A DNA stretch of 64,000 nt from Modestobacter roseus (GTDB lineage: Bacteria > Actinomycetota > Actinomycetes > Mycobacteriales > Geodermatophilaceae). Of the stretch, positions 1-64,000 are shown piece by piece. The notes under the pieces are model-generated. The model was not told the DNA's origin, did not search any database, and was given only the letters and a program-made list of their open reading frames with translations. The translations under genes were made by a program, and so were the position numbers. The stretch is from positions 2,728,001 to 2,792,000 of the forward strand of contig NZ_VLKF01000001.1 in assembly GCF_007994135.1 (NCBI RefSeq). Reading direction: 5' to 3'. The first letter of the stretch is position 1. Each line of letters begins with the position of its first letter.

Positions 1-361
1 GCCGCTGCTTCTTGCGGTAGCTGTTGATGTAGGTGTTCGTCAGGATCCGGTACAGCCAGGCCTTGAGGTTCGTGCCCTCGGCGAACTGGTGGAACGCGGA
101 GTAGGCCTTGACGAACGTCTCCTGCACCAGGTCCTCGGCGTCGGCCGGGTTGCGGGTCATCCGCAGGGCCGCCGGGTAGAGCTGGTCCAGGTAGGGCAGG
201 GCGTCGCGCTCGAACCGGGCGTCACGCTGCGCCCGCGACTCGGCGAGCTCGCTCCGACTGCCGTCGGCGCGGGCCTCCGGCGTCTCCTCGCGCTGGTCCG
301 GCTGCGCTGCAGCCGCGTCCGCCTCGACGACGGGGTTCTCGACCGTGGGCTCCTCGGGCAC
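1..361 (-). CDS. sigR: ECF sigma factor, SigR/SigH type (3' part outside window)
   Basis: RNA polymerase sigma factor for the thiol-oxidative stress response, normally held by a zinc anti-sigma factor of the RsrA/RshA type. About 120 N-terminal codons are visible. Sigma region 2 is recognisable, with [20 protein letters not shown], then the conserved [16 protein letters not shown] stretch that is typical of SigR/SigH. The GTG start at 359-361 is preceded by an AGAGAGG Shine-Dalgarno about 7 bases away. An acidic, alanine-rich N-terminal tail of roughly 50 residues precedes the sigma domain. The end of the gene and the expected anti-sigma gene lie beyond base 1. Upstream sits a SigR-type promoter, so the gene is probably self-activated. 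Confidence 0.9.
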
Positions 362-514
362 CGACCGTCCTCTCTGCGGCGCCCGGGAACGGGGCACCAC
401 GTCGGACGATCCTAGCCGGGACCGGTCGGGACGGCCGGGGGGACGACGGGACGGGGCGGCGCTGCGCGCGGTCCGCGCCGCCGCACCCGGGGCTGTGCTG
501 CTCACGAGGGGTCC

Positions 515-541
515 AACCGTGCGCCTCCCGAGGGGATTCCC
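515..541 (-). promoter_or_regulatory. SigR-type promoter of sigR (GGGAAT-N18-GTT)
   Basis: On the minus strand GGGAAT (536-541) is followed by an 18-base spacer and GTT (515-517), exactly the actinobacterial SigR/SigH consensus. It faces the sigma factor gene and leaves a leader of roughly 150 bases. This is the arrangement expected for positive autoregulation. Confidence 0.75.
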
Positions 542-603
542 ACGACCGGGGGACCCCGGGACGCGTCGTGCCGTCCGCCCCCGACGGCCGTGCTCGGTGC
601 ACC

Positions 604-609
604 TAGGCT
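604..609 (+). promoter_or_regulatory. -10 box TAGGCT, leaderless start of ybaK
   Basis: TAGGCT lies 8 bases before the GTG at 618 and there is no Shine-Dalgarno, so the transcript probably starts at or next to the start codon. Confidence 0.5.
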
Positions 610-617
610 CACCGGCC

Positions 618-1094
618 GTGGCGGCGACCCCGGCGGTGCGGACCCTGGACCAGGCGCGGGCGCGGTACTCCCTGCACGAGTACGACCCGGCCGACGGCGG
701 GGACGGGCACGGGTACGGCGAGGTGGCGGTGGCCGCGCTGGGCGCCGACCCGGCCCAGGTGTTCAAGACCCTGGTGACCCGGGTTGACGGAGCGCTGACC
801 GTCGCCGTCGTGCCGGTCAGCGGGCACCTGGACCTCAAGGCGCTGGCCGCCGCCGCCGGGGGCCGGAAGGCCGCGATGGCCGACCCCGCCGACGCCGAGC
901 GCGCCACCGGCTACGTGCGGGGCGGGATCAGCCCGCTGGGCCAGCGCAAGGCGCTGCCCACCGTGGTCGACGACTCGGCGCTGGGCTTCACGACGGTGCT
1001 GGTGAGCGCCGGCCGGCGCGGGCTGCAGGTGGAGCTCGCGCCCGCGGACCTGGTGCGGCTCACCCGCGCGCGGACCGCGCCGATCGCGCGGTAA
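618..1094 (+). CDS. ybaK: YbaK/EbsC-family Cys-tRNA(Pro) deacylase
   Basis: Trans-editing enzyme that hydrolyses mischarged Cys-tRNA(Pro). The 158-residue product has the single YbaK/ProX fold: the N-terminal LHEYDP element, then [12 protein letters not shown], a [17 protein letters not shown] segment and [20 protein letters not shown], all standard for the family, and the length is usual. I chose GTG 618 because homologues begin with a short TPAxxxLxxA stretch and because TAGGCT sits just upstream; an in-frame GTG at 597 would add only seven residues. It is divergent from sigR and convergent with the low-GC island that follows. Confidence 0.88.
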
Positions 1095-1172
1095 CTGCTC
1101 GGTTATCAAGTGTCACAACATGCCTTCGCCCCCCCAGTCGCCGGCCTAGGCCCTCGCATCTAGACCAGCGAT

Positions 1173-1823
1173 TTACGCGCGCCAGGCGAGATAGGTCTGA
1201 TTGGCCGCGGCATCGATGACCTGATTAGCTACAGAATCCATCAGCGAGACGACCCGATCCTTGAGCTCGCTCCATTCAGTCTCTGCAATGGCCGTGAATT
1301 CGCCATGAGCAACCCTATTGCGCGAAGCGACCAGGTTCTCGTCGATCAGATCTTGGAATTCGTCATACATGTCGGTGGGGCAGCCAATGCTCGTCAGCAC
1401 GTCCATCAGTACCCGGTAGGACAGATTCGATTCCGTTCTAACATCGTCGCGCGAAGTAGGGATCAAGATGCGCGCAGTCGCCTCCTCGCGAATCATTCGC
1501 ACGACATCAACGTGCCCCTGAATCCTGCGCGACTGCTCGAGCCCGAGAAGCCGCCCACGAATCGCTAAAGCGGCAATCTCTGGACGCACCTTTTGGGTGG
1601 TAAGTCGCTGGGATGCCAAAAAGCACAGATACCAGTGACACGAGTTTTTTACGAATCCCTCCCAGTGTGCATAGAGCATCGCGACTGATGCACGAAGAAG
1701 AGCGCGCTGCACATCCGGGTTGCTTCGCCGAACTTCGGCAGAGAAGACTGCAATCTCCTTCTTGCGCCACGCGAGGTCGTCCGCGATGCGCTCAAAGAGC
1801 AACTCTGAGGTTTGAATTTTCAC
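1173..1823 (-). CDS. MAE_28990/MAE_18760-family HEPN-like nuclease
   Basis: Predicted HEPN-superfamily ribonuclease of 216 residues. The N-terminal helix pair carries the family signature YAHWEGFVK (residues 51-59). The catalytic HEPN motif R-x4-H is present as RNRVAH (R168, H173), followed by GE. Starts with GTG at 1823, seven bases after the stop of the upstream DUF262 gene, so the two form an operon and are probably translationally linked; the Shine-Dalgarno is weak. HEPN proteins of this family are RNases found in toxin-antitoxin and phage-defence contexts. The target and whether DUF262 restrains or activates it are unknown. Composition is foreign to the genome. Confidence 0.8.
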   Translation of the reverse strand: MKIQTSELLFERIADDLAWRKKEIAVFSAEVRRSNPDVQRALLRASVAMLYAHWEGFVKNSCHWYLCFLASQRLTTQKVRPEIAALAIRGRLLGLEQSRRIQGHVDVVRMIREEATARILIPTSRDDVRTESNLSYRVLMDVLTSIGCPTDMYDEFQDLIDENLVASRNRVAHGEFTAIAETEWSELKDRVVSLMDSVANQVIDAAANQTYLAWRA

Positions 1824-1830
1824 GACTCAC

Positions 1831-2964
1831 TCAGGACGCGAAGAAGCTCGAAGCGAACGGAAGGGTCTTCGTGACTCGAGTCGACGCGCGTATGCCGCTC
1901 CCCGACCCAGTTCGAAACTCGTCACTTTCCCAAAGCTCGCACACCCGGTTGACCAGTGTTTGAGGGTCCTCCGCTACGCGCGCCTGCCAGACATCGACCG
2001 ACTTCGACAGGCCGACCGTAATAGATTCGAAAGCCGAGACCGAAAATCCGCCCAGAAAGCGGTCTCGCGCTGCGTCATAGCGCCTGAAGCTCTCATCCGC
2101 CAGCGACTTGTTCAAGAGACTGAAAATCGCCCCGAACGTGCTCGCTTGCGTCGCCCGGTCAAAGTTCGAGTCGAACGTGAACTCAAAGAGCTTCTCCGAG
2201 AGAAAGTCATCCATGCTTCGCATGTTTCGCCACTCGCTCTCTATCGAGTTCGCGAGGACCAGATAACGACAGACCAGTTCTGCGTCGTACCCCTCATCGT
2301 AAAGTCGATCACTGATCGCAAGCGTAGCCTGGAAGTCAGGATTGATTCGAAGCGCCTCGATCCACTCGAACATCGACGCATCGCGCATGATTAGCTGAGC
2401 GTTACGAATTTCCTGAGAAGTGGCCACGCTCCCGCCAGCATTTAGTCGGTCGAATAGCTCATACTTGCTCTTGTCGTCACTCTCCGGCAGAAGGATCTTG
2501 ACGTCAATTTTCGCTCGTTTCAAGGAGAGTCGCTGCCCAGGTGTCAGGGTCGAAGGTCCAGTAGGCCCATCATCAGCTCCGTAAACGAGACCTTGCAACG
2601 ACGGCAAGTACGCGGTGCTCACCAGAGCACTGGCCGGCAAAGTCTCCGACTTAGCCTCGTCGCGCAACTCACCCATGAACTCAAGAATAGTGCTCAGCCG
2701 CTGGAGTCCGTCGATAACCTCCCACACGCCATCCTCTCGCTGCATCACAAAGATCGAAGGCAAAGGGATTCCCAGAAGAAGGCTCTCGATTAGCCGCGAC
2801 TTCTGATCGATCCCCCAGCGAAAGAGACGCTGAAACTCTGGACGAATGATCAGCTCAGACTGTCGGTATAGATTGACGAGTTCCCCGATCGACATCGCGT
2901 ACGACTCGGCTCGGATGGTCTGACGACCGGATTCGATCTCAGCTTGCAGTCCTGACGGCGCCAC
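1831..2964 (-). CDS. DUF262 domain protein (GmrS-like ParB/Srx-type NTPase), partner of HEPN
   Basis: 377-residue protein with the DUF262 fold seen in GmrSD, SspE and BrxU restriction factors. Visible motifs: RPEFQRLFRW (41-50), the SRLIESLLLGIPLPSIFV helix, EVIDGLQRLSTI (82-93, the DGQQR motif) and FDRLNAGG followed by QEIRNAQ. There is no C-terminal DUF1524 HNH nuclease, so it is DUF262-only with a roughly 150-residue helical tail. The GTG start at 2964 has a GAGGGA Shine-Dalgarno about 8 bases upstream. First gene of the two-gene operon; the nuclease function appears to be supplied by the HEPN gene behind it. Role in defence is inference from family and pairing. Confidence 0.85.
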   Translation of the reverse strand: MAPSGLQAEIESGRQTIRAESYAMSIGELVNLYRQSELIIRPEFQRLFRWGIDQKSRLIESLLLGIPLPSIFVMQREDGVWEVIDGLQRLSTILEFMGELRDEAKSETLPASALVSTAYLPSLQGLVYGADDGPTGPSTLTPGQRLSLKRAKIDVKILLPESDDKSKYELFDRLNAGGSVATSQEIRNAQLIMRDASMFEWIEALRINPDFQATLAISDRLYDEGYDAELVCRYLVLANSIESEWRNMRSMDDFLSEKLFEFTFDSNFDRATQASTFGAIFSLLNKSLADESFRRYDAARDRFLGGFSVSAFESITVGLSKSVDVWQARVAEDPQTLVNRVCELWESDEFRTGSGSGIRASTRVTKTLPFASSFFAS

Positions 2965-3061
2965 GAACCATCCCTCATTGCGTGTCGATAGCGTTTCGAT
3001 CTGAGCCTAGAACGTGTTTAGGCAGAGCCCTAACAACATGCGGCGTGTTGGGCCGGCGCGC

Positions 3062-4636
3062 TCAGCGGGCGGTGGTCGCGTACGGGGTGAGCAGCTGGTC
3101 GACCGGCGCGAAGTCGTCGGTCAGCACGCCGGCGTCGCCGACGAACCGGTCGAGCTCCTTCCCCGTCGCCACCTGCCAGGCCAGTTGCCGCTCCTCCAGG
3201 GCCGCGGCAATGCCCTCGACCGGCAGCGGCTGCTGCGAGGCCACCGCGACCACGTTGCCGCCGTCCTCACCGGCCAGCACCGGGGCCCGGGCCAGCAGCG
3301 CGACGTGGTCGAACACCTCCCGCAGGGTGGCGAGCTCCGCCCGGACGAACCCCAGCGGCGGGTGGTCGATGAGGTTGACCGCGTAGACGCCGTCCTCGGC
3401 CAGGGCGTCGTCGACCAGGCGCAGCGCCTCCACCGTGGTCAGCTGCCAGGGCACCGAGAGACCGCCGAAGGCGTCGCCCACGACCAGGTCGCGCTGCCCG
3501 GCCGGCTCCTCCCCCAGCCCGACCCGGCCGTCACCGACCCGCACCTGCAGCTGCGCGGACCGCTCCAGCCCGAGCTCCTCCTCGTCGATGGCGACCACCC
3601 CCGGGTCGACCTCCAGCACCCGGCTGACCGTGCCCGGCCGGACCTCGGCGAGGTAGCGGGGCAGCGTGAGCCCGCCGCCGCCGACGTGCAGGGCGGACAG
3701 CGGCTCCCCCGCCGGCGCCAGCGCGTCGGTGACCGCGGCGATCGCCTGCACGTACTCGAACTCCAGGTACGTGGGGTCGGCCAGGTCGACGTAGGAGTGG
3801 CGCAGCGTGTCCAGCTGCAGCACCCGCCCGGTCGGCCGTCCCGGATCGGTGGTGACCCGGGCGCAGTGGTAGGCGGTCTCCCGCCCGCACGGGGTGGGGG
3901 CGACCGCGGCGAGCAACGGAGCCGCGAGGGCCAGCACGAGCAGCCCGACCGGGAGCCGGCCGGTCACCCCCGGGGTCCGGCGGCGCAGCAGCACGGCCAG
4001 GGCCACGCCGACGAGGACGACGAGCAGCCCGGTGCCCACCAGGATCACGCTGCTGGGCAGCACCGCGATCAGCAGGAAGCCGGTGGCGAAGGTGGCCACG
4101 ATGCCGCCGATGGTGCCGATGCCCGACAGCCGCCCGACCACCGAGCCGGTCTGCGCCAGGTTGCCCAGCTGCAGCGCCACCACCATCGGCGGGACGGCGG
4201 ACAGCAGCGCGGCCGGCACGACCACGGCCACCGCGGCCAGCAGCAGCACGTTGCCCGCGGCGGCGCCGGTGAGCAGCTCACCGGCGAACCGGACCAGCGG
4301 CAGCACGGCGACCACCAGGGCGCCCCCGGCGACCATCAGCGGCGCGATCAGCCGGCGCGGGTCGGTGCGGTCGGCGGCCGCACCGCCGGCCCAGGCGCCC
4401 ACCGCGATCGCGGCCAGCGCGAAGCCGATGACCGCGGTGCTGGTCTGGAGGGTGACGCCGACGTAGGGCGCGATCAGCCGGAGACCGACGATCTCCAGCA
4501 CGAGCACCGCCCCGGAGGACAGGAAGGTGACGCCGGCGGCGATCCAGTCGGGCAACGCCCGCGACTCGGGTGCCGACGTCTGCGGTCTGCCCGCAACGGT
4601 GGTCGGGTCGGGGTCCAGCGGGCTCACCTCGGGCAT
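3062..4636 (-). CDS. Membrane-fused spermidine-synthase-like methyltransferase-fold protein
   Basis: 524 residues in two parts. Residues about 30-245 are hydrophobic and hold around seven to eight membrane segments of the MFS-like type that is often fused to these proteins. The C-terminal half is a polyamine-synthase Rossmann domain with LHVGGGGLTLPRYL, an acidic RVLEVDPGVV strand end and DLVVGDAFGG. Proteins of this fused class are annotated as spermidine synthases, but the aminopropyl acceptor is unproven and the real substrate is unknown. Next gene downstream on the opposite side of the island; native GC. Confidence 0.8.
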   Translation of the reverse strand: MPEVSPLDPDPTTVAGRPQTSAPESRALPDWIAAGVTFLSSGAVLVLEIVGLRLIAPYVGVTLQTSTAVIGFALAAIAVGAWAGGAAADRTDPRRLIAPLMVAGGALVVAVLPLVRFAGELLTGAAAGNVLLLAAVAVVVPAALLSAVPPMVVALQLGNLAQTGSVVGRLSGIGTIGGIVATFATGFLLIAVLPSSVILVGTGLLVVLVGVALAVLLRRRTPGVTGRLPVGLLVLALAAPLLAAVAPTPCGRETAYHCARVTTDPGRPTGRVLQLDTLRHSYVDLADPTYLEFEYVQAIAAVTDALAPAGEPLSALHVGGGGLTLPRYLAEVRPGTVSRVLEVDPGVVAIDEEELGLERSAQLQVRVGDGRVGLGEEPAGQRDLVVGDAFGGLSVPWQLTTVEALRLVDDALAEDGVYAVNLIDHPPLGFVRAELATLREVFDHVALLARAPVLAGEDGGNVVAVASQQPLPVEGIAAALEERQLAWQVATGKELDRFVGDAGVLTDDFAPVDQLLTPYATTAR

Positions 4637-4649
4637 CAGGGACGGACGA

Positions 4650-5396
4650 TCAGAACAGGGCGGGCTGGTCGGCCGGCTCGGCGACCGTCTCCACGCGGGC
4701 GGTGAGCTGCGGGCCGTTGTTGGCCACGTTGCCCACGGCCGGGCCCACCGGGCGGATCTCCAGCCGCTCGACGAGCTCCGGCGGGGTCGGCTCGGCCACC
4801 TCGGTGACGTCCTGCACCGCCGGGTCCAGCCAGCCCGCCCAGCGCTCGCGGGGCAGCACCAGCGGCATCCGCGGGTGCACCTCGGCCAGCGCCCCGACGG
4901 CCGGCGCCGTCACCACCGTGCAGGTGTAGAGCCGGTCGTCGCCGCGCCCCCAGACCTCCCACAGCCCGGCGAAGGCGAGACCGGCGCCGTCCTCTGGGGT
5001 GACGTAGTACGGCTGCTTGCCCGGCCGGTCGGTGCGCGGCGCCCACTCGTACCAGCCGTCGGCGGGCACCAGGCAGCGGCGGCTCGCCGCGGCGGTGCGG
5101 AACGCCGGCTTCTCGGTCAGCGACTCCACCCGGGCGTTGAGCATCCGGTTGCCGATCGCGACGTCCTTGGCCCAGGAGGGCACCAGGCCCCAGCGCACGG
5201 CCCGCAGCTCGCGGTGCCCGCCGCCGGTCAGCGCCCCCTCGGCGTCCCGCTCCTTCGTGTGCCGGACGACGTACACGTCCTTGGTCGGCGCGACGTTGTG
5301 GTCCGCCGGCAGCGCGGGCTGCCCCTCGGCGGCGACCGCCTCGAACTCGACCACCAGGTCCTCGGGACGGCGGCTGGCGGCGTAGCGACCACACAT
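4650..5396 (-). CDS. SRAP (YedK/HMCES-type) abasic-site DNA-protein crosslink protein
   Basis: SOS response-associated peptidase family, which covalently caps abasic sites in single-stranded DNA through Cys2. The 248-residue product starts MCGRY, so after removal of Met the catalytic Cys is N-terminal. Also seen: HNVAPTKDVYVV, RWGLVPSWAKD, NARVESLTEKPAF, CLVPADGWYEW and HPRMPLVLP, which supply the conserved Asn, Glu and His. Fixed start because Cys2 must follow the ATG. Lies 13 bases upstream of the spermidine-synthase-like gene on the same strand. The homologue in M. tuberculosis (Rv3226c) is also near aroA. Confidence 0.93.
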   Translation of the reverse strand: MCGRYAASRRPEDLVVEFEAVAAEGQPALPADHNVAPTKDVYVVRHTKERDAEGALTGGGHRELRAVRWGLVPSWAKDVAIGNRMLNARVESLTEKPAFRTAAASRRCLVPADGWYEWAPRTDRPGKQPYYVTPEDGAGLAFAGLWEVWGRGDDRLYTCTVVTAPAVGALAEVHPRMPLVLPRERWAGWLDPAVQDVTEVAEPTPPELVERLEIRPVGPAVGNVANNGPQLTARVETVAEPADQPALF

Positions 5397-5558
5397 GGCG
5401 ACTCCTCCCCGGGCACCGGTGGGCCGGCGACCAGCAGCCACCCTAGGTGGGTCTTCCGTCCCGCGCCGCCGCCCGTGTGATCCGGGCCGCACAGCGGTAG
5501 GACGGAGGGGCACAGCGCCGACCCAGACAGCCGACCCGAGCGATGGAGGCACGACGAC

Positions 5559-7019
5559 GTGACGACCCAGGCTCCACCGACCGACCACCCGAAGACCGCC
5601 GGCGACGCCGGCGACCGCCCGTACGCGACGATCGACCCGGCCACCGGACGCACCGAGCAGGAGTTCCCCTTCCTGGACACCGCCGAGGTCGACGGCGTCG
5701 TCGAGCGGGCGCACGCCGCCTTCGCCGAGTGGCGCCGCCGCCCGGTCGCCGAGCGCGCCGCGGTCGTCGGCCGCATCGGCGAGCTGATGCGCGAGCGCCG
5801 GGACGACCTCGGCGCGCTGATCACCAAGGAGATGGGCAAGCGCATCCAGGAGGCGACCGGCGAGGCGATGCTCGTCTCGATGATCTTCGACTGGTACGCG
5901 CAGAAGGGCCCGGGCTTCCTCGAGCCGAAGCCGATCGACGTGATGGAGGGCGAAGCGGTCGTCGTCAACGAGCCGGTCGGCGTACTGCTCGCGATCGAGC
6001 CGTGGAACTTCCCGCTCTACCAGGTGGCCCGGGTGGTCGCCCCCAACCTGGTGCTCGGCAACGTGGTGCTGCTCAAGCACGCGGAGAACAACCCGCTGAC
6101 GGCGCTGGCCATCGAGCAGCTCTTCCGCGACGCGGGAGTCCCCGAGGGCGTCTACACCAACCTGTTCCTGCGCATCTCCGACGTCGAGCAGGTGATCGCC
6201 CACCCGCACGTGCAGGGCGTGACGCTGACCGGCAGCGCCCGCGCCGGCAGCAGCGTGGCCTCGCTGGCCGGCAAGCACCTGAAGAAGTCGGTGCTCGAGC
6301 TCGGCGGCAGCGACCCGTTCATCGTCCTCGACGCCCCCGACGTCTCGAAGACGGTGCAGGCGGCCACCATGTCGCGCACGCTGAACACCGGCCAGGCCTG
6401 CATCGCCGCCAAGCGGTTCATCGTGATGGACGACGTCTACGACGAGTTCGTCTCCGGGCTGACCGAGGCGTTCCGCGGGCTGCAGCCCGGCGACCCGGCC
6501 GACCCGGCCACCACGCTGGGCCCGCTGTCCTCCGAGCGAGCCGCGCAGGACTACACCGCCCAGGTGCAGGACGCGATCGACAAGGGCGCGACGGTGCTCG
6601 TCGGCGGCGGCCGGCCGGACCGCGAGGGCGCCTACGTCAACGCGACGCTGCTGGCCGACGTGACCCCGGAGATGCGTGCCTACCGCGAGGAGCTCTTCGG
6701 CCCCGCCGCGGTCGTGTACCGGGTGTCCAGCGAGGACGAGGCGGTCGAGCTGGCCAACGACACCGAGTTCGGGCTCAGCGCCTCGGTCTTCTCCGCCGAC
6801 GTCGAGCGCGCCCGGGCCGTCGCCGACCGGGTCGAGTCGGGGATGGTGTGGATCAACTCCCCGTCCGGCACCTCCCCCGAGCTGCCCTTCGGCGGGGTCA
6901 AGCGCTCCGGCTACGGCCGCGAGCTCTCCGAGCTGGGCATGTTCGAGTTCGCCAACCAGCGGCTGGTGCGCACCGTCGGCACCCCGAAGCGCGAGACGGT
7001 GGAGGCGGCGGCCGGCTGA
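5559..7019 (+). CDS. NAD(P)-dependent aldehyde dehydrogenase, succinate-semialdehyde dehydrogenase type
   Basis: 486-residue aldehyde dehydrogenase. Oxidises an aldehyde, most likely succinate semialdehyde, to the acid. Seen: IEPWNFP cofactor-loop motif, [15 protein letters not shown]ossmann segment, the general-base Glu in [12 protein letters not shown] and the nucleophilic Cys in [11 protein letters not shown]. The C-terminal [20 protein letters not shown] is the family ending. GTG start 5559 has GGAGG nine bases upstream. Substrate cannot be read with certainty; the short form without an N-terminal extension resembles the NADP-dependent GabD2-like group. Followed by a strong stem-loop. Confidence 0.85.
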
Positions 7020-7029
7020 CCCGCCGGCC

Positions 7030-7063
7030 CCGGGGTGACGGCCGCAGCGCGCCGTCACCCCGG
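7030..7063 (+). terminator. Stem-loop after aldehyde dehydrogenase gene
   Basis: A perfect 13-base inverted repeat (7030-7042 with 7051-7063, 8-base loop) lies 10 bases after the stop codon. There is no T tract, as is common in high-GC actinobacteria. Confidence 0.55.
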
Positions 7064-7086
7064 CCCCCCGGCGGGGACAGGGCAGG

Positions 7087-8376
7087 ATGAGCGGCATGGC
7101 CGAGGTCTGGACGACGCCGCACCGCACCGCCCCCGTCGACGCGGTGGTCGCGCTGCCCGGGTCGAAGTCGCTCACCGCCCGCGCGCTGGTGCTGGCCGCG
7201 CTGGCCGACGGGCCCAGCCGGCTGGTCCGCCCGCTGCGGGCCCGGGACACCGACCTGATGGCCGCCGGGCTGCGCGCGCTGGGCACCGGGATCGAGCAGG
7301 ACGGGGACGACTGGCTGGTCACCCCCGGCGAGCTGCGCGGTCCCGCCGACGTCGACGCCGGCCTGGCCGGCACCGTGCTGCGCTTCCTGCCGCCGGTCGC
7401 CGCGCTGGCCACCGGTCCGGTGCGGCTGGACGGCGACCCGCGGCTGCACGAGCGCCCCAACGCCGGGCTGATCGCCGGGCTGCGCGACCTCGGCGTCCGG
7501 ATCGACGACGGCGGCCGGGGCCGGGCCCCGTTCACCGTGCACGGCACCGGCGCGGTCCGCGGCGGTGCGGTGACCGTCGACGCCAGCGAGTCCAGCCAGG
7601 TGGTCTCCGGGCTGCTGCTGGCCGCCGCCCGCTACGACGCCGGGATCGACCTGACGGTCGCCGGCTCGCTGCCCTCGATGCCGCACGTGGAGATGACCGT
7701 GCGCACGCTGGCCGAGCACGGCGTCGACGTCGCCGCGACCGAGCGGGGGTGGCGGGTCTCCCCCTCGCCGATCGCCGCCGTCGACCGGGTGGTCGAGCCG
7801 GACCTGTCGAATGCCGCCCCCTTCCTCGCGGCGGCGCTGGTCACCGCCGGGCGGGTCACCGTGCGCGACTGGCCGGCCGAGACCACCCAGCCCGGCGCCC
7901 AGCTGGACCGGCTCCTCACCGCGATGGGCGCCGAGGTGCGGGCGACCCCGGCCGGGCTGCAGGTCACCGGGGGCGGCCGGATCGCGCCGCTGGAGGCCGA
8001 CCTGGGCGCCGTCGGCGAGCTGACCCCGGTGCTCGCGGCGCTGTGCGCGCTGGCCGACGGGCCGTCCCGGCTGACCGGCATCGCGCACCTGAGAGGGCAC
8101 GAGACCGACCGGCTGCAGGCCCTGGACGAGGTGCTGACCGCCGTCGGCGCCCGGGTCGAGCAGCTGCCCGGCGGCCTGGTGATCATCCCGGGCCCCGGCC
8201 GGGCCGCGCAGCTGGACTCCTACGCCGACCACCGCATGGTGCACGCGGCGGCGGTGCTGGGCCTGGCGGTCGATGGCATCGAGGTCACCGACCCGGGCGC
8301 GGTCAGCAAGACGCTGCCGGACTACCTGGACCGGTGGGCCGCGCTGGTCGACCAGCCGGCGGAGGTGGGCCGTTGA
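7087..8376 (+). CDS. aroA: 3-phosphoshikimate 1-carboxyvinyltransferase (EPSP synthase)
   Basis: Sixth step of the shikimate pathway, joining shikimate-3-phosphate and PEP. 429 residues, two repeated lobes. Signature PGSKSLTARALVLA near the N terminus binds S3P; DLSNAAPFLAAALV, LRGHETDRLQAL and DSYADHRMVHAAAV in the C-terminal lobe are conserved. ATG 7087 is used here; a second in-frame ATG at 7096 is equally possible. Overlaps the next gene's start by four bases (TTGA), and the aroA-rsgA order is the usual actinobacterial one. Confidence 0.95.
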   Translation: MSGMAEVWTTPHRTAPVDAVVALPGSKSLTARALVLAALADGPSRLVRPLRARDTDLMAAGLRALGTGIEQDGDDWLVTPGELRGPADVDAGLAGTVLRFLPPVAALATGPVRLDGDPRLHERPNAGLIAGLRDLGVRIDDGGRGRAPFTVHGTGAVRGGAVTVDASESSQVVSGLLLAAARYDAGIDLTVAGSLPSMPHVEMTVRTLAEHGVDVAATERGWRVSPSPIAAVDRVVEPDLSNAAPFLAAALVTAGRVTVRDWPAETTQPGAQLDRLLTAMGAEVRATPAGLQVTGGGRIAPLEADLGAVGELTPVLAALCALADGPSRLTGIAHLRGHETDRLQALDEVLTAVGARVEQLPGGLVIIPGPGRAAQLDSYADHRMVHAAAVLGLAVDGIEVTDPGAVSKTLPDYLDRWAALVDQPAEVGR

Positions 8377-9380
8377 GCCGGCGGATGGACAGCCGGTCCG
8401 ACGAGGACGACGTCCGGGTCCGGCCGACCCGGCACGGCTCCCGCCCGCGCACCCGCACCCGGCCGGCGCACGACGACGCCGTCCCCGGGATGGTCATCGC
8501 CGTCGACCGCGGCCGGATGCAGGTGCGGGTCGAGGGCCCGGACGGCGCCCCGGTCGACGTGACCGCGATGCGCGCGCGGGAGCTCGGCAAGCACGGTGTG
8601 GTCGTGGGCGACCGGGTGCGGATCGTCGGCGACACCTCCGGCCGGACGGACACCCTGGCCCGGATCGTGGTGATCGAGGACCGGGCGACGTCGCTGCGCC
8701 GCACCGCCGACGACACCGACCCGACCGAGCGGATCGTGGTGGCCAACGCCGAGCTGCTGGTCGTCGTCACCTCGGTGACCGACCCCGAGCCGGCGCTGGG
8801 CTTCCTGGACCGCTGCCTCGTCGCCGCCTACGCCGGCGGGCTGGCCCCCCTGCTGTGCCTGACCAAGACCGACCTGGCCAGCCCGCAGCCGCTGCTGGAC
8901 CGGTACGCCGGGCTGGAGGTCGAGGCGGTGCCGATGTCGCGCGAGGCGTCGCTGGCGGAGCTGCTCGAGCGGCTGACCGGGCGGATGAGCGTGCTGGTCG
9001 GCCAGTCCGGGGTCGGCAAGTCGACCCTGGTCAACCGGCTGGTGCCGGACGCCTTCCGGGCCACCGGCGACGTCAGCAAGATCGGCAAGGGCCGGCACAC
9101 GTCGTCCTCGGCGGTGCTCCTGGACCTCCCCGGTGGCGGCACCGTCATCGACACCCCGGGCATCCGGTCGCTGGGGCTGGCCCACGTCACCGCCCAGGAC
9201 GTGCTGGCCGCCTTCGACGACCTCGCCGAGGCCGCCGTCGACTGCCCGCCCGGCTGCGGGCACACCGCCGAGGACCCGGAGTGCGCGCTCGACGCGTGGG
9301 CCGCCGACGGGCCGCCCGCCCGCGCCGAGCGGCTGGGCAGCTTCCGCCGGCTGATCACCGCCGTCGGCCACGTGACGTGA
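8373..9380 (+). CDS. rsgA: Ribosome small-subunit-dependent GTPase A
   Basis: Late 30S-subunit assembly GTPase. Circularly permuted GTPase order is visible: G4 TKTDL near residue 162, then the P-loop GQSGVGKST near 209 and DTPG, followed by a zinc-binding tail with CPPGCGH and a later Cys. An OB-fold precedes it. I chose TTG at 8373 because it overlaps the aroA stop (TTGA) and has GGAGGTGG eight bases upstream; ATG 8385 is the alternative. The first 40 residues are basic and Arg-rich. A dispersed repeat begins directly at its stop codon. Confidence 0.93.
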   Translation: MSRRMDSRSDEDDVRVRPTRHGSRPRTRTRPAHDDAVPGMVIAVDRGRMQVRVEGPDGAPVDVTAMRARELGKHGVVVGDRVRIVGDTSGRTDTLARIVVIEDRATSLRRTADDTDPTERIVVANAELLVVVTSVTDPEPALGFLDRCLVAAYAGGLAPLLCLTKTDLASPQPLLDRYAGLEVEAVPMSREASLAELLERLTGRMSVLVGQSGVGKSTLVNRLVPDAFRATGDVSKIGKGRHTSSSAVLLDLPGGGTVIDTPGIRSLGLAHVTAQDVLAAFDDLAEAAVDCPPGCGHTAEDPECALDAWAADGPPARAERLGSFRRLITAVGHVT

Positions 9381-9444
9381 CGAAGGACCCCGCTGCCCCC
9401 CCGACGCTCGCAAGCTCGCGACGGGCCCCTGCAGCGGAGCCGTC
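9379..9444. repeat. Convergent-end repeat, copy 1
   Basis: Fills the space between rsgA and the convergent peptidase gene. Begins GACGAAGGACCCCG and ends GCAGCGGAGCCGTC; outer stem CCGCTGC (9390-9396) pairs with GCAGCGG (9431-9437). Matches copies at 59998-60064 and, inverted, 30300-30416. Probably a bidirectional terminator. Confidence 0.7.
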
Positions 9445-10174
9445 AGATCGGGCGCGTCGGCAGCGCGCGCTCGGACCAGCCGCCGGTGCCGTCGGGGCGC
9501 ACGTGCCACGCCTGGGCCCCGGGCCGGACGGTGACCGCCTCGGCGAGCGCCGCGCCGATGTAGTGCAGACCGACGCCGTCCTCGGTCGCGTACCCCCCGG
9601 GCAGTTCGCCCTGCGCCACCGACCGGCGGTAGGCGTCCCGGCGAGGGAGCTCCCCGTCGGCGTCGTGCACGTTGTTGCTGAACGGCAGCAGGCCCAACCC
9701 CTCGGTCAGCGGCGCGAGCCGGTCACCGAGGGCGTCGGTGGGGCCGCCCACGTGCCAGCACTGGCTGCCTGCGCCGGTGCCGGCCAGCACGATCCCGGCC
9801 TCCCAGCACTCGCGCAGCACGGCGGGCAGGTCGTGCGCGCGCCAGACGGCCAGCAGGTTGACCAGGCTGCCGCCCTCGACGAGCACGACGTCCTGGGTGA
9901 GCAGGTGGCGGCGCGCGTCGGGCTCGCTCGGCCGCGGGAACAGCCGCAGCGTGCTGAGCGTGACGTCGCCCCGGTTGCCGAAGACCCGGTCGTAGACCGA
10001 GACCGCGGTCGGGTCGTCGCCCACGGCCGTCGGGACGTAGCAGACCCGCACCGGCCCCTCGGCGGTACGCCGGTCCCGGCCCAGGCGGAGCACGTGCTCG
10101 ATGAGCGGCTGGTTGCCGCGCTCGCCCGGCCGGGGCGCGAGCACCCCGGAGAAGGCGAAGACCTGCCGTTGCAC
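9443..10174 (-). CDS. Peptidase S51 (PepE/cyanophycinase-like) homologue lacking the catalytic Ser
   Basis: 243-residue member of the S51 dipeptidase-E group (class-I glutamine-amidotransferase fold). Typical blocks are present: VCYVPTAVGDD, DVVLVEGGSLVNLLAVWR, and GLGLLPFSNNVH. At the nucleophile elbow, family members read GxSAG; here it is AGTGAGSQCWHVGG, with Gly134 (codon 9773-9775, GGC) where Ser is expected. A hydrolytic role is therefore doubtful; it may be a non-catalytic relative or carry a base error (AGC to GGC). Lies 28 bases downstream of the DUF2087 gene on the same strand. Confidence 0.8.
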   Translation of the reverse strand: MQRQVFAFSGVLAPRPGERGNQPLIEHVLRLGRDRRTAEGPVRVCYVPTAVGDDPTAVSVYDRVFGNRGDVTLSTLRLFPRPSEPDARRHLLTQDVVLVEGGSLVNLLAVWRAHDLPAVLRECWEAGIVLAGTGAGSQCWHVGGPTDALGDRLAPLTEGLGLLPFSNNVHDADGELPRRDAYRRSVAQGELPGGYATEDGVGLHYIGAALAEAVTVRPGAQAWHVRPDGTGGWSERALPTRPI

Positions 10175-10202
10175 GCTGCTCCCCTCGTCCGGCCGACGCC
10201 GG

Positions 10203-10751
10203 TCAGTCGTCGACGCCGTGCACGTAGCCCCCGCTGCGCCAGTAGACCCCGGCGCCGTCGCGCGAGAGCAGCCCCTCGTCGACCAGGTACCGGCGGAGCG
10301 CGGCCACGTCGGGGTGCCAGGCTGCCAGGAGGGCGTTCACCTCGCGCTCCGGGTACCGCACGCCGGCGTCGAAGACGTGCACCAGGTGCGCCAGCACCAC
10401 CCGCCGTTTGCCCTGCTGCGCGGGGATCCCGGTCAGCCGGCCGTCGCGCACGAAGGCCTGCAGCACGGCGTCCTCCGCGGGGTCCGCGGACAGCGGCTCG
10501 GGGGCCGGTTCGCGCGCGGCGGCGGCCCGGGCGGCGCTGCCGAAGCGGTCCTCGTGCAGCGTGAGCCGGTGACCGTCGCGGCCGACGAGGCCGCCGCGGG
10601 CCAGTCGGCGGGCGGCCAGCGCGACCTCCTGGAGGGAGAGTCCCGCGACCTCGGCGACCTGCTCGATCGTGCCGGCACCGAGCGCGAGCGCGGCCACCAC
10701 CTTCAGCCGGACCGGATCGGCCAGCAGCCCGACGATCGTCCGCGCCTCCAC
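10203..10751 (-). CDS. HTH plus DUF2087 domain transcriptional regulator
   Basis: 182 residues. The N-terminal 60 form an ArsR-like winged helix (DPVRLKVVAALALG, then AEVAGLSLQEVALAARRL). The C-terminal half, with GKRRVVLAHLVHVFDAGVRY and EREVNALLAAWHPDVAALRR, is DUF2087, which ends with a short YWRSGG motif. GTG start at 10751 follows GGGGA. No metal-binding Cys pair typical of ArsR sensors is visible. Probably co-transcribed with the peptidase-like gene downstream; its target is unknown. Confidence 0.75.
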   Translation of the reverse strand: MEARTIVGLLADPVRLKVVAALALGAGTIEQVAEVAGLSLQEVALAARRLARGGLVGRDGHRLTLHEDRFGSAARAAAAREPAPEPLSADPAEDAVLQAFVRDGRLTGIPAQQGKRRVVLAHLVHVFDAGVRYPEREVNALLAAWHPDVAALRRYLVDEGLLSRDGAGVYWRSGGYVHGVDD

Positions 10752-10817
10752 TCCCCGACCGTAACCGGGCCGCCGGCCCGGGCATCGTCGCGCGGGTCCC
10801 GGGGTAGCCGACCGGCC

Positions 10818-11003
10818 ATGGTGAGCCCGATCGACATCCAGAAGGCCCTCGGCGGCATCGACTACCCGGCGACGAAGGAGGACGCGGTCTCGCACGCGGA
10901 GTCCAACGGCGGCAGCGACGAGGTGCTCGACGCGCTGCGCGGCATGGGCGACGGCGAGTACGACACCCCCGCGGCGGTGGAGAAGGCGGTTTTCAACAGC
11001 TGA
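10818..11003 (+). CDS. DUF2795 small protein
   Basis: 61-residue protein of the DUF2795 family: starts MVSPIDIQKALGGIDYPATK, continues through a DEVLDALRGM helix and ends in DGEYDTPAAVEKAV. These small actinobacterial proteins often stand alone; the function is unknown. It is divergent from the DUF2087 regulator and followed at once by a strong stem-loop, so it is probably monocistronic. No Shine-Dalgarno is evident. Confidence 0.75.
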   Translation: MVSPIDIQKALGGIDYPATKEDAVSHAESNGGSDEVLDALRGMGDGEYDTPAAVEKAVFNS

Positions 11004-11015
11004 GGAACCCCCGCC

Positions 11016-11041
11016 GGTCCCGGCCCCTCGGGGCCGGGACC
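11016..11041 (+). terminator. Stem-loop between DUF2795 gene and hisN
   Basis: GGTCCCGGCCCC (11016-11027) pairs with GGGGCCGGGACC (11030-11041) around a tiny TC centre. It lies 12 bases after the DUF2795 stop and just before the hisN -10 box. Confidence 0.6.
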
Positions 11042-11043
11042 AG

Positions 11044-11049
11044 TAGGTT
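11044..11049 (+). promoter_or_regulatory. -10 box TAGGTT of hisN, leaderless
   Basis: TAGGTT lies 8 bases before ATG 11058 with no Shine-Dalgarno, so transcription likely begins at the start codon. Confidence 0.5.
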
Positions 11050-11057
11050 CCGGTGTC

Positions 11058-11855
11058 ATGACACCGGGGATGCGCGGCTACACCGAGGACATGCGCCTGG
11101 CGCACGTCCTCGCCGACCAGGCCGACGCGATCAGCCTCGACCGGTTCCGGGCGCAGGACCTGCGGGTGGAGACCAAGCCCGACCTCACCCCCGTCACCGA
11201 CGCCGACCGGGCGGTCGAGGAGCAGCTGCGGGCCACCCTCTCCCGGGCCCGGACGCGGGACGCCGTCCTCGGCGAGGAGTTCGGCAGCACCGGACGGGGT
11301 GACCGGCGCTGGGTGATCGACCCCATCGACGGCACGAAGAACTTCGTCCGCGGCGTGCCGGTGTGGGCGACCCTCATCGCCCTGCTGGAGGGCGAGGTCC
11401 CGGTCGTCGGGCTGGTCTCCGCGCCGGCGCTGAACCGGCGCTGGTGGGCCGCCGCCGACGTCGGCGCCTGGACCGGCCGCCGGCTGGAGAGCGCGACCCG
11501 CTGCACCGTCTCCCAGGTGGCCAGCCTGGCCGACGCCAGCCTCTCCTACTCCAGCCTCTCCGGCTGGGAGGAGCAGGGCCGTCTCGAGCCGTTCCTGGAC
11601 CTGACCCGATCGGTGTGGCGGACCCGCGCCTACGGGGACTTCTGGAGCTACATGATGGTCGCCGAGGGCGCCGTGGACGTGGCCTGCGAACCCGAGGTCT
11701 CGCTCTGGGACCTGGCCGCGCTCGACGTCATCGTGCGGGAGGCCGGCGGCAGCTTCAGCGACCTCGAGGGCGCCGCGGGCCCGGCGGGCGGCAGCGCGGT
11801 CGCCAGCAACGGCGTGCTGCACGCCGACGTGCTGACCGCGCTCGCCTCCCGCTGA
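11058..11855 (+). CDS. hisN: Histidinol-phosphatase, inositol-monophosphatase family
   Basis: Removes phosphate from histidinol phosphate in histidine synthesis. 265 residues with the Mg-dependent IMPase motifs: GEEFG, DPIDGTKNFVRG (metal-binding Asp residues) and WDLAALDVIVREAGG. The short N terminus and the overall motif spacing match actinobacterial HisN rather than SuhB. ATG 11058 is used; ATG 11070 is possible. It is not in a his operon here, which is common in Actinobacteria. Confidence 0.88.
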   Translation: MTPGMRGYTEDMRLAHVLADQADAISLDRFRAQDLRVETKPDLTPVTDADRAVEEQLRATLSRARTRDAVLGEEFGSTGRGDRRWVIDPIDGTKNFVRGVPVWATLIALLEGEVPVVGLVSAPALNRRWWAAADVGAWTGRRLESATRCTVSQVASLADASLSYSSLSGWEEQGRLEPFLDLTRSVWRTRAYGDFWSYMMVAEGAVDVACEPEVSLWDLAALDVIVREAGGSFSDLEGAAGPAGGSAVASNGVLHADVLTALASR

Positions 11856-11900
11856 GCGCTCGTCCCCGCACGGCGCTCGCCCCCCGCGAGGGACGAGCGC
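11856..11900. terminator. Inverted repeat between hisN and convergent small gene
   Basis: GCGCTCGTCCC (11856-11866) pairs with GGGACGAGCGC (11890-11900). It begins right after the hisN stop and ends 8 bases before the end of the convergent gene, so it may serve both. Confidence 0.5.
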
Positions 11901-11907
11901 CGACCGG

Positions 11908-12096
11908 TCAGCGGGCCGGGCCGGTGCCCCTGGAGCCGCCGCGACCGCCCTGGATGCGGCGGCGCACGTCGTCGATCTTGGCCCGGTTCTTCGGGTCGCT
12001 CGCGAACTGCTGGGCCTTCTCCGTCGCCTGACGGATCACCTGCTTGCCCTTCGGGCTGTTCGCGAACTGCATCACCTTGGTCATGATCGACGCCAT
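11908..12096 (-). CDS. Small conserved-looking protein, 62 residues
   Basis: Short amphipathic, mostly helical protein beginning MASIMTKVMQFANSPKGKQV and rich in Lys, Gln and Arg, with a Gly/Arg-rich tail. A segment KNRAKIDDVRRRIQ resembles small actinobacterial proteins of unknown role. Codon third positions are G/C biased and a GAGAGGGG Shine-Dalgarno-like run precedes the ATG. No membrane segment or known domain. I regard it as real but unassigned. Confidence 0.6.
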   Translation of the reverse strand: MASIMTKVMQFANSPKGKQVIRQATEKAQQFASDPKNRAKIDDVRRRIQGGRGGSRGTGPAR

Positions 12097-12193
12097 CGCG
12101 CGTCACCCCTCTCGTCGACGGGGAGCCGCGGCCGGCTCCCTCTCCCGGCCAACGGTGCCCCGGCGAGGGCGGTTCCAGTCCTGGACGACGAGG

Positions 12194-13597
12194 TCAGCCG
12201 ATGGCGGCGGTCCAGCGGTCCCGGGCGGCCCGCAGCTCCGGCACCGGCCGCGGCCGCACCACCGGCCCGTGCGCCCGCTGCGGGGTGACCGGCACGCCGA
12301 CGCCGTGCGCGGCGAGCACCGCGGCGCCGGCGGCCGACGCGCTGCGCACCTGCACGTGCTGCACGGGCCGGCCCAGCACGTCGGCGAGCAGCTGCTGGAG
12401 CCCGGGGTCTCGTCCGCCACCGCCGGTGAGCACCACCGGGACCCCGTCGTCCGGCGGAGCGGGCAGCAGGTCCAGCGCGGCCCCGACGGCGAAGGCGACG
12501 CCCTCGAGCGCGGCACGGGCCAGGTCGGCCCGGCTGGTGTCCGCCGACAGCCCGGTCCAGCCGCCGCGCGCCGCCGGACCGGCCACCCCGCCGCGTTCCC
12601 CGGTGAGGAAGGGGGCGAAGACGACCCCACCGGCGCCCGGCGGTGCGGCGTGCAGGCAACCGGCGAGGGTCGCCCAGTCCAGGCCCAGCACCTGCTGCAC
12701 CCAGGCCCAGGCGGTTCCCGCGTTCTGCAGCGCGGCCATCGCGTACCAGCCGTCGTCGGCGTCGGCGAAGCAGTGCACGACCGGATCGGCCACCGGCCGC
12801 GGCCGCACACCGGGCCGCAGCACCTGGGCGCCCGACCCGAGGTTCACCTGCACGCCGTCGGCGGTGCCCGCGGCCAGCAGCGCCAGCGGGGTGTCGGCCC
12901 CGCCGACGACGACCGGCACCTCACCCACCGGCAGGGACGCCGTCCCGAGCACCTCGGCGCCGGGGCGGACGGCGGGCAGCAGCCGGGCGGGCAGGCCGGC
13001 GGCGGCCACCGCGGCGGTCGACCAGCGCTCCCCGGGGACGTCCCACAGCAGGGTGGCCGACGCATCGCTCCGGTCGGTGACCGCCGGGTCGGTGCCGGGC
13101 AGCAGCGCGGCGCGCAGGGCGTCCTTGGGCAGCAGCGCCGCCGCGGCCCGGTCCAGCAGGTCGGGGTGGGCGCCGGACAGCCAGGCCAGCAACGGCCCGG
13201 TCATGCCCGGGACGAGCGGGTTGGCCAGCGCCGCCCGGTCGGCGTCGGGCAGCGCCCGCCACCGGTCGAGCTCCGCCACAGCGCGCTGGTCGGGCCAGAG
13301 CAGGGCGGGCGTCAGCGCGTCGCCGGCGCCGTCGACCAGCACCACGCCGTGCATCTGTCCGGAGAGTCCGAGGGCGGCCACCGGACGACCCGCGAGCCGG
13401 CCGGCGAGGGTGGCCAGCACGTCGTCGAGCGCGTGGCGCCACACCGCGACCTCGGTCTGCGCCCAGCCCGGCTGCGGCCGGTCGACGGCGTAACCGGCCT
13501 CCTCCTCGGCGACGACCCTCCCCGCCAGGTCCAGCGCGGCGACCTTCCACCCACTGGTGCCGAGGTCCGCGCCGACGACGACGGGGTCGCTGCTCAC
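12194..13597 (-). CDS. xylB: FGGY-family carbohydrate kinase, xylulokinase-like
   Basis: ATP-dependent sugar kinase of 467 residues. N-terminal ATPase motif GADLGTSGWKVAALD, the xylulokinase signature SGQMHG, the catalytic-Asp region WPDQRAVAEL, and the C-terminal VVLTGGGGRDPGLQQLLADV with ADVLGRPV are all present. SGQMHG points to D-xylulose rather than glycerol. No xylose isomerase or transporter adjoins, so the physiological sugar is inferred only. GTG start at 13597. Confidence 0.82.
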   Translation of the reverse strand: MSSDPVVVGADLGTSGWKVAALDLAGRVVAEEEAGYAVDRPQPGWAQTEVAVWRHALDDVLATLAGRLAGRPVAALGLSGQMHGVVLVDGAGDALTPALLWPDQRAVAELDRWRALPDADRAALANPLVPGMTGPLLAWLSGAHPDLLDRAAAALLPKDALRAALLPGTDPAVTDRSDASATLLWDVPGERWSTAAVAAAGLPARLLPAVRPGAEVLGTASLPVGEVPVVVGGADTPLALLAAGTADGVQVNLGSGAQVLRPGVRPRPVADPVVHCFADADDGWYAMAALQNAGTAWAWVQQVLGLDWATLAGCLHAAPPGAGGVVFAPFLTGERGGVAGPAARGGWTGLSADTSRADLARAALEGVAFAVGAALDLLPAPPDDGVPVVLTGGGGRDPGLQQLLADVLGRPVQHVQVRSASAAGAAVLAAHGVGVPVTPQRAHGPVVRPRPVPELRAARDRWTAAIG

Positions 13598-13646
13598 CGC
13601 CGCATCCTGACCGCCCGCGGACCGGCCGCGCCAGCCCGGGCCGAGC

Positions 13647-14348
13647 TCAGCGGGCGGTGAGCTCGCCGGTCGCCACCAGCTCGTCGGCGATCTCGCGCAG
13701 CTTCACGTTGCGCTGCTGGGAGGCGTGCGTCAGCACGGTGAACGCCTGCTCGGCGGTGATCTTGTGCCGCTCCATCAGGATGCCCTTGGCTTGCTCGATG
13801 ACCGCGCGGGTGGCCATCGCCCGGCGCATGTTCGCCGCGTCCTCCACCGCGCGGGAGGCCGCCTCGGCGTTGCCCACGACGACGGCGACGAAGGCGGCGA
13901 CCTCCTCGGCGAGCGCGACGTCGGCCTCGCCGAAGCCATCCACCCGGGTCGAGTAGACGTTGAGCCCGCCGATCGTGGCGCCCTGGAAGGGCAGCGGGGT
14001 GGACAGCGAGCTGCGCACCCCCCGCTCGACCGCGTGCCGGCCGTAGTCCGGCCAGCGGTCGTCGGTGGTCATGTCCGCCACCAGGAACGTCTCGCCGGCC
14101 CGTGCGGCGTCCATGCAGGGGCCGTACCCCCGCTGGTACTGCAGCTCGTCGGCGTCCATCGCCAGCTGCCCGTCGAAGGCGGCGGTGAACGACCGCTCGC
14201 CGCGGATCAGGGTGACCGAGGTGGCCTCGGCGCCCGGGATGGCCCGGCGGGCGATGCGCACGACCTCGTCGAGCACCTCCGGCAGCTCGCGCCCGGCGAG
14301 CACCACCCGGGCCAGGGCCGCGTGCAGCGTGGACGAGGCCTCGCTCAT
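13647..14348 (-). CDS. GAF-ANTAR domain regulator
   Basis: 233 residues. Residues about 10-165 form a GAF sensor domain (YQRGYGPCMDAARAGE, then STPLPFQGATIGGLNVYS). The last 65 residues are an ANTAR RNA-binding domain (RAVIEQAKGILMERHKITAEQAF, then VKLREIADELVA). ANTAR proteins act by binding dual-hairpin RNA and preventing termination; no obvious dual-hexaloop target is visible nearby. ATG 14348 follows GGAGTC-like sequence. It is divergent from the acetyltransferase gene. Confidence 0.88.
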   Translation of the reverse strand: MSEASSTLHAALARVVLAGRELPEVLDEVVRIARRAIPGAEATSVTLIRGERSFTAAFDGQLAMDADELQYQRGYGPCMDAARAGETFLVADMTTDDRWPDYGRHAVERGVRSSLSTPLPFQGATIGGLNVYSTRVDGFGEADVALAEEVAAFVAVVVGNAEAASRAVEDAANMRRAMATRAVIEQAKGILMERHKITAEQAFTVLTHASQQRNVKLREIADELVATGELTAR

Positions 14349-14482
14349 CGGGCGGACTCCCTCCGTCGACGGTCCCCGCTCGTGGACGACCCCCGCCGAG
14401 TGGCGCACCCGGCGGGATGAGAGTAGTGCCCTCCTGCAGGAAGTCGGTTGCCGTGCCCGGACCGCAGCGGCAGGGTGCCCCC

Positions 14483-15697
14483 GTGCCCGAGGCCGTCCAC
14501 CCCCTGCCCGGCGGGCTGGTGCTGCGCCCGTGCCGCCCCGCCGACCTCGACCAGGTGGGTGCCCTCCTGGCCGCCCGCGGCGAGGAGACCGACGCGGAGG
14601 ACCAGCGGCTGGTCGCGGACGACCCGGACCTCGGCCCCGCGGCGACCGCGGTCGTCGCCGACGGCGACCGGGTGGTCTCCACCGCGACGCTGCTGGCCGA
14701 GACCGTCCGCCTGGACGACGTCGTCCTGCCCGCCGGCCAGGTCGAGCTGGTGGCGACCGACCCCGGCTACGAGGGCCGCGGGCTGGTGCGCGCGCTGATG
14801 GCCTGGGCGCACGCCCGGTCGGCCGCGCGCGGCGACCTGGTGCAGGTCATGATCGGGATCCCCTACTTCTACCGGTTGTTCGGCTACGAGTACGCCGTCG
14901 ACATCGCCCCGGCCCGGCCACTGGTCGACGTCCCCGCAGCGGCCCCCGGGCTGCGCCCCGCCACCCCCGCCGACCTGCCCGACCTGGCCGCCCTGCAGGC
15001 GTCGGCGCAGCAACGGGCCGACGTCGCCGTGCCGCACCCCGCCGCGCGACTGCGGTGGCTGGTGGCGCACGCGGCCAGCACCACGTGGGTGGCCGAGCGG
15101 GACGGCGGGGTGGTGGCCTCGGCCCGCAGCCGTGCGGACGACGGCGCGGTGCTGCTCGCCGAACCGACCGCGGTCGACGACCGGGCCACCGACCAGCTGC
15201 TGGCCGGTGTCGTCGCGCTGGCCGCCGGCCGCGCGGTGCGGGTGACCGACCGCCCCGCGAGCCTGCCCGGGCAGGCCTGGGCGCGCCGGCTCGGGCCGGG
15301 CAGCGAGCTGGCCGAGCAGTACTACCTGCGCGTCCCCGACCCCGGGGCCCTGCTGGAGGCGATCCGCCCGGTGCTCGGCCGCCGGCTCGCCGGGTCCGGC
15401 GTCGACCCGGGCGGGACCGACGTCGTCGTCTCCACCTACGGCGCCAGCTGGCGGCTGCCGGTCACCGACGACGGGCTGGGCGCGGTGGTGCCCGGCGGGC
15501 GCCTGCAGGCCCCGGAGGCCCGTGGTGGCGCCGGCGTCGCCCCGGACCAGCTCGGCGCCCTGCTGTTCGGCCCGCACGGCATGCACGGGCTGGCCCGGCG
15601 GCGGCCCGACGTGTACCCCGGCCGCCGCCGTGAGCTGTACGAGGCGCTCTTCCCCCCGCTCTCCGCCGACGTCCTCACGTACTACCTGCCGTACTGA
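14483..15697 (+). CDS. GNAT-family N-acetyltransferase, two-lobed
   Basis: 404-residue protein. The N-terminal GNAT domain has the acetyl-CoA loop VATDPGYEGRGLVRALM and GIPYFYRLFGYEY. A second GNAT-like region follows (VVASARSRADDGAVL), then a C-terminal lobe ending GMHGLARRRPDVYPG. Architecture resembles Eis-like or tandem GNAT proteins, but the substrate cannot be read. I start at GTG 14483 where similarity to GNAT begins; GTG 14453 and ATG 14417 are in frame upstream. Confidence 0.75.
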   Translation: MPEAVHPLPGGLVLRPCRPADLDQVGALLAARGEETDAEDQRLVADDPDLGPAATAVVADGDRVVSTATLLAETVRLDDVVLPAGQVELVATDPGYEGRGLVRALMAWAHARSAARGDLVQVMIGIPYFYRLFGYEYAVDIAPARPLVDVPAAAPGLRPATPADLPDLAALQASAQQRADVAVPHPAARLRWLVAHAASTTWVAERDGGVVASARSRADDGAVLLAEPTAVDDRATDQLLAGVVALAAGRAVRVTDRPASLPGQAWARRLGPGSELAEQYYLRVPDPGALLEAIRPVLGRRLAGSGVDPGGTDVVVSTYGASWRLPVTDDGLGAVVPGGRLQAPEARGGAGVAPDQLGALLFGPHGMHGLARRRPDVYPGRRRELYEALFPPLSADVLTYYLPY

Positions 15698-15769
15698 CCC
15701 GGGTCTGATGGGATGGGCGGACCGCCGGGGGCGTGATCCGTCCCCGTCCCGAGCGCCGCAGGAGACCCC

Positions 15770-17170
15770 GTGCAGTACGCCCAGTCCGTCGTCGAGCTGA
15801 TCGGCGGCACCCCGCTGGTCCGCCTCAACAAGGTGACCGAGCACCTGGGGCCCGACGCCCCGCTGGTGCTCGCCAAGGTCGAGTACGTCAACCCCGGCGG
15901 CTCGGTGAAGGACCGGATCGCGCTGCGCATGATCGAGGAGGCGGAGGCCTCCGGCGCCCTGCGTCCCGGGGGCACCATCATCGAGCCGACCAGCGGCAAC
16001 ACCGGCATCGGGCTGGCCCTGGTCGGCCAGCAGCGCGGGTACCGGTGCGTCTTCGTCTGCCCGGACAAGGTCAGCCAGGAGAAGATCAACGTGCTGCGCG
16101 CCTACGGCGCGGAGGTGCACGTCTGCCCCACCGCCGTCGACCCCGCCGACCCGCGCTCCTACTACTCGGTCTCCGACCGCCTGGCGAAGGAGATCCCCGG
16201 CGGCTGGAAGCCGGACCAGTACGCCAACCCGGCCAACCCGCGCTCGCACTACGAGACCACCGGCCCGGAGATCTGGAGCCAGACCGACGGGCGGGTCACC
16301 CACTTCGTCACCGGGGCCGGCACCGGCGGCACCATCTCCGGCGTCGGCCGGTACCTCAAGGAGGCCTCCGGCGGCCGGGTGCAGGTGGTCGGCGCCGACC
16401 CCGAGGGCTCGGTCTACTCCGGCGGCACCGGCCGGCCCTACCTGGTCGAGGGCGTCGGCGAGGACTTCTGGCCGGAGGCCTACGACCGGACCATCGCCGA
16501 CGAGATCGTCGCCGTCTCCGACGGCGACTCCTTCGCGATGACCCGGCGGCTGGCCCGCGAGGAGGGGCTGCTGGTCGGCGGCTCGTGCGGCATGGCCGTG
16601 GTCGCCGCGCTGCGGGTGGCCGAGCGGCTGGGCAAGGACGACGTCCTGGTCGTGCTGCTGCCCGACGGCGGCCGCGGCTACCTGAACAAGATCTTCAACG
16701 ACGAGTGGATGGCCGACTACGGCTTCCTGGACGCCGGGGGCGGCGAGACCGTCGGCGAGCTGCTCGACGCCAAGTCCGGGAGCACGACCCCCACGCTGGT
16801 GCACACCCACCCGAACGAGACCGTCCGCGACGCGATCGACATCCTGCGCGAGTACGGCGTCAGCCAGCTGCCCGTGGTCCGCGCCGAGCCGCCGGTCACC
16901 GCCGGCGAGGTGGTCGGGTCGGTCGCGGAGAAGGCGCTGCTGGACGCGCTGTTCACCGGCCGGGCCACGCTGGCCGACCCGGTCGAGCGGCACATGTCCG
17001 CACCGCTGCCGATCATCGGCTCGGGCGAGCCGGTCTCGGCCGCGGTCGGCGCCCTCGGCGACGCCGACGCGCTGCTCGTGCACGTCGACGGCAAGCCCGC
17101 CGGCGTCGTCACCCGGCAGGACGTGCTGGGTCACCTGGTCGGCATCCCGGCTCCTACGGTGGAGCCATGA
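15770..17170 (+). CDS. cbs: Cystathionine beta-synthase
   Basis: PLP enzyme condensing serine and homocysteine in transsulfuration. 466 residues: catalytic fold-type II domain with the PLP Lys in NPGGSVKDRIA, the TSGNTGIG substrate loop and the GAGTGGTISGVGRYLK phosphate-binding loop; the C-terminal 120 residues form a CBS-domain pair (VRDAIDILREYGVSQLPVV, GVVTRQDVLGHLVG), which distinguishes it from CysK. GTG 15770 follows AGGAGA. Overlaps metB by ATGA, giving the two-step operon. Confidence 0.93.
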   Translation: MQYAQSVVELIGGTPLVRLNKVTEHLGPDAPLVLAKVEYVNPGGSVKDRIALRMIEEAEASGALRPGGTIIEPTSGNTGIGLALVGQQRGYRCVFVCPDKVSQEKINVLRAYGAEVHVCPTAVDPADPRSYYSVSDRLAKEIPGGWKPDQYANPANPRSHYETTGPEIWSQTDGRVTHFVTGAGTGGTISGVGRYLKEASGGRVQVVGADPEGSVYSGGTGRPYLVEGVGEDFWPEAYDRTIADEIVAVSDGDSFAMTRRLAREEGLLVGGSCGMAVVAALRVAERLGKDDVLVVLLPDGGRGYLNKIFNDEWMADYGFLDAGGGETVGELLDAKSGSTTPTLVHTHPNETVRDAIDILREYGVSQLPVVRAEPPVTAGEVVGSVAEKALLDALFTGRATLADPVERHMSAPLPIIGSGEPVSAAVGALGDADALLVHVDGKPAGVVTRQDVLGHLVGIPAPTVEP

Positions 17171-18306
17171 CCGGCTTCGACACCCGCGCCATCCACGCCG
17201 GGCAGGACCCCGACCCGGCGACCGGCGCGGTCATCCCGCCGCTGCACCTGACGACCACCTACAAGCAGGACGGCGTCGGCGGCCTGCGCGGCGGGTACGA
17301 GTACAGCCGCAGCGGCAACCCGACCCGGGACACCCTGCAGACGGCGCTGGCCTCCCTGGAGCAGGGCACCCGCGCGATGACGTTCGCCTCGGGCCTCGCG
17401 GCCGAGGACGTCCTGCTGCGCACCGTCTGCCGGCCCGGCGACCGGATCGTGCTGGGCGGCGACGCCTACGGCGGCACGTACCGGCTCATCTCCAAGGTCC
17501 AGGAGCCCTGGGGCGTCGGGCACCTCCCCGTCGACCTGAACGACCTGGACGCCGTCCGGGAGGCGGTCGCGCCGGAGACCACCCGGGTGCTGTGGTGCGA
17601 GACGCCCAGCAACCCGCTGCTCAACGTCTCCGACATCGCGGTGCTCGCCGAGATCGCGCACGCCGCGGGGACACTGCTGGTCGTCGACAACACCTTCGCC
17701 AGCCCCTACCTGCAGCAGCCGCTGACGCTGGGCGCCGACGTCGTCGTCCACTCGACGACGAAGTACCTGGGCGGGCACTCCGACGTCGTCGGTGGCGCGC
17801 TGGTGGTCGCCGACGCCGAGCTCGGCGAGCGGCTGGCGTACCTGCAGAACGCCGCCGGAGCGGTCAACGGCCCGTTCGACGCGTGGCTGCTGCTGCGCAG
17901 CCTGAAGACCCTCGGCGTGCGGATGGACCGGCACAGCGCCAACGCCGGCCGGATCGCCGAGTGGCTGCTGGAGCACCCGGCCGTGGGCGACGTGCTCTAC
18001 CCGGGGCTGCCGCAGCACCGCAACCACGAGATCGCCGCGAAGCAGATGTCCGGCTTCGGCGGGATGGTGTCGTTCCGGCTCAGGGCGGGCGAGGAGGCGG
18101 CGCTGCGCGTGTGCGAGCGCGCGCAGCTGTTCACCCTGGCCGAGTCGCTCGGCGGGGTGGAGTCACTGATCGAGCACCCGCACCGGATGACCCACGCCAG
18201 CGCCGCCGGCTCCCCGCTGGAGGTGCCGGCCGACCTCGTCCGCCTGTCGGTGGGCATCGAGGACGTCGACGACCTGCTGGCCGACCTGGACCAGGCGCTG
18301 GGCTGA
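17167..18306 (+). CDS. metB: Cystathionine gamma-synthase
   Basis: PLP fold-type I enzyme of the Cys/Met metabolism family, 379 residues. PLP-binding Lys in STTKYLGGHSDVVGG; YEYSRSGNPTRDTL and GGVESLIEHP are family hallmarks. It converts an O-acyl-homoserine plus cysteine into cystathionine; gamma-lyase activity is a possible alternative because the two cannot be told apart by motif. ATG 17167 overlaps the cbs stop. Ends just before a long palindrome shared with the convergent map gene. Confidence 0.9.
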   Translation: MTGFDTRAIHAGQDPDPATGAVIPPLHLTTTYKQDGVGGLRGGYEYSRSGNPTRDTLQTALASLEQGTRAMTFASGLAAEDVLLRTVCRPGDRIVLGGDAYGGTYRLISKVQEPWGVGHLPVDLNDLDAVREAVAPETTRVLWCETPSNPLLNVSDIAVLAEIAHAAGTLLVVDNTFASPYLQQPLTLGADVVVHSTTKYLGGHSDVVGGALVVADAELGERLAYLQNAAGAVNGPFDAWLLLRSLKTLGVRMDRHSANAGRIAEWLLEHPAVGDVLYPGLPQHRNHEIAAKQMSGFGGMVSFRLRAGEEAALRVCERAQLFTLAESLGGVESLIEHPHRMTHASAAGSPLEVPADLVRLSVGIEDVDDLLADLDQALG

Positions 18307-18327
18307 TCCACCGGCGTGTCACTGCCT

Positions 18328-18378
18328 TTGTGCACCCCTCGTCGGTTCCCGCGGCGGGAACCGACGAGGGGTGCACAA
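18328..18378. terminator. Perfect 25-bp palindrome between metB and map
   Basis: Arms 18328-18352 and 18354-18378 are exact inverse complements around a single centre base; outer ends TTGTGCACCCC and GGGGTGCACAA. It lies between two convergent genes and should work in both directions. Confidence 0.7.
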
Positions 18379-18387
18379 CGGCGAGCG

Positions 18388-19158
18388 TCAGCGGGGGGCG
18401 GTGAGGATGCGCGGGCCGTCGTCGGTGACCGCGACGGTGTGCTCGACGTGCGCGGCCCGGCTGCCGTCCGCGCTGCGCAGGGTCCAGCCGTCGGCGTCGA
18501 CCCGGTAGTCGTCGCTGCCCCCGGCCAGGAACCACGGCTCGATGGCGATCACCAGCCCGGCGCGCAGCTTCAGGCCGCGACCGGCGCGGCCCTCGTTGGG
18601 CACGGACGGCGCCTCGTGCATCGAGCGGCCCACCCCGTGCCCGCCCTGGTCGGTGTTGATGCCGCACCCGCCGGCCCGGCCGACCTCGGCGATGGCGGCC
18701 GAGATGTCGCCGATCCTGTTGCCGACCACCGCCGCAGCGATCCCCGCGGCCAGCGCCCGCTCGGTGGTCTCCACCAGCTGGAGGTCCTCCGGCCGCGGGG
18801 TGCCGATCGGGTAGGTGCGGGCTGCGTCGCCCACCCAGCCGTCCAGGGTGGCGCCGGCGTCGACGCTGAGCAGGTCGCCGTCCTCGAGCTCCTGGGCGGT
18901 GGGGATGCCGTGCAGCGCCACGTCGTTCACCGACAGGCACAGCACCCCGGGGAACGGCGGCGTGCTGCGCAGCGGCGCGTAGCCCAGGAACGGGGAGGTG
19001 GCCCCGGCGTCGGCGAGGACCTGCCGGGCGACGGCGTCCAGCTCGGTCAGCCGGACCCCGGGTGCGGCCAGCGCGTGCACCGCGGCGTGCATGTCGGCGA
19101 CCACCGCACCGGCGGCGCGCATGGCGTCGATCTCCCCGGGTGTGCGCAGCTCGATCAT
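18388..19158 (-). CDS. map: Methionine aminopeptidase, type I
   Basis: Removes the N-terminal Met from nascent proteins using two metal ions. 256 residues with the pita-bread fold: LLSVDAGATLDGWVGDAART supplies the metal-binding Asp residues, GGHGVGRSMHEAP the active-site His, and IEPWF and the late HVEHTVAVT region the Glu ligands. ATG 19158 follows AAGGA. It is not next to secY/adk, so this may be a second genomic copy. Divergent from an XRE regulator with an inverted repeat in between. Confidence 0.92.
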   Translation of the reverse strand: MIELRTPGEIDAMRAAGAVVADMHAAVHALAAPGVRLTELDAVARQVLADAGATSPFLGYAPLRSTPPFPGVLCLSVNDVALHGIPTAQELEDGDLLSVDAGATLDGWVGDAARTYPIGTPRPEDLQLVETTERALAAGIAAAVVGNRIGDISAAIAEVGRAGGCGINTDQGGHGVGRSMHEAPSVPNEGRAGRGLKLRAGLVIAIEPWFLAGGSDDYRVDADGWTLRSADGSRAAHVEHTVAVTDDGPRILTAPR

Positions 19159-19169
19159 CTGAAGTCCTT

Positions 19170-19187
19170 CCGGGATTGGTATCCCGG
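19170..19187. promoter_or_regulatory. Candidate operator between map and XRE regulator
   Basis: Perfect inverted repeat CCGGGAT-TGGT-ATCCCGG in the 71-base divergent intergenic gap. A second GGTATC follows at 19186-19191. Position suggests binding by the adjacent XRE protein. Confidence 0.4.
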
Positions 19188-19229
19188 TATCAGTACCACG
19201 TGCTCCCGATCCGTCCTACTGTCACGGCC

Positions 19230-19499
19230 ATGGTCCGACCGCCGCTGAGCCCCGAGGAGCGCGACCGCGGTCGCCGGCTGGGCGCGCTGCTGCGCGCGGC
19301 GCGCGGGGACCGCCCGCCGTCCGACGTCGCCGCCGCGTCCGGGGTGAGCCTGGAGGCGCTCCGCAAGATCGAGTCCGGCCGGGTGCCGACGCCGGCGTTC
19401 TTCACCGTCGCCGCCCTCGCCGGCGCCCTCGACCTGCCGCTGGACCAGCTCGTGGCCGCCCTGCACACCCCGGTGACGGAGGCCACGCTCATCGCCTGA
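19230..19499 (+). CDS. XRE-family HTH regulator, 89 residues
   Basis: Single helix-turn-helix domain: LGALLRAARGDRPPSDVAAA, SGVSLEALRKIESGRVPTP, then FFTVAALAGALDLPLDQLVA. Nothing follows the DNA-binding domain except a short tail. ATG 19230 is preceded by TACTGT at 19217-19222 with 7 bases between, so it is probably leaderless. Targets are unknown; the likeliest is the divergent promoter it shares with map. Confidence 0.85.
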   Translation: MVRPPLSPEERDRGRRLGALLRAARGDRPPSDVAAASGVSLEALRKIESGRVPTPAFFTVAALAGALDLPLDQLVAALHTPVTEATLIA

Positions 19500-19520
19500 G
19501 CGCTCGGGTAGGGCTGGGCG

Positions 19521-20396
19521 GTGCCCCGCGTCAGCGTCGTGATCGCCACCCGCGACCGGAGGGAGTCGCTGCTCCGGTCGCTCGCCCACCTCGACGACGG
19601 CCGACAGCCGATCGTGGTCGTCGACAACGCCTCGTCCGACGGCACGACAGCCGCCGTACGGGCCGCCCATCCCCGGGTCGACGTCCTCGAGCTGCCGGAG
19701 AACGCCGGCGCGGTCGCCCGCACCGAGGGCGTCCGGCGCGCGACGACCCGCTACGTGGCCTTCGCCGACGACGACTCGTGGTGGGACCTCGGCGCGCTGG
19801 ACCGGGCCGCCGAGCTGCTCGACGCCCATCCGCGGGTCGCGGTCCTGGTCGGCCGGGTGCGCCTGGCGGCGGACCGCGTCGACGACCGGGTGTCGGTCAA
19901 GCACCGGGCCGCGCTGCTGGGCCGCTCCCCCGGGGCGCCCGGCCCGGACGTCCTCAGCTTCCCGGCCTTCGCCGCCGTGGTGCGCCGGGACGCCTACCTG
20001 GCCGTCGGGGGCTTCTCCCCGCTCCTGTTCTTCGGCGGCGAGGAGCACCTGCTCGCCCTCGACCTGGCCGCCGCCGGCTGGCAGCTCGCCTACGCCGACG
20101 ACGTCGTCACCTGGCACGACCCGGCGGGGCCGGGCATCCCGAGCCCGGCCCGGTGGGCGCTGCAGACCCGCAACGACGTGCTGATCGACTGGCTGCGCCG
20201 CCCGCTGCCGGTGGCGCTCGCCGCGACCGCGCGACTGGCCCGCGGCTGCTCGCGCGACCCGGCCGCGCGCACGGCCCTGGCCGGCGTGCTGCGGCGACTG
20301 CCCACCGCCCTGCGTCAGCGCCGGCCGGTACCCGCGGAGCTGGAACGACGGTTCGCCACGGCCCAGCGCCCGCTCAGCCCTGCAGCTGGCGGGTGA
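19521..20396 (+). CDS. Family 2 glycosyltransferase
   Basis: 291-residue GT-A glycosyltransferase: VSVVIATRDR start, VVVDNASSDGT nucleotide-sugar motif, then AFADDDSWW with the metal-binding acidic cluster and GGFSPLLFFGGEEHLLALDL. There is no membrane segment. Sugar and acceptor cannot be inferred. GTG 19521 follows a TAGGGC box. Tail-to-tail overlap of 23 bases with the pyruvyl-transferase-like gene. Together they suggest cell-surface glycan synthesis. Confidence 0.85.
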   Translation: MPRVSVVIATRDRRESLLRSLAHLDDGRQPIVVVDNASSDGTTAAVRAAHPRVDVLELPENAGAVARTEGVRRATTRYVAFADDDSWWDLGALDRAAELLDAHPRVAVLVGRVRLAADRVDDRVSVKHRAALLGRSPGAPGPDVLSFPAFAAVVRRDAYLAVGGFSPLLFFGGEEHLLALDLAAAGWQLAYADDVVTWHDPAGPGIPSPARWALQTRNDVLIDWLRRPLPVALAATARLARGCSRDPAARTALAGVLRRLPTALRQRRPVPAELERRFATAQRPLSPAAGG

Positions 20397-21243
20397 ACCA
20401 GTCGCGGGCCGCGGCGTTGCCCTCGGCGCCGCGCCGCTGCGCGGTGGCGATCTCCTCGGTCAGCGTGCCCGACAGGGCGTGCTCGAGGGCGGCGTCCAGC
20501 GTGACCGGGTCGATCTCGCCGGCCCGCAGCACCACCGGCCAGCCGAGCGACGCCGCCTGGGCACTCACCTTCGCGCCGCCGACGATCGAGTCGCAGGCGA
20601 TGACCGGCGTGCCGTGCGCGAGCCCCAGGACCAGCGCGTGCAGCCGCATGCTGAGCACCACGTCGGCCCGCCGGATCAGCGCCTCGACCTGGGAGGGGAA
20701 CCGCTCGTGCGGCTTCTCGAACAGGTCCATGGTCAGCTCGAACCACGGGATCGCCCGGGCGCCGAGCCAGCCCTCGATCGCCGCCCGCACCTCCCCGGCC
20801 CGGCTGCGGTCGCCGTACTCCTCCTGCGGCGGGGCGAAGGCGACGGCCAGCACCGGGACGTCCGGCGTCGACGTGCCGATGGCCAGGTCGGGCCGGGAGA
20901 TGCCCGGGGCGTCCCGCTCCCAGACCTGGTCGAACAGCGCGCGCCCGGCGTCGGAGACCACCGAGACGTTCACCGCCCAGCGCTGGGCGTGCGCGAAGGC
21001 GTCGGTGAGCTCGCGGAGCAGTGGCGTGTCCGACACCGGGCCGCTGACGAACACCAGGTGGGTGTACTGCGCCGGGTCGACGTCGCGCCAGTGCGGGCCG
21101 CGCTGCAGGTAGGGCGCCCAGGCGACGTCGTGGTCGACCCCGAGCTCGCGGAGCCAGCCGGTGACGACGTCGGCCCCCAGCTCGTCACCGATGGTCGCGA
21201 TGACCTCGTCGAAACTGAACCACCCGGCGACCAGGACGCGCAT
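20374..21243 (-). CDS. Polysaccharide pyruvyl transferase family protein
   Basis: 289 residues with a GT-B-like PS_pyruv_trans fold. The family segment VVLSMRLHALVLGLAHGTPVIACD is present in the C-terminal half; the N terminus MRVLVAGWFSFDEVIATIGD is typical. Members add ketal pyruvate to surface sugars; the acceptor here is unknown. Its 3' end overlaps the glycosyltransferase gene on the other strand. Confidence 0.8.
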   Translation of the reverse strand: MRVLVAGWFSFDEVIATIGDELGADVVTGWLRELGVDHDVAWAPYLQRGPHWRDVDPAQYTHLVFVSGPVSDTPLLRELTDAFAHAQRWAVNVSVVSDAGRALFDQVWERDAPGISRPDLAIGTSTPDVPVLAVAFAPPQEEYGDRSRAGEVRAAIEGWLGARAIPWFELTMDLFEKPHERFPSQVEALIRRADVVLSMRLHALVLGLAHGTPVIACDSIVGGAKVSAQAASLGWPVVLRAGEIDPVTLDAALEHALSGTLTEEIATAQRRGAEGNAAARDWFTRQLQG

Positions 21244-21285
21244 GCCCCCACCCTCTCAGGCGGGCCGTCGCGCGGTTGCAGGCGG

Positions 21286-21573
21286 TCAGCTCTCGGCGGC
21301 GACCAGGTCCCGGTACTCCGGGTGACGCTCGATCCAGCCGCGCACGAAGGAGCACATCGGCACGACCGTCTCCCCCTTGCTGCGGACGTCGTCCAGCGCG
21401 GCCCGGACGAGCCGGCCGCCCAGCCCGGAGTGCTCCTCGCCGCTGTCGACCTCGGTGTGGGTGAACACCACCTGGTTGCCGCGGCGCTGGTACGCGGCCT
21501 GGCCGAGCAGGCGGTCGCCGTCGCGGATCTCGTAGCGGCTGTCCTCGGGGGCGTCGGTGACGGTCGTCTCCAT
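21286..21573 (-). CDS. Small GNAT protein of the YjdJ/NATD1 type
   Basis: 95 residues, the compact GNAT subfamily that lacks the N-terminal half of the fold. Seen: VVFTHTEVDSGEEHSGLGGRL with the acetyl-CoA loop, then VVPMCSFVRGWIERHPEY, a near-invariant family ending. ATG 21573 used; a TTG four codons upstream is possible. Located just downstream of galK. Confidence 0.85.
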   Translation of the reverse strand: METTVTDAPEDSRYEIRDGDRLLGQAAYQRRGNQVVFTHTEVDSGEEHSGLGGRLVRAALDDVRSKGETVVPMCSFVRGWIERHPEYRDLVAAES

Positions 21574-21585
21574 GTCCGGGCCCAA

Positions 21586-21622
21586 CCCCGTGGGCCGGGG
21601 TGCTGTTCCCCGGCCCGCGGGG
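21586..21622 (-). terminator. Stem-loop after galK
   Basis: 15-base arms 21586-21600 and 21608-21622 pair with one G-T wobble and a 7-base loop, starting 3 bases past the galK stop. Confidence 0.55.
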
Positions 21623-21624
21623 GC

Positions 21625-22785
21625 TCAGGACAGCCGGCGCGCCGCCGGGCCGGAGGTCACGGTGAGCGTGCCGGGCTCGGTGAGGCCACGCTCCCGGCAG
21701 GCGGCGACGACGGCGTCGCTGATCGCCTGCGCGTCGCCGGGGCGGATCAGCGCGATCGCCGAGCCGCCGAACCCGCCGCCGACCATGCGTGCACCCAGCG
21801 CACCCGCCTTGCGGGCCGCCTCGACGACGAGGTCGAGCTCGGTGGCCGAGACCTCGTAGTCGTCGCGCAGCGAGACGTGCGAGGCGTCCAGCAGCGGCCC
21901 GATCTCGGCCACCCGACCGGCCCGGACCAGCTCGACCACCCGGTCGACCCGCTGGTTCTCCCCCACCACGTGCCGGGTGCGGGCCCGCAGCCGCTCGTCG
22001 GTCAGCCGGTCGACGTCGGCCTCGGTGGCGTCCGACAGCCACTCCAGCCCCAGCTGCCGGGCCGCCTCGTCGCAGTCGGCCCGCCGCTTCGCGTACTGGC
22101 CGTCGGCGAGGGAGTGGGTCACCCGGGTGTCGATGACCATCAGCTCGAGCCCCGCCTCCTCGAGTCCCAGCTGCACCGGCTCGGTGCGGAAGTCGCGGGT
22201 GTGGATGAGCAGCGCCGAGCCCTCCTCGGCCAGCAGCGCGACGGTCTGGTCCATGCCCCCCGTGCCGGCGCCGACGACCTCGTTCTCGGCGCGGATCGCG
22301 GCCTGGACGAGCAGGTGCCGCAGCTCGGGCGAGTCGGCGCGACCGGCCAGCTCGGCCGCGGCGATCGCCACCGTCGCCTCCAGCGACGCCGAGCTGGACA
22401 GCCCCGCGCCCAGCGGCACGTCGCTGCTGACCGCCAGGTCCAGGCCGGGGACCTCCACGCCGGCTTGCTGCAGCGCCCACAGGGTGCCCGCGGCGTAGCC
22501 GGCCCAGCCGGAGACCTGGCCGGGGCCCAGCGCGTCGAGGGACCCCTCGAACACCGGCGCTTCCGGGTCGGTGCTCGCCAGCCGGACGACGTCGTCGTCC
22601 CGGCGGCGCACCGCCGCCGCGGTGACCCGGGTCAGCGCCATCGGCAGGCAGCGGCCGCCGTTGTAGTCGACGTGCTCACCGATCAGGTTCACCCGGCCGG
22701 GCGCGGCCCAGACGCCGTCGGGCTCGACGCCGAAGGCCTCCTGGAGCGCCTGCGCGGCGAGGTCGGCCTGGTCCTGTCCGCTCAC
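21625..22785 (-). CDS. galK: Galactokinase
   Basis: GHMP kinase phosphorylating galactose in the Leloir pathway. 386 residues: the galactokinase signature GRVNLIGEHVDYNGG near residue 30, the ATP loop PLGAGLSSSASLE, and the C-terminal MVGGGFGGSAIAL motif. Its ATG overlaps the galT stop by four bases, so galT-galK is a translationally coupled operon. No galE lies in the window. Confidence 0.95.
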   Translation of the reverse strand: MSGQDQADLAAQALQEAFGVEPDGVWAAPGRVNLIGEHVDYNGGRCLPMALTRVTAAAVRRRDDDVVRLASTDPEAPVFEGSLDALGPGQVSGWAGYAAGTLWALQQAGVEVPGLDLAVSSDVPLGAGLSSSASLEATVAIAAAELAGRADSPELRHLLVQAAIRAENEVVGAGTGGMDQTVALLAEEGSALLIHTRDFRTEPVQLGLEEAGLELMVIDTRVTHSLADGQYAKRRADCDEAARQLGLEWLSDATEADVDRLTDERLRARTRHVVGENQRVDRVVELVRAGRVAEIGPLLDASHVSLRDDYEVSATELDLVVEAARKAGALGARMVGGGFGGSAIALIRPGDAQAISDAVVAACRERGLTEPGTLTVTSGPAARRLS

Positions 22786-23918
22786 GACGCCACCTCGCGC
22801 AGCCGGTCGGCGATCCGTTCCGGCGTGGTGTCGTTGATCCAGGCGCCCATCCCCGACTCCGAGCCGGCCAGGTACTTGAGCTTGCCCGGCGCCCGCAGCA
22901 GGGAGAACAACTGCAGGTGCAGCCGGCCCAGCTCGCGGTCCGCGCCGGTGGGCGCCTGGTGCCAGCCGGCGATGTAGGGCACCCGGTCGACCCCGGGGTG
23001 GAACCGGTCGACCCGCCGCAGCAGCTCCTGGTAGACCACGGCCAGCTCGGCCTTCTCGGCGTCGTCCAGCGCGGCCAGGTCGGGGACGTCGCGGTGCGGG
23101 GCCAGGTGCACCTCCACCGGCCAGCGCGCCGCCCGGGGCACGTAGGCGGTCCAGTGCTCACCTGCCAGCACGACCCGCCGGCCCGCGGCCTGCTCGGCGC
23201 GCAGCACGTCGGCCAGCAGGTGGCCGCCGGTGGCCTCCCGGTGCCGGCGGGCCTGCTCGACCAGCTGGCCGGCGCGCGGCGGCAGGAAGGGGTAGGCGTA
23301 GATCTGGCCGTGCGGGTGGGTCAGCGTGACGCCGATCTCCTGACCCCGGTTCTCGAAGACGAAGACCTGCGCGATCCGCGGATCCGCCGAGTGGGCCGCG
23401 GTCCGCTGCGCCCATGCCTCCACCACCGTGCGCATGCGCTGGGCCGGCAGGTCGACCACCGACGCCTCGTGGTCGCTGGAGAAGACCACGACGTCGCAGT
23501 GCCCGTAGGCGGGGCCGTCGGCCGGGCCGAACGGCGGCGCCTCGACCCCGGACTCCACGGCCACCGGGGCGAAGCTGGGGAACTGGTTGGCGAAGACGAC
23601 GACGTCGTAGTCGCTGTCGGGCACCTCGCTGGGGTGCGCGGGGTCCCGGGTGGGGTCCAGCGGGCAGTCCGCGGCCGCCGGCAGGAAGGTGCGGTTCATC
23701 CGGTGCCCGGCGATCGTCACCCACTCCCCGGTGAGGACGTCGTAGCGCACCTCACCGGCGCGCGGCAGGCCGTCCAGGGGCCGCTGGTCGACGGCCTCGT
23801 GCACGGGCCCGGCCCGGCGCGCGTCGTCGAAGTAGAGGATCGGGCGACCGTCGGCGAGGGTCCGCTCGGTCACCTGCCCGGTCCAGCCCTGCGGCGCCCC
23901 TGCAGACCCCGGTGCCAT
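22782..23918 (-). CDS. galT: Galactose-1-phosphate uridylyltransferase
   Basis: Transfers UMP between UDP-glucose and galactose-1-phosphate. HIT-superfamily enzyme with the active-site His-Pro-His in THPHGQIYAYPF; the RYDVLTGEWVTIAGHRMNR N-terminal block and VEVHLAPHRDVPDL are family-specific. I start at ATG 23918 because a GGAGAGGA Shine-Dalgarno precedes it; an in-frame start at 23999 would place 27 extra residues of low similarity. 378 residues. Confidence 0.92.
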   Translation of the reverse strand: MAPGSAGAPQGWTGQVTERTLADGRPILYFDDARRAGPVHEAVDQRPLDGLPRAGEVRYDVLTGEWVTIAGHRMNRTFLPAAADCPLDPTRDPAHPSEVPDSDYDVVVFANQFPSFAPVAVESGVEAPPFGPADGPAYGHCDVVVFSSDHEASVVDLPAQRMRTVVEAWAQRTAAHSADPRIAQVFVFENRGQEIGVTLTHPHGQIYAYPFLPPRAGQLVEQARRHREATGGHLLADVLRAEQAAGRRVVLAGEHWTAYVPRAARWPVEVHLAPHRDVPDLAALDDAEKAELAVVYQELLRRVDRFHPGVDRVPYIAGWHQAPTGADRELGRLHLQLFSLLRAPGKLKYLAGSESGMGAWINDTTPERIADRLREVAS

Positions 23919-23983
23919 CGACTGCGTCCTCTCCGTCCCGGGCGGCCGGAGCCCGGGGAACCGGGTCGGCACCACCACACAGA

Positions 23984-24022
23984 CCGGAGGCCCGGTCACC
24001 AGAACGGTGACCGGGCCTCCGG
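23984..24022 (-). terminator. Terminator hairpin after initiator tRNA copy 1
   Basis: 17-base perfect arms (23984-24000, 24006-24022) around AGAAC, ending 3 bases from the tRNA 3' end. Confidence 0.65.
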
Positions 24023-24024
24023 GT

Positions 24025-24101
24025 TGGTAGCGGGGACAGGATTTGAACCTGTGACCTCTGGGTTATGAGCCCAGCGAGCTACCGAGCTGCTCCACCCCGC
24101 G
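24025..24101 (-). tRNA. Initiator tRNA-Met (CAT), CCA encoded
   Basis: 77-base cloverleaf read on the minus strand. Anticodon CAT lies in GGGCTCATAACCC, giving the three G-C pairs typical of initiator tRNA; position 1 is C and does not pair normally with U72. T arm is ACAGG/CCTGT. The 3' CCA is encoded. A near-identical copy lies 190 bases upstream. Confidence 0.93.
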
Positions 24102-24249
24102 TCGGTGAGATCAGGTTACCCCACCTCACGACCTGATGCGAACCGGGGGGTCCACGGGCTACCCCACCCCCGGAGCCCGACGCCGCCGGGGAGCAGTGCG
24201 GCCCGGTCGTGACGCCGGCAGCCCGGAGGTGCAGCAGGACCGGACATGA

Positions 24250-24286
24250 CGGAGGGCCGGTCACCGTGACGGTGACCGGCCCTCCG
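24250..24286 (-). terminator. Terminator hairpin after initiator tRNA copy 2
   Basis: 18-base perfect arms (24250-24267, 24269-24286) around one centre base, ending 6 bases before the tRNA 3' end; similar in sequence to the hairpin after copy 1. Confidence 0.65.
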
Positions 24287-24292
24287 GACGAG

Positions 24293-24366
24293 TAGCGGGG
24301 GCAGGATTTGAACCTGCGACCTCTGGGTTATGAGCCCAGCGAGCTACCGAGCTGCTCCACCCCGCG
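24293..24366 (-). tRNA. Initiator tRNA-Met (CAT), CCA not encoded
   Basis: 74-base cloverleaf identical to the first copy through the anticodon arm. T arm is GCAGG/CCTGC, a compensated A-U to G-C change. The bases after A73 read CTC, so CCA must be added by nucleotidyltransferase. Confidence 0.93.
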
Positions 24367-24452
24367 TCGGTGAGACAACAGTACAACAGGCCCACCCGGC
24401 CCTGCAGAGGGGGGCTGCGCGGCGCCCCGGGAGGCGCCGCGCAGCCCGTCCG

Positions 24453-27443
24453 TCAGTCGGCCGGAGCGGCCGAGCCGGCTGCCTGGGCCGCCTGGTAGGC
24501 GTCCACCGCAGCCTGCAGATCGGCCTGCGCCTGCCCGATCGCCGCGAAGTCGGCGTTCCGCTGCGCATCGGCCAGCGCGTCCAGTGCGGCGTCGATGTCG
24601 GCGAGGGCCGCCTCGAGGGTCGGCGACCCGCTGCCACCATCGGCCGGCGGCGGGCTGGTGCCCGGGTCCGCCGGCTGCTCCGGTGCGGGGGTCTCCCCGG
24701 GAGCGACGTCGCTGTCCGGGGCCGCCTCCCCCGCACCCTCGCCGAACACCTGGGTCAGCGCCTCGGCCAGGGTGTTCGCGTAGCCGATCTTGTCCTGGTA
24801 GTTCACCAGCACCTTCTGCAGCAGCGGGAACCCACCGGCTCCGGTGCCCTGCACGTACAGCGGCTCGATGTAGACCAGTCCGGCGTTGCCGATCGGCAGC
24901 GTCAGCAGGTTGCCGAACACCGGTTCGGAGTTGTCGCTGTCGAACAGGGTCAGGTCCGGTCGCACCTGGTTGTTCGACTCGAACGCGTTCTGCACCTGCA
25001 GCGGACCGCGGTAGGGCGTGTTGCCCGGCAGCCGCAGCACCTGGATCTCCCCGTAGGTCTCCGGCGCGGACGAGGCCGAGATGAACGCCGACAGGTTGTC
25101 GCGGTTGTAGGCGTTCAGCGCGCTGGTCAGCTGGAAGCTGGCCTCCTCGTCACCGGGCCGCTGGGCCACGATGTAGTACGGCGGCTGCGGGTCGGTGCTC
25201 TCCGGCTGCTGCGTCGGGTCGACCGGCACCTGCCAGCGGTCGTTCTGGTTGTAGAAGTCGACCGGGTTGGCGACGTGGTACCGGGTCAGCACGTCCCGCT
25301 GGAGCTTGAAGAGGTCCTCCGGGTAGCGGACGTGGCTGATCAGCTCCTCGGACATGTCGCTCTCCGGGCGCACGATCCCCGGGAACGCCTTCATGTAGGT
25401 CTGCAGGACCGGGTCCATCCGGTCCTCCTGGTCCCAGGCGTAGAGCGTGACCGTGCCGTCGTAGGCGTCGACCGTCGCCTTGACCGAGTTGCGGATGTAG
25501 TTGAACTGCTGGTCGGGCAGGGCCGTCGTGCCGACCCCGGTCAGGGCGTCGGTGGCGGCCTCGCCCAGCGACATCTGCTCGGCGTAGGGGTAGGCGTCCG
25601 ACGTCGTGTAGCCGTCGAGGATCCACTGCACCCGCCCGTCGATCACCGCGGGGTACGGGTCGCCGTCCACGGTCAGGAAGGGCGCGGCCTTCTCCACCCG
25701 CTCCAGCGGGTCGCGGACGTAGAGCACCTTCGACTGGTCGTTGACCGCGTCGGAGAGCAGGAAGTTCCGCTCCCGGTAGAAGATCGCGAAGGTCAGCTGG
25801 CGGAAGAAGCTGCCGATCGAGACCCCGCCCTCGCCGTCGTAGGTGGAGTTGATCTGCCGGTCGCCGGACCCACCCTCGGGCAGGTCGAACTCGCGCGGCT
25901 CGTCGTTGCCACCCACCACCGAGTAGACGTCCTGGCCGTTGACGTTCATCAGCTCGCCGTAGTAGATGCGGGCCTGGTCGACGTCGATGTCGCCGGTGGT
26001 CGGCAGGTTGCCGGTGGTGAAGTCCGGCTCGCCACCCTCCTGGCCGGCGACGACCTCGTTGGCCGGGGCCGCGACGAAGCCGTTCCCGTGCGTGTAGACG
26101 GTGTGCCGGTTGATCCAGCTGCTCTGGTTCTCGCTCAGCCCCGACTGGTCCAGCTCGCGGACGGCGACCACGTAGTCCTGCAGCTCGCCGTCGACGGTGT
26201 ACCGGTCGATGTCCAGCTTGTCCGGGAACCCGTACACGTTGCGGATCTGCTGGCGCGCGGTGAACGTCGCCGAGAGGACGTTCGGGTCCAGCAACCGGGC
26301 GTTGGAGATCGTCGGGGAGTCGGCGAGCTCGGCCAGCGCCGCCTCGGTGTCGGCGTTGTCGGAGAGGTCGGCCTCGCCGGCCTCGCCACCGGTGGTCTGG
26401 TTCTGCGCGTAGGGGACGTACTCGATCTCGTCCAGACCGTAGGCGTCCAGCGTGGAGCCGATGGCCCGCTCGATGTACTCCTGCTCGCGCTGGTCGGCCG
26501 AGGGGCGGACGAGGAACTGCTGCACGCCCGCCGGGTAGGCCACCCCGGTGACCAGGCTGGCCACCAGCAGCACACCGAGCGCACCGGCCGGGAGCAGGGT
26601 GTTGCGGACGAAGACGTTGGCGAAGAAGGCCAGCGCGCAGAAGGCCGCCACGAACACGAGGATGTTCTTCGCCGGGAGCAGTGCGTTCACGTCGGTGTAC
26701 GAGGCACCGGTGAACACGTCGCCGCGGTTGGAGTAGACCAGCCCGTAGCGGTCCAGCCAGTAGCCGACCGCCTTCAGCGCGACGAACACCCCGACCAGCA
26801 CCGACAGCTGCACGCGGGCGGCGCCGCTGAGCTTCTGCCCCGGCGTCTGCAGCCGCAGGCCCCCGAAGACGTAGTGGGTCAGCACCGAGCCGATCAGCGC
26901 CAGCAGCACGATCGCGAAGGCGAAGCCCAGCGCGAGCCGGTAGAAGGGGTAGTCGAAGACGAAGAACGAGATGTCCAGGCCGAACTGGGGGTCGACCCGG
27001 CCGAAGTCGGTCGCGTTGCGGAACTCCAGCCAGGTGCGCCAGCTGCCCTGGGCGGTGAAGCCGGCGAACAGGCCCAGCACCACGGCGAGCGCGGTCAGCA
27101 GCGTCTTGCGACGCGGCTCGATCGACTGCCGGTAGCGCTCGAGGTTCTGCTGCTCCAGCGACATCGGCCGGAAGGTCGGCCGGAAGCGGTAGGCCAGGTG
27201 CACGGCCAGCGCCACCAGACCGCCGGTGGCCACGCCGGTCACCGCGAACAGCAGTGCGCGGGTCTGGACCTCGGTCCAGAAGACCTCGGTGAAGTCGGTC
27301 TCGTCGAACCAGAGGTAGTCGACGTAGACGTTGGTCAGGGTGCCGATGACGGTGAACAGCACCAGCAGGACGGCGACAGCGCCGATGACCAGCTTGGCGC
27401 GCCGGGACAGCGTCGGCACCGGCACGGGGGGCCGCATGGCCAC
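24453..27443 (-). CDS. UPF0182 family integral membrane protein
   Basis: Very large (996 residues) membrane protein of unknown function, conserved across Actinobacteria (Rv3193c homologue). About seven hydrophobic segments fall in the first 330 residues, beginning KLVIGAVAVLLVLFTVIGTL. The long C-terminal half is predicted outside the membrane and is rich in conserved aromatic motifs (YVDYLWFDE near the start; HYVFGGLRLQTPGQKLS). The last 120 residues are a Pro/Gly linker and an Ala-rich helical tail. ATG 27443 used. Confidence 0.93.
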   Translation of the reverse strand: MAMRPPVPVPTLSRRAKLVIGAVAVLLVLFTVIGTLTNVYVDYLWFDETDFTEVFWTEVQTRALLFAVTGVATGGLVALAVHLAYRFRPTFRPMSLEQQNLERYRQSIEPRRKTLLTALAVVLGLFAGFTAQGSWRTWLEFRNATDFGRVDPQFGLDISFFVFDYPFYRLALGFAFAIVLLALIGSVLTHYVFGGLRLQTPGQKLSGAARVQLSVLVGVFVALKAVGYWLDRYGLVYSNRGDVFTGASYTDVNALLPAKNILVFVAAFCALAFFANVFVRNTLLPAGALGVLLVASLVTGVAYPAGVQQFLVRPSADQREQEYIERAIGSTLDAYGLDEIEYVPYAQNQTTGGEAGEADLSDNADTEAALAELADSPTISNARLLDPNVLSATFTARQQIRNVYGFPDKLDIDRYTVDGELQDYVVAVRELDQSGLSENQSSWINRHTVYTHGNGFVAAPANEVVAGQEGGEPDFTTGNLPTTGDIDVDQARIYYGELMNVNGQDVYSVVGGNDEPREFDLPEGGSGDRQINSTYDGEGGVSIGSFFRQLTFAIFYRERNFLLSDAVNDQSKVLYVRDPLERVEKAAPFLTVDGDPYPAVIDGRVQWILDGYTTSDAYPYAEQMSLGEAATDALTGVGTTALPDQQFNYIRNSVKATVDAYDGTVTLYAWDQEDRMDPVLQTYMKAFPGIVRPESDMSEELISHVRYPEDLFKLQRDVLTRYHVANPVDFYNQNDRWQVPVDPTQQPESTDPQPPYYIVAQRPGDEEASFQLTSALNAYNRDNLSAFISASSAPETYGEIQVLRLPGNTPYRGPLQVQNAFESNNQVRPDLTLFDSDNSEPVFGNLLTLPIGNAGLVYIEPLYVQGTGAGGFPLLQKVLVNYQDKIGYANTLAEALTQVFGEGAGEAAPDSDVAPGETPAPEQPADPGTSPPPADGGSGSPTLEAALADIDAALDALADAQRNADFAAIGQAQADLQAAVDAYQAAQAAGSAAPAD

Positions 27444-27677
27444 GGTCGGTCTCCTGTCTGTTGCGCGGTTCTCGAAGAGCGGTGTTCGGGGGGACGAGGT
27501 CGTCGGGAGGTCCCGGCGGGGCCGGCGCGTCGCCGGTCACCCGGGTCCGACCGTAGGGGCACCGGCGGCGCCCGTGGGCGGCCGGTCACTCCGGGGTCGC
27601 ATCCTCAACTGCTGTCGACCGCGCGGGGTTCCCGGGCCGTCCGCCACGACCGGCGGAGACGTGCCGGCGGCGTCAGG

Positions 27678-28700
27678 TCAGCAGGGATCGGGCGTCCGCC
27701 CGGCCCGCAGGTCGGCGAGCGCCTGCAGCGCGTCGTCCAGGGTGGCGACCTCGGCCATCGGCAGCCCGGGCTGGGCGTTGGCCAGCGCCTCGGCACAGTT
27801 GGCGCTGGGCACCAGGAACAGCTCGGCGCCGATCTCCCGCGCGGAGACGAGCTTCAGCGGGATGCCACCGATCGGCCCCACGTTGCCCTCGACGTCGATC
27901 GTCCCGGTGCCCGCCACCACGGCCCCGCCGGTCAGGTCGGTGTCGCCGACCAGGTCGATGATCCCGAGGCTCAGCATCAGCCCCGCCGACGGGCCGCCGA
28001 CGTCGTCCACCTGGATGTCGACCTCGAACGGCGCGTTCGGGATCTCCAGCACGTTGATCCCCAGCGCGGACCCCTCCCCCTCGGTTGCGGCCATCGTGGT
28101 CACGGTCCCGCTCTCCTCGACACCGAGCCGCGTGTACTCGACCTGGACCTCCGTGCCCGGCGGGATCGCCTCGAGCACCGCGGAGAGCGTGTCGAAGTCC
28201 GGCGTCGGCGTTCCGTCCACGGCCTGGACGGCGTCGCCTGCCTGCAGGGTCCCCTCGGCCGGGGAGTCCTCGGGCAGCGCCTGGACGACGACCTCCGCCG
28301 GGTAGCCGAGCTCCCCCAGCGCCGCGCCGCGGGCGGACTGCTCGGAGGTGAGGAAGGCCTGCCGGTTCTGCTGGCGGGTCTCCTCTTCCGACTGCCCGGA
28401 CGGGTACACCTGCTCGCGCGGTACGACGGTGACCTCGTCGTCGAACCAGCCCTGCACCGCACCGACCAGCGTCAGCGGTCCGGAGGGGACGCCGACGGTG
28501 GTGAGGTTCAGGTTGCCCGAGGTCTCGTTCTCCTCGCGGCCGGTCACGCTGATGATCGGGGTGCCGTCGATCTCGCCGAGGGTGTTGTACGTGGGACCGG
28601 GCACCTGCGCGACGTAGGGCACCGGCAGCAGCGAGCCGAGCCCCCCGAACACGGGCAGCAACACCGACCCGGCGACCAGCACGGTGGTCCGACGGCTCAC
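27678..28700 (-). CDS. YlbL-type PDZ and Lon-like serine protease, membrane anchored
   Basis: 340 residues. Residues 7-27 are a single hydrophobic anchor; a PDZ domain covers about 125-200 (AEVVVQALPEDSPAEG); the Lon-type proteolytic domain has catalytic Ser238 in VGGPSAGLM and Lys283 in GGIPLKLVSARE. Both dyad residues are intact. The protease faces the outside of the membrane. Homologue of Rv3194c, and neighbouring UPF0182 is conserved too. Substrate unknown. Confidence 0.92.
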   Translation of the reverse strand: MSRRTTVLVAGSVLLPVFGGLGSLLPVPYVAQVPGPTYNTLGEIDGTPIISVTGREENETSGNLNLTTVGVPSGPLTLVGAVQGWFDDEVTVVPREQVYPSGQSEEETRQQNRQAFLTSEQSARGAALGELGYPAEVVVQALPEDSPAEGTLQAGDAVQAVDGTPTPDFDTLSAVLEAIPPGTEVQVEYTRLGVEESGTVTTMAATEGEGSALGINVLEIPNAPFEVDIQVDDVGGPSAGLMLSLGIIDLVGDTDLTGGAVVAGTGTIDVEGNVGPIGGIPLKLVSAREIGAELFLVPSANCAEALANAQPGLPMAEVATLDDALQALADLRAGRTPDPC

Positions 28701-28871
28701 GTCTCCTCCTCGTCCGGCGCGACACCGACCTCGGGGTGCCCGTCGAACGGCGAGAGTAGGTGACTTCCCCGTGAGGACCGCGGAGCGCGCTCAGCTCACA
28801 GCGCAACGGAGGGTGCCCGGGACGTCCCGGGAGGGGCGCTGCGGACCGCCGCCCGCGTCTACGGTGGAGGC

Positions 28872-30296
28872 ATGAGTGATCTCCCGTTCGGCTTCGGCGT
28901 CCCCGACCGCGACCCCGAGCGCCGGGGCGAGTCCGGCGGCTCGGGCGGCAGCTCGGGTGGGGGCTCGGGTGGGGGCCCCGCCGGGAACGACCCGTTCGGC
29001 CTGGGAGCCCTGTTCGGCGCGGCCGGGGGTGCCGGCGGCGCCGGTGGACCGGCCGACCTGCTCGGCAAGATGCCGCTGTTCGCCGAGCTCCAGAAGCTGA
29101 TGAACTGGTCCGGCGGCCCGGTGAACTGGGACCTGGCGCGCCAGGGCGCGATCAGCCAGCTCGCCCCCGGGCACCAGCCCACCTCCGCCGGCGAGCGGTC
29201 CGCGGTCACCGAGGCCCTCCGCCTGGCCGACCTCTGGCTGGACCAGGTCACCGAGCTGCCCTCGGGCATCGACCGCGGCCTGGCCTGGTCGCGCGTGGAG
29301 TGGGTCGAGCAGACCCTGCCGGCGTGGGCCGCCCTCATCGACCCGCTGGCGGAGCGGGTGGTGGCTGCGATGACCAGCGCCCTGCCCGCGGAGGCCGCGT
29401 CGATCGCCGGCCCGCTGGCCGGGATCATGGGCCAGATGGGCGGCGTCATGTTCGGCGCCCAGGTCGGCCAGGCGCTGGCCCGGCTGGCCGACGAGGTCAC
29501 CACGAGCACCGACGTCGGGCTCCCGCTGGGCCCGCAGGGCGCCGGCGTGCTGGTGCCGCAGAACGTCGCCGCCTTCGGCGCCGGGCTGGACCGCCCCGAG
29601 GACGAGGTCCGGCTCTTCCTCGCGCTGCGCGAGGCCGCCCACCAGCGACTGTTCGCGCACGTCCCGTGGCTGCGCCAGCAGCTCACCGACGCCGTGCACG
29701 CCTACGCCCGGGGCATCCACGTCGACCGCGAGGCGATCGAGCGGAGCATCCAGGACGCGATGGGCGGCATGGAGGGCGGGCTCGACCCGAGCGACCCGGA
29801 GAGCATCCAGCGGCTGCTGGGCAGCGGTGTGCTGGAGCCGGAGGAGACCCCCGAGCAGCAGATGGCGCTGCGCCGGCTGGAGACCCTGCTGGCGCTGGTC
29901 GAGGGCTGGGTGGACAGCCTGGTCGCCGCCGCGGCGGCCGAGCGCCTGCCCGGGCACTCCGCGCTGGCCGAGACGATGCGCCGCCGCCGGGCGTCGGGCG
30001 GGCCCGCCGAGCAGACCTTCGCCACGCTGGTCGGGCTCGAGCTGCGGCCGCGCCGGCTGCGTGACGCCAGCACCGTCTGGGGCGCGATGGCCCAGCAGCA
30101 CGGCACCGCGGCGCGGGACCGGCTCTGGTCGCACCCGGACCTGCTGCCCACCTCCGACGACCTCGACGAGCCGCTGGACTTCGTGGCCCGGCAGGGCGCG
30201 GCGGACCCGTTCGCCGAGCTCACCGACGGGCTCGCGGAGCAGGCCGGGGACCAGCCTGGCGACGACGCCGAGGACGGGGACACACCCCGCGGCTGA
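28872..30296 (+). CDS. Zincin-like metallopeptidase, DUF2342 family
   Basis: 474 residues, Rv3195 homologue. N-terminal 60 residues are a Gly/Ser-rich linker. The conserved core holds REAAHQRLF (an HExxH-related metal site where His is the second element), PWLRQQL, and a long C-terminal helical region with ALVEGWVDSLV and GLELRPRRLRDA. ATG 28872 follows both GGTGGAGG and a TACGGT box, so either leadered or leaderless initiation is possible. True peptidase activity has not been shown for the family. Confidence 0.85.
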   Translation: MSDLPFGFGVPDRDPERRGESGGSGGSSGGGSGGGPAGNDPFGLGALFGAAGGAGGAGGPADLLGKMPLFAELQKLMNWSGGPVNWDLARQGAISQLAPGHQPTSAGERSAVTEALRLADLWLDQVTELPSGIDRGLAWSRVEWVEQTLPAWAALIDPLAERVVAAMTSALPAEAASIAGPLAGIMGQMGGVMFGAQVGQALARLADEVTTSTDVGLPLGPQGAGVLVPQNVAAFGAGLDRPEDEVRLFLALREAAHQRLFAHVPWLRQQLTDAVHAYARGIHVDREAIERSIQDAMGGMEGGLDPSDPESIQRLLGSGVLEPEETPEQQMALRRLETLLALVEGWVDSLVAAAAAERLPGHSALAETMRRRRASGGPAEQTFATLVGLELRPRRLRDASTVWGAMAQQHGTAARDRLWSHPDLLPTSDDLDEPLDFVARQGAADPFAELTDGLAEQAGDQPGDDAEDGDTPRG

Positions 30297-30299
30297 GGC

Positions 30300-30416
30300 G
30301 ACGGCCCCGCTGCAGGGTCCCGCCGCGAGCGGGCGAGTGGCGGGGGTGAGGCCCCGTCCCGAGGCTCGCCCCGAGCGTGCGAGGGGTGAGGAGGACGGGG
30401 TCCTTCGACCTTCGTC
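30300..30416. repeat. Convergent-end repeat, copy 3 (inverted, longer)
   Basis: Reads GACGGCCCCGCTGCAGGG at the left and GACGGGGTCCTTCGACC at the right: the reverse complement of copy 1 with about 50 extra bases inside. Again it exactly fills a convergent gene gap. Confidence 0.6.
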
Positions 30417-31047
30417 AGTCGATGGCGCCGGGCTCCAGGTCGTCGTCGGTCGCGGCGGGCGTGGTGCGCCCGCCGTGCTCGACGCCCTCCAGGAACCCGA
30501 GGGCCCGCTCGGCCCGCGGATAGGCGTGCACCAGGGCCCAGAACCGCTGGTCGTGGTTGGGCTCGAGCAGGTGGGCGAGCTCGTGCACCAGGACGTAGTC
30601 GACGACGAACTCCGGCATCCCCCGCAGGCGGCTGGACAACCGGATGGTGCCGTCGGCCGGGGTGCAGGAGCCCCAGCGCCGGTTCTGGTTGTCGACCCAC
30701 CGCACGCTGACCGGCACGGCGCGCCCGTCCAGGTGCGCGTCGGAGAGCTGCCGCGCGCGGGCCATCAGGTCGTCGTCCGAGCCGAGGGTGCGCTTGCGCC
30801 GCTCCTCGCGGGTCTGCAGCTTGGCCACCATCTGGTCGACCCAGCGGCGCTCCTCGGCCGCGCTGAACGCGGCCGGGATCAGCACGATGGTGCGGCCGCC
30901 CTCCCGGTAGGCGGTCACGGTCCGGCGCCGGCGTGCGCTGCGCCGCACCTCGACGGGCCCGGCCATGGTGGTCAGCGCCTCGCTCGCGGCGGAGGACCCC
31001 GCGCTGGATGACGAGGCGGCCGGGCGGCGCTCGGGTCGCTGGTGCAC
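30415..31047 (-). CDS. M48-like (YgjP/DUF45) metallopeptidase
   Basis: 210 residues. Zinc-binding [11 protein letters not shown] near residue 155, preceded by the family motif [20 protein letters not shown] use GTG 31047 because TACCGT lies 6 bases upstream, matching a leaderless promoter; ATG 30966 is the alternative and would remove a Ser/Ala-rich 27-residue lead. Cytoplasmic, no membrane segment. Substrate unknown. Confidence 0.82.
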
Positions 31048-31053
31048 GGACGC

Positions 31054-31059
31054 ACGGTA
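31054..31059 (-). promoter_or_regulatory. -10 box TACCGT, leaderless start
   Basis: On the minus strand TACCGT lies 6 bases before GTG 31047. The rest of the gap 31060-31385 holds no gene; it has several TGTCCAC/GTGGAC words and a 19-base match to whiB7. Confidence 0.45.
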
Positions 31060-31385
31060 GCCGCCGGCACAGGCTGCGCCCAGCGGGCGGACACCCGGTG
31101 GTGGACAGGTGCACACGGTCAGTGGACCCCCCGGTGCGCCGGATCCCCCGAACGGTGGAACGGAACGCGCTCCTCCACACCCGGGGGACGACGTCCCCGC
31201 AGGTGAGCGAGCCACCGAACGGACCACCCAGGGCCGCGTCCCCCGTCCGTGCACAGCGCGACCCGGCCGGTTCCCCATCCTGTCCACAGCCCTGTCCCCA
31301 CCATGTGGGCAGGGATCCGGCGGGATGCGCTCCGGCCTGTGGACGACGCCGGTGCGACCCCCTTCCCGCTGGCACGCTCCTGCCG

Positions 31386-32473
31386 GTGACCGAGACGCCG
31401 CACCCCCTGCTCCCCGCCACGACGCCGGTGACCCGCCCCGACGAGCACACGGTGCAGGTCGGGGGCGCCGACGGGCGCGACGGCGTGCGGGTGTGGCCGG
31501 CCGGTCCGGAGGTCGCCCGGCTGCTCACCGGCATCGACGGCCGGCGCACCGAACGCGCGCTGCGGGGCGACTGGTCCGCGGCCGGGCTCGACGACGACGT
31601 GGTCGAGGACCTGCTGGCCGGGCTGCGCGGCGCCGGTCTGCTGCGCGAGGTGACCGCCGGCGACCTGCTGGCCACCGACCCCGGCCCGGCTGCCGCCGCG
31701 CGGGCCGGGCTGGAGCTGCCCACCGTCGCCGCCGGACGCTGGCGCACCCGGCGGCAGAGCTCGGTGGTCGTGGAGGGCGCGACCCGGGTCGGCACCCCGC
31801 TCGCCGGGCTGCTGGCCGCCAGCGGCGTCGGCCGGGTGTCGGTCCGCGACCGCGGGCTGACGACGGCGGGGGAACCGGTCGTCGGCGGCGTCGCAGCCCA
31901 CGACGAGGGCCGGCCGCGGGTGCTCGCGGCCGCCGACGCGATCCGCCGGGCCAGCCCGCTGACCGACCTGCGCCCGCTCCCGGCGACCCAGCGTCCGGAC
32001 CTGGTGCTGCTGTGCCGCCCCTGGGCCGCCGTCGACCCGCTGACCGCGGCACTGCAGCGCGACGGGGTGCCCCACCTGGTCGCGACGGTGCGCGGGGACA
32101 CCGGTGTGGTCGGTCCGCTGGTCCTGCCGGGGTCACCAGCTGCCTGCGGTGCGCGGACGGGTGGCGCCGGGAGGACGACCCGAGCTGGCCCGCGACGGCC
32201 GCCCAGCTCGCGACGGCCCGGCCGGCTCCGGCGGGCAGCACCCTCACCTGCCTGGCCACCGCGGTGACCGCCGCGGTGCAGGCGCTCGCCCACCTCGACG
32301 GCGGCGACTGCGCGCCCGGCGTGCTGGACGCGGCGCTGGAGCTGGGCCCGCCGACGTTCCAGCCTCGCCTCCGCCGGTGGCCGCCACACCCCGGGTGCGG
32401 CTGCGGCGCCCGGCAGGAGGGGGTGGCGGAGCGCGAGGTCGCGGCCGAGAGGGGACAATGGGGTGGTGAGTGA
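31386..32473 (+). CDS. ThiF/TOMM-cyclodehydratase-like protein with internal frameshift
   Basis: Similar to the E1/ThiF-fold leader-binding proteins next to AarF kinases in Actinobacteria. From GTG 31386 the frame reads VTETPHPLL through [18 protein letters not shown], then breaks; the continuation [11 protein letters not shown] to a final CGC-rich tail lies one frame over. The break falls at a GGGG run (32129-32132); one added G would restore a single protein of about 362 residues. Two CxxC-like pairs after the break would bind zinc. Either a real frameshift or a sequence error. Its stop overlaps the aarF start. Confidence 0.65.
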
Positions 32474-33788
32474 CACGGGGCGGGACATCCCACGGGGGGC
32501 GGTGTCCCGAACGGCCCGGCTGGCGGCCCTGCCGCTCGGCGCCGCCGGACGGGCCACCCTCGGCATCGGCAAGAAGCTGTCCGGCCGGCCGGGTGAGGAG
32601 GTCGACGCGGAGCTCCAGGCGCGCACGGCCGAGCAGCTCTTCGCCGTCCTCGGGCAGCTCAAGGGCGGGGCGATGAAGCTCGGCCAGCAGCTGTCGATCT
32701 TCGAGGCCGCCGTGCCCGAAGAGGTCGCCGGCCCGTACCGGGAGGCCCTGGTCAAGCTGCAGGAGGCCGCACCGCCGATGCCGGTGCGCACCGTCCACGC
32801 GGTGCTGGCCCAGCAGCTGGGCGGCCGGTGGCGGGAGCGGTTCCGGGAGTTCGACGACACCCCGGCCGCCGCGGCCAGCATCGGCCAGGTCCACCGGGCG
32901 ACCTGGCGGGACGGCCGGGACGTCGCGGTCAAGATCCAGTACCCGGGCGCCGGGACGGCGCTGATGGCCGACCTCAACCAGCTCGCCCGCTTCGCCCGGA
33001 TGTTCGCCGTGCTCTTCCCGGGCATGGAGGTCAAGCCGCTGATCGCCGAGCTCAAGGCGCGGGCGGAGGAGGAGCTGGACTACGGGCTGGAGGCCGACGC
33101 CCAGCGCGGCTTCGCCGCCGCCTACGCCGACGACCCGCAGATCGCCGTGCCGCGCGTGGTGGCCAGTGCCCCCAAGGTGATCGTCTCGGAGTGGCAGGAG
33201 GGCACCTCGCTGGCGAGGATCATCGCCTCGGGCACCCGGGAGCAGCGCGACCGGGCCGGGCTGCTGATGGCTGTCCTGCACTTCTCCGGCCCCCAGCGGG
33301 CCGGGCTGCTGCACGCCGACCCGCACCCGGGCAACTTCCGGCTGCTGCCGGACGGCCGGCTGGGCGTCATCGACTTCGGCGCGACGGCGCGGCTCCCCGG
33401 CGGCCTGCCGGAGCCGATCGGCCGGCTGGTGAAGTGGGCGCTGGACGGCCGGGCCGAGGACGTGCTCACCGACCTGCGCGCCGAGGGCTTCGTGCGCCAG
33501 TCGGTGCAGGTGGACGCCCAGGCCGTGCTGGACTTCCTGCTCCCCTTCCTGGCGCCGGTGGCCGAGCCGTCCTTCCAGTTCACCCGGGCGTGGATGCAGC
33601 AGCAGGCGAACCGGCTCGGCGACCCCCGCAGCGAGGCCAGCCAGCTGGGCCGGCAGCTCAACCTGCCCCCCGCCTACCTGCTCATCCACCGGGTGACCAT
33701 CGGCTCGATCGGGGTGCTGTGCCAGCTGGACGCCCAGGCTCCCTACCGGGGCGTGTGCGAGGAGTGGCTGCCGGGCTTCGCCGGCTGA
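32463..33788 (+). CDS. AarF/ABC1/UbiB-family atypical kinase
   Basis: 441 residues, Rv3197 homologue. ABC1 motifs: LKGGAMKLGQQLS (KxGQ), AAASIGQVHRATW, DVAVKIQYPG with the ATP Lys, HADPHPGNFRLL catalytic loop and VIDFGATARLP (DFG). Members are atypical kinases/ATPases tied to quinone or lipid metabolism; substrate unknown. GTG 32463 overlaps the preceding gene by 11 bases. In mycobacteria it lies next to whiB7, as here. Confidence 0.9.
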   Translation: MVSDTGRDIPRGAVSRTARLAALPLGAAGRATLGIGKKLSGRPGEEVDAELQARTAEQLFAVLGQLKGGAMKLGQQLSIFEAAVPEEVAGPYREALVKLQEAAPPMPVRTVHAVLAQQLGGRWRERFREFDDTPAAAASIGQVHRATWRDGRDVAVKIQYPGAGTALMADLNQLARFARMFAVLFPGMEVKPLIAELKARAEEELDYGLEADAQRGFAAAYADDPQIAVPRVVASAPKVIVSEWQEGTSLARIIASGTREQRDRAGLLMAVLHFSGPQRAGLLHADPHPGNFRLLPDGRLGVIDFGATARLPGGLPEPIGRLVKWALDGRAEDVLTDLRAEGFVRQSVQVDAQAVLDFLLPFLAPVAEPSFQFTRAWMQQQANRLGDPRSEASQLGRQLNLPPAYLLIHRVTIGSIGVLCQLDAQAPYRGVCEEWLPGFAG

Positions 33789-33803
33789 CGACCCGGTCCT
33801 GAG

Positions 33804-33845
33804 CGCCCGGGTGCGGTGACGGTGCTGCGCCACCGCACCCGGGCG
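33804..33845. terminator. Bidirectional stem-loop between aarF and 54-residue ORF
   Basis: 15-base arms (33804-33818, 33831-33845; GCCCGGGTGCGGTG core) with a 12-base loop, 15 bases after the aarF stop. Confidence 0.6.
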
Positions 33846-33884
33846 GGGGTCGGTCGATCCGGGGCGGGTCGAGCGAGGTGGGAC

Positions 33885-34049
33885 TCACCAGACGGCGGCC
33901 CCGGCCCGGGCCGCGCGGCGGTTCGCCCGGGCGGCCCGACGGTCGCACCGGCGGGCGGTGACGATCCGGCGTGCGCGCGCCGACCGGTCGGCGTGGACCA
34001 GTCGTTCTCGTACCTGGTCACGTGCCAGGTCGGGGTCCATCAGGAACAT
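33885..34049 (-). CDS. Small basic protein downstream of whiB7, 54 residues
   Basis: Starts MFLMDPDLARDQVRERL and becomes strongly basic (RAARANRRAARAG). ATG 34049 has GGAGGA about 8 bases upstream. Short proteins beginning with a similar M(D/N)PxLA stretch and an Arg/Ala-rich tail are common in Actinobacteria and have no assigned role. It is the next minus-strand gene after whiB7 and could share its transcript. Real translation is likely but unproven. Confidence 0.55.
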   Translation of the reverse strand: MFLMDPDLARDQVRERLVHADRSARARRIVTARRCDRRAARANRRAARAGAAVW

Positions 34050-34167
34050 CGGGGGTCCTCCGGGTGCGGGAGCGCCGTCCGGCGCTCGGACGTGGTGCAT
34101 CGGGTGGCCGGCCGGCCGCCGTGCGGACGTCGGACGGCGGCCGGCCGGGTGGTGCGGTGGGCGGGGC

Positions 34168-34506
34168 TCATGCCGCCGCCCCGGTCCGGACCTTCGGGGG
34201 ACGGCCGCGCGGCCGCTTGCGGGGGATCACGACGCCACGGTCGAAGATCTCCCCTCCCCAGACGCCCCAGGGCTCGGCCCGGTCGAGCGCGCCGGCCAGG
34301 CACGACGCCCGGACCGGGCACTCGAGGCACAGGTCCTTGGCCTGCTCGAGCTGGGCCGGCGCCTCGGCGAACCACAGGTCCGGGTCGGATGACGCCCGGC
34401 AGGGCAGCGTGCGGCGCGGCGCCGGGCTGAGCCCGGTGGTGGACAGGTGCGTGCGGTCGATCCCTCGCCGGCGGTGGGTCGTCGCGGGCTCGATCGTGGT
34501 CGGCAC
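34168..34506 (-). CDS. whiB7: WhiB7 redox/antibiotic-response regulator
   Basis: 112-residue iron-sulfur WhiB protein that binds SigA and activates intrinsic drug-resistance genes. Four cluster Cys: C36, C60, C63, C69 (CxxC and Cx5C spacing). PWGVWGGEIF (79-88) is the SigA-contact turn, and the C-terminal RKRPRGRPPK (96-105) is the AT-hook that separates WhiB7 from other WhiBs. GTG 34506 with GAGGAGGA six bases upstream. Position beside aarF and uvrD2 matches M. tuberculosis. A long leader with a terminator precedes it. Confidence 0.95.
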   Translation of the reverse strand: MPTTIEPATTHRRRGIDRTHLSTTGLSPAPRRTLPCRASSDPDLWFAEAPAQLEQAKDLCLECPVRASCLAGALDRAEPWGVWGGEIFDRGVVIPRKRPRGRPPKVRTGAAA

Positions 34507-34512
34507 GACCGC

Positions 34513-34520
34513 TCCTCCTC
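34513..34520 (-). promoter_or_regulatory. whiB7 Shine-Dalgarno, complementary to 34634-34641
   Basis: On the minus strand GAGGAGGA, 6 bases before the GTG. The leader segment TCCTCCTC at 34634-34641 is its exact complement, so the site can be masked. Confidence 0.5.
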
Positions 34521-34588
34521 TTCCTCGGTCGGTGGACCGGGCGGCGGGGTCCCGCCGACCGGTGGTCGGGGTGGGTCCGCGAGGTGGA

Positions 34589-34631
34589 GAAAGAAGAAGG
34601 CCGCGGATCCCGGTTTCCGGGTTCCGCGGCC
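34589..34631 (-). terminator. Intrinsic attenuator terminator in whiB7 leader
   Basis: On the minus strand a stem of GGCCGCGGA and CCCGG pairs across an AAA loop with CCGGG and TCCGCGGCC (34599-34631, one internal mismatch), then TTCTTCTTTCT. It is the only hairpin in the window with a real T-rich tail. It sits 22 bases after the leader ORF stop and about 80 bases before the whiB7 start. Confidence 0.85.
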
Positions 34632-34653
34632 TCGAGGAGGACCAGCCGAGCGG

Positions 34654-35025
34654 CTAGCTCAGCGGGTCTTCCGGGGGCAGGTCACCCGGGGTGGTGCTGG
34701 TGGTGCGCAGTGCGGTGAGGGTGGTGCGCAGCGCGGGGACGCCGGAGACGGCGAAGCCCGTGCCCGTGGGGTCGATCAGGTGCGCATCGGTGCCGTAGGT
34801 GGCACCGGTGGCGTGAGCAGCGGTGGCGAGGAGGTCCAGAGCGCGCAGCCGGACAGCCGGCTCGGTGGTGGACAGACCCGTCCCCTGGAACGGAGCGGCG
34901 GTGGGCGCCATCAGGACGACCCGCTCGGTCCACTCACCCGGGCGCACGGCCGGAGCGCACGCGGCAGCAGCCGGCTCGGGGGCCACGACGCCCTTGCCGG
35001 TCACGACGAAGTCGGTGCTGTTCAC
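34654..35025 (-). CDS. Leader ORF upstream of whiB7, 123 residues, unknown function
   Basis: GTG start at 35025 with GGAGAGGAGGGG just upstream, the strongest Shine-Dalgarno in the area. Product starts MNSTDFVVTGKGVVAPEP and ends in a Thr-rich run and PEDPLS; no known domain, Cys only once, no membrane helix. It lies wholly between the whiB7 promoter and the attenuator, so it is the upstream ORF of the whiB7 transcript. whiB7 leaders elsewhere carry short regulatory ORFs; this one is long enough to be a folded protein. G/C-biased third positions support translation. Confidence 0.65.
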   Translation of the reverse strand: MNSTDFVVTGKGVVAPEPAAAACAPAVRPGEWTERVVLMAPTAAPFQGTGLSTTEPAVRLRALDLLATAAHATGATYGTDAHLIDPTGTGFAVSGVPALRTTLTALRTTSTTPGDLPPEDPLS

Positions 35026-35134
35026 GGTCCCCTCCTCTCCGGGGTCGGGGCTCGGCCTGCCGGCCGGGCTCCCTGCTGGTGGTGCGGTCTGTGCTGTGCA
35101 GTGCGTCCTGGGTCACCCCCAGGTGCTGCAGCGA

Positions 35135-35164
35135 AGGCTAGGGGGTGGCCGACGAACGGGTCAA
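35135..35164 (-). promoter_or_regulatory. whiB7 promoter with WhiB7-type AT-rich upstream element
   Basis: Minus strand: TTGACC (35159-35164), 18-base spacer, TAGCCT (35135-35140). Directly upstream is TAATTCGA (35165-35172), an AT-rich patch rare in this genome and placed where the WhiB7 AT-hook binds at autoregulated promoters. Predicted leader is about 620 bases. Confidence 0.75.
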
Positions 35165-35216
35165 TCGAATTAGCGCACGATCGCCGGAAAGTGTGTCCGT
35201 GCAGGTCAGCGGCGCA

Positions 35217-37247
35217 TCACTCGTCGATGGCCGCGAGCACGCCGGCGCCGTAGAGCTCCAGCTTCCGGGCGCCGACGCCGGGCAGGGCCGACAGCTCGCG
35301 CAGTGACGTCGGCCGGGTCTCGGCGATCGCCTGCAGCGTGGCGTCGGTGAACACCACGTAGGCCGGCACGGACGCCTCCTGGGCGGTGGTGCTGCGCCAG
35401 GAGCGGAGCCGTTCGAACCGCTCGCCCGCCTCGCCCTCCAGGACGACCTTGGGGCGTTTGGCCGGCCGCCGGGGCGCCGCCGCGGTGTCGGGGGCCAGCC
35501 CGTCGAGGAACCGGCTGCGCGGCCGGGCCCGCCGTCCCCCGGGGTTGCGGGCGAGCGACCAGGAGAGGGTCAGCTGCTCGCGGGCCCGGGTGACCGCGAC
35601 GTAGAGCAGCCGCCGCTCCTCCTCGACCGCCTCCGGGCGCGACTGCGACTGGGCGATGGGGACCACACCGTCGACGAGCCCGACCACGAAGACGGCGTCC
35701 CACTCCAGGCCCTTGGCCGCGTGCATCGACGCAAGAGTCACGCCCTGCACCGTCGGGGCGTGCTGGGCGTTGGCGCGCTCGGCGAGGTGCGCGACGAACC
35801 CGGCGAGGTCGAGCGCGGGCTGCTCGGCGACGAGGTCGACGGCGAGGTCGACCAGCGCGGCGAGGGACTGCCAGCGGTCGCGGGCGGCGCCGCCCGGCGG
35901 CGGCTGGTGCTCCGCCCACCCGAGCGAGGCCAGCACGTCGCGGACGGTGGGCACCAGCGCGCCGGCCTCGTGACCACCGGCGGCCGCACCGCGCAGCAGC
36001 AGGACCGCCTCGCGCACCTCGGGTCGCTCGAAGAACCGCTCACCGCCCTTGAGCACGTAGGGGACGCCGACGTCGGCCAGCGCGCTCTCGTAGACCTGGG
36101 ACTGCGCGTTGATCCGGAACAGCACCGCGATCTCGCTGGCCGGGAGCCCGCCGTCGATCAGCTCCCGGCAGGCCGCCGCCACCGCGGCCGCCTCGGCCGG
36201 TTCGTCGGGGTGCTCGACGAACCGCGGGGCCGGGCCCTCGGGGCGCTGACCCAGCAGCCGCAGCCCGGGCAGCCCCTTGCGCGGCGGCGCCTGGCCGATC
36301 AGCTTGTTGGCCAGCCCGACCACCTGCGGGGTGGAGCGGTAGTCGCGCTCCAGCTTGACCACCTCGGCGTCGCCGTAGCGGTCGGCGAACCCGAGCAGGT
36401 AGTCGGGGTCGGCGCCGGTGAAGGAGTAGATCGTCTGGTTCGGGTCGCCGACCACGCACACCTCGGCCCGGCCGCCGAGCCAGGCGTCCAGCAGCCGCTG
36501 CTGCAGGGGGTTGACGTCCTGGTACTCGTCGACGACGAAGTGCCGGTACTGCGCGCGCACCTCCCGGGCCACGTCCGGGTGCTCCTCGATGGCGTAGGCG
36601 GTGACCAGCAGCAGGTCCTCGAAGTCCAGGGCGCCGTCCCGGGACTTGGCCTCCTCGTAACTGCGGTAGACCGCGGCGACCGCCGCCGCGTCGAAGGGCA
36701 GCTCGCGGGCGGCCGCCGCGGCCCGGGCCGGGTAGTCGTCCGGGGTGGCCAGCGTGGTCTTGGCCCACTCGATCTCGCTGGCGAGGTCGCGCAGGCTGGT
36801 GCGGTCGGTGGTCAGCCGGTTGCGGGTGGCGGCGCCGGCGACGACGCGGAGCTTGTTCTCGACCAGCTCCGGCATCGGGCCACCGAGGACCCGCGGGGCG
36901 AAGTAGCGCAGCTGCCGCATCGCCGCGGAGTGGAAGGTGCGTGCCTGCACGCCCCCCACGCCGAGCGCGGACAGCCGCCCGCGCAGCTCGCCCGCGGCTC
37001 GGGCGGTGAAGGTCACGGCGAGCACCTGCTCGGGGACGAACTCCCCCAGGTGCACGCCGTAGGCGATCCGGTGGGTGATCGTGCGGGTCTTGCCGGTGCC
37101 GGCACCCGCGAGGATGCAGACCGGCCCCCGGACCGCCACCGCGGCCGCCCGCTGCTGCTCGTCCAACCCGGCGAGCACCGCCTCGGCGCCCGCCGACCCG
37201 TCGTGCCCCTGTTCTGCCCTGTGCACCTGATCTGCTACCCGCGGCAT
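35217..37247 (-). CDS. uvrD2: UvrD2-type superfamily 1A DNA helicase with HRDC domain
   Basis: 676-residue 3'-5' helicase/translocase. Walker A GAGTGKTRT (48-56), motif II region VVDEYQDVNPLQQ, motif III GDPNQTIYSFTGAD, motif IV RDYRSTPQVV and motif VI YVAVTRAREQL. The C-terminal 80 residues hold an HRDC domain (SLRELSALPGVGARKLELYG), as in mycobacterial UvrD2. No tetracysteine motif is seen between the two, where mycobacterial UvrD2 has one. ATG 37247 is chosen; a GTG two codons upstream is possible. Divergent from the mycoredoxin gene. Confidence 0.93.
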   Translation of the reverse strand: MPRVADQVHRAEQGHDGSAGAEAVLAGLDEQQRAAAVAVRGPVCILAGAGTGKTRTITHRIAYGVHLGEFVPEQVLAVTFTARAAGELRGRLSALGVGGVQARTFHSAAMRQLRYFAPRVLGGPMPELVENKLRVVAGAATRNRLTTDRTSLRDLASEIEWAKTTLATPDDYPARAAAAARELPFDAAAVAAVYRSYEEAKSRDGALDFEDLLLVTAYAIEEHPDVAREVRAQYRHFVVDEYQDVNPLQQRLLDAWLGGRAEVCVVGDPNQTIYSFTGADPDYLLGFADRYGDAEVVKLERDYRSTPQVVGLANKLIGQAPPRKGLPGLRLLGQRPEGPAPRFVEHPDEPAEAAAVAAACRELIDGGLPASEIAVLFRINAQSQVYESALADVGVPYVLKGGERFFERPEVREAVLLLRGAAAGGHEAGALVPTVRDVLASLGWAEHQPPPGGAARDRWQSLAALVDLAVDLVAEQPALDLAGFVAHLAERANAQHAPTVQGVTLASMHAAKGLEWDAVFVVGLVDGVVPIAQSQSRPEAVEEERRLLYVAVTRAREQLTLSWSLARNPGGRRARPRSRFLDGLAPDTAAAPRRPAKRPKVVLEGEAGERFERLRSWRSTTAQEASVPAYVVFTDATLQAIAETRPTSLRELSALPGVGARKLELYGAGVLAAIDE

Positions 37248-37287
37248 CCCCACGCCGCCGAGTCTCCCAGCCCGGGACGACAGCCCG

Positions 37288-37314
37288 GGGAAGCATCCCC
37301 AGGACGGCTGCGTT
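37288..37314 (+). promoter_or_regulatory. SigR-type promoter ahead of mycoredoxin gene
   Basis: GGGAAG (37288-37293), 18-base spacer, GTT (37312-37314). The GGAA and GTT core and the spacing fit SigR/SigH; the sixth base is G instead of T. Leader to the ATG would be about 75 bases. Confidence 0.5.
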
Positions 37315-37393
37315 CCCCCATCGGCACAGTCCCCGGGGCGGGCCACCTCCCCCGGGTGGCCGTCCGGGGCACGGACGAGGGAGGATCCATCCG

Positions 37394-37657
37394 ATGAGCG
37401 CTCCGGCACCCACAGTGACGATGTACACCACCAACTGGTGCGGCTACTGCGTCCGGCTGAAGAAGCTGATGCAGCGCGAGGGGATCGAGTACGCCGAGGT
37501 CAACATCGAGACCGACGAGAACGCCGCCGAGCTGGTCATGAACGCCAACGGCGGCAACCGGACCGTCCCCACGCTGGTGTTCGCCGACGGCTCGGCGCTG
37601 ACCAACCCGAGCATCGAGCAGGTCAAGGGCCAGCTCGCGAAGCTCCCGGGCGCGTGA
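37394..37657 (+). CDS. mrx1: Mycoredoxin (glutaredoxin-like, mycothiol-dependent)
   Basis: 87-residue thioredoxin-fold oxidoreductase that reduces mycothiol mixed disulfides. Active site WCGYC with Cys16 and Cys19; the cis-Pro region NRTVPTLVFADGS and GSALTNPS tail are typical of Mrx1 (Rv3198A). ATG 37394 has GGGAGGA upstream. Its TGA overlaps the GTG of the ANTAR gene. A SigR-type promoter upstream agrees with a thiol-stress role. Confidence 0.93.
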   Translation: MSAPAPTVTMYTTNWCGYCVRLKKLMQREGIEYAEVNIETDENAAELVMNANGGNRTVPTLVFADGSALTNPSIEQVKGQLAKLPGA

Positions 37658-38355
37658 TCCCCGACCCGCGGCCCTCCGGGGGCGATGACCGCCCCGCGGG
37701 GGGCTGCGGGAACCTGTCCGCGGCCGCCGAACCGGCCGTGGACCGCAGCACCTCGGTGGTGCTTCCCCCGGACGCACTGCGCACGCCCGACGGCGCGCCG
37801 GCGGTGCTGCTGACCCGCACCACGGCCGGCTGGACGGTGCTCCAGCCCCCGGCCGGCGGTGGCCGGTCCGCCGCCGCGGAGGGCGACGCCGGACTGCCGC
37901 TGGTCGAGGCGATGACCCTCGCCGACCTGGTGGCCGGGGAGCTGGGCGTCCACCCGGAGCCCAACCGGCAGGCCCGCCGCGCGGCCCGGTCCGGCGCCAC
38001 GGCGGAGTCACCCGAGGAGGGCGCCGAGAGCGAGCAGCTCCAGGCGCTGCGCCGCACCGTCGCCCAGCTGGAACACGCCCTGGCCGCCCGGGTGTCGATC
38101 GAACGGGCCATCGGCGTGCTCGCCGAACGCCACGACACCCCGCCGAGGCAGGCCTTCGAACGGCTGCGTCAGCAGGCCCGCAACTCCGGACGTTCGGCTG
38201 CCGACCTCGCCGTCGAGGTGCTGGACTCCCTCGCCCCGCCGGCTCCGGGCCCGACCACCGGACGGCGAGGTGCCGACGACGAGCGCGCCGCGCGGTCGGA
38301 GGGCCTGCTGGGGTCGGCCGGTGGCGACGGGACTCCCCCGGGAGCGCCGAGCTGA
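37654..38355 (+). CDS. ANTAR-domain protein
   Basis: 233 residues, GTG start overlapping the mycoredoxin stop (GTGA). N-terminal 125 residues are low-complexity and acidic with no recognised sensor. A coiled segment EQLQALRRTVAQLEHALAAR leads into the ANTAR helices RVSIERAIGVLAERHD, RQAFERLRQQARNSGRSAAD. No GAF domain, unlike the ANTAR protein at 13.6 kb. Probably an RNA-binding antiterminator co-expressed with mycoredoxin; ANTAR targets unknown. Confidence 0.8.
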   Translation: MIPDPRPSGGDDRPAGGCGNLSAAAEPAVDRSTSVVLPPDALRTPDGAPAVLLTRTTAGWTVLQPPAGGGRSAAAEGDAGLPLVEAMTLADLVAGELGVHPEPNRQARRAARSGATAESPEEGAESEQLQALRRTVAQLEHALAARVSIERAIGVLAERHDTPPRQAFERLRQQARNSGRSAADLAVEVLDSLAPPAPGPTTGRRGADDERAARSEGLLGSAGGDGTPPGAPS

Positions 38356-39023
38356 GCGCTCCGCTCCCGCTCTCCCCCGACGCGCTCGCCGACCGGCTGG
38401 CCGAGCTGCTCACCCCACTGCGTCCCGAGCCCGGCGCCGCGACGCTGCGGGTGGCCGTCGACGGGCCCGACCTGCCCGGCCCGGCCGGTGGGGTGACCGG
38501 GCCGGAGGTGCTCGCCCGGGCGATCGCCGAGCGGCTGCCCGGTCGCAGCCGCGCGGCCGTCGTCGTGCCGGCCGAGGGCTTCTACCGTCCGGCGTCCCTG
38601 CGGCTGGAGCACGGCCGCACCGATCCCGATGCCCGGTACACCGACTGGCTGGACGCCGGTGCGCTGGCCCGGGAGGTGCTGGACCGCTGCGGCCCCGGTG
38701 GCCCGGGCGAGTACCTCCCGGCGCTGTGGGACCTGGCGCGCGACCGGGCGGCCCGGGCGAGCTACCAGGCGGCTCCGGCCGGCGGGGTGCTGCTCGTGCC
38801 CGGCTCCCTGCTGCAGGGCCTGGGGCTGGCCTTCGACGTCGTCGTCCACCTGCGGGTCAGCCCGGCCGCCCGCCGGCGGCGGGCGCCGGAGGAGCGGGAG
38901 TGGGAGCTGCCCGCCTTCGACCGCTACGACGAGGAGGTCGACCCGACGACACTGGCCGACGCCGTCGTCCTGGCCGACCACGCCGACCGCCCCGCTCTCG
39001 TGCTGCAGGGGAGGCTCAGCTGA
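38352..39023 (+). CDS. Uridine-kinase-like protein with degenerate P-loop
   Basis: About 223 residues, P-loop nucleoside-kinase fold by overall pattern: LRVAVDGPD strand, EGFYRPASLRLEHGRTDPDA region, LDAGALAREVLDRCGPGG, GVLLVPGSLLQGLGLAFDVVVHL. The Walker A that should follow DGPD (xxGKT/S) is replaced by LPGPAGGVTG with no Lys. The start is uncertain: the frame is open from a CTG at 38352 that overlaps the ANTAR stop; GTG 38451 would cut into the domain. Its end overlaps nudC by 8 bases tail to tail. Confidence 0.65.
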   Translation: MSAPLPLSPDALADRLAELLTPLRPEPGAATLRVAVDGPDLPGPAGGVTGPEVLARAIAERLPGRSRAAVVVPAEGFYRPASLRLEHGRTDPDARYTDWLDAGALAREVLDRCGPGGPGEYLPALWDLARDRAARASYQAAPAGGVLLVPGSLLQGLGLAFDVVVHLRVSPAARRRRAPEEREWELPAFDRYDEEVDPTTLADAVVLADHADRPALVLQGRLS

Positions 39024-39981
39024 ACTCGCCGGCCACCCAGCGGTCGATGATGTGCCGCGCGATGGAGACCGTGGGCGGCAGCGCCTGCGGGCCGGTGCCC
39101 GAGCGCAGCTCGTCCCGGGTGAACCAGCGGGCCTCCTCGATCTCGTCGTGGTCGATGCGCAGCTCGGTGTCGACCGCACGGGCCACGTAGCCGAGCATCA
39201 GCGACTGCGGGAACGGCCAGGGCTGGCTGGAGACGTACCGCACGTCGGTGACGCGGATCCCGACCTCCTCCGCGACCTCGCGGGCCACCGCGGCCTCCGC
39301 GGACTCCCCCGGCTCGACGAAGCCCGCGAGGATCGAGAAGCGGCCGGCCGGCCAGACGGCCTGGCGGCCCAGCACGCAGCGGTCACCGCCGTCGTGCACC
39401 AGCATGATCACCGCCGGGTCGGTGCGCGGGAACACCTCGCGGCCGTTCTCCGGGTCGCGCTGGACCCAGCCGGACCGCTCGACGGTGGTGCGGCTTCCGG
39501 TCATGGGCGAGAAGCGGTTGCGCTCGTGCCACTCGACGATGCCCACGGCCTGGGCGAGCAGGCCGGCGTCGAGGTCGCCCAACTCGCCGCCCACCTCGCG
39601 GAGGCCGGCCCAGCGGCCGATCTGCCCGCCCTCGGTCACGTCGGGGCGGGGCCCGCGCAGCGCGGCGTAGACCGCGCCGTCGGCCTCACCGAGGTAGATC
39701 GCCCCCTCGGGCATGGTGGGCCGCTCGTCGTAGACCAGCTCCGGCCGGCCGTCGCCGTCGCGGACCGGGACGGCGCGCTGGTCGTCGACGAGCAGCACCC
39801 GCACCGGCCGGCCCTGCGCGGGGTCGGGGAGCGACCGGGACAGGTGGCCGCGGTCGTGCGCGGTACGGGAGAGCAGCGGGACGTCGGTGACCGCGCCGGC
39901 GATCCGGTCGTCAGGCCAGAACCCGCGGACGTCGGGCGGCGGGTTGTCGGCGGGGGTGCTGCCGCCGGGCGGGACGCTCAC
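39016..39981 (-). CDS. nudC: NADH pyrophosphatase (Nudix), NudC
   Basis: Cleaves NAD(H) to NMN(H) and AMP and can decap NAD-RNA. 321 residues. Nudix box GFVEPGESAEAAVAREVAEEVG and the NudC-specific SQPWPFPQSLM are intact. In the middle, where the usual zinc ribbon has two Cys pairs, the sequence RFSPMTGSRTTVERSGW has no Cys. GTG 39981 overlaps the upstream M16 gene by GTGA. Gene order beside mycoredoxin matches Rv3199c. Confidence 0.9.
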   Translation of the reverse strand: MSVPPGGSTPADNPPPDVRGFWPDDRIAGAVTDVPLLSRTAHDRGHLSRSLPDPAQGRPVRVLLVDDQRAVPVRDGDGRPELVYDERPTMPEGAIYLGEADGAVYAALRGPRPDVTEGGQIGRWAGLREVGGELGDLDAGLLAQAVGIVEWHERNRFSPMTGSRTTVERSGWVQRDPENGREVFPRTDPAVIMLVHDGGDRCVLGRQAVWPAGRFSILAGFVEPGESAEAAVAREVAEEVGIRVTDVRYVSSQPWPFPQSLMLGYVARAVDTELRIDHDEIEEARWFTRDELRSGTGPQALPPTVSIARHIIDRWVAGEFS

Positions 39982-41351
39982 TCCCCGGCCTGCGGCGCCG
40001 GTGCGATCGGCGCCGGGCGGACCTCGACCGGGCCGACCGCGCCCAGCGGGTCGGTGATCCGCTCCGCGTCCCCGACCACGACCGCGGTCAGGCCGGTGGG
40101 CGCGAGCCAGCGACGGGCGGCCTCGGTGACCTCGTCGACCCCGACGGCGGCCAGCGCCTGCTGGTGGTCGGCGAGCCACTCGGCGGACAGCCCGGACCCG
40201 AACAGCGCCGAGAGCGTGCTGGCCAGGCCGGCGTGCGTCGCAGTGCCCAGCGCAAGGGTGCCCAGCAGGTAGCGGCGGGCGGACTCGAGCTCGGCCTCGG
40301 TGACCGGGGTCAGCGCCATGCGCCCGAGCTCGTACAGCGTCTCGAGCAGCGCAGGGCCGGTGACCTCGGTGGCGACGTCGGCGTCGACCAGGAACGAGGA
40401 GCCGGCGACCAGGTGCTCCACCGAGCTGCGCGGGCTGTAGGTGTACCCGCGCCGCTCGCGGAGGTTCTCCACCAACCGGGAGGAGAAGTAGCCGCCGAAC
40501 ACCATGCTGGCCAGCCGGACGGCGGCCAGTTGCGGGTCGGTGCGTCCGGGTGCCGGGCCGCCGAGCCGGATGTTGGACTGCACGGCACCCGCCCGGTGGA
40601 CGAGCTCCAGCGGGCCGGGGGCGGTCACCGGTGCCGGCGGCGCGGTGACGGCCACTCCCTCGGCGCTCCAGCCGGCCAGGGCAGTGCCGACGGCATCGGC
40701 CGCAGCAGCCGGGTCGACGTCGCCGACCAGGACCAGCGTGCTGCCCGCGGGCAGCACCCGCTCCCGGTGCAGCTTCCGCAGCGCGGCCGGGGTGACCGCA
40801 CCGACCAGCTCGGCCGAGGGCAGCTGCTGGGCGTAGGGGTGCGAGCCGTAGCGGCGCTCGGCCAGGGCGGTGCGGGCGATCAGCCCGGGCTGGGAGCGGG
40901 CGATGCGCAGCCGCTCGCCGACCCGGGAGCGCTCGGCCTCGACCTGGCGCGCGGGGTAGGTGGCCGAGCCCAGCAGCTCGGCGACGATGCCCAGGACCTC
41001 GCCGAGGCCGCCTGGCAGCATGGTGGTCGCCAGCAGCAGGCGGTCGGCGTCGGCGGAGACCGAGAGCTCCGCGCCCTGGGCCTGCAGCAGCTGGGCGAGC
41101 TGCAGCTCGTCGTGCTGTGCGGTGCCGAGCAGCACCGCGCCGCTGAGGACGGCGGTGCGCGCGGCGTGGACGGCGGCCGTGCGCGGGGTGGCCGCAGCGA
41201 AGGGCACCCGCAGCCGGAGCTCGACCAGCGGCACACCGGGGCGCGGGACGACGACCAGCCGCAGGCCGTTGGGCATCGTCGTCTCGTGCACCTGCGGCAC
41301 CGGCATGGGCCGGGGGTCGCCCAGCGGCGGCACCAGCACCGGGGCGCTCAT
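39978..41351 (-). CDS. M16 peptidase family, non-catalytic subunit
   Basis: 457 residues. M16 fold by its two halves but with no HxxEH in the first; the N-terminal strand LVELRLRVPFAAATPRTAAVHA stands where the zinc motif should be. The Arg/Tyr substrate motif of the second half is kept (ERRGYTYSPRSS). Together with the upstream HxxEH-bearing gene this makes an alpha/beta M16B pair. ATG 41351 overlaps that gene's stop by ATGA, so they are coupled. Confidence 0.88.
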   Translation of the reverse strand: MSAPVLVPPLGDPRPMPVPQVHETTMPNGLRLVVVPRPGVPLVELRLRVPFAAATPRTAAVHAARTAVLSGAVLLGTAQHDELQLAQLLQAQGAELSVSADADRLLLATTMLPGGLGEVLGIVAELLGSATYPARQVEAERSRVGERLRIARSQPGLIARTALAERRYGSHPYAQQLPSAELVGAVTPAALRKLHRERVLPAGSTLVLVGDVDPAAAADAVGTALAGWSAEGVAVTAPPAPVTAPGPLELVHRAGAVQSNIRLGGPAPGRTDPQLAAVRLASMVFGGYFSSRLVENLRERRGYTYSPRSSVEHLVAGSSFLVDADVATEVTGPALLETLYELGRMALTPVTEAELESARRYLLGTLALGTATHAGLASTLSALFGSGLSAEWLADHQQALAAVGVDEVTEAARRWLAPTGLTAVVVGDAERITDPLGAVGPVEVRPAPIAPAPQAGE

Positions 41352-42655
41352 CGGGCACCGCCCGCGCGGAGCTCGAGCACCGCGGCGGTGTCCGGGGACA
41401 GGCCCCGCGCCGCCGTCTGCACCTGGTCGGGGGTGACCGCGGCGAGCCGGGCGGCCAGCTCCCCGGCGAGTTCGGCACGACCGTGGACGAGCTCCGCGGC
41501 CGCGAACCCGAGGGTGCGGCCGAGCACCGAGTCGGCCTGCTGCAGCAGCTGGGCCTCGGCCCGGGCGGTGACCCGGGCGAGCTCCTCGGCCGGGACGCCG
41601 TCGGTGGCCACCTTCTCGACCTCCTCGTGGACGGCGCGCAGCACCGCGTCGGTCGACACCTCCGCCGGGTGGTGCACCTGGGTGACCAGCAGCGTGGCGT
41701 CGCGGACGTCGAACGGGTCGCCGAACAGGCCCAGGTAGCTGCTCTGCCCGACCGCGAGCTGGTCGGTGTGCAGCAGCCGGCGCTCCAGCCGGGAGGCGTC
41801 GCCCTCGCTGAGCAGCTCGGTGAGCAGGACGGTGCCGAGGTAGGTGTCCAGGTCGTTGACCGGGTCGGGCACCCGCCAGCCGATCGCCACCGCGGGCGCC
41901 GGGGCCAGCGGGTCCTCCACCACGCCGCGCCGGACGGCGGTCGGCGAGGGCTCGCCGGTGTTCGGCATCGGCGGGGCCGGCCGGGCGGGCACCTGGTCGA
42001 ACCAGCGGCGCACCAGCTGCTCGGTCTCGGTGACGTCGAGGTCGCCGCCGATGCACAGCACCGCGTTGGCCGGGGCGTAGTAGCGGTCGAAGAAGTCCTG
42101 CGCGTCGTCGACGGTGGAGGACTCCAGGTCGACGAAGGAGCCGTAGCCGTCGTGCGTGTTGGCGAAGGTCTCGAAGGCGATCGGCGGCAGCTGCAGCCAC
42201 GGGAAGGCGCCGTACGGGCGGTTGAGCACGTTGACCCGGATCTCCTCCTTCACCACGTCGATCTGGTTGCGGAGGTTCTCCGGGGTGATCGCCGGGGCGG
42301 CCATCCGGTCGGCCTCGAGGAAGAGCGCGCGCTCGAGCGCCTCGGCGGGCAGCGCCTGGAAGTAGTTCGTGTAGTCCTGGTGCGTGGAGCCGTTGAAGGT
42401 GCCACCGGCGGCCTGCACCAGCCGGGCGTGCTCCATCTTCGGGACGTTCGCCGAGCCCTGGAACATCATGTGCTCGAACAGGTGGGCGAAGCCGGTGCGG
42501 CCCGGCGGCTCGGACCGCATGCCTACGTCGTAGAAGACGCTGACGGCGACGACGGGGACACTCCGGTCGGGCGCCAGGACCACGCGCAGCCCGTTGTCGA
42601 GCGTGAACCGCTCGACCGGGTGGCGCAGGACCAGGTCGCCCTGAGCTGCTGTCAC
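41348..42655 (-). CDS. M16 zinc peptidase, catalytic subunit
   Basis: 435 residues. Zinc-binding HLFEH (H58, E61, H62) in TGFAHLFEHMMFQGSANV, with the distal Glu in the NQIDVVKEEIRVN helix. I place the start at GTG 42655, 7 bases after TAGGGT (leaderless); ATG 42679 would add eight residues that lie in a repeat hairpin. Substrate unknown; these pairs act on peptides in the cytoplasm or at the membrane. No signal peptide. Confidence 0.88.
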   Translation of the reverse strand: MTAAQGDLVLRHPVERFTLDNGLRVVLAPDRSVPVVAVSVFYDVGMRSEPPGRTGFAHLFEHMMFQGSANVPKMEHARLVQAAGGTFNGSTHQDYTNYFQALPAEALERALFLEADRMAAPAITPENLRNQIDVVKEEIRVNVLNRPYGAFPWLQLPPIAFETFANTHDGYGSFVDLESSTVDDAQDFFDRYYAPANAVLCIGGDLDVTETEQLVRRWFDQVPARPAPPMPNTGEPSPTAVRRGVVEDPLAPAPAVAIGWRVPDPVNDLDTYLGTVLLTELLSEGDASRLERRLLHTDQLAVGQSSYLGLFGDPFDVRDATLLVTQVHHPAEVSTDAVLRAVHEEVEKVATDGVPAEELARVTARAEAQLLQQADSVLGRTLGFAAAELVHGRAELAGELAARLAAVTPDQVQTAARGLSPDTAAVLELRAGGAR

Positions 42656-42662
42656 GCGACCG

Positions 42663-42668
42663 ACCCTA
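42663..42668 (-). promoter_or_regulatory. -10 box TAGGGT of M16 gene pair, leaderless
   Basis: On the minus strand TAGGGT lies 7 bases before GTG 42655; this decides between two in-frame starts. Confidence 0.45.
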
Positions 42669-42680
42669 ACCGTGCTCATC

Positions 42681-42862
42681 GCGGTCCTCCGGACCGCACC
42701 GCGTCCAGGCCCCCTGATCCGAGCGGCTGGTGCGGATCTCCGGCGCGCAGCGGCGTCGGGCTGACGAGTGGGCCCGGTGCGTCCGCGAGGATGGCCGGCA
42801 ACGGCTCAACGCCGGTCGGGCACGGCTCGTGGCCGCGGTGCGGCCCGCCAGGGTCGCCATGT
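42681..42862. repeat. Dispersed GGA-loop hairpin repeats, degenerate copies
   Basis: Two related hairpins. GCGGTCC-TCC-GGACCGC (42681-42697) is, on the minus strand, a 17-base stem with GGA loop like those at 56.6 kb. On the plus strand 42800-42862 carries AACGGCTCAACGC, then GGGCACGGC, a GCGGCCC...GGGTCGC stem and ATGTCAC, with spacing (59 bases) almost equal to the 56.6-kb copy (58). Confidence 0.6.
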
Positions 42863-43746
42863 CACAGCACCTCGACGGACTCCAGGACGCGGTCGACGAC
42901 GCCGTAGAGCTCGGCGTGGGTGTTGGGCACCGAGACGTACAGCAGCGCCGGGGCCTCCCGGCCGACGTCGATGAGCAGCAGCGCGGCCCGCTCCCCGGTG
43001 GCGTCGTAGCCCTCGACGTCCCAGGCGAGGTCGAACTCGTAGACCCAGGCCTGCGCGCCGTCGACGGTGACCGCCTCGTCGCGGCGCACCGTGCGCTCGT
43101 TGGGGCCGGGGTAGTGGGCCTGCCGGACGTAGTCGGCGATCGTGGTGGTGGTGGCCTGCAGGCTGTCCGGCCCGCTGTACCCGAACTCGGGCACCAGCGG
43201 CCCCGAGGTGCACTGGGCGATGAAGGAGTCGAAGGCGTCGGGCAGCTCCTCCTGCGTGACGAAGTACTGCCCGGCGGTGCTGCTGGTCTCCAGCTGGTCG
43301 CCGCGGTCCCACTCGTACCAGCCGTCGCCGAGCCACGGGTAGGAGATGCCCGCGGCCTCGTCGACGACCCGGACGGTGCCCGGCGGGAACGGGGTGCCGG
43401 GCTCGATGACGGGCCGCGCGACCGGGGTGCCGGCGTCGTCGCCGCCCGACCGGCCGACCAGCACGCCCACGAGCACCACGAGGGCCACCACCAGCAGTGC
43501 GCCGAGCCCGATGAGCAGCGGCCGCCGCGACCGCCGCTCGGGTTCGGCCGGCCCCGCACCCCAGGCCTCCCACGAGGCGTCCGCGCTCGGCCGGGCGGGT
43601 CCTTCGAACGACTGACCCACGGCGACGCCGGGGCCGGCCGGGGTGGTGACGTCGGACCAGCCGGCACCGTCCCACCACCGGACGAGCCCCGGCCCGCCGT
43701 CCGGGTCGGGGTACCAACCGGGCGGGGCGGCGCCGGGCGCGGTCAC
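42862..43746 (-). CDS. DUF2510 membrane-anchored protein
   Basis: 294 residues. DUF2510 zinc-less WW-like motif PPGWYPDPDGGPGLVRWWDG at the N terminus, a linker, one transmembrane helix (RRPLLIGLGALLVVALVVLV, about residues 72-95), then an extracellular domain of about 190 residues with no recognised family (SYPWLGDGWYEW). GTG 43746 follows the M20 gene with a 1-base gap, so it is co-transcribed. Function unknown. Confidence 0.78.
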   Translation of the reverse strand: MTAPGAAPPGWYPDPDGGPGLVRWWDGAGWSDVTTPAGPGVAVGQSFEGPARPSADASWEAWGAGPAEPERRSRRPLLIGLGALLVVALVVLVGVLVGRSGGDDAGTPVARPVIEPGTPFPPGTVRVVDEAAGISYPWLGDGWYEWDRGDQLETSSTAGQYFVTQEELPDAFDSFIAQCTSGPLVPEFGYSGPDSLQATTTTIADYVRQAHYPGPNERTVRRDEAVTVDGAQAWVYEFDLAWDVEGYDATGERAALLLIDVGREAPALLYVSVPNTHAELYGVVDRVLESVEVL

Positions 43747-43747
43747 G

Positions 43748-45160
43748 TCAGCGGGCGACGGTCGCGAGCTCGCGCCACAGGTGGGCGGCGGCCTCCGCGC
43801 CTCGGTGCAGCTGGGACAGCAGCACCCGCTCGTTGGGCGAGTGGATCCGGTCGGTGGGCAGCCCGGCGCCGAGGAACACCAGCGGCGCATCGAGCTGGTC
43901 GACCAGGTCGGCCTCGGGGCCGCTGCCGCCCTCCTTCATGAAGAGGACGTCGTCCGGGGAGCTGTCCCAGGCCTGCGCGATGGAGGACAGCAGCGCGGCC
44001 ATGTACGGGGAGTCCAGGTCGCTGGCGCAGGGGGCGACGCCACCGGGCGGGGCGTGCACCTCGGCCTCGATGCCCTCGGGGAGGTGCTGGTCGACCCAGG
44101 CGCGCACCTGGTCGGCGATCTGCTCCGGCCGCTGGTCGGCGACCAGCCGGAAGGTCAGCTTGGCGTGCGCCTCGGCCGGGATGATCGTCTTGTGGCCGGG
44201 GCCGGTGTAGCCGCCCCACATGCCGTTGACCTCCGCCGTCGGCCGGGCACCGATCCGCTCCTGGGTGCTGAAGCCCGCCTCCCCGGTGGTGGTCCGGGAG
44301 GCGGCCGGGCCGGCGAGCCAGGCGGCCTCGTCGAAGGGCACCCGACCCATCAGCTCGCGCTCGCGCTCGGACAGCGGGCGCACCGCGTCGTAGAAGCCGG
44401 GCAGGGTGACCCGGCCCTGGTCGTCGTGCAGGGCGCTGATCAGCTGGGCGAGAGCGTGCAGCGGGTTGGGGACGGCGCCGCCGAAGGAACCGGAGTGCAG
44501 GTCGACCGCCGGGCCGCGCAGGGTGATCTCGGCGTCGGCCAGGCCGCGCATGGAGGTCACCGCGCTGGGCAGGTGCGGGGCGGCCATGCCGGTGTCGCTG
44601 ACCACGACGACGTCGCAGTCCAGCCGGTCGCGCTTCTCGCGCAACAGGTCGGCGAAGTGCGGCGAGCCGGACTCCTCCTCGCCCTCGATGACCAGCTTGA
44701 CCGTCACCGCGGGGGTGTTGCGTCCCGTGGCAGCGAGGTGCGCGCGGATGCCGAGCAGGTGGAAGGCGACGTTGCCCTTGTCGTCGATGGCGCCGCGAGC
44801 GTGCAGCTCGGGACCGTCGGGGCCCTCGACCCGGGTCGGCTCGAACGGCGGGTGCTCCCACAGCTCCAGCGGGTCGACCGGCTGGACGTCGTGGTGGCCG
44901 TAGACGAGCGCGACCGGGGCGCCGGCGTCGGCCGAGGGCCATTCGGCGAAGACCGCCGGGGCACCGGGGGTGTCCCAGATCTCGACGGTCGGGAAGCCGG
45001 TGCGGCGCAGCGCCTCGGCCAGCCATCCGGCGCTGGCCCGCACGTCGCCGGCGTGGGCGGGGTCGGCGGAGATCGAGGGGATCCGCAGCCACGCGTCGAG
45101 GTCGGCGTGCAGGTCCTCGAGGTGGGCGGTGACGAAGTCGCGTTCGGCGCTGCTGCTCAC
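43748..45160 (-). CDS. M20-family dipeptidase
   Basis: 470 residues, zinc-dependent amidohydrolase fold. Metal ligands in YGHHDVQP, ARGAIDDKG (bridging Asp), EGEEESGSP (catalytic and metal Glu) and VVSDTG; dimerisation domain inserted at about 190-330; a late PNERVLL motif. Likely a carnosinase-like dipeptidase releasing amino acids from small peptides. ATG/GTG-type start 45160. Upstream is the divergent hydrolase gene. Confidence 0.9.
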   Translation of the reverse strand: MSSSAERDFVTAHLEDLHADLDAWLRIPSISADPAHAGDVRASAGWLAEALRRTGFPTVEIWDTPGAPAVFAEWPSADAGAPVALVYGHHDVQPVDPLELWEHPPFEPTRVEGPDGPELHARGAIDDKGNVAFHLLGIRAHLAATGRNTPAVTVKLVIEGEEESGSPHFADLLREKRDRLDCDVVVVSDTGMAAPHLPSAVTSMRGLADAEITLRGPAVDLHSGSFGGAVPNPLHALAQLISALHDDQGRVTLPGFYDAVRPLSERERELMGRVPFDEAAWLAGPAASRTTTGEAGFSTQERIGARPTAEVNGMWGGYTGPGHKTIIPAEAHAKLTFRLVADQRPEQIADQVRAWVDQHLPEGIEAEVHAPPGGVAPCASDLDSPYMAALLSSIAQAWDSSPDDVLFMKEGGSGPEADLVDQLDAPLVFLGAGLPTDRIHSPNERVLLSQLHRGAEAAAHLWRELATVAR

Positions 45161-45207
45161 CGCCGAACGGTAACGCGGGGCGCTGGGCCGCCCGGCGTGG
45201 TGGCGGC

Positions 45208-45213
45208 TACGTT
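45208..45213 (+). promoter_or_regulatory. -10 box TACGTT, leaderless hydrolase gene
   Basis: TACGTT lies 6 bases before ATG 45220 with no Shine-Dalgarno. Confidence 0.45.
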
Positions 45214-45219
45214 GCGTGC

Positions 45220-46104
45220 ATGCCGGTGGGGATGCTGCAGGTGGACGTGGGTGACCTGACGTTCGACGTCCGGACCGACGGGCCGGAGGACGGGCTGCCC
45301 GTGCTGCTGCTGCACGGGTTCCCGGAGACGTCGCTGTCCTGGTCGGCGGTGACGCCGCTGCTGGCCGAGGCGGGGCTGCGCACGTTCGCCCCCGACCAGC
45401 TGGGCTACTCCCCCGGCGCGCGGCCGCTGGACGTCGACTCCTACGCCCTGCCCAACCTGGTGCAGGTGACCGCGGACCTGATGACGGCGCTGGACGTGCC
45501 GGTGGCGCACGTGGTCGGCCACGACTGGGGCGCGAACGTGGCCTGGGCGCTGGCGGCCTGGCATGCCGACCGGGTGGCGTCGCTGACCGCGGTCTCGGTG
45601 CCGCACCCGACGGCGTTCACCCTCGCCTACCGTGCCGACCCGGAGCAGCGGGAGCGGTCGGGTTACATCCGGCTGTTCCGCACGCCGGGCGACGCCGAGG
45701 AGGCGCTCCTCGGCGACGGCGCACGACGGCTGCGGCGGCTGCTGGAGGCGCCCGGGGTGCCCGCGGAGGCGATCGACGCCTACGTCGACGTGCTGTCGGC
45801 GCCGGGCGCGCTGACGGCGGCGCTGAACTGGTACCGGGCGATGGACGCCACCACCCGGGTCGACCCGGTCGAGGTGCCGACGACCTACGTGTGGAGCGAC
45901 GGCGACGTGGCGGTCGGCCGCACCGCGGCGGAGGCGTGCGCGGACCAGGTCACCGGTGACTACCGGTTCGTCGAGCTGCCCGGGATCACGCACTGGGTGC
46001 CCGAGCAGGCACCCGAGGCGCTGGCCGGGGCGATCATCGAGCGGGTGGCCGGCGGCACCGTCTTCGACCCGGCCCGCGGCCACCACCACGCCCCGCCGAG
46101 CTGA
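45220..46104 (+). CDS. Alpha/beta hydrolase, epoxide-hydrolase-like
   Basis: 294 residues. LLLHGFPETSLSW gives the oxyanion-hole HGFPE motif of epoxide hydrolases and dehalogenases, and the nucleophile elbow is GHDWGA with Asp102 rather than Ser. Catalytic His in GITHWVP. The Asp nucleophile points to epoxide or halide hydrolysis, not an esterase; the real substrate is unknown. It lies near adnAB, as a hydrolase (lipV) does in M. tuberculosis. Confidence 0.85.
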   Translation: MPVGMLQVDVGDLTFDVRTDGPEDGLPVLLLHGFPETSLSWSAVTPLLAEAGLRTFAPDQLGYSPGARPLDVDSYALPNLVQVTADLMTALDVPVAHVVGHDWGANVAWALAAWHADRVASLTAVSVPHPTAFTLAYRADPEQRERSGYIRLFRTPGDAEEALLGDGARRLRRLLEAPGVPAEAIDAYVDVLSAPGALTAALNWYRAMDATTRVDPVEVPTTYVWSDGDVAVGRTAAEACADQVTGDYRFVELPGITHWVPEQAPEALAGAIIERVAGGTVFDPARGHHHAPPS

Positions 46105-46116
46105 CTGCCCCGGCGA

Positions 46117-46223
46117 TGTGCGCTGGGTGCCCACTCCCGGCGGCAAATGGGCACCCAGCGCACAGTGCCCGCCGCCGTGCACTGGTTGCTGGTCCGCCAG
46201 CCGGAAACGAGCATCCAGCGCAC
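46117..46223. terminator. Two tandem palindromes between convergent genes
   Basis: First hairpin: 17-base perfect arms 46117-46133 and 46148-46164 (TGTGCGCTGGGTGCCCA). Second: arms 46177-46190 and 46210-46223, 12 of 14 paired. The arms of both share GTGCGCTGGRTGC. Confidence 0.6.
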
Positions 46224-46242
46224 ACCGGCGGCGCCGTCGCCG

Positions 46243-49200
46243 TCAGGCGGTGCCGGTGACCAGCGCGAGCAGGCCGGCCTCGTCGAGCAGGTCGACCGGG
46301 CGGAGGGTGACCCCGGCGGCGACGTGGTGGAACCCGGCGCTGACCCGCTCCACCGGCACGCCGGTCAGCCGCGACCAGCCCAGCCGGTAGGCAGCCAGCT
46401 GCACGCTCGCGGCGGCCAGCTCCACCGCTCCGGGCACCGGGCCGGTCTTCCAGTCGATGACCTCGAAGCCGCCGTCCGGAGTGGCGTAGACCGCGTCGAT
46501 CCGCCCGCGCAGCGTCAGCGGCCCCAGCGGCGTCTCGAACGGCGCCTCCACGTCGACCGGCTGCCGGTCGGCCCACTCACTGCCCAGGAACGCCTCCTGC
46601 AACGCCGACAGCGCCTCGTCGGGCGCGGCCCCGGCGTCCCCGGAGCCGGGCAGCTCGTCGAGGTCGATCAGCCGGGAGGTGCCGAACCGCTCCTCCAGCC
46701 AGGCGTGGAACGCCGTGCCGCGGCGGGCCAGCGGCGCGGGCGCTGCGGGCATCGGACGGCGCAGCCGCCGGGCCAGCTCGGCCGGGTCCCGCCGCAAGGC
46801 CACCAGCGCCGACACCGACAGGTGCGCGGGCAGCGGCACCTCGACGGTGCCCCGCCAGGACTCGGCGCGCTCCCGCAGCAGCAGGTCGGCGTCGCGCAGC
46901 CAGTCGGCGACCAGCGGGTCGTCGGTGGCCTGCAGAGCCTCGTCGGTGAGCGGGTGCGGACTGCTCGCGGCGACCAGCTCGGCAGCGGCACTCAGCGCCC
47001 GGCGCCGGTTCGCCGACAGCGGGTCGGCCGGCCACACGCCGATCGGCCACTCGGCCAGCGCGGGGTTCTCCGCCTCGTCGGCAGGCGGCTCCGCCCAGGC
47101 GTCGACGACACCGGCGCCGGCCTCGACGGCGTCCTTGACCGCCTGCAGCAGCACGGAGGGGCCGCAGACGGTCTTGCCGTCGCGCCACCAGCTGCCCGAG
47201 CACAGCAGCAGGTGCTTGGCCCGGGTGACCGCCACGTAGCCGAGGCGGATCTCCTCGGCGAGCCCGAAGTCCTTCCACTCGGCGACGTAGTCGGCCAGCG
47301 CGTCGCGCACCGACGCCTGGTCACCGGAGCCGGGCACCGGCAGGTGCAGCCGGGGCAGCTCCGCGCGGTCGGTGAGACGCAGGTCGACCGGGACGGCGCC
47401 GGGGTCGCGGATCCAGGAGTCCGACGCGTCGCCCTTGGCGGGGAACTGGCCCACGGTCATGCCCGGGACGGCGACGACGTCCCACTCCAGGCCCTTGGCG
47501 GAGTGGCCGGTGAGCAGCTGCACCGCCTCCGGGTTGACCGCGACCTCCCCGGGTTCGAGCCCGCGTTCCCGGACCTCGGCGTCGGCGAGGTAGCCGAGGA
47601 ACGCCGGCAGCGAGGGCAGCTCGGCGAGCTCCGAGAACTGGGCGGCCACCTCGTGCAGCGCGTCCAGGTGGGTGCGCGCCCGGCCGGGGGTGACGTCGGG
47701 GTGGCTGGCGAGTTCGGTCTCCAGGCCCAGCACCCGAACCACCTCGTCGACCAGGTCGGGCAGCGACTCCCCCAGCCGCCCGCGCAGCGTGGCCAGCTCG
47801 GTGCCGAGCCGCCGCAGCCGGCGGAACCCTTCGGCCGAGTAGGCCTCCGGGCGCCCCAGGTCGTCGAGGGCCTCGATGATGCTGCCGCGCTCGCGGGGCA
47901 GCTCCGGGGTCGGGACGGCGGCGCCCTCACCCGGCTCCGTGGCCGCGGCCCGCCGCTCGCGCACCAGTGACCGCGCGCGGCCCTCCAGGGCAGCGAGGTC
48001 ACGCGGGCCGATCCGCCAGCGGGCGCCGGTGAGCAACCGGCCCAGCGCGTCCCCGGCGGTGGGGTCGACGAGCACCCGCAGCGTGGCGACGACGTCGGAG
48101 ACCTCCGGCACGTCGAGCAGCCCGCCGAGCCCGACCACCTCGACCGGCAGCCCCCGCTCGCGCAGCGCCGCGGCGATGCCGGGCAGCTGGGCGCGGCGGC
48201 GGGCCAGCACCGCCATCGTCGGGCGGCGCCGGTCGGCCGGGCCGTGAGGGGGTCCGTGCCACTCGGCGGCGAGCCGGTCGGCGAGCGCGGCGGTCTCCTC
48301 GGCGACGGTCTCGTAGAGCCCGACGTGCACGGCGCCCGGGCCCGCGACCGGGGCTGCGGTGAGGTCGGGCAGCGGCTGCTCGGGCTCGGGCAGCATCCCC
48401 GAGACCGCGTTGGCGATGGCGAGCACGGCGCGGTCGTTGCGCCAGCTGGTCGACAGCGTGAGCCGCTCGGCCGGGCGCTCCGGGGTGCCGGGGAACGTGC
48501 GGTCGAACCGCTCGATGGTGCCGGCCGAGGCGCCTCGCCAGCCGTAGATCGACTGCCGCGGGTCGCCGACGGCGAGCACCGGGTGCCCGCCCGGGCCGCC
48601 GAACAGCGCTTCGAGCATGCGCAGCTGACCGACGCTGGTGTCCTGGTACTCGTCGAGCAGCACCACCCGCCAGCGGGCCCGCTCCCGGCGGCCGACCTCC
48701 GGGGAGCTGACCGCCACCCGGGCGGCGTAGGCCACCTGGTCGGCGTAGTCGATCGCGCCCGCGGCCCGCTTGCGCGCCTCGAACGCCTCGACCATCGGCA
48801 GCAGCGCGACCCGGGCCCGCTGGCGGGCCAGCAGGGCGAGCACGTCGGCGTAGGGCCCCTTCTTGCGGCCGGCGTCGGCGTAGCCGCGCAGCTGGGCCTC
48901 GAACCGGGCGGTCCAGGCGCGCAGCCGCTCCGGGCTGACGTCGTGCTCGCCGAGCTCGGCGGCCAGCTGCAGCACGTCCTCGGTGGTGGTGACCAGCCCC
49001 AGGGCCACGTCGGCCATGTCTCCGGTGTGCCCGGCGACGACGGTGGCCGCCTGTCCCCAGCACATCGCCGGGCCGAGCACGCCGGCGCCGGGCTCCACGC
49101 CGATCCGCAGACCGTGCTCGGCGACGATCCCGGCCGCGTAACCGTGGTAGGTGGCGACGGTGGGCGCCGCGACGGACAGCCGCTCGCGCAGCGCCGGGTC

Positions 49201-49548
49201 GGTGTCGGGGTGCTCGGCCAGCGCACCCAGCCGCAGCCGCACCCGGGCGTTCAGCTCGCTGGCGGCCTTGCGGGTGAAGGTGAGCCCGAGCACCGCCTCG
49301 GGGGCGACCAGCTGGTTGGCGACCAGCCAGGCGACCCGGGCGGCCATCGTCTCGGTCTTGCCCGACCCGGCGCCGGCGACCACGACCAGCGGCCGGTCGA
49401 CCGGTGCGGACACGACCCCGGCCTGCTCGTCGGAGGGCGCGTAGCTCAGCCCACACCGGGTGGCGACCTCGGCCGGGGTCAGCAGCTCCGGCAGCGCCGG
49501 CTCCCCGATCGGCCCCATCCCCGGCAGGTCGAACGCGAGTTGCGTCAT
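46243..49548 (-). CDS. adnB: AdnB subunit of the AdnAB helicase-nuclease
   Basis: 1101 residues. Processes DNA double-strand ends, replacing RecBCD/AddAB in Actinobacteria. N-terminal UvrD-like motor: Walker A AGAGSGKTETMAARV, DEYQDTSVGQL, GDPRQSIYGWRGA, VAVTRAKHLLL. The C-terminal RecB-type nuclease has HAWLEERFG, RIDAVYATPDGGFEVIDWKTG (catalytic Asp/Glu and the DWK motif) and AAYRLGWSR. ATG 49548 overlaps the adnA stop by ATGA. Confidence 0.93.
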   Translation of the reverse strand: MTQLAFDLPGMGPIGEPALPELLTPAEVATRCGLSYAPSDEQAGVVSAPVDRPLVVVAGAGSGKTETMAARVAWLVANQLVAPEAVLGLTFTRKAASELNARVRLRLGALAEHPDTDPALRERLSVAAPTVATYHGYAAGIVAEHGLRIGVEPGAGVLGPAMCWGQAATVVAGHTGDMADVALGLVTTTEDVLQLAAELGEHDVSPERLRAWTARFEAQLRGYADAGRKKGPYADVLALLARQRARVALLPMVEAFEARKRAAGAIDYADQVAYAARVAVSSPEVGRRERARWRVVLLDEYQDTSVGQLRMLEALFGGPGGHPVLAVGDPRQSIYGWRGASAGTIERFDRTFPGTPERPAERLTLSTSWRNDRAVLAIANAVSGMLPEPEQPLPDLTAAPVAGPGAVHVGLYETVAEETAALADRLAAEWHGPPHGPADRRRPTMAVLARRRAQLPGIAAALRERGLPVEVVGLGGLLDVPEVSDVVATLRVLVDPTAGDALGRLLTGARWRIGPRDLAALEGRARSLVRERRAAATEPGEGAAVPTPELPRERGSIIEALDDLGRPEAYSAEGFRRLRRLGTELATLRGRLGESLPDLVDEVVRVLGLETELASHPDVTPGRARTHLDALHEVAAQFSELAELPSLPAFLGYLADAEVRERGLEPGEVAVNPEAVQLLTGHSAKGLEWDVVAVPGMTVGQFPAKGDASDSWIRDPGAVPVDLRLTDRAELPRLHLPVPGSGDQASVRDALADYVAEWKDFGLAEEIRLGYVAVTRAKHLLLCSGSWWRDGKTVCGPSVLLQAVKDAVEAGAGVVDAWAEPPADEAENPALAEWPIGVWPADPLSANRRRALSAAAELVAASSPHPLTDEALQATDDPLVADWLRDADLLLRERAESWRGTVEVPLPAHLSVSALVALRRDPAELARRLRRPMPAAPAPLARRGTAFHAWLEERFGTSRLIDLDELPGSGDAGAAPDEALSALQEAFLGSEWADRQPVDVEAPFETPLGPLTLRGRIDAVYATPDGGFEVIDWKTGPVPGAVELAAASVQLAAYRLGWSRLTGVPVERVSAGFHHVAAGVTLRPVDLLDEAGLLALVTGTA

Positions 49549-52500
49549 GACGTCACCTGCCGGCCGGACTCCTGCACCGGGCAGCTGCGCCGGAACGCGC
49601 AGCGCTCGCAGTCGGTGTCGGTGCGCGCGACGAACGTGCCGGCACCCATGCCCTCGCCCACCTCCGCGATCAGCTCCCCGGCCCACGTCTCGCGCGGGTC
49701 GACGTCGGTGGGCAACGGCGACTGCGCGTGCTCCTTGGCGGCCTTCTGCGCGCCACCCACCTGCAGCAGCGCCGCTCCCCCGCTCACCGTGCCGTGCTGC
49801 TCGAAGGCGCCCTCGGCGACGGCCACCTGGTAGGCGGCCAGCTGCCCGTGCTCCTCGACGGTGCGCGGCGCGGTCTTGCCGGTCTTCAGGTCGACGACGA
49901 CCAGCCGGCCGTCGGCGTCGCGCTCCAGCCGGTCGACCTGCCCCCGCAGCCGGGCCCGGCCGACGACGACGTCGAAGTCCTCCTCCGCGGCGACCAGTTC
50001 GCGGTCGCCCTTCGCGTGCCAGGCGAGGAACTTGGTCAGCATCTCCTGGGCGCGGTCGCGCTGCCGCTGGTCGAACCAGCCCGGCCCGAGGTCCAGCCCG
50101 TCGAGCTCGGCGTCGAGCACCGCCGGGGCCTCGGCCGGGGGCAGGCCCTCGGCCACCCGCTGGGCGACGTCGTGCACCGCCGACCCGACCGTGCGGGTGG
50201 CCTCCGGGGCCGCCTCCGCACCGACCGCGCCGAGCACCCACCGCAGCGGGCAGCGCTGGAAGGTGTCGATCGCCGAGGGACGCACCGGGACGACGTCGGC
50301 GGGGTCGACCAGGGGCGCGTCGTCCGACAGCGGCGCCAGGCCCCACCAGCCGACCGGGTCGGCGCCGGGCACGCGTTCCTCGGCCAGCCGGCGCAGCACC
50401 GCTCCGGCGCTGGACCGGCGCGGCGACGGGGTGTGCGGGTCGGTGAGGTGCCGACGCAGCTCGGCGACCAGCGCCGGGAGGGTGAGCTGGCGGGGCAGCG
50501 GGGTGTGCGGCCGGGTGCCGTCGCCGCCGGCCGGTGGCGGGGCGACCAGGTCCAGGAAGCGCGACGCCGCGGCCCCGGCGTCCCCGCCGTCCAGCGCGCC
50601 GTCGACGGCGGTGACCAGCAATCGCCGCCGGGCCCGGGTGCAGGCCACGTAGAACAGCCGCCGCTCCTCGGCGAGGGCGAGCGTGCGGCGGTCGAGGTTC
50701 TCCGGGTCGGTGCCCCCCGCGGCGTCCACCAGGTCCTCGGCGCCGAGCAGGCTGGCCCGGGTGCGCAGGTCCGGCCACACGCCCTCCTGCACCCCGGCGA
50801 CGCAGACGACGTCCCACTCCAGGCCCTTGCTGGCGTGCGCGGTGAGCAGCCGGACCGTCTCCCCCGCCGGCGCGCGGGCCGCGCCGCTGTCACCGGGCAG
50901 CTGCTGGGCACCCAGGTGGGCCACGAAGGCGGCCACCCCGGCGTGCGGCAGCCGGTCGACGAAGGCCGCGGCGGCGTCGAAGAGGGAGACCACCGCGTCG
51001 AGGTCGCGGTCGGCGACCGCGCCGGTCGGCCCGCCCGCCGCGCTCGCCCGGGCCCAGCGGTGACCGAGCCCGCTGGCCTGCCACATCGCCCACAGCACGT
51101 CCTCGGCCGAGCCGTCGGTGGCCAGTGCGAACCGGCCGGCCGAGAGCACCCGCGCGACCCGGGCCGCCGGGCGGGCCACGTGCTCGGGCAGCACGTCCAG
51201 CAGCGTCGCGTCGGCGAGCACCGCGGCCAGCGGCGCACCCCGCAGGCCACCGTCGTCCGGGCGGTCGACCAGGGCCCGCCGGGCCGCGCGGCGCAGCCGG
51301 CGCAGGTCGAGCACGGTCGCCCCGCCCAGCGGCGAGGCGAGCAGGGCCTCCGCGCCCGGCTCGTCGAACCCGGCCTCGCCCGGTTCGCCGCCGGCCGGGG
51401 ACGGCGCCGGCAGGAGGGCACCGAGAGCGGCCAGGAACGGCTGGACCGCCGGCTGCGCGGCGAGCGCGACGTCGTCGGCGGAGACGGCGACCGGGACCCC
51501 GGCCTGGGACAGCGCGCGGCGCACCGGCGCGAGCCCGGTCGCCGCCGAGCGGACCACCACCGCCATCTGCGACCAGGGCACGCCGTCGAGCAGGTGGGCC
51601 CGGCGGAGCGTGTCGGCGAGGAACGCCGCCTCGGTGGCCGGGGAGTCGAAGACGTGCACCTGCGCCTCACCCGGTGCAGCCGCGTCACCCGGGGTCAGGC
51701 GGCGGTGCTCCCAGGGGCCGGGCAGCCCTTCGGCGACCCGGCGGCTGACCGCGAGCAGCTCGGCCCCCGAGCGACGGCAGACGCCGAGGGACAGCCGGTC
51801 GGCGGGGCGGCCGTCCCGGTGCCGGAAGCGGGTGGGGAACTCGACGATGCCGCGCGGTTCGGCGCCGCGGAAGGCGTAGATGGCCTGGTCGGGGTCGCCG
51901 ACGACGACCAGGTCGCCGCCGCCACCGGACAGCAGCTCGACCAGGTCCACCTGCGCCGGGTCGGTGTCCTGGTACTCGTCGACGAACAGCCAGCGCGCCC
52001 GCTCGCGCTCGGTGCGCAGCAGGTCGGGGTCGGCGCGCAGCTCGTCGATCGCGGTGCGCACCAGCTCGGCCGGGTCGTAGCCGCTGGCGCCGCCGCGGGC
52101 CGCCGTCGCGAAGGCGGACACCCCGGCGTACTGGTCGGCGAAGCGGGCGGCGGCCACCCAGTGCGGCAGCCCGCGGTCCCGGCCCCAGGCGGCCAGCCGG
52201 TCGGGGTCGATGCCGCGTTCGGTGGCCCGCAGCAGCAGCTCGCGCAGCTCCTCCCGGAAGCCGGTGGTCTGCAGGGCCGCGGCGAGCTCGTCGGGCCAGC
52301 GCACGCCGTCCTCGGCGACGTCACCGGCGAGGAGCTCGGCGACGACCGCGTCCTGCTCGGCCGCGGTCAGCAGCCGGGGGGCGGGCTCGCCGCGCAGCAC
52401 GGCGGCCCGGCGCAGCACCCCGAAGGCGTAGGAGTGGAAGGTCCGCGCCACCGGCTCACGGATGGTGCGCCCGACCCGGGCGGTGATCCGGGTGCGCAGC

Positions 52501-52766
52501 TCACCGGCGGCCTTGCGGCTGAAGGTGAGCACCAGCAGGCGTTCGGGGTCGGCGCCGGCCTCGATGCGGGTGGCGACTGCCTCCACGATCGTCGTCGTCT
52601 TCCCGGTGCCGGGGCCGGCCAGCACCAGCAGCGGCCCGCCCGGGTGGTCGACGACCGCCTGCTGGGTCGGGTCGAGCCGCGGGCGGACGACCGGCGCGAC
52701 CTCGGGCTGCACCAGCCGGTAGACCGGCTCCGCCGTCGACCCGATCGCCCCGCTGTCCCCCCGCAC
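49545..52766 (-). CDS. adnA: AdnA subunit of the AdnAB helicase-nuclease
   Basis: 1073 residues. Motor with Walker A AGPGTGKTTTIVEA, VDEYQDTDPAQ, GDPDQAIYAFRGAEP and YVACTRARRRLL; C-terminal nuclease with DRLERDADGRLVVVDLKTGK. Cluster cysteines in TFQRCPLRW and DCERCAFRRSCPV fit the iron-sulfur pin of this nuclease class. GTG 52766. Upstream gene of the adnA-adnB operon, with the alkyltransferase-like gene 40 bases before it on the same strand. Confidence 0.93.
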   Translation of the reverse strand: MRGDSGAIGSTAEPVYRLVQPEVAPVVRPRLDPTQQAVVDHPGGPLLVLAGPGTGKTTTIVEAVATRIEAGADPERLLVLTFSRKAAGELRTRITARVGRTIREPVARTFHSYAFGVLRRAAVLRGEPAPRLLTAAEQDAVVAELLAGDVAEDGVRWPDELAAALQTTGFREELRELLLRATERGIDPDRLAAWGRDRGLPHWVAAARFADQYAGVSAFATAARGGASGYDPAELVRTAIDELRADPDLLRTERERARWLFVDEYQDTDPAQVDLVELLSGGGGDLVVVGDPDQAIYAFRGAEPRGIVEFPTRFRHRDGRPADRLSLGVCRRSGAELLAVSRRVAEGLPGPWEHRRLTPGDAAAPGEAQVHVFDSPATEAAFLADTLRRAHLLDGVPWSQMAVVVRSAATGLAPVRRALSQAGVPVAVSADDVALAAQPAVQPFLAALGALLPAPSPAGGEPGEAGFDEPGAEALLASPLGGATVLDLRRLRRAARRALVDRPDDGGLRGAPLAAVLADATLLDVLPEHVARPAARVARVLSAGRFALATDGSAEDVLWAMWQASGLGHRWARASAAGGPTGAVADRDLDAVVSLFDAAAAFVDRLPHAGVAAFVAHLGAQQLPGDSGAARAPAGETVRLLTAHASKGLEWDVVCVAGVQEGVWPDLRTRASLLGAEDLVDAAGGTDPENLDRRTLALAEERRLFYVACTRARRRLLVTAVDGALDGGDAGAAASRFLDLVAPPPAGGDGTRPHTPLPRQLTLPALVAELRRHLTDPHTPSPRRSSAGAVLRRLAEERVPGADPVGWWGLAPLSDDAPLVDPADVVPVRPSAIDTFQRCPLRWVLGAVGAEAAPEATRTVGSAVHDVAQRVAEGLPPAEAPAVLDAELDGLDLGPGWFDQRQRDRAQEMLTKFLAWHAKGDRELVAAEEDFDVVVGRARLRGQVDRLERDADGRLVVVDLKTGKTAPRTVEEHGQLAAYQVAVAEGAFEQHGTVSGGAALLQVGGAQKAAKEHAQSPLPTDVDPRETWAGELIAEVGEGMGAGTFVARTDTDCERCAFRRSCPVQESGRQVTS

Positions 52767-52805
52767 CCCTCGATGAGAACACGACCCACCGACGGTTCCG
52801 CGGAC

Positions 52806-53120
52806 TCAGGGCTCCTCGGGCCAGCCGACGGCGGCGAGGTCGACCCGGATGCCGCGCAGCGGCACGCCCTCGGCGGCCAGCAGGGCGAGCTGGCGCACCC
52901 GCACCGGCTCGGCCGGGGTGCCGTCGGCGCGCACGACCCGGTGCCAGGGCACCGCCCCGCCGCCGGCCGACAGCGCGCGGGCCACCCGCCGCGGACCGAC
53001 ACCGACCAGCCGGCCGATGGCCCCGTAGGTGCTCACCCGGCCCGGTGGGATGGCCTCCACGGCGTCGAAGACCGCCTCGTCGACGTCGGCGGCCGACCGC
53101 TCCTCCCCCGCGGACGCCAC
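52806..53120 (-). CDS. Alkyltransferase-like (ATL) DNA-binding protein
   Basis: 104 residues with the MGMT C-terminal fold: VFDAVEAIPPGRVSTYGAIG, then the active-site position VPWHRVV, where Trp59 replaces the methyl-acceptor Cys of PCHR. It cannot transfer alkyl groups; ATLs bind O6-alkylguanine and hand it to nucleotide excision repair. Rv3204 homologue. Next to adnAB in a repair cluster. Confidence 0.9.
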   Translation of the reverse strand: MASAGEERSAADVDEAVFDAVEAIPPGRVSTYGAIGRLVGVGPRRVARALSAGGGAVPWHRVVRADGTPAEPVRVRQLALLAAEGVPLRGIRVDLAAVGWPEEP

Positions 53121-53124
53121 CGGC

Positions 53125-53971
53125 TCAGCCCACGAAGTCGCTGTTCTCGACCCACCACTCGTACAGCGCGACGACGTCGTCCTGGGACTCCCCCGGTGCG
53201 CTCACCACGCCCTCGGTGAGGAACTCGTCGTCGGTCCAGTAGACGAACGCGGTGCCGTCGGTCAGCCCGCAGGCGAGCAGCCCGCCGACCGCGTCGCCCC
53301 GCACCCACTCGCCGTAGCCGTCCTCGGTGCAGTCGGTCGCAGCACCCCACTCCTCGAGGCCCAGCCCGGTGACGTCGGCGGCGAAGACGTCGTCGAGGGT
53401 GTCCACGTCGGGGTAGCGGAGGAAGGTCGCGTCGGTCGGTCCGGGCCGGCTCGACGCCGGCCCGCAGGCGGCCGCGGCGACGTCGCCGTCCCCGATCAGG
53501 TCGGCCTCACCGCAGTCGGTGAAGTCGGCGGGCAGCGTGGCGAGGAACTCCTCGATCCCGACGGACGGGGCCGCGGTGAAACCGCCGGTGTCCGGTGCCG
53601 TCGACGGGGGCGCCGGCCGGGAGGCGGAGGTCGAGGCGTCGGTCGAGGGGGCAGCCAGTGAGGTGGACGGCTCGTCCCCGTCGCTCCCCAGCCACAGCAC
53701 CAGGCCGACGGCGAGCCCGGCCAGCAGCGCCACCACGGCGGCGGCGGTGATGACCACCGTGCGCTTCCGGTCCGGCTGCGGTGCCCGGGGGCAGCCCCCT
53801 GTCCGGGGGCGCCCCAACCGCCGGACGGCCCGGCCGCCGGGCCCCACGCGCCCCCGCGGGCTGCTGGCCAACCGGTGGGATCCCCCAGCCGGTGCCCGGC
53901 TGCGGCCCCCACGGTGACTGCCCGGTGGGCTGCGCGTCGTGGGGCGGTGGCCCCTGGGGTGGCTGGCTCAT
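53125..53971 (-). CDS. Pro-rich membrane-anchored protein with frame breaks
   Basis: From ATG 53971 the frame reads MSQPPQGPPPHDAQPTGQS; it then breaks near the CCCCC run at 53851-53855, passes through a Gly/Ala/Pro stretch in another frame, and breaks again near 53784-53791 into the frame of the body. Adding one base at each site gives a single Pro-rich cytoplasmic tail, one membrane helix (TVVITAAAVVALLAGLAVGL) and a roughly 190-residue outer domain with six Cys (TDCGEADLIGDG). No known family. The two breaks may be sequence errors. Stop lies 4 bases before the ATL start. Confidence 0.6.
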
Positions 53972-54058
53972 GGGTGCGGACCTCCGGCTCGGCTGTTCGA
54001 CGACGGAGCCTAGGTGCGTGACCGGCGCCATCGGGCCCGACAGGCCCGCGACCCACCC

Positions 54059-54646
54059 TCAGGAGCGACGTCCGAACCGGGCCAGCAGCCGGGTCTGCAG
54101 GTCTGCGCCGGGCGGTGGCTCGACGGGCGCGGCGAACAGGCCGGGCTGCCCGTCGTCGCCGAGGTGGGCCTCGGCGTACCGGAACGCGGCGGCGGCGAGC
54201 TCCGGGTCGAGGTGGGTGTCCCCGCCGACCGCGCGGGCGAGGTCCCACGCGTGGACGGTGAGGTCCGCGGTCATCTCGGTGAGGTAGACGGCGGCGCTGG
54301 CCGGGCCGGCGGACAGCTGCACCGTGCGGTCGAGTGCGGCGGGGTCGGCCCACGCCGCCAGCGCGCCGTCGGCCGCGGTCTCCCAGGCGGTGAGCGGGTC
54401 GGTGCCGACCAGCGCGTCGGTGTCGGTGGGGATGCGCGGGGCGACGTCGTCGAGCGGCTCGCCGGCCAGCAGTGGCGGCACCCACAGCTGCTCGCTGGTC
54501 AGGTGGGCGACCAGGTCGGCGACGCTCCACTCGGGCAGCGCGGGAGCGTCCCACTCCCCCGGTTCGACGGCGTCGACCCGGTCGGTGAACTGCGCCTGGG
54601 CCCGCTGGAAGAGCAGCAGCAGGTCGGCGTGGCTGGACTCGGGCAT
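54059..54646 (-). CDS. TIGR03086/DinB-like metal-binding protein
   Basis: 195 residues, four-helix DinB fold of the mycothiol-dependent maleylpyruvate isomerase group: DRVDAVEPGEWDAPALPEW, WSVADLVAHLTSE, MTADLTVHAWDLARAVG with metal-binding His residues, then YAEAHLG. Enzymatic activity is not known for most members. ATG 54646. Rv3205c homologue by position. Confidence 0.78.
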   Translation of the reverse strand: MPESSHADLLLLFQRAQAQFTDRVDAVEPGEWDAPALPEWSVADLVAHLTSEQLWVPPLLAGEPLDDVAPRIPTDTDALVGTDPLTAWETAADGALAAWADPAALDRTVQLSAGPASAAVYLTEMTADLTVHAWDLARAVGGDTHLDPELAAAAFRYAEAHLGDDGQPGLFAAPVEPPPGADLQTRLLARFGRRS

Positions 54647-54662
54647 GCCGCCAGTAGACAGC

Positions 54663-54699
54663 ACGAGGGCCCCGCTCCTGGGTGGAGCGGGGCCCTCGT
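54663..54699 (-). terminator. Stem-loop after moeZ
   Basis: 16-base perfect arms (54663-54678, 54684-54699) and a TGGGT loop, 6 bases past the moeZ stop. Confidence 0.6.
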
Positions 54700-54705
54700 C
54701 GTCCG

Positions 54706-55866
54706 TCAGTACGTGGGGAGCGTCTTGTCGATCCGCGTGGCCCACGAGGTGACGCCGCCCTGCACGTGGACGGCGTCCTTGAAGCCGGCGTTCTTCACCG
54801 CGGCCAGCGCCTCGGCGGAGCGCACCCCGGTCTTGCAGTGCAGCACGATCGGCTTGTCGTTGGGCAGCTGGGACAGCGCCCGGCCGGAGAGGATCTCGTC
54901 CTTGGGGATGAGCTTCGCGCCCGGGATCGAGACGATCTCGTACTCGTTGGGCTCGCGGACGTCGATCAGCTCGAAGTCCTTGCCGGCGTCCATCATGTCC
55001 TTGAGCTCGTCGACGGTGATCGTCGAGCCGGCCGCGGCCTCCTGCGCCTCCTCGGAGACGACGCCGCAGAAGCTCTCGTAGTCGATGAGGCCGGTGATCG
55101 GCTCACCCTCCGGGTCCTTGCGCACCTTGATGGTGCGGAAGGTCATCTCCAGGGCGTCGTAGACCATCAGCCGGCCGAGCAGCGTCTCGCCGATGCCCGT
55201 GATCAGCTTGATCGCCTCGGTCGCCTGGATGGCGCCGACGGTGGCGCACAGCACACCGAGCACGCCACCCTCGGCGCAGCTGGGGACCATGCCCGGCGGC
55301 GGCGGCACCGGGTACAGGTCGCGGTAGTTGGGCCCGTGCTCGTTCCAGAAGACCGAGACCTGGCCGTCGAACCGGTAGATCGAGCCCCACACGTACGGCT
55401 TGTCCAGCAGCACGGCGGCGTCGTTGACCAGGTACCGCGTGGCGAAGTTGTCGGTGCCGTCGACGATCAGGTCGTACTGGCTGAAGATCTCCAGCACGTT
55501 CTCGTTGTCCAGCCGCGTCTCGTGCAGCCGGACGTCGACGTAGGGGTTGATCTCCCGGATCGAGTCGGCGGCGCTCTGCGCCTTGGACCGACCGACGTCG
55601 GACTGCCCGTGGATGATCTGGCGCTGCAGGTTGGACTCGTCGACGGTGTCGAACTCGACGATGCCCAGGGTCCCGACGCCGGCCGCGGCCAGGTACATCA
55701 GCACCGGCGAGCCGAGGCCACCGGCGCCCACGGCGAGCACCTTGGCGTTCTTGAGCCGCTTCTGCCCGTCCATCCCGACGTCGGGGATGATCAGGTGGCG
55801 GCTGTAGCGGCGGACCTCGTCGATCGACAGGTCGTCGGCGGGCTCCACCAGGGGTGGCAACTGCAC
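54706..55866 (-). CDS. moeZ: MoeZ: adenylyltransferase and rhodanese sulfurtransferase
   Basis: 386 residues. N-terminal E1-like domain: AVGAGGLGSPVLMYLAAAGVG, DESNLQRQIIHG, DGTDNFATRYLVND. C-terminal rhodanese with catalytic Cys in LHCKTGVRSAEAL. Activates and thiolates ThiS/MoaD/CysO-type sulfur carriers for molybdopterin, cysteine and thioamide synthesis. The CxxC zinc ligands are only partly visible (SCAEGG and SFCGV). SigR-type promoter upstream; GTG start. Confidence 0.93.
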   Translation of the reverse strand: MQLPPLVEPADDLSIDEVRRYSRHLIIPDVGMDGQKRLKNAKVLAVGAGGLGSPVLMYLAAAGVGTLGIVEFDTVDESNLQRQIIHGQSDVGRSKAQSAADSIREINPYVDVRLHETRLDNENVLEIFSQYDLIVDGTDNFATRYLVNDAAVLLDKPYVWGSIYRFDGQVSVFWNEHGPNYRDLYPVPPPPGMVPSCAEGGVLGVLCATVGAIQATEAIKLITGIGETLLGRLMVYDALEMTFRTIKVRKDPEGEPITGLIDYESFCGVVSEEAQEAAAGSTITVDELKDMMDAGKDFELIDVREPNEYEIVSIPGAKLIPKDEILSGRALSQLPNDKPIVLHCKTGVRSAEALAAVKNAGFKDAVHVQGGVTSWATRIDKTLPTY

Positions 55867-55931
55867 GGGGCGCTCCTCACACGGCTGTGTTCGTCAGGGC
55901 TGTCCGGCCGGGCCGGCGTCCTGGACTGCGC

Positions 55932-55958
55932 AACAGCCTGAAACGGGCCGGTAATCCC
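55932..55958 (-). promoter_or_regulatory. Possible SigR-type promoter of moeZ
   Basis: Minus strand GGGATT (55953-55958), 18-base spacer, GTT (55932-55934). One base away from GGGAAT. 65 bases before the start codon. Confidence 0.4.
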
Positions 55959-55996
55959 GGTCCCGAACCCGATCCCACTGACCGGGACGGCCGCCG

Positions 55997-56455
55997 TCAC
56001 CGGTCGTCCTCGAACGGCGGCTTGCTCCACCAGTGGCCGGCCAGTCCGGCGAAGACGACGCCGGGGACCAGGAGGAGTGGTGCCCCGATGGCGACTCCGC
56101 CGCCGGCTACCGCGGTCCTGATCACCATCACCACCGCGACCCCGATGAAGGCACTGGCCACGACCGCGTACGCGATCACCCGGAACCGCCGGTCGGCACC
56201 CTCGTCCACCTCGCGCTCGCGTGGCACCGCGGCACTCGACCGCACCGGGGTGGCACCGTCGTCCGCGGGGCGTCCCGCCGCTCCGGGACCTCGTCGGGCG
56301 GCCGTGACGGACGCCGTCGTCGCGGCGATGGCCATGAGCAGCACGAGGCCCTGACCGACCGGTGACCCGTTCCCGTCGTGGGTCACCGAGAGAACGGCCG
56401 TGGCGACCCACAGCACTCCTGCTGTCGCGCCCAGCCACAGGACACGCGGCCTCAT
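55997..56455 (-). CDS. Small integral membrane protein, unknown
   Basis: 152 residues with four hydrophobic stretches: VLWLGATAGVLWVATAVLSV, GLVLLMAIAATTASVTA, VIAYAVVASAFIGVAVVMVI and a Gly-rich LLLVPGVVFAGLAG. A charged loop of about 35 residues sits after the second. It does not match a family I recognise. ATG 56455 used. It may share the transcript of moeZ, as the gap is 130 bases and holds the candidate SigR promoter. Confidence 0.6.
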   Translation of the reverse strand: MRPRVLWLGATAGVLWVATAVLSVTHDGNGSPVGQGLVLLMAIAATTASVTAARRGPGAAGRPADDGATPVRSSAAVPREREVDEGADRRFRVIAYAVVASAFIGVAVVMVIRTAVAGGGVAIGAPLLLVPGVVFAGLAGHWWSKPPFEDDR

Positions 56456-56572
56456 GTCACCAGACCCTCGCACAGCTGTCGTCCAGCCACCTGCTCCACA
56501 GCAGCGGCAGCCGGAGGCGCCTGGGTACGGACCATGGCTCGGCGCAGCCGGGGGACGGAACCTGACGGCGGG

Positions 56573-56861
56573 GCGATCCGGAGGATCGCGATGTCACGGA
56601 GAACGGCGGCGTCAGCCGCCTCAGCGGAGTCGACGCGGGGCCCGGAGGGTCCCCGGCGGGGCCGCTGGGAACGGCTCAACGCACCAGGGGCACGGCACCT
56701 GGCCGCGATGCGATCCGGAGGATCGCGACGTCACGGAGAACGGCGGCGTCAGCCGCCTCAGCGGAGCCGGCGCGGGGCCCGGAAGGTCCCCGGCGGCGCT
56801 GCTGGCAGCGGCTCAACGCACCAGGGGCACGGCACCTGGCCGCGATGGCGGCCGGAGGCCG
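56573..56861. repeat. 137-bp tandem duplication with hairpins, plus partial third unit
   Basis: Unit 1 is 56573-56709 and unit 2 is 56710-56846, differing at a handful of bases. Each begins with GCGATCC-GGA-GGATCGC and contains a GGCGGC-GTCA-GCCGCC hairpin and AACGGCTCAACGC. A third start, GCGGCC-GGA-GGCCGC (56847-56861), follows. The rest of the gap, 56456-56572, shows nothing recognisable. Confidence 0.85.
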
Positions 56862-56862
56862 C

Positions 56863-57831
56863 CTACGGGTAGGGCCAGGCGTTCTTGACGCAGCCCTGCA
56901 GCCCGAGCGTCTGCTGCTGCATGACCGGGGCGAGCTGCCCCGGTCCGGGGCAGGGCTGGTGGCCGTTGCCGAGCGCGTGCCCGACCTCGTGGTTGACCAC
57001 GTACTGCCGGTAGGTGGCGATGTCGCCGCCGTAGTCGGGGACGGCGGTCTCCCACCGGGCCAGGTTGATCACGGCGCGCTCGCCGTACCGGCAGGAGGTG
57101 TAGCCACCGGTGCCGACCCCGGGGCAGTAGGTCTCCATGCTCCCCGGGCTGACCAGGCTGACCCGGAAGTCGTAGCCACCGGCGTCGGCCTCGGTCGCCC
57201 CGACCCGCTGGAAGGACCGCTGCCCACCGGCGCCCCAGGAGCGCGGGTCGCCGAGGATGCCCTCGACGGCGGCGGCGAACTGTGCGCCGTCCACCCCGAT
57301 GCCGTCCTCGACCTCGACGACGAAGCGTTCCAGCGGCCCGGTGCCGTAGACCTGCGAGCTGCCGTCGACCACCGAGACGGTGCCCGCTCCCTGCTCGACG
57401 TAGGTGGGCGGCGCAGCCGCCGGCGGGGGCTCCGCCACCGGCGCACCCTCACCCTCGGCGGGGGCTTGGTCGACCGGCGCCGGCTCGACGGCGGGCGTGC
57501 TCACCGCCGGCGGGGCCGCGACCGGGTCGGCCATCGTCGTCCGGTCGGAGCCGCTGAGCGCGACGTCGGCCAGGGTGATCACGGTGGCCAGGGCGAGCAC
57601 CGGGATGGCGTAGGCGCGCCAGCCGTACCGGCGGACGAGCCGGCGGAACGGGCCGACGGGCGGCGGCGCCGGACGACGGCCCCGGGGCACCGGGTCGCGG
57701 CGGGCGACCAGCGGTCCGGTGCGCGCGCCGGGGCCGGCCGGCGGTGCGCCGCGCGCGGACCGGGGCGCCGGGACGGGAGGCCGCGGCGGCCGCGCCGGGG
57801 GGCGACCGGGACGGTCGTCGGGGCTGGCCAC
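56863..57831 (-). CDS. DUF3152 secreted/anchored zinc-metalloprotease-like protein
   Basis: 322 residues, Rv3207c homologue. Cytoplasmic Pro/Arg-rich tail, one membrane helix at about residues 75-93 (YAIPVLALATVITLADVAL), an Ala/Pro linker, then the DUF3152 domain with the metzincin site HEVGHALGNGH (H281, H285, H291). Conserved Cys pairs near CPGVG and CPGPG suit an extracellular location. Substrate unknown. Confidence 0.88.
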   Translation of the reverse strand: MASPDDRPGRPPARPPRPPVPAPRSARGAPPAGPGARTGPLVARRDPVPRGRRPAPPPVGPFRRLVRRYGWRAYAIPVLALATVITLADVALSGSDRTTMADPVAAPPAVSTPAVEPAPVDQAPAEGEGAPVAEPPPAAAPPTYVEQGAGTVSVVDGSSQVYGTGPLERFVVEVEDGIGVDGAQFAAAVEGILGDPRSWGAGGQRSFQRVGATEADAGGYDFRVSLVSPGSMETYCPGVGTGGYTSCRYGERAVINLARWETAVPDYGGDIATYRQYVVNHEVGHALGNGHQPCPGPGQLAPVMQQQTLGLQGCVKNAWPYP

Positions 57832-57903
57832 GGCGGCCAGGTTCTCACGGATGGCGCGTTGCGCGGCAGAGCCGCCGGGCGACGACCCGGGCGCGTGTCC
57901 GGC

Positions 57904-58914
57904 TCAGGCCTGCGCGGTCGGGGAGTCCTGGCCGACGGCCCGCGCGCGGTCCGCCACGTCCTCGGCGAGGGCGAGCACGGCCCGGGCGGTGGGCTCGGGC
58001 GCCTCCATCATCGCCAGGTGGCCGATGCCGGGCTGCACCTGGAGCCGGGCGTCGGGCAGCACCTCGGCGAGGCGGCCGGCGACCGCCGGGTCGACCAGCC
58101 GGTCGCGGTCGCCGGTGACCACGAGCGCCGGCATCCGCACCGACCTGGCCATGCGCCAGGCGTTGGCCCGGCCGAACCGCAGGTAGGAGGTGATCAGGCC
58201 GCGCAGGCTGCGGGTGAGCGCCTGCCCGGCCCACGGCTGCTCGTCGCGTTCGCGCATCTCCTCGACCACCTGCTCCAGGCGTTCGGGCGGGACGCGGCTG
58301 GGGTCTCCGAAGCAGGTCTGCACCAGCCCGCGCACCCGCTCCTCCGGGCTGATCCCGGACAGCCGCCGCTCGGCCAGGGACGGCACACCCGGCAGCAGCA
58401 CGAGGGTGATCGCGCGGTCGAGCGCATCGGGCACCCGGTAGACCGGCATGGCCGCGGAGATCAGCGTCAGGGTCGCGACCAGGTCCGGACGACGGGTGGC
58501 CACCCACACGCTGACCAGCCCGCCGAGGGAGTTGCCGACCAGGTGCACCGGCTGCCCCTGGCCCGGACCGGGGCGGGCCGTGACCCACTCCAGCACGTCG
58601 ATGACGGCCTGCGCGTGCCGCTCGATCGAGTAGCGCCGCGGCGGCCCGGACCGGCCGAACCCGGGCAGGTCCAGGGCGTGCCCCTCGAAGCGGACGGCGA
58701 GCAGCGCGGCCAGGTCCGTCCAGTTGGTCGAGGCCCCACCCAGACCGTGCACGTACAGCGCCCGCTCCCGGGGCGCATCGTCGGCCGGTCCCCGCCAGGG
58801 GGTGGAGCGGACGAAGACCTCGCCGCCGGTGACCGGAACCATCTCCCCGGACCACGGCGGGAGCAGCCGGGCGAGCCGGGGCAGCGGACTCTCGGACAGC
58901 CGTGCGTCGGTCAC
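57904..58914 (-). CDS. Alpha/beta hydrolase
   Basis: 336 residues. HGLGGASTNW oxyanion hole, nucleophile Ser129 in VGNSLGG, VVTGDRDRLVD acid strand and GIGHLAMME catalytic His. A roughly 70-residue helical cap domain lies between them. The Ser nucleophile suggests an esterase or lipase, with substrate unknown. GTG 58914, divergent from the TetR gene 100 bases away, which may control it. Confidence 0.85.
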   Translation of the reverse strand: MTDARLSESPLPRLARLLPPWSGEMVPVTGGEVFVRSTPWRGPADDAPRERALYVHGLGGASTNWTDLAALLAVRFEGHALDLPGFGRSGPPRRYSIERHAQAVIDVLEWVTARPGPGQGQPVHLVGNSLGGLVSVWVATRRPDLVATLTLISAAMPVYRVPDALDRAITLVLLPGVPSLAERRLSGISPEERVRGLVQTCFGDPSRVPPERLEQVVEEMRERDEQPWAGQALTRSLRGLITSYLRFGRANAWRMARSVRMPALVVTGDRDRLVDPAVAGRLAEVLPDARLQVQPGIGHLAMMEAPEPTARAVLALAEDVADRARAVGQDSPTAQA

Positions 58915-59001
58915 CCGATCGACGGTAGAACACCGGGGCGACGGCGCGGCGTGGGTCGCCCGACCGTGGGCCGGTACGGCGTCGTCCGCACTACCCGCCG
59001 G

Positions 59002-59007
59002 TAAGCT
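59002..59007 (+). promoter_or_regulatory. -10 box TAAGCT of TetR gene
   Basis: TAAGCT lies 9 bases before ATG 59017; no Shine-Dalgarno. Confidence 0.4.
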
Positions 59008-59016
59008 CGCCGGGCC

Positions 59017-59666
59017 ATGCAGCCCAGCCTCCCCGCCCCCGCGCCCCGGCCGGCCGCCGGACCGCCCGCCTGCCGCGCAGCGCCCGCCGGCTGCAGCTGC
59101 TGCGCGCCGCCCAGGACGTCTTCGTCGCCCAGGGTTTCCACGCCGCCGCGATGGACGACATCGCCGACCGCGCCGGCGTCAGCAAGCCGGTGCTCTACCA
59201 GCACTTCCCCGGCAAGCGCGAGCTCTACCTGGCGCTGCTGGAGCAGCAGGTCGACGTGCTCACCGACCGGGTCCGGGAGGCGCTGGCCACCACCGAGGAC
59301 AACCGGATGCGGGTGGACGGCGTGGTGGGCGCCTACTTCGGCTTCATCGACACCGAGGGCGAGGCGTTCCGGCTCGTCTTCGAGTCCGACCTGCGCAACG
59401 ACCCCGACGTCCGGCGCGTCGTCGACCGGAGCGCGCAGCTGTGCATCGACGCCGTCGCCGAGGTCATCGCCGACGACACCGGGGTCGACCGCGAGCGGGC
59501 CCTGCTGCTGGCCTCGGGACTCATCGGGTCGGCCGAGAGCAGCGCCCGCTGGTGGCTGGCCGGCAAGGGTTCGCTGTCCCGGGAGGAGTCGGTCTCGCTG
59601 ATCTCGCGGCTGATGTGGCGCGGCATCTCCGGCTTCCCCCGCCGCGACGACGGCGACGGGCAGTGA
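59017..59666 (+). CDS. TetR-family regulator with apparent frameshift near its start
   Basis: From about 59065 the frame reads ARRLQLLRAAQDVFVAQGF, MDDIADRAGVSKPVLYQHF, GKRELYLALLEQQ: a full TetR helix-turn-helix, then a C-terminal ligand domain ending PRRDDGDGQ. The ATG at 59017 is one frame away from this; no ATG, GTG or TTG in the right frame lies upstream of the helix-turn-helix. One added base between 59045 and 59065 would join them. Rv3208 homologue by position. Sequence error or unusual start are both possible. Confidence 0.75.
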
Positions 59667-59771
59667 CGTCGGGCACCGTCGTTCGCTGACGGCGCATCCG
59701 CCGGACCGGCTGGCCCACGGCGGCTGCACTAGCGTGGTCGGCAGCAGCCAGACCTGAGGAGGCATCTCCAC

Positions 59772-59999
59772 GTGGAAGTCAAGATCGGTGTCCAACACTC
59801 CCCCCGCGAGCTGGTCATCGACAGCCCGAAGACCCCCGACGAGATCGCGACGGAGGTCTCGAAGGCCATGGCGGCCGACGACGGTCTGCTGACGCTGGTC
59901 GACGAGCGCGGTCGCCGCGTCGTCGTCCCGACGTCCAAGATCGCCTACGTCGAGATCGCCGAGGCCGACCAGCGCCGGGTGGGCTTCATCGCCGGCTGA
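59772..59999 (+). CDS. DUF3107 protein
   Basis: 75 residues, Rv3208A (TB9.4) homologue: starts MEVKIGVQHSPRELVIDSPK, ends RRVVVPTSKIAYVEIAE. GTG 59772 with GAGGAGG upstream. Small ubiquitin-like or beta-rich fold is plausible; function unknown. Confidence 0.9.
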   Translation: MEVKIGVQHSPRELVIDSPKTPDEIATEVSKAMAADDGLLTLVDERGRRVVVPTSKIAYVEIAEADQRRVGFIAG

Positions 60000-60064
60000 C
60001 GAAGGACCCCGGTGCCCCCCACGACTCGCTGTCGCGCGTCGCGGGCCCCTGCACCGGAGCCGTT
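59998..60064. repeat. Convergent-end repeat, copy 2
   Basis: GACGAAGGACCCCGG to GCACCGGAGCCGTT, matching copy 1. Stem CCGGTGC (60009-60015) pairs with GCACCGG (60051-60057): both arms changed relative to copy 1, keeping the pairing. Confidence 0.7.
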
Positions 60065-60120
60065 CCATCAGCTCCCCAGGGGGCGTCACCGCAGCCGCGG
60101 TGGCGCCCCCTCGGCGTCGG

Positions 60121-60795
60121 TCAGGGGTTGAGTCCCAGCGCCTTCATGCGCACCCCGTGTGCAGCCGTGAGCCGCTGCAGCAGCTTGCCCACCCCGGCCA
60201 GGTCGCCGGTGCCGGTCATCATCAGGTCGGCGAGGTCGTCGTGCTCGGCGATCACCGCCTGCGACTGGGTGAGCGCCTCACCCACCAGCCGGCGGGCCCA
60301 CAGGGCCAGCCGCCCGGCCTGAGTGGGGTCGGCCGCGATGGCCGCCCGCACCTCCCGGACGGCGAAGTCGGCGTGCCCGGTGTCGGCGAGCACCTCCTCG
60401 ACCAGCCCGCGGTCGGGCTGCGGCAGGAACGTGGCGACCTCCCGGTAGAAGTCGGTGGCCAGCCCGTCGCCGACGTGCGCCTTGACCAGTCCCTCCAGCC
60501 AGCTGCCGGCCCGCGTCTGGTCGTGGAAGCCGTCCAGCGCCGCGACGAACGGGGCCATCGCGTCGGCCGGGTCGACGCCCAGCTCGACCAGCCGGGCGGA
60601 GAGCCGGTCGTGGTGGGCGATCTCCGCGGCCGCCATCCGGGCCAGCGCCGCGCGGCCGGCGAGGGTCGGCGCCATCCGGGCGTCCTCGGCCAGCCGGTCG
60701 AAGGCGGTCAGCTCCGCGTAGGAGAGCACGCCGAGCAGCTCCACCACCGCCCGCCGCTGCACCTCGACGTCCAGCACGCGCACCTCGGCACCCAC
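60121..60795 (-). CDS. Ferritin-like-fold protein (MiaE/Rv3210c type)
   Basis: 224 residues, all-helical. LLGVLSYAELTAFDRLAEDA, then AALARMAAAEIAHHDRLSARL with carboxylate and His metal-ligand candidates, and a second half GLATDFYREVATFL, AVIAEHDDLADLM. It matches actinobacterial ferritin-like hydrolase-associated proteins of unknown role. GTG 60795 with GGGAGG upstream. Divergent from the helicase. Confidence 0.82.
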   Translation of the reverse strand: MGAEVRVLDVEVQRRAVVELLGVLSYAELTAFDRLAEDARMAPTLAGRAALARMAAAEIAHHDRLSARLVELGVDPADAMAPFVAALDGFHDQTRAGSWLEGLVKAHVGDGLATDFYREVATFLPQPDRGLVEEVLADTGHADFAVREVRAAIAADPTQAGRLALWARRLVGEALTQSQAVIAEHDDLADLMMTGTGDLAGVGKLLQRLTAAHGVRMKALGLNP

Positions 60796-60890
60796 TCCGC
60801 GCCGCCTCCCGTCGCCGTCCGCCTGCCCCCGCCGGGTGGTCCCGACGGTGTCGCAACGGCGCACCGGCAGGTTAACGGGCTGCCGCAGGT

Positions 60891-61077
60891 TAGGATGGAA
60901 TGCGCGGACCGCCAGGTCCGTTCCGCACAGAGCACGACCGCAATGCAATTCCGTGTGCGCTGATGACCGCTGGATGACGCTCCTCGCGGAGCTCTCCCGG
61001 GCAGTCTGCACTCGACGCCCGGTCGAACTGGCCACGTCGGCGCTGGATCACCAATCCCGGAACCGACCGGGACCGAC
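60891..61077 (+). other. Long 5' leader of the DEAD-box helicase gene
   Basis: A TAGGAT box (60891-60896) would start a leader of at least 170 bases. It has a CGGACC-GCCA-GGTCCG hairpin (60905-60920) and lower GC than the genes. No ORF. A further stem, GCCCC-GAGA...GGGGC, lies at about 61090-61110. Confidence 0.4.
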
Positions 61078-62937
61078 GTGCGTCGCCGGCGGCGCCCCGA
61101 GACGGGGCCGCACCACGACGCCGAGGTCCCCCACCAGACCGAGGCGAGAGAACTGACCTCCACCGAGAACACCCCCACCGCCAGCACCGACCCCACCGCT
61201 CCGGAGCTGGAGCACGCCGAGTCCGGCGCGCCCGCCCCCGAGGAGCTCGAGCAGCAGGTCGAGGAGCTGGGCGGCGCTCCCGTCGCCAGCGACAGCCCGC
61301 TGTTCAGCGACTTCGACGTCCACCCCGACATCGTCGCCGCGCTCGCCGAGGTCGGCATCACCCGCACCTTCGCCATCCAGGAGCTGACGCTCCCGCTGGC
61401 CCTGGCCGGCAACGACCTCATCGGGCAGGCCCGCACCGGCACCGGCAAGACGCTGGGCTTCGGCGTCCCGCTGCTGCAGCGGGTCACCCCGCCGGCCGAG
61501 GGCGCCGACGGCGTCCCGCAGGCCCTGGTCGTCGTCCCCACCCGCGAGCTGTGCGTCCAGGTCTCCCGTGACCTGGCCGCTGCGGGCGCCAAGCGCGGCG
61601 TCCGGGTGCAGGCCATCTACGGCGGCCGCGCCTTCGAGCCGCAGGTCGCCGCGCTGCAGGCCGGCGTCGAGGTCGTCGTCGGCACCCCCGGCCGGCTGCT
61701 GGACCTGGCACAGCAGGGCCACCTGATCCTGGGCAAGGTCCGCGGCCTGGTCCTCGACGAGGCCGACGAGATGCTCGACCTGGGCTTCCTGCCCGACATC
61801 GAGCGCATCCTGGCGATGGTCCCGGAGAAGCGGCAGACGATGCTGTTCTCCGCGACGATGCCCGGCCCGATCGTCACCCTGTCGCGGTCGTTCATGACCC
61901 AGCCCACGCACATCCGGGCGCACGGCAACGACGAGGGCTCGACGGTCCCGCAGACCACCCAGTTCATCTACCGGGCGCACAACCTGGACAAGCCCGAGCT
62001 GCTGTCCCGGGTGCTGCAGTCCCGCGACCGCGGCCTGGTGATGGTCTTCTGCCGCACCAAGCGGACCGCGCAGAAGGTCGCCGACGAGCTGGTCGACCGC
62101 GGGTTCGCCGCGGCCGCGGTGCACGGTGACCTCGGCCAGGGCGCCCGCGAGCAGGCGCTGCGGGCCTTCCGCGCCGGCAAGGTCGACGTGCTGGTCGCCA
62201 CCGATGTCGCCGCCCGCGGCATCGACGTCACCGGCGTGAGCCACGTCGTCAACTACCAGTGCCCCGAGGACGAGAAGACCTACGTGCACCGGATCGGCCG
62301 CACCGGCCGTGCGGGGAGCACCGGCGTCGCCGTCACCCTGGTCGACTGGGACGACATCCCGCGCTGGCAGCTGATCAACAAGGCACTGGACCTCGACTTC
62401 GCCGACCCGCCGGAGACGTACTCCACGTCGCCGTGGGTCTACACCGACCTCGACGTGCCGACGACGGCCACCGGCCGGCTCCCCCGCTCCCAGCGCACCC
62501 GCGAGGGCCTGGGCGCCGAGACCCTCGAGGACCTCGGCGAGACGGGCAAGCGCCAGCGCACCGGTGCCGGTTCCGGCACCGGCACCGGGCGCGGCTCCAG
62601 CGGCAACCACTCCGGCCCCGGTCGTGAGGACGCCGAGCCGACCGCCGGCCCCAGCAAGAGCCGCCCGCGCCGGCGCACCCGGGGCAGCGGCGCGGCGGCC
62701 GCCGGCGCGGCAGCCGCACTCGGCACCGACGGGCCGGCCGCGGCCGAGGCCGGCGGCAGCGAGGGCGGCGGCAGCGAGGGCGCGGCCACCGCGACCGCAT
62801 CGACCGCCGGTGACGGCGGCGCGCCCAAGCGCCGGCGTCGTCGCCGTGGTGGCGCGGGGCGCAGCGGGTCGGGGCGCAGCGGTGGCGGCGCGGCCGACAC
62901 CGGCTCGGCCGGCGGCAGCGAGCCCGCCGCCGGATGA
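61078..62937 (+). CDS. rhlE: DEAD-box RNA helicase, RhlE/Rv3211 type
   Basis: Up to 619 residues. Q motif FAIQELTLP, motif I ARTGTGKT, PTRELCVQV, DEAD in VLDEADEMLDLGF, SAT, RGIDV and HRIGRTGRAG. The last 150 residues are a basic Arg/Gly/Ser-rich tail (KRRRRRRGGAGRSG) for RNA contact. Start unsure: GTG 61078 is used, but the first 25 residues are Arg-rich and a hairpin lies there; a CTG at 61153 (then TSTENTPTAS) after GAGAGAA is an alternative. Confidence 0.9.
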   Translation: MRRRRRPETGPHHDAEVPHQTEARELTSTENTPTASTDPTAPELEHAESGAPAPEELEQQVEELGGAPVASDSPLFSDFDVHPDIVAALAEVGITRTFAIQELTLPLALAGNDLIGQARTGTGKTLGFGVPLLQRVTPPAEGADGVPQALVVVPTRELCVQVSRDLAAAGAKRGVRVQAIYGGRAFEPQVAALQAGVEVVVGTPGRLLDLAQQGHLILGKVRGLVLDEADEMLDLGFLPDIERILAMVPEKRQTMLFSATMPGPIVTLSRSFMTQPTHIRAHGNDEGSTVPQTTQFIYRAHNLDKPELLSRVLQSRDRGLVMVFCRTKRTAQKVADELVDRGFAAAAVHGDLGQGAREQALRAFRAGKVDVLVATDVAARGIDVTGVSHVVNYQCPEDEKTYVHRIGRTGRAGSTGVAVTLVDWDDIPRWQLINKALDLDFADPPETYSTSPWVYTDLDVPTTATGRLPRSQRTREGLGAETLEDLGETGKRQRTGAGSGTGTGRGSSGNHSGPGREDAEPTAGPSKSRPRRRTRGSGAAAAGAAAALGTDGPAAAEAGGSEGGGSEGAATATASTAGDGGAPKRRRRRRGGAGRSGSGRSGGGAADTGSAGGSEPAAG

Positions 62938-64000
62938 CCGCACGCGGCCGTCGTCTCCGTCCTCGCCCGCCGCTGCGGGTGTGGGTGTGGACGGCGGCCG
63001 CCCTCGTGGTGGCCGCCGTCGCCGTGTCGCTGTGGCTGACCTCCGACGTCGCGGCGACCTCCTCGACGACCGCTCCTCCCGCCTCCGTCGCCGACGAGGC
63101 GCCGGCCGGGGCGCTGACCGCGGCCTGGTCGGCACCGACCGACGGTGACCTGCGCGGCCGGGTGGTGGAGAGCGGACGGGTCCTGGTCACCGACGAGCAC
63201 GGCGTCGCCATGGTCGACCCGGCCACCGGCGAGGAGGCCTGGCACTACCGGCGGTCCAACGCCCGGCTGTGCGACGCCACCGCCGTCGACGGTCTCGTGA
63301 TCGTCGCCTTCCGCACCACCGGCCGGTGCAACGAGCTCACCGGGCTGACCGCGGCGACCGGGGAGCGCGCCTGGTACCGCAACGTGCGCTTCCGCACCGA
63401 CGTCGACCTGACCAGCACCGAGCAGGTGCTCCTGGCCAGCAGCCCCACGGGGATCGTCACCATCGACCCCACCGGCGACAACACCCGCTGGCGGGTCTCC
63501 CCCGCCGACGGGTGCCGGTTCGTCGACGCCGCCGCCGGGAGCACCGGCGTCGCCGTGCTCCAGCGCTGCGGTGCGGGCGCTCCGCTGCAGGTGCTGCTCT
63601 ACGACGGCATGGCCGGGGACCTCACCTGGACCCGCGAGCTGGACACCGGGACGGCGACCGCGCGCCTGACCGGCGCCGACCGGCTGGTCGGCGTCGTGGT
63701 CGGGGACACGGTGACCGTGCTCGCCCCGGCCGACGGCGCCACGCTGCGGACGATCGAGCTCCCCTCCCTGCCCGCGGGCGCCGACGCGCGTGCCGAGCCG
63801 CTGCTGCAGGCCGGCGTCGAGGACGTCGCCCTGCTGTGGGCCCGCGGCACGGTCGTCGCCCTGGACCAGGCGACCGGCGCCACCCGCTGGAGCGGGCCGG
63901 CGCTGGGGCTGCCCGCGGCGGTGGGCAGCGCCCCGGTCGGCGAGGTGCTGGTGCCCGAGGACGGCGCGTTCGTCCGCCGTTCCCTGGCCGACGGCGCCGA
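62934..64000 (+). CDS. PQQ-binding-like beta-propeller membrane protein (3' end outside window)
   Basis: ATG 62934 overlaps the helicase stop by ATGA; the frame stays open to the window end (355 codons). Residues 15-40 are a signal anchor (VWVWTAAALVVAAVAVSLWL). After a linker come repeated propeller blades with the pattern VLVTDEHGVAMVDPATGEEAW, then ELTGLTAATGERAWY and VVALDQATGATRW. Rv3212 homologue. Outside-facing, role unknown. Confidence 0.85.
   Translation, partial: MTARGRRLRPRPPLRVWVWTAAALVVAAVAVSLWLTSDVAATSSTTAPPASVADEAPAGALTAAWSAPTDGDLRGRVVESGRVLVTDEHGVAMVDPATGEEAWHYRRSNARLCDATAVDGLVIVAFRTTGRCNELTGLTAATGERAWYRNVRFRTDVDLTSTEQVLLASSPTGIVTIDPTGDNTRWRVSPADGCRFVDAAAGSTGVAVLQRCGAGAPLQVLLYDGMAGDLTWTRELDTGTATARLTGADRLVGVVVGDTVTVLAPADGATLRTIELPSLPAGADARAEPLLQAGVEDVALLWARGTVVALDQATGATRWSGPALGLPAAVGSAPVGEVLVPEDGAFVRRSLADGA

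Follow-up and report, generated by a model that had tools for sequence, protein, structure and literature searches.

A probable whiB7 attenuator in Modestobacter with a long, putatively stall-sensing upstream reading frame

On the minus strand of a 64,000 nt stretch of DNA (the window) from Modestobacter, a soil bacterium (here M. roseus), whiB7 lies behind a leader whose anatomy, conservation, frame constraint and predicted folds we document here. This is probably the whiB7 attenuator of Modestobacter, in which a long stall-sensing upstream ORF (uORF) may contain a few short islands as drug-stop sites. WhiB7 governs intrinsic resistance to many ribosome-targeting drugs in actinobacteria and its leader is thought to be the sensor, with the attenuator best studied in Mycobacterium. 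Attenuation of whiB7/wblC through a uORF and a terminator is reported in passages of PMC11550727 and PMC10727445, and the citing text in these papers and in PMC13393426 credits Lee 2022 and Burian and Thompson 2018 with work on this attenuator. The Modestobacter leader matches the known whiB7/wblC attenuator, having in common with it a WhiB7-type gene, an autoregulatory promoter element, a uORF, an intrinsic terminator, and a predicted antiterminator formed from the uORF end and a terminator arm, although it differs from other such attenuators in its own uORF and antiterminator sequences and in the shortness of the Modestobacter helix. New in this analysis are the translation-track behaviour of the uORF, the drift-resistant islands, including Arg-Leu-Arg, and an antiterminator that is predicted to be free at early stalls.

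Organisation and conservation of the whiB7 locus

Read along the minus strand, the locus runs from a UvrD-type helicase gene through a promoter, the uORF, a hairpin at the uORF stop codon and a terminator to whiB7. The preliminary description had proposed the series promoter, uORF, terminator and whiB7, and this was confirmed on the sequence, with the same layout at 22/22 whiB7 loci of the genus. The helicase (35217..37409, minus strand) was assigned using Pfam and carries an HRDC domain, and by eye its C-terminal end likewise precedes whiB7 in loci from Mycobacterium (L111) and Rhodococcus (L119). At the other end of the leader, whiB7 (34168..34506, minus strand) follows a Shine-Dalgarno sequence, GAGGAGGAG, at 34512..34520 and encodes a 112 aa product with a WhiB domain (Pfam, E 4e-15) and the AT-hook RGRP, for which M. 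tuberculosis WhiB7 is the top match among solved structures (E 4e-31, with the AT-hook covered). By its Wbl domain, C-terminal AT-hook and this best structure match, the downstream gene is identified from its sequence as WhiB7. Elsewhere in the window, two tRNA genes lie on the minus strand at 24028-24101 and 24293-24366.

The SigA-like promoter with an AT-rich WhiB7 element that had been described is present and is kept across the genus loci (35135..35173, minus strand; sequence and genus alignment). On inspection it consists of a -35 hexamer TTGACC (35164-35159), an 18-nt spacer and a -10 hexamer TAGCCT (35140-35135), with the AT element CTAATT (35173-35168) positioned 3 nt 5' of the -35. 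According to a figure legend in PMC7157823 the S. coelicolor WblC element is GAAAWY and lies at the same distance from the -35; CTAATT agrees with this S. coelicolor element at 4/6 positions. A strict consensus scanner returned no promoters and no terminators, as it needs 4/6 matches in the -10 and allows no stem mismatch, and owing to this strictness its silence between the hairpin and whiB7 is weak evidence against a promoter there. Just 3' of the -10 we also observed an inverted repeat, CCTGG..CCAGG (35123-35107, minus strand), visible by eye in 17/17 aligned Modestobacter leaders, which at the extreme 5' end of the RNA is possibly an RNA-stability element. A second inverted repeat, CGGCC....GGCCG (35066-35053, minus strand), precedes the uORF Shine-Dalgarno in the 5' leader and is, by eye, kept among Modestobacter apart from small changes.

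A whiB7 locus was found in 22/23 Modestobacter genomes, the sole exception being G002 (80% complete), in which there was no whiB7 match, and promoter, uORF and hairpin were present in 22/22. These comprise 17 loci aligned from promoter to whiB7 and five found via whiB7 alone. The latter, which lie outside the 226-leader set used below, have the same promoter and hairpin with uORFs of 90-113 codons, and are the fairer check because 15/17 aligned loci were found via the uORF of the window, which favours conserved pieces. A stricter first scanner had called the hairpin in 15/17 and the promoter in 13/17 genus loci, with the remainder visible in the alignment. Comparison with the leaders of other Geodermatophilaceae, which had been suggested earlier, extended this layout to the family: whiB7 was detected in 72/76 family genomes at E 1e-20, and among 72 distinct loci, a set without four hits at contig starts, a uORF and terminator were called in 71, the remaining one being cut by a contig end. 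The terminator stem, GGCCGCGGA...TCCGCGGCC, is nearly invariant over 67 distinct family sequences. For the class, 167/196 genomes matched and 106 loci were used (17/80 named loci, belonging to the window's own family, were left out); a GGCC-CGG...CCG-GGC stem was matched in 97/106, one match being at an unlikely place. Overall, the uORF-terminator arrangement precedes whiB7 in 226/241 class loci, with no such call in 15/241, including 4/10 of group f30. Rfam at its gathering threshold gave no family match at the leader.

Constraint on the upstream reading frame

The uORF occupies 34654..35025 on the minus strand, with 123 codons running from a GTG start at 35025 to a TAG stop at 34654, and is preceded by a strong Shine-Dalgarno sequence, GGAGAGGAGGGG (35029..35040), in a region kept across the genus; both the strong Shine-Dalgarno and the 123-codon length had been claimed and both were found. 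Among the 17 aligned genus loci the constraint on this open frame is strong. Pairwise indels are multiples of three in 606/664 cases (91%) within the uORF vs 130/1014 (13%) outside, the pairs being non-independent, and the uORF has a median dN/dS of 1.10 vs 0.37 for whiB7. The stop codon turns over at a fixed place (TAG in 15 loci, TAA in one and TGA in one), and stop and hairpin are separated by 15-28 nt in 219/226 actinobacterial leaders, with a median of 22. Taken together, in-frame indels, dN/dS, stop turnover and steady stop-hairpin distance show that the frame is retained while most of the peptide drifts, and by these sequence comparisons the uORF acts as a track for translation and not as a protein.

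Frame openness itself was dropped as evidence, since the in-register antisense frame is open in 17/17 Modestobacter loci and in 197/226 overall, so that open frames, a by-product of GC-rich codon usage, are poor evidence here. Translations had also raised the suspicion that the peptide end is frame-shifted between genera; alignment led us to reject this, as the ends are of equal length and, by eye, only the AGACC pairing element is displaced, by one base, against the frame.

These data bear directly on whether the 123-aa ORF could be an ordinary small protein gene, with the hairpin as its own terminator and whiB7 expressed mainly through read-through or from a promoter of its own. Such a gene would agree with the annotation of a hypothetical protein in several Modestobacter genomes and with the open frame and good Shine-Dalgarno, but it is hard to reconcile with a dN/dS of 1.1, with a product that has no Pfam match and a best NCBIfam match of only E 0.35, with lengths of 90-134 codons inside Modestobacter next to a near-fixed stop-hairpin distance, or with the recurrence of the same arrangement before whiB7 at those 226/241 class loci, and we regard it as very improbable.

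The length of the uORF had been singled out in the preliminary description as far greater than in known leaders. This proved false against Streptomyces, in which uORFs span 90-123 codons (12 loci), and is true only against mycobacteria, with a median of 51.5 codons (12 loci; range 41-67). Over the 226 leaders the median was 91 codons (range 37-202) and 18 leaders, the window included, have at least 123, these lengths being approximate as start codons were picked by Shine-Dalgarno score. Median lengths were highest in Dactylosporangium (170.5 codons, 2 loci), f30 (157.5, 6) and Nocardia (113, 19; range 104-142), followed by Modestobacter (109, 17), f31 (107, 12) and other Geodermatophilaceae (97, 54), and were lowest in Rhodococcus (58, 13) and Mycobacterium. 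A 123-codon uORF is therefore ordinary for the class, with mycobacteria forming a short group, and uORF length does not distinguish the Streptomyces wblC leader from that of Modestobacter. Group f31 is Streptomyces, as the uORF of its locus L208 is 99% identical to a Streptomyces-named protein; the best 120 of 1498 relatives of this uORF, gathered by shared words, are 104-131 aa long (median 108) and the named ones are from Streptomyces. A plasmid search with the Streptomyces uORF found none. Among named loci the longest uORFs were those of Dactylosporangium L136 and L146, with 160 and 181 codons by Shine-Dalgarno choice.

Predicted RNA folds and the proposed switch

Between the uORF and whiB7 there is, as judged from sequence and fold, an intrinsic terminator (34588..34633, minus strand), made of a hairpin at 34633-34597 with 16 pairs, one A-A mismatch and a predicted energy of -32.5 kcal/mol, followed by the U-rich tail CTTCTTTCT at 34596-34588. 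The terminator reported earlier after the ORF stop, with its U-rich tail, was thus recovered, although the gap is 20 nt and not the 22 given. The 133-nt 3' part of the leader folds with a z of -5.3, none of 200 shuffles being equally stable, and the fold of the stop region has a mean z of -4.2 over 17 Modestobacter. Within this region a second predicted hairpin spans the uORF stop codon (34636..34672, minus strand; GGA.GACC.GCUGAGC / GCUCGGC.GGUC.UCC). When folding was restricted to RNA ending at the 5' arm of the terminator, CCGGGU from the uORF end (34684..34689) was predicted to pair with ACCCGG in that arm (34622-34617), over the stop-codon hairpin; without the terminator 3' arm, the predicted fold of the RNA is this antiterminator. 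Since the terminator wins at equilibrium, the switch must be kinetic.

We examined the predicted switch by folding the leader with a 30-nt ribosome mask placed at 19 positions, using an assumed transcription start. Capture of nt 9-17 of the terminator arm was 0.71-0.80 at 11/11 ribosome positions between codons 1 and 108, fell to 0.12 at codon 110, and rebounded at codons 112 (0.56) and 120 (0.55). For nt 1-8 of the arm there was no clean switch, with values of 0.57 at most early positions and 0.99 at codon 120. A ribosome stalled at any of the 11 positions up to codon 108 is thus predicted to leave the antiterminator free.

We infer translation of the uORF, the switch itself and autoactivation, and propose that they work as follows. 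RNA polymerase would start at the WhiB7-responsive promoter, with a ribosome trailing through the 123-codon uORF. A ribosome keeping pace into the last 12-15 codons would cover the uORF 3' end and melt the stop-codon hairpin, upon which the terminator would form and whiB7 would be off. With an earlier stall, at roughly codons 1-108, the uORF 3' end would instead fold over the stop hairpin and capture the terminator 5' arm, allowing the polymerase to read through and whiB7 to be made, and WhiB7 would in turn activate the promoter of its gene. The peptide would be largely arbitrary, the long frame serving as a broad track on which stalls are sensed, and a small number of short islands, Arg-Leu-Arg above all, may be kept as stop sites for particular drugs. 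The original suggestion of a ribosome-sensing whiB7 leader is well supported in its mechanism by the anatomy, the UvrD-type helicase neighbour and the family-wide conservation, and has lost its distinction by uORF length. As in the ilvB1 attenuator of M. tuberculosis, described in part of PMC13236596, ribosome position would pick terminator or antiterminator; unlike in amino-acid attenuators, the prediction is that stalls count at every position tried up to codon 108. By eye, the uORF translation contains no run of regulatory codons, with at most four alanines consecutively, near the N-terminus. Richness in alanine, serine and threonine may also serve as a chloramphenicol/linezolid context.

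We compared the pairing of each uORF tail with its terminator arm against shuffled tails over the 226 leaders, which gave a mean z of -2.3, with at most 5/100 shuffles as good in 144/226. Pairing was strongest in Dactylosporangium (z -4.4), Streptomyces (-4.1, 12/12), Nocardia (-2.9) and Rhodococcus (-2.7), and weak in Modestobacter (-1.0, 2/17), Mycobacterium (-0.9, 3/12), f30 and f43; for the tail of the window, 19/100 shuffles bound the arm equally (z -1.1). Tails swapped in from other groups bound as well as the native tail in 23% of all trials and in 73% of those for Modestobacter, and only 97/226 native tails were matched by 10% or fewer of the swapped tails. The stop hairpin shows two compensatory pairs, a number reached by 167/500 shuffles, and the outer helix has no covariation, with its U-A pair broken in 7/13. 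RNAalifold on the 67 family sequences placed only a few pairs, all weak, 5' of the terminator, which leaves the antiterminator with little support from covariation. The locus is very likely a whiB7 attenuator; given the weak pairing in Modestobacter and compensation at shuffle level, the antiterminator helix modelled for this genus is a tentative assignment. As a separate observation, the tail-arm pairing of Dactylosporangium L136/L146 is very strong, at a mean of -32.3 kcal/mol.

Control could also be exerted at the level of translation, with constant read-through and the CCUCCUC before the hairpin masking the whiB7 Shine-Dalgarno. The stretch concerned, GGUCCUCCUCGAGG, is identical in 15/17 genus loci and could pair with GAGGAGGAG; the predicted folds, however, place it in the stop-codon hairpin, and a terminator in between would be pointless, which makes masking a most improbable explanation of the leader.

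Peptide islands and the R/K-X-R/K motif

In the 17-locus alignment two islands stand out besides the ends of the peptide, one at Ala-Ala-Pro..Gly-Thr-Gly-Leu, with Gly-Thr-Gly-Leu at codons 48-51 (34873..34884, minus strand), and the other at Arg-Leu-Arg, codons 59-61 (34843..34851, minus strand). Neither island varies among 25 related proteins gathered by shared words. Synonymous codons are used within the second island, with CGG in four, CGC in four and CGT in seven loci at Arg59, and CTG in three and CTC in 13 at Leu60. Arg-Leu-Arg is an instance of the pattern R/K-X-R/K (+X+), and the 17 aligned loci have RLR in 15, with RPR and RVR in the others, while among the five loci found via whiB7 the motif reads RLR, RTR or RRR in three and is absent from two, which makes 20/22 for the genus.

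Counted over uORF bodies, from which the last 12 codons were excluded so that a minimum distance between motif and stop is built in, R/K-X-R/K occurs in 195/226 vs 87 expected from shuffles, a comparison that still includes shared ancestry. It was found in 68/71 family uORFs vs 22.5 expected, and in 38/50 representatives with <40% identity vs 21.6 expected. The middle residue varies and the basic pair stays (RLR, RPR, RER, KHR, RVR). Arg-Glu-Arg is present in 114 of the best 120 (of 1498) Streptomyces-type proteins.

In passages of PMC8298421, R/K-X-R/K is a ribosome stall motif predominantly for ketolides and more loosely for macrolides, and Arg-Leu-Arg is the arrest site of ErmDL, where it is dispensable for erythromycin. 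By analogy, drugs may stall the ribosome at the uORF Arg-Leu-Arg, giving this leader ORF, like ErmDL, a candidate site of drug arrest. In ErmDL, the same passages place the motif at residues 6-8, with ErmD expression disfavoured by mRNA structure, whereas the Modestobacter motif sits 62 codons ahead of the stop, in a leader of 123 codons with a transcription terminator at its end. Our literature search, which covered papers in part, found nothing linking R/K-X-R/K to the whiB7 uORF, and none of the papers searched mentions whiB7 together with ErmDL.

We consider tentatively that the actinobacterial whiB7 uORF is a composite sensor, in which a sequence-neutral, length-elastic track responding to any stall carries a selected macrolide/ketolide arrest site and a Gly-x-Gly-Leu island. 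The motif at this site is for the most part Arg-Leu-Arg in Modestobacter, with Arg-Glu-Arg in Streptomyces and Lys-His-Arg in Mycobacterium. Such a sensor is possible rather than probable; we rated it slightly lower because two of the five further genus loci are without the motif. An attenuator with non-specific stalling and no drug-specific arrest sites, its islands kept by descent or for RNA reasons, has in our judgement close to an even chance of being correct. It would be in keeping with a peptide that is mostly neutral, with the standing of +X+ by z, no higher than 16th among 576 gapped residue-class pairs (25 shuffles per pair), with small +X+ excesses in other reading frames (z 1.4-2.4), and with the absence of the motif from 2/22 genus loci. 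Some groups are also at or below chance (f27 0/5, f30 4/6, Pseudonocardiaceae 4/7), and the motif is modest in Streptomyces, at 10/12 vs 7.0 expected. Against non-specific stalling stand the constancy of the basic pair as the middle residue changes, the presence of another +X+ in 127/158 uORFs that lack Arg-Leu-Arg vs 64.8 expected, the enrichment of spacing 1 and not of spacings 0, 2, 3 and 4, and the synonymous changes at R59 and L60.

If true, the composite sensor would combine broad and drug-specific inputs in one leader, and the neutrality of the other residues would account for one leader answering to many drugs and to starvation. Mycobacterial work cited in PMC10727445 ties WhiB7 to alanine starvation, and a passage of a 2025 paper (PMC12121999) states that antibiotic stalling of ribosomes inside the whiB7 uORF was still untested; a neutral track with embedded drug-specific sites would fit both. 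The Arg-x-Arg and Gly-x-Gly-Leu islands give exact candidate codons for drug stalling. Exact Gly-Thr-Gly-Leu was present in 51/226 uORF bodies vs 1.3 expected, including 8/12 of the Streptomyces group and 5/19 of Nocardia.
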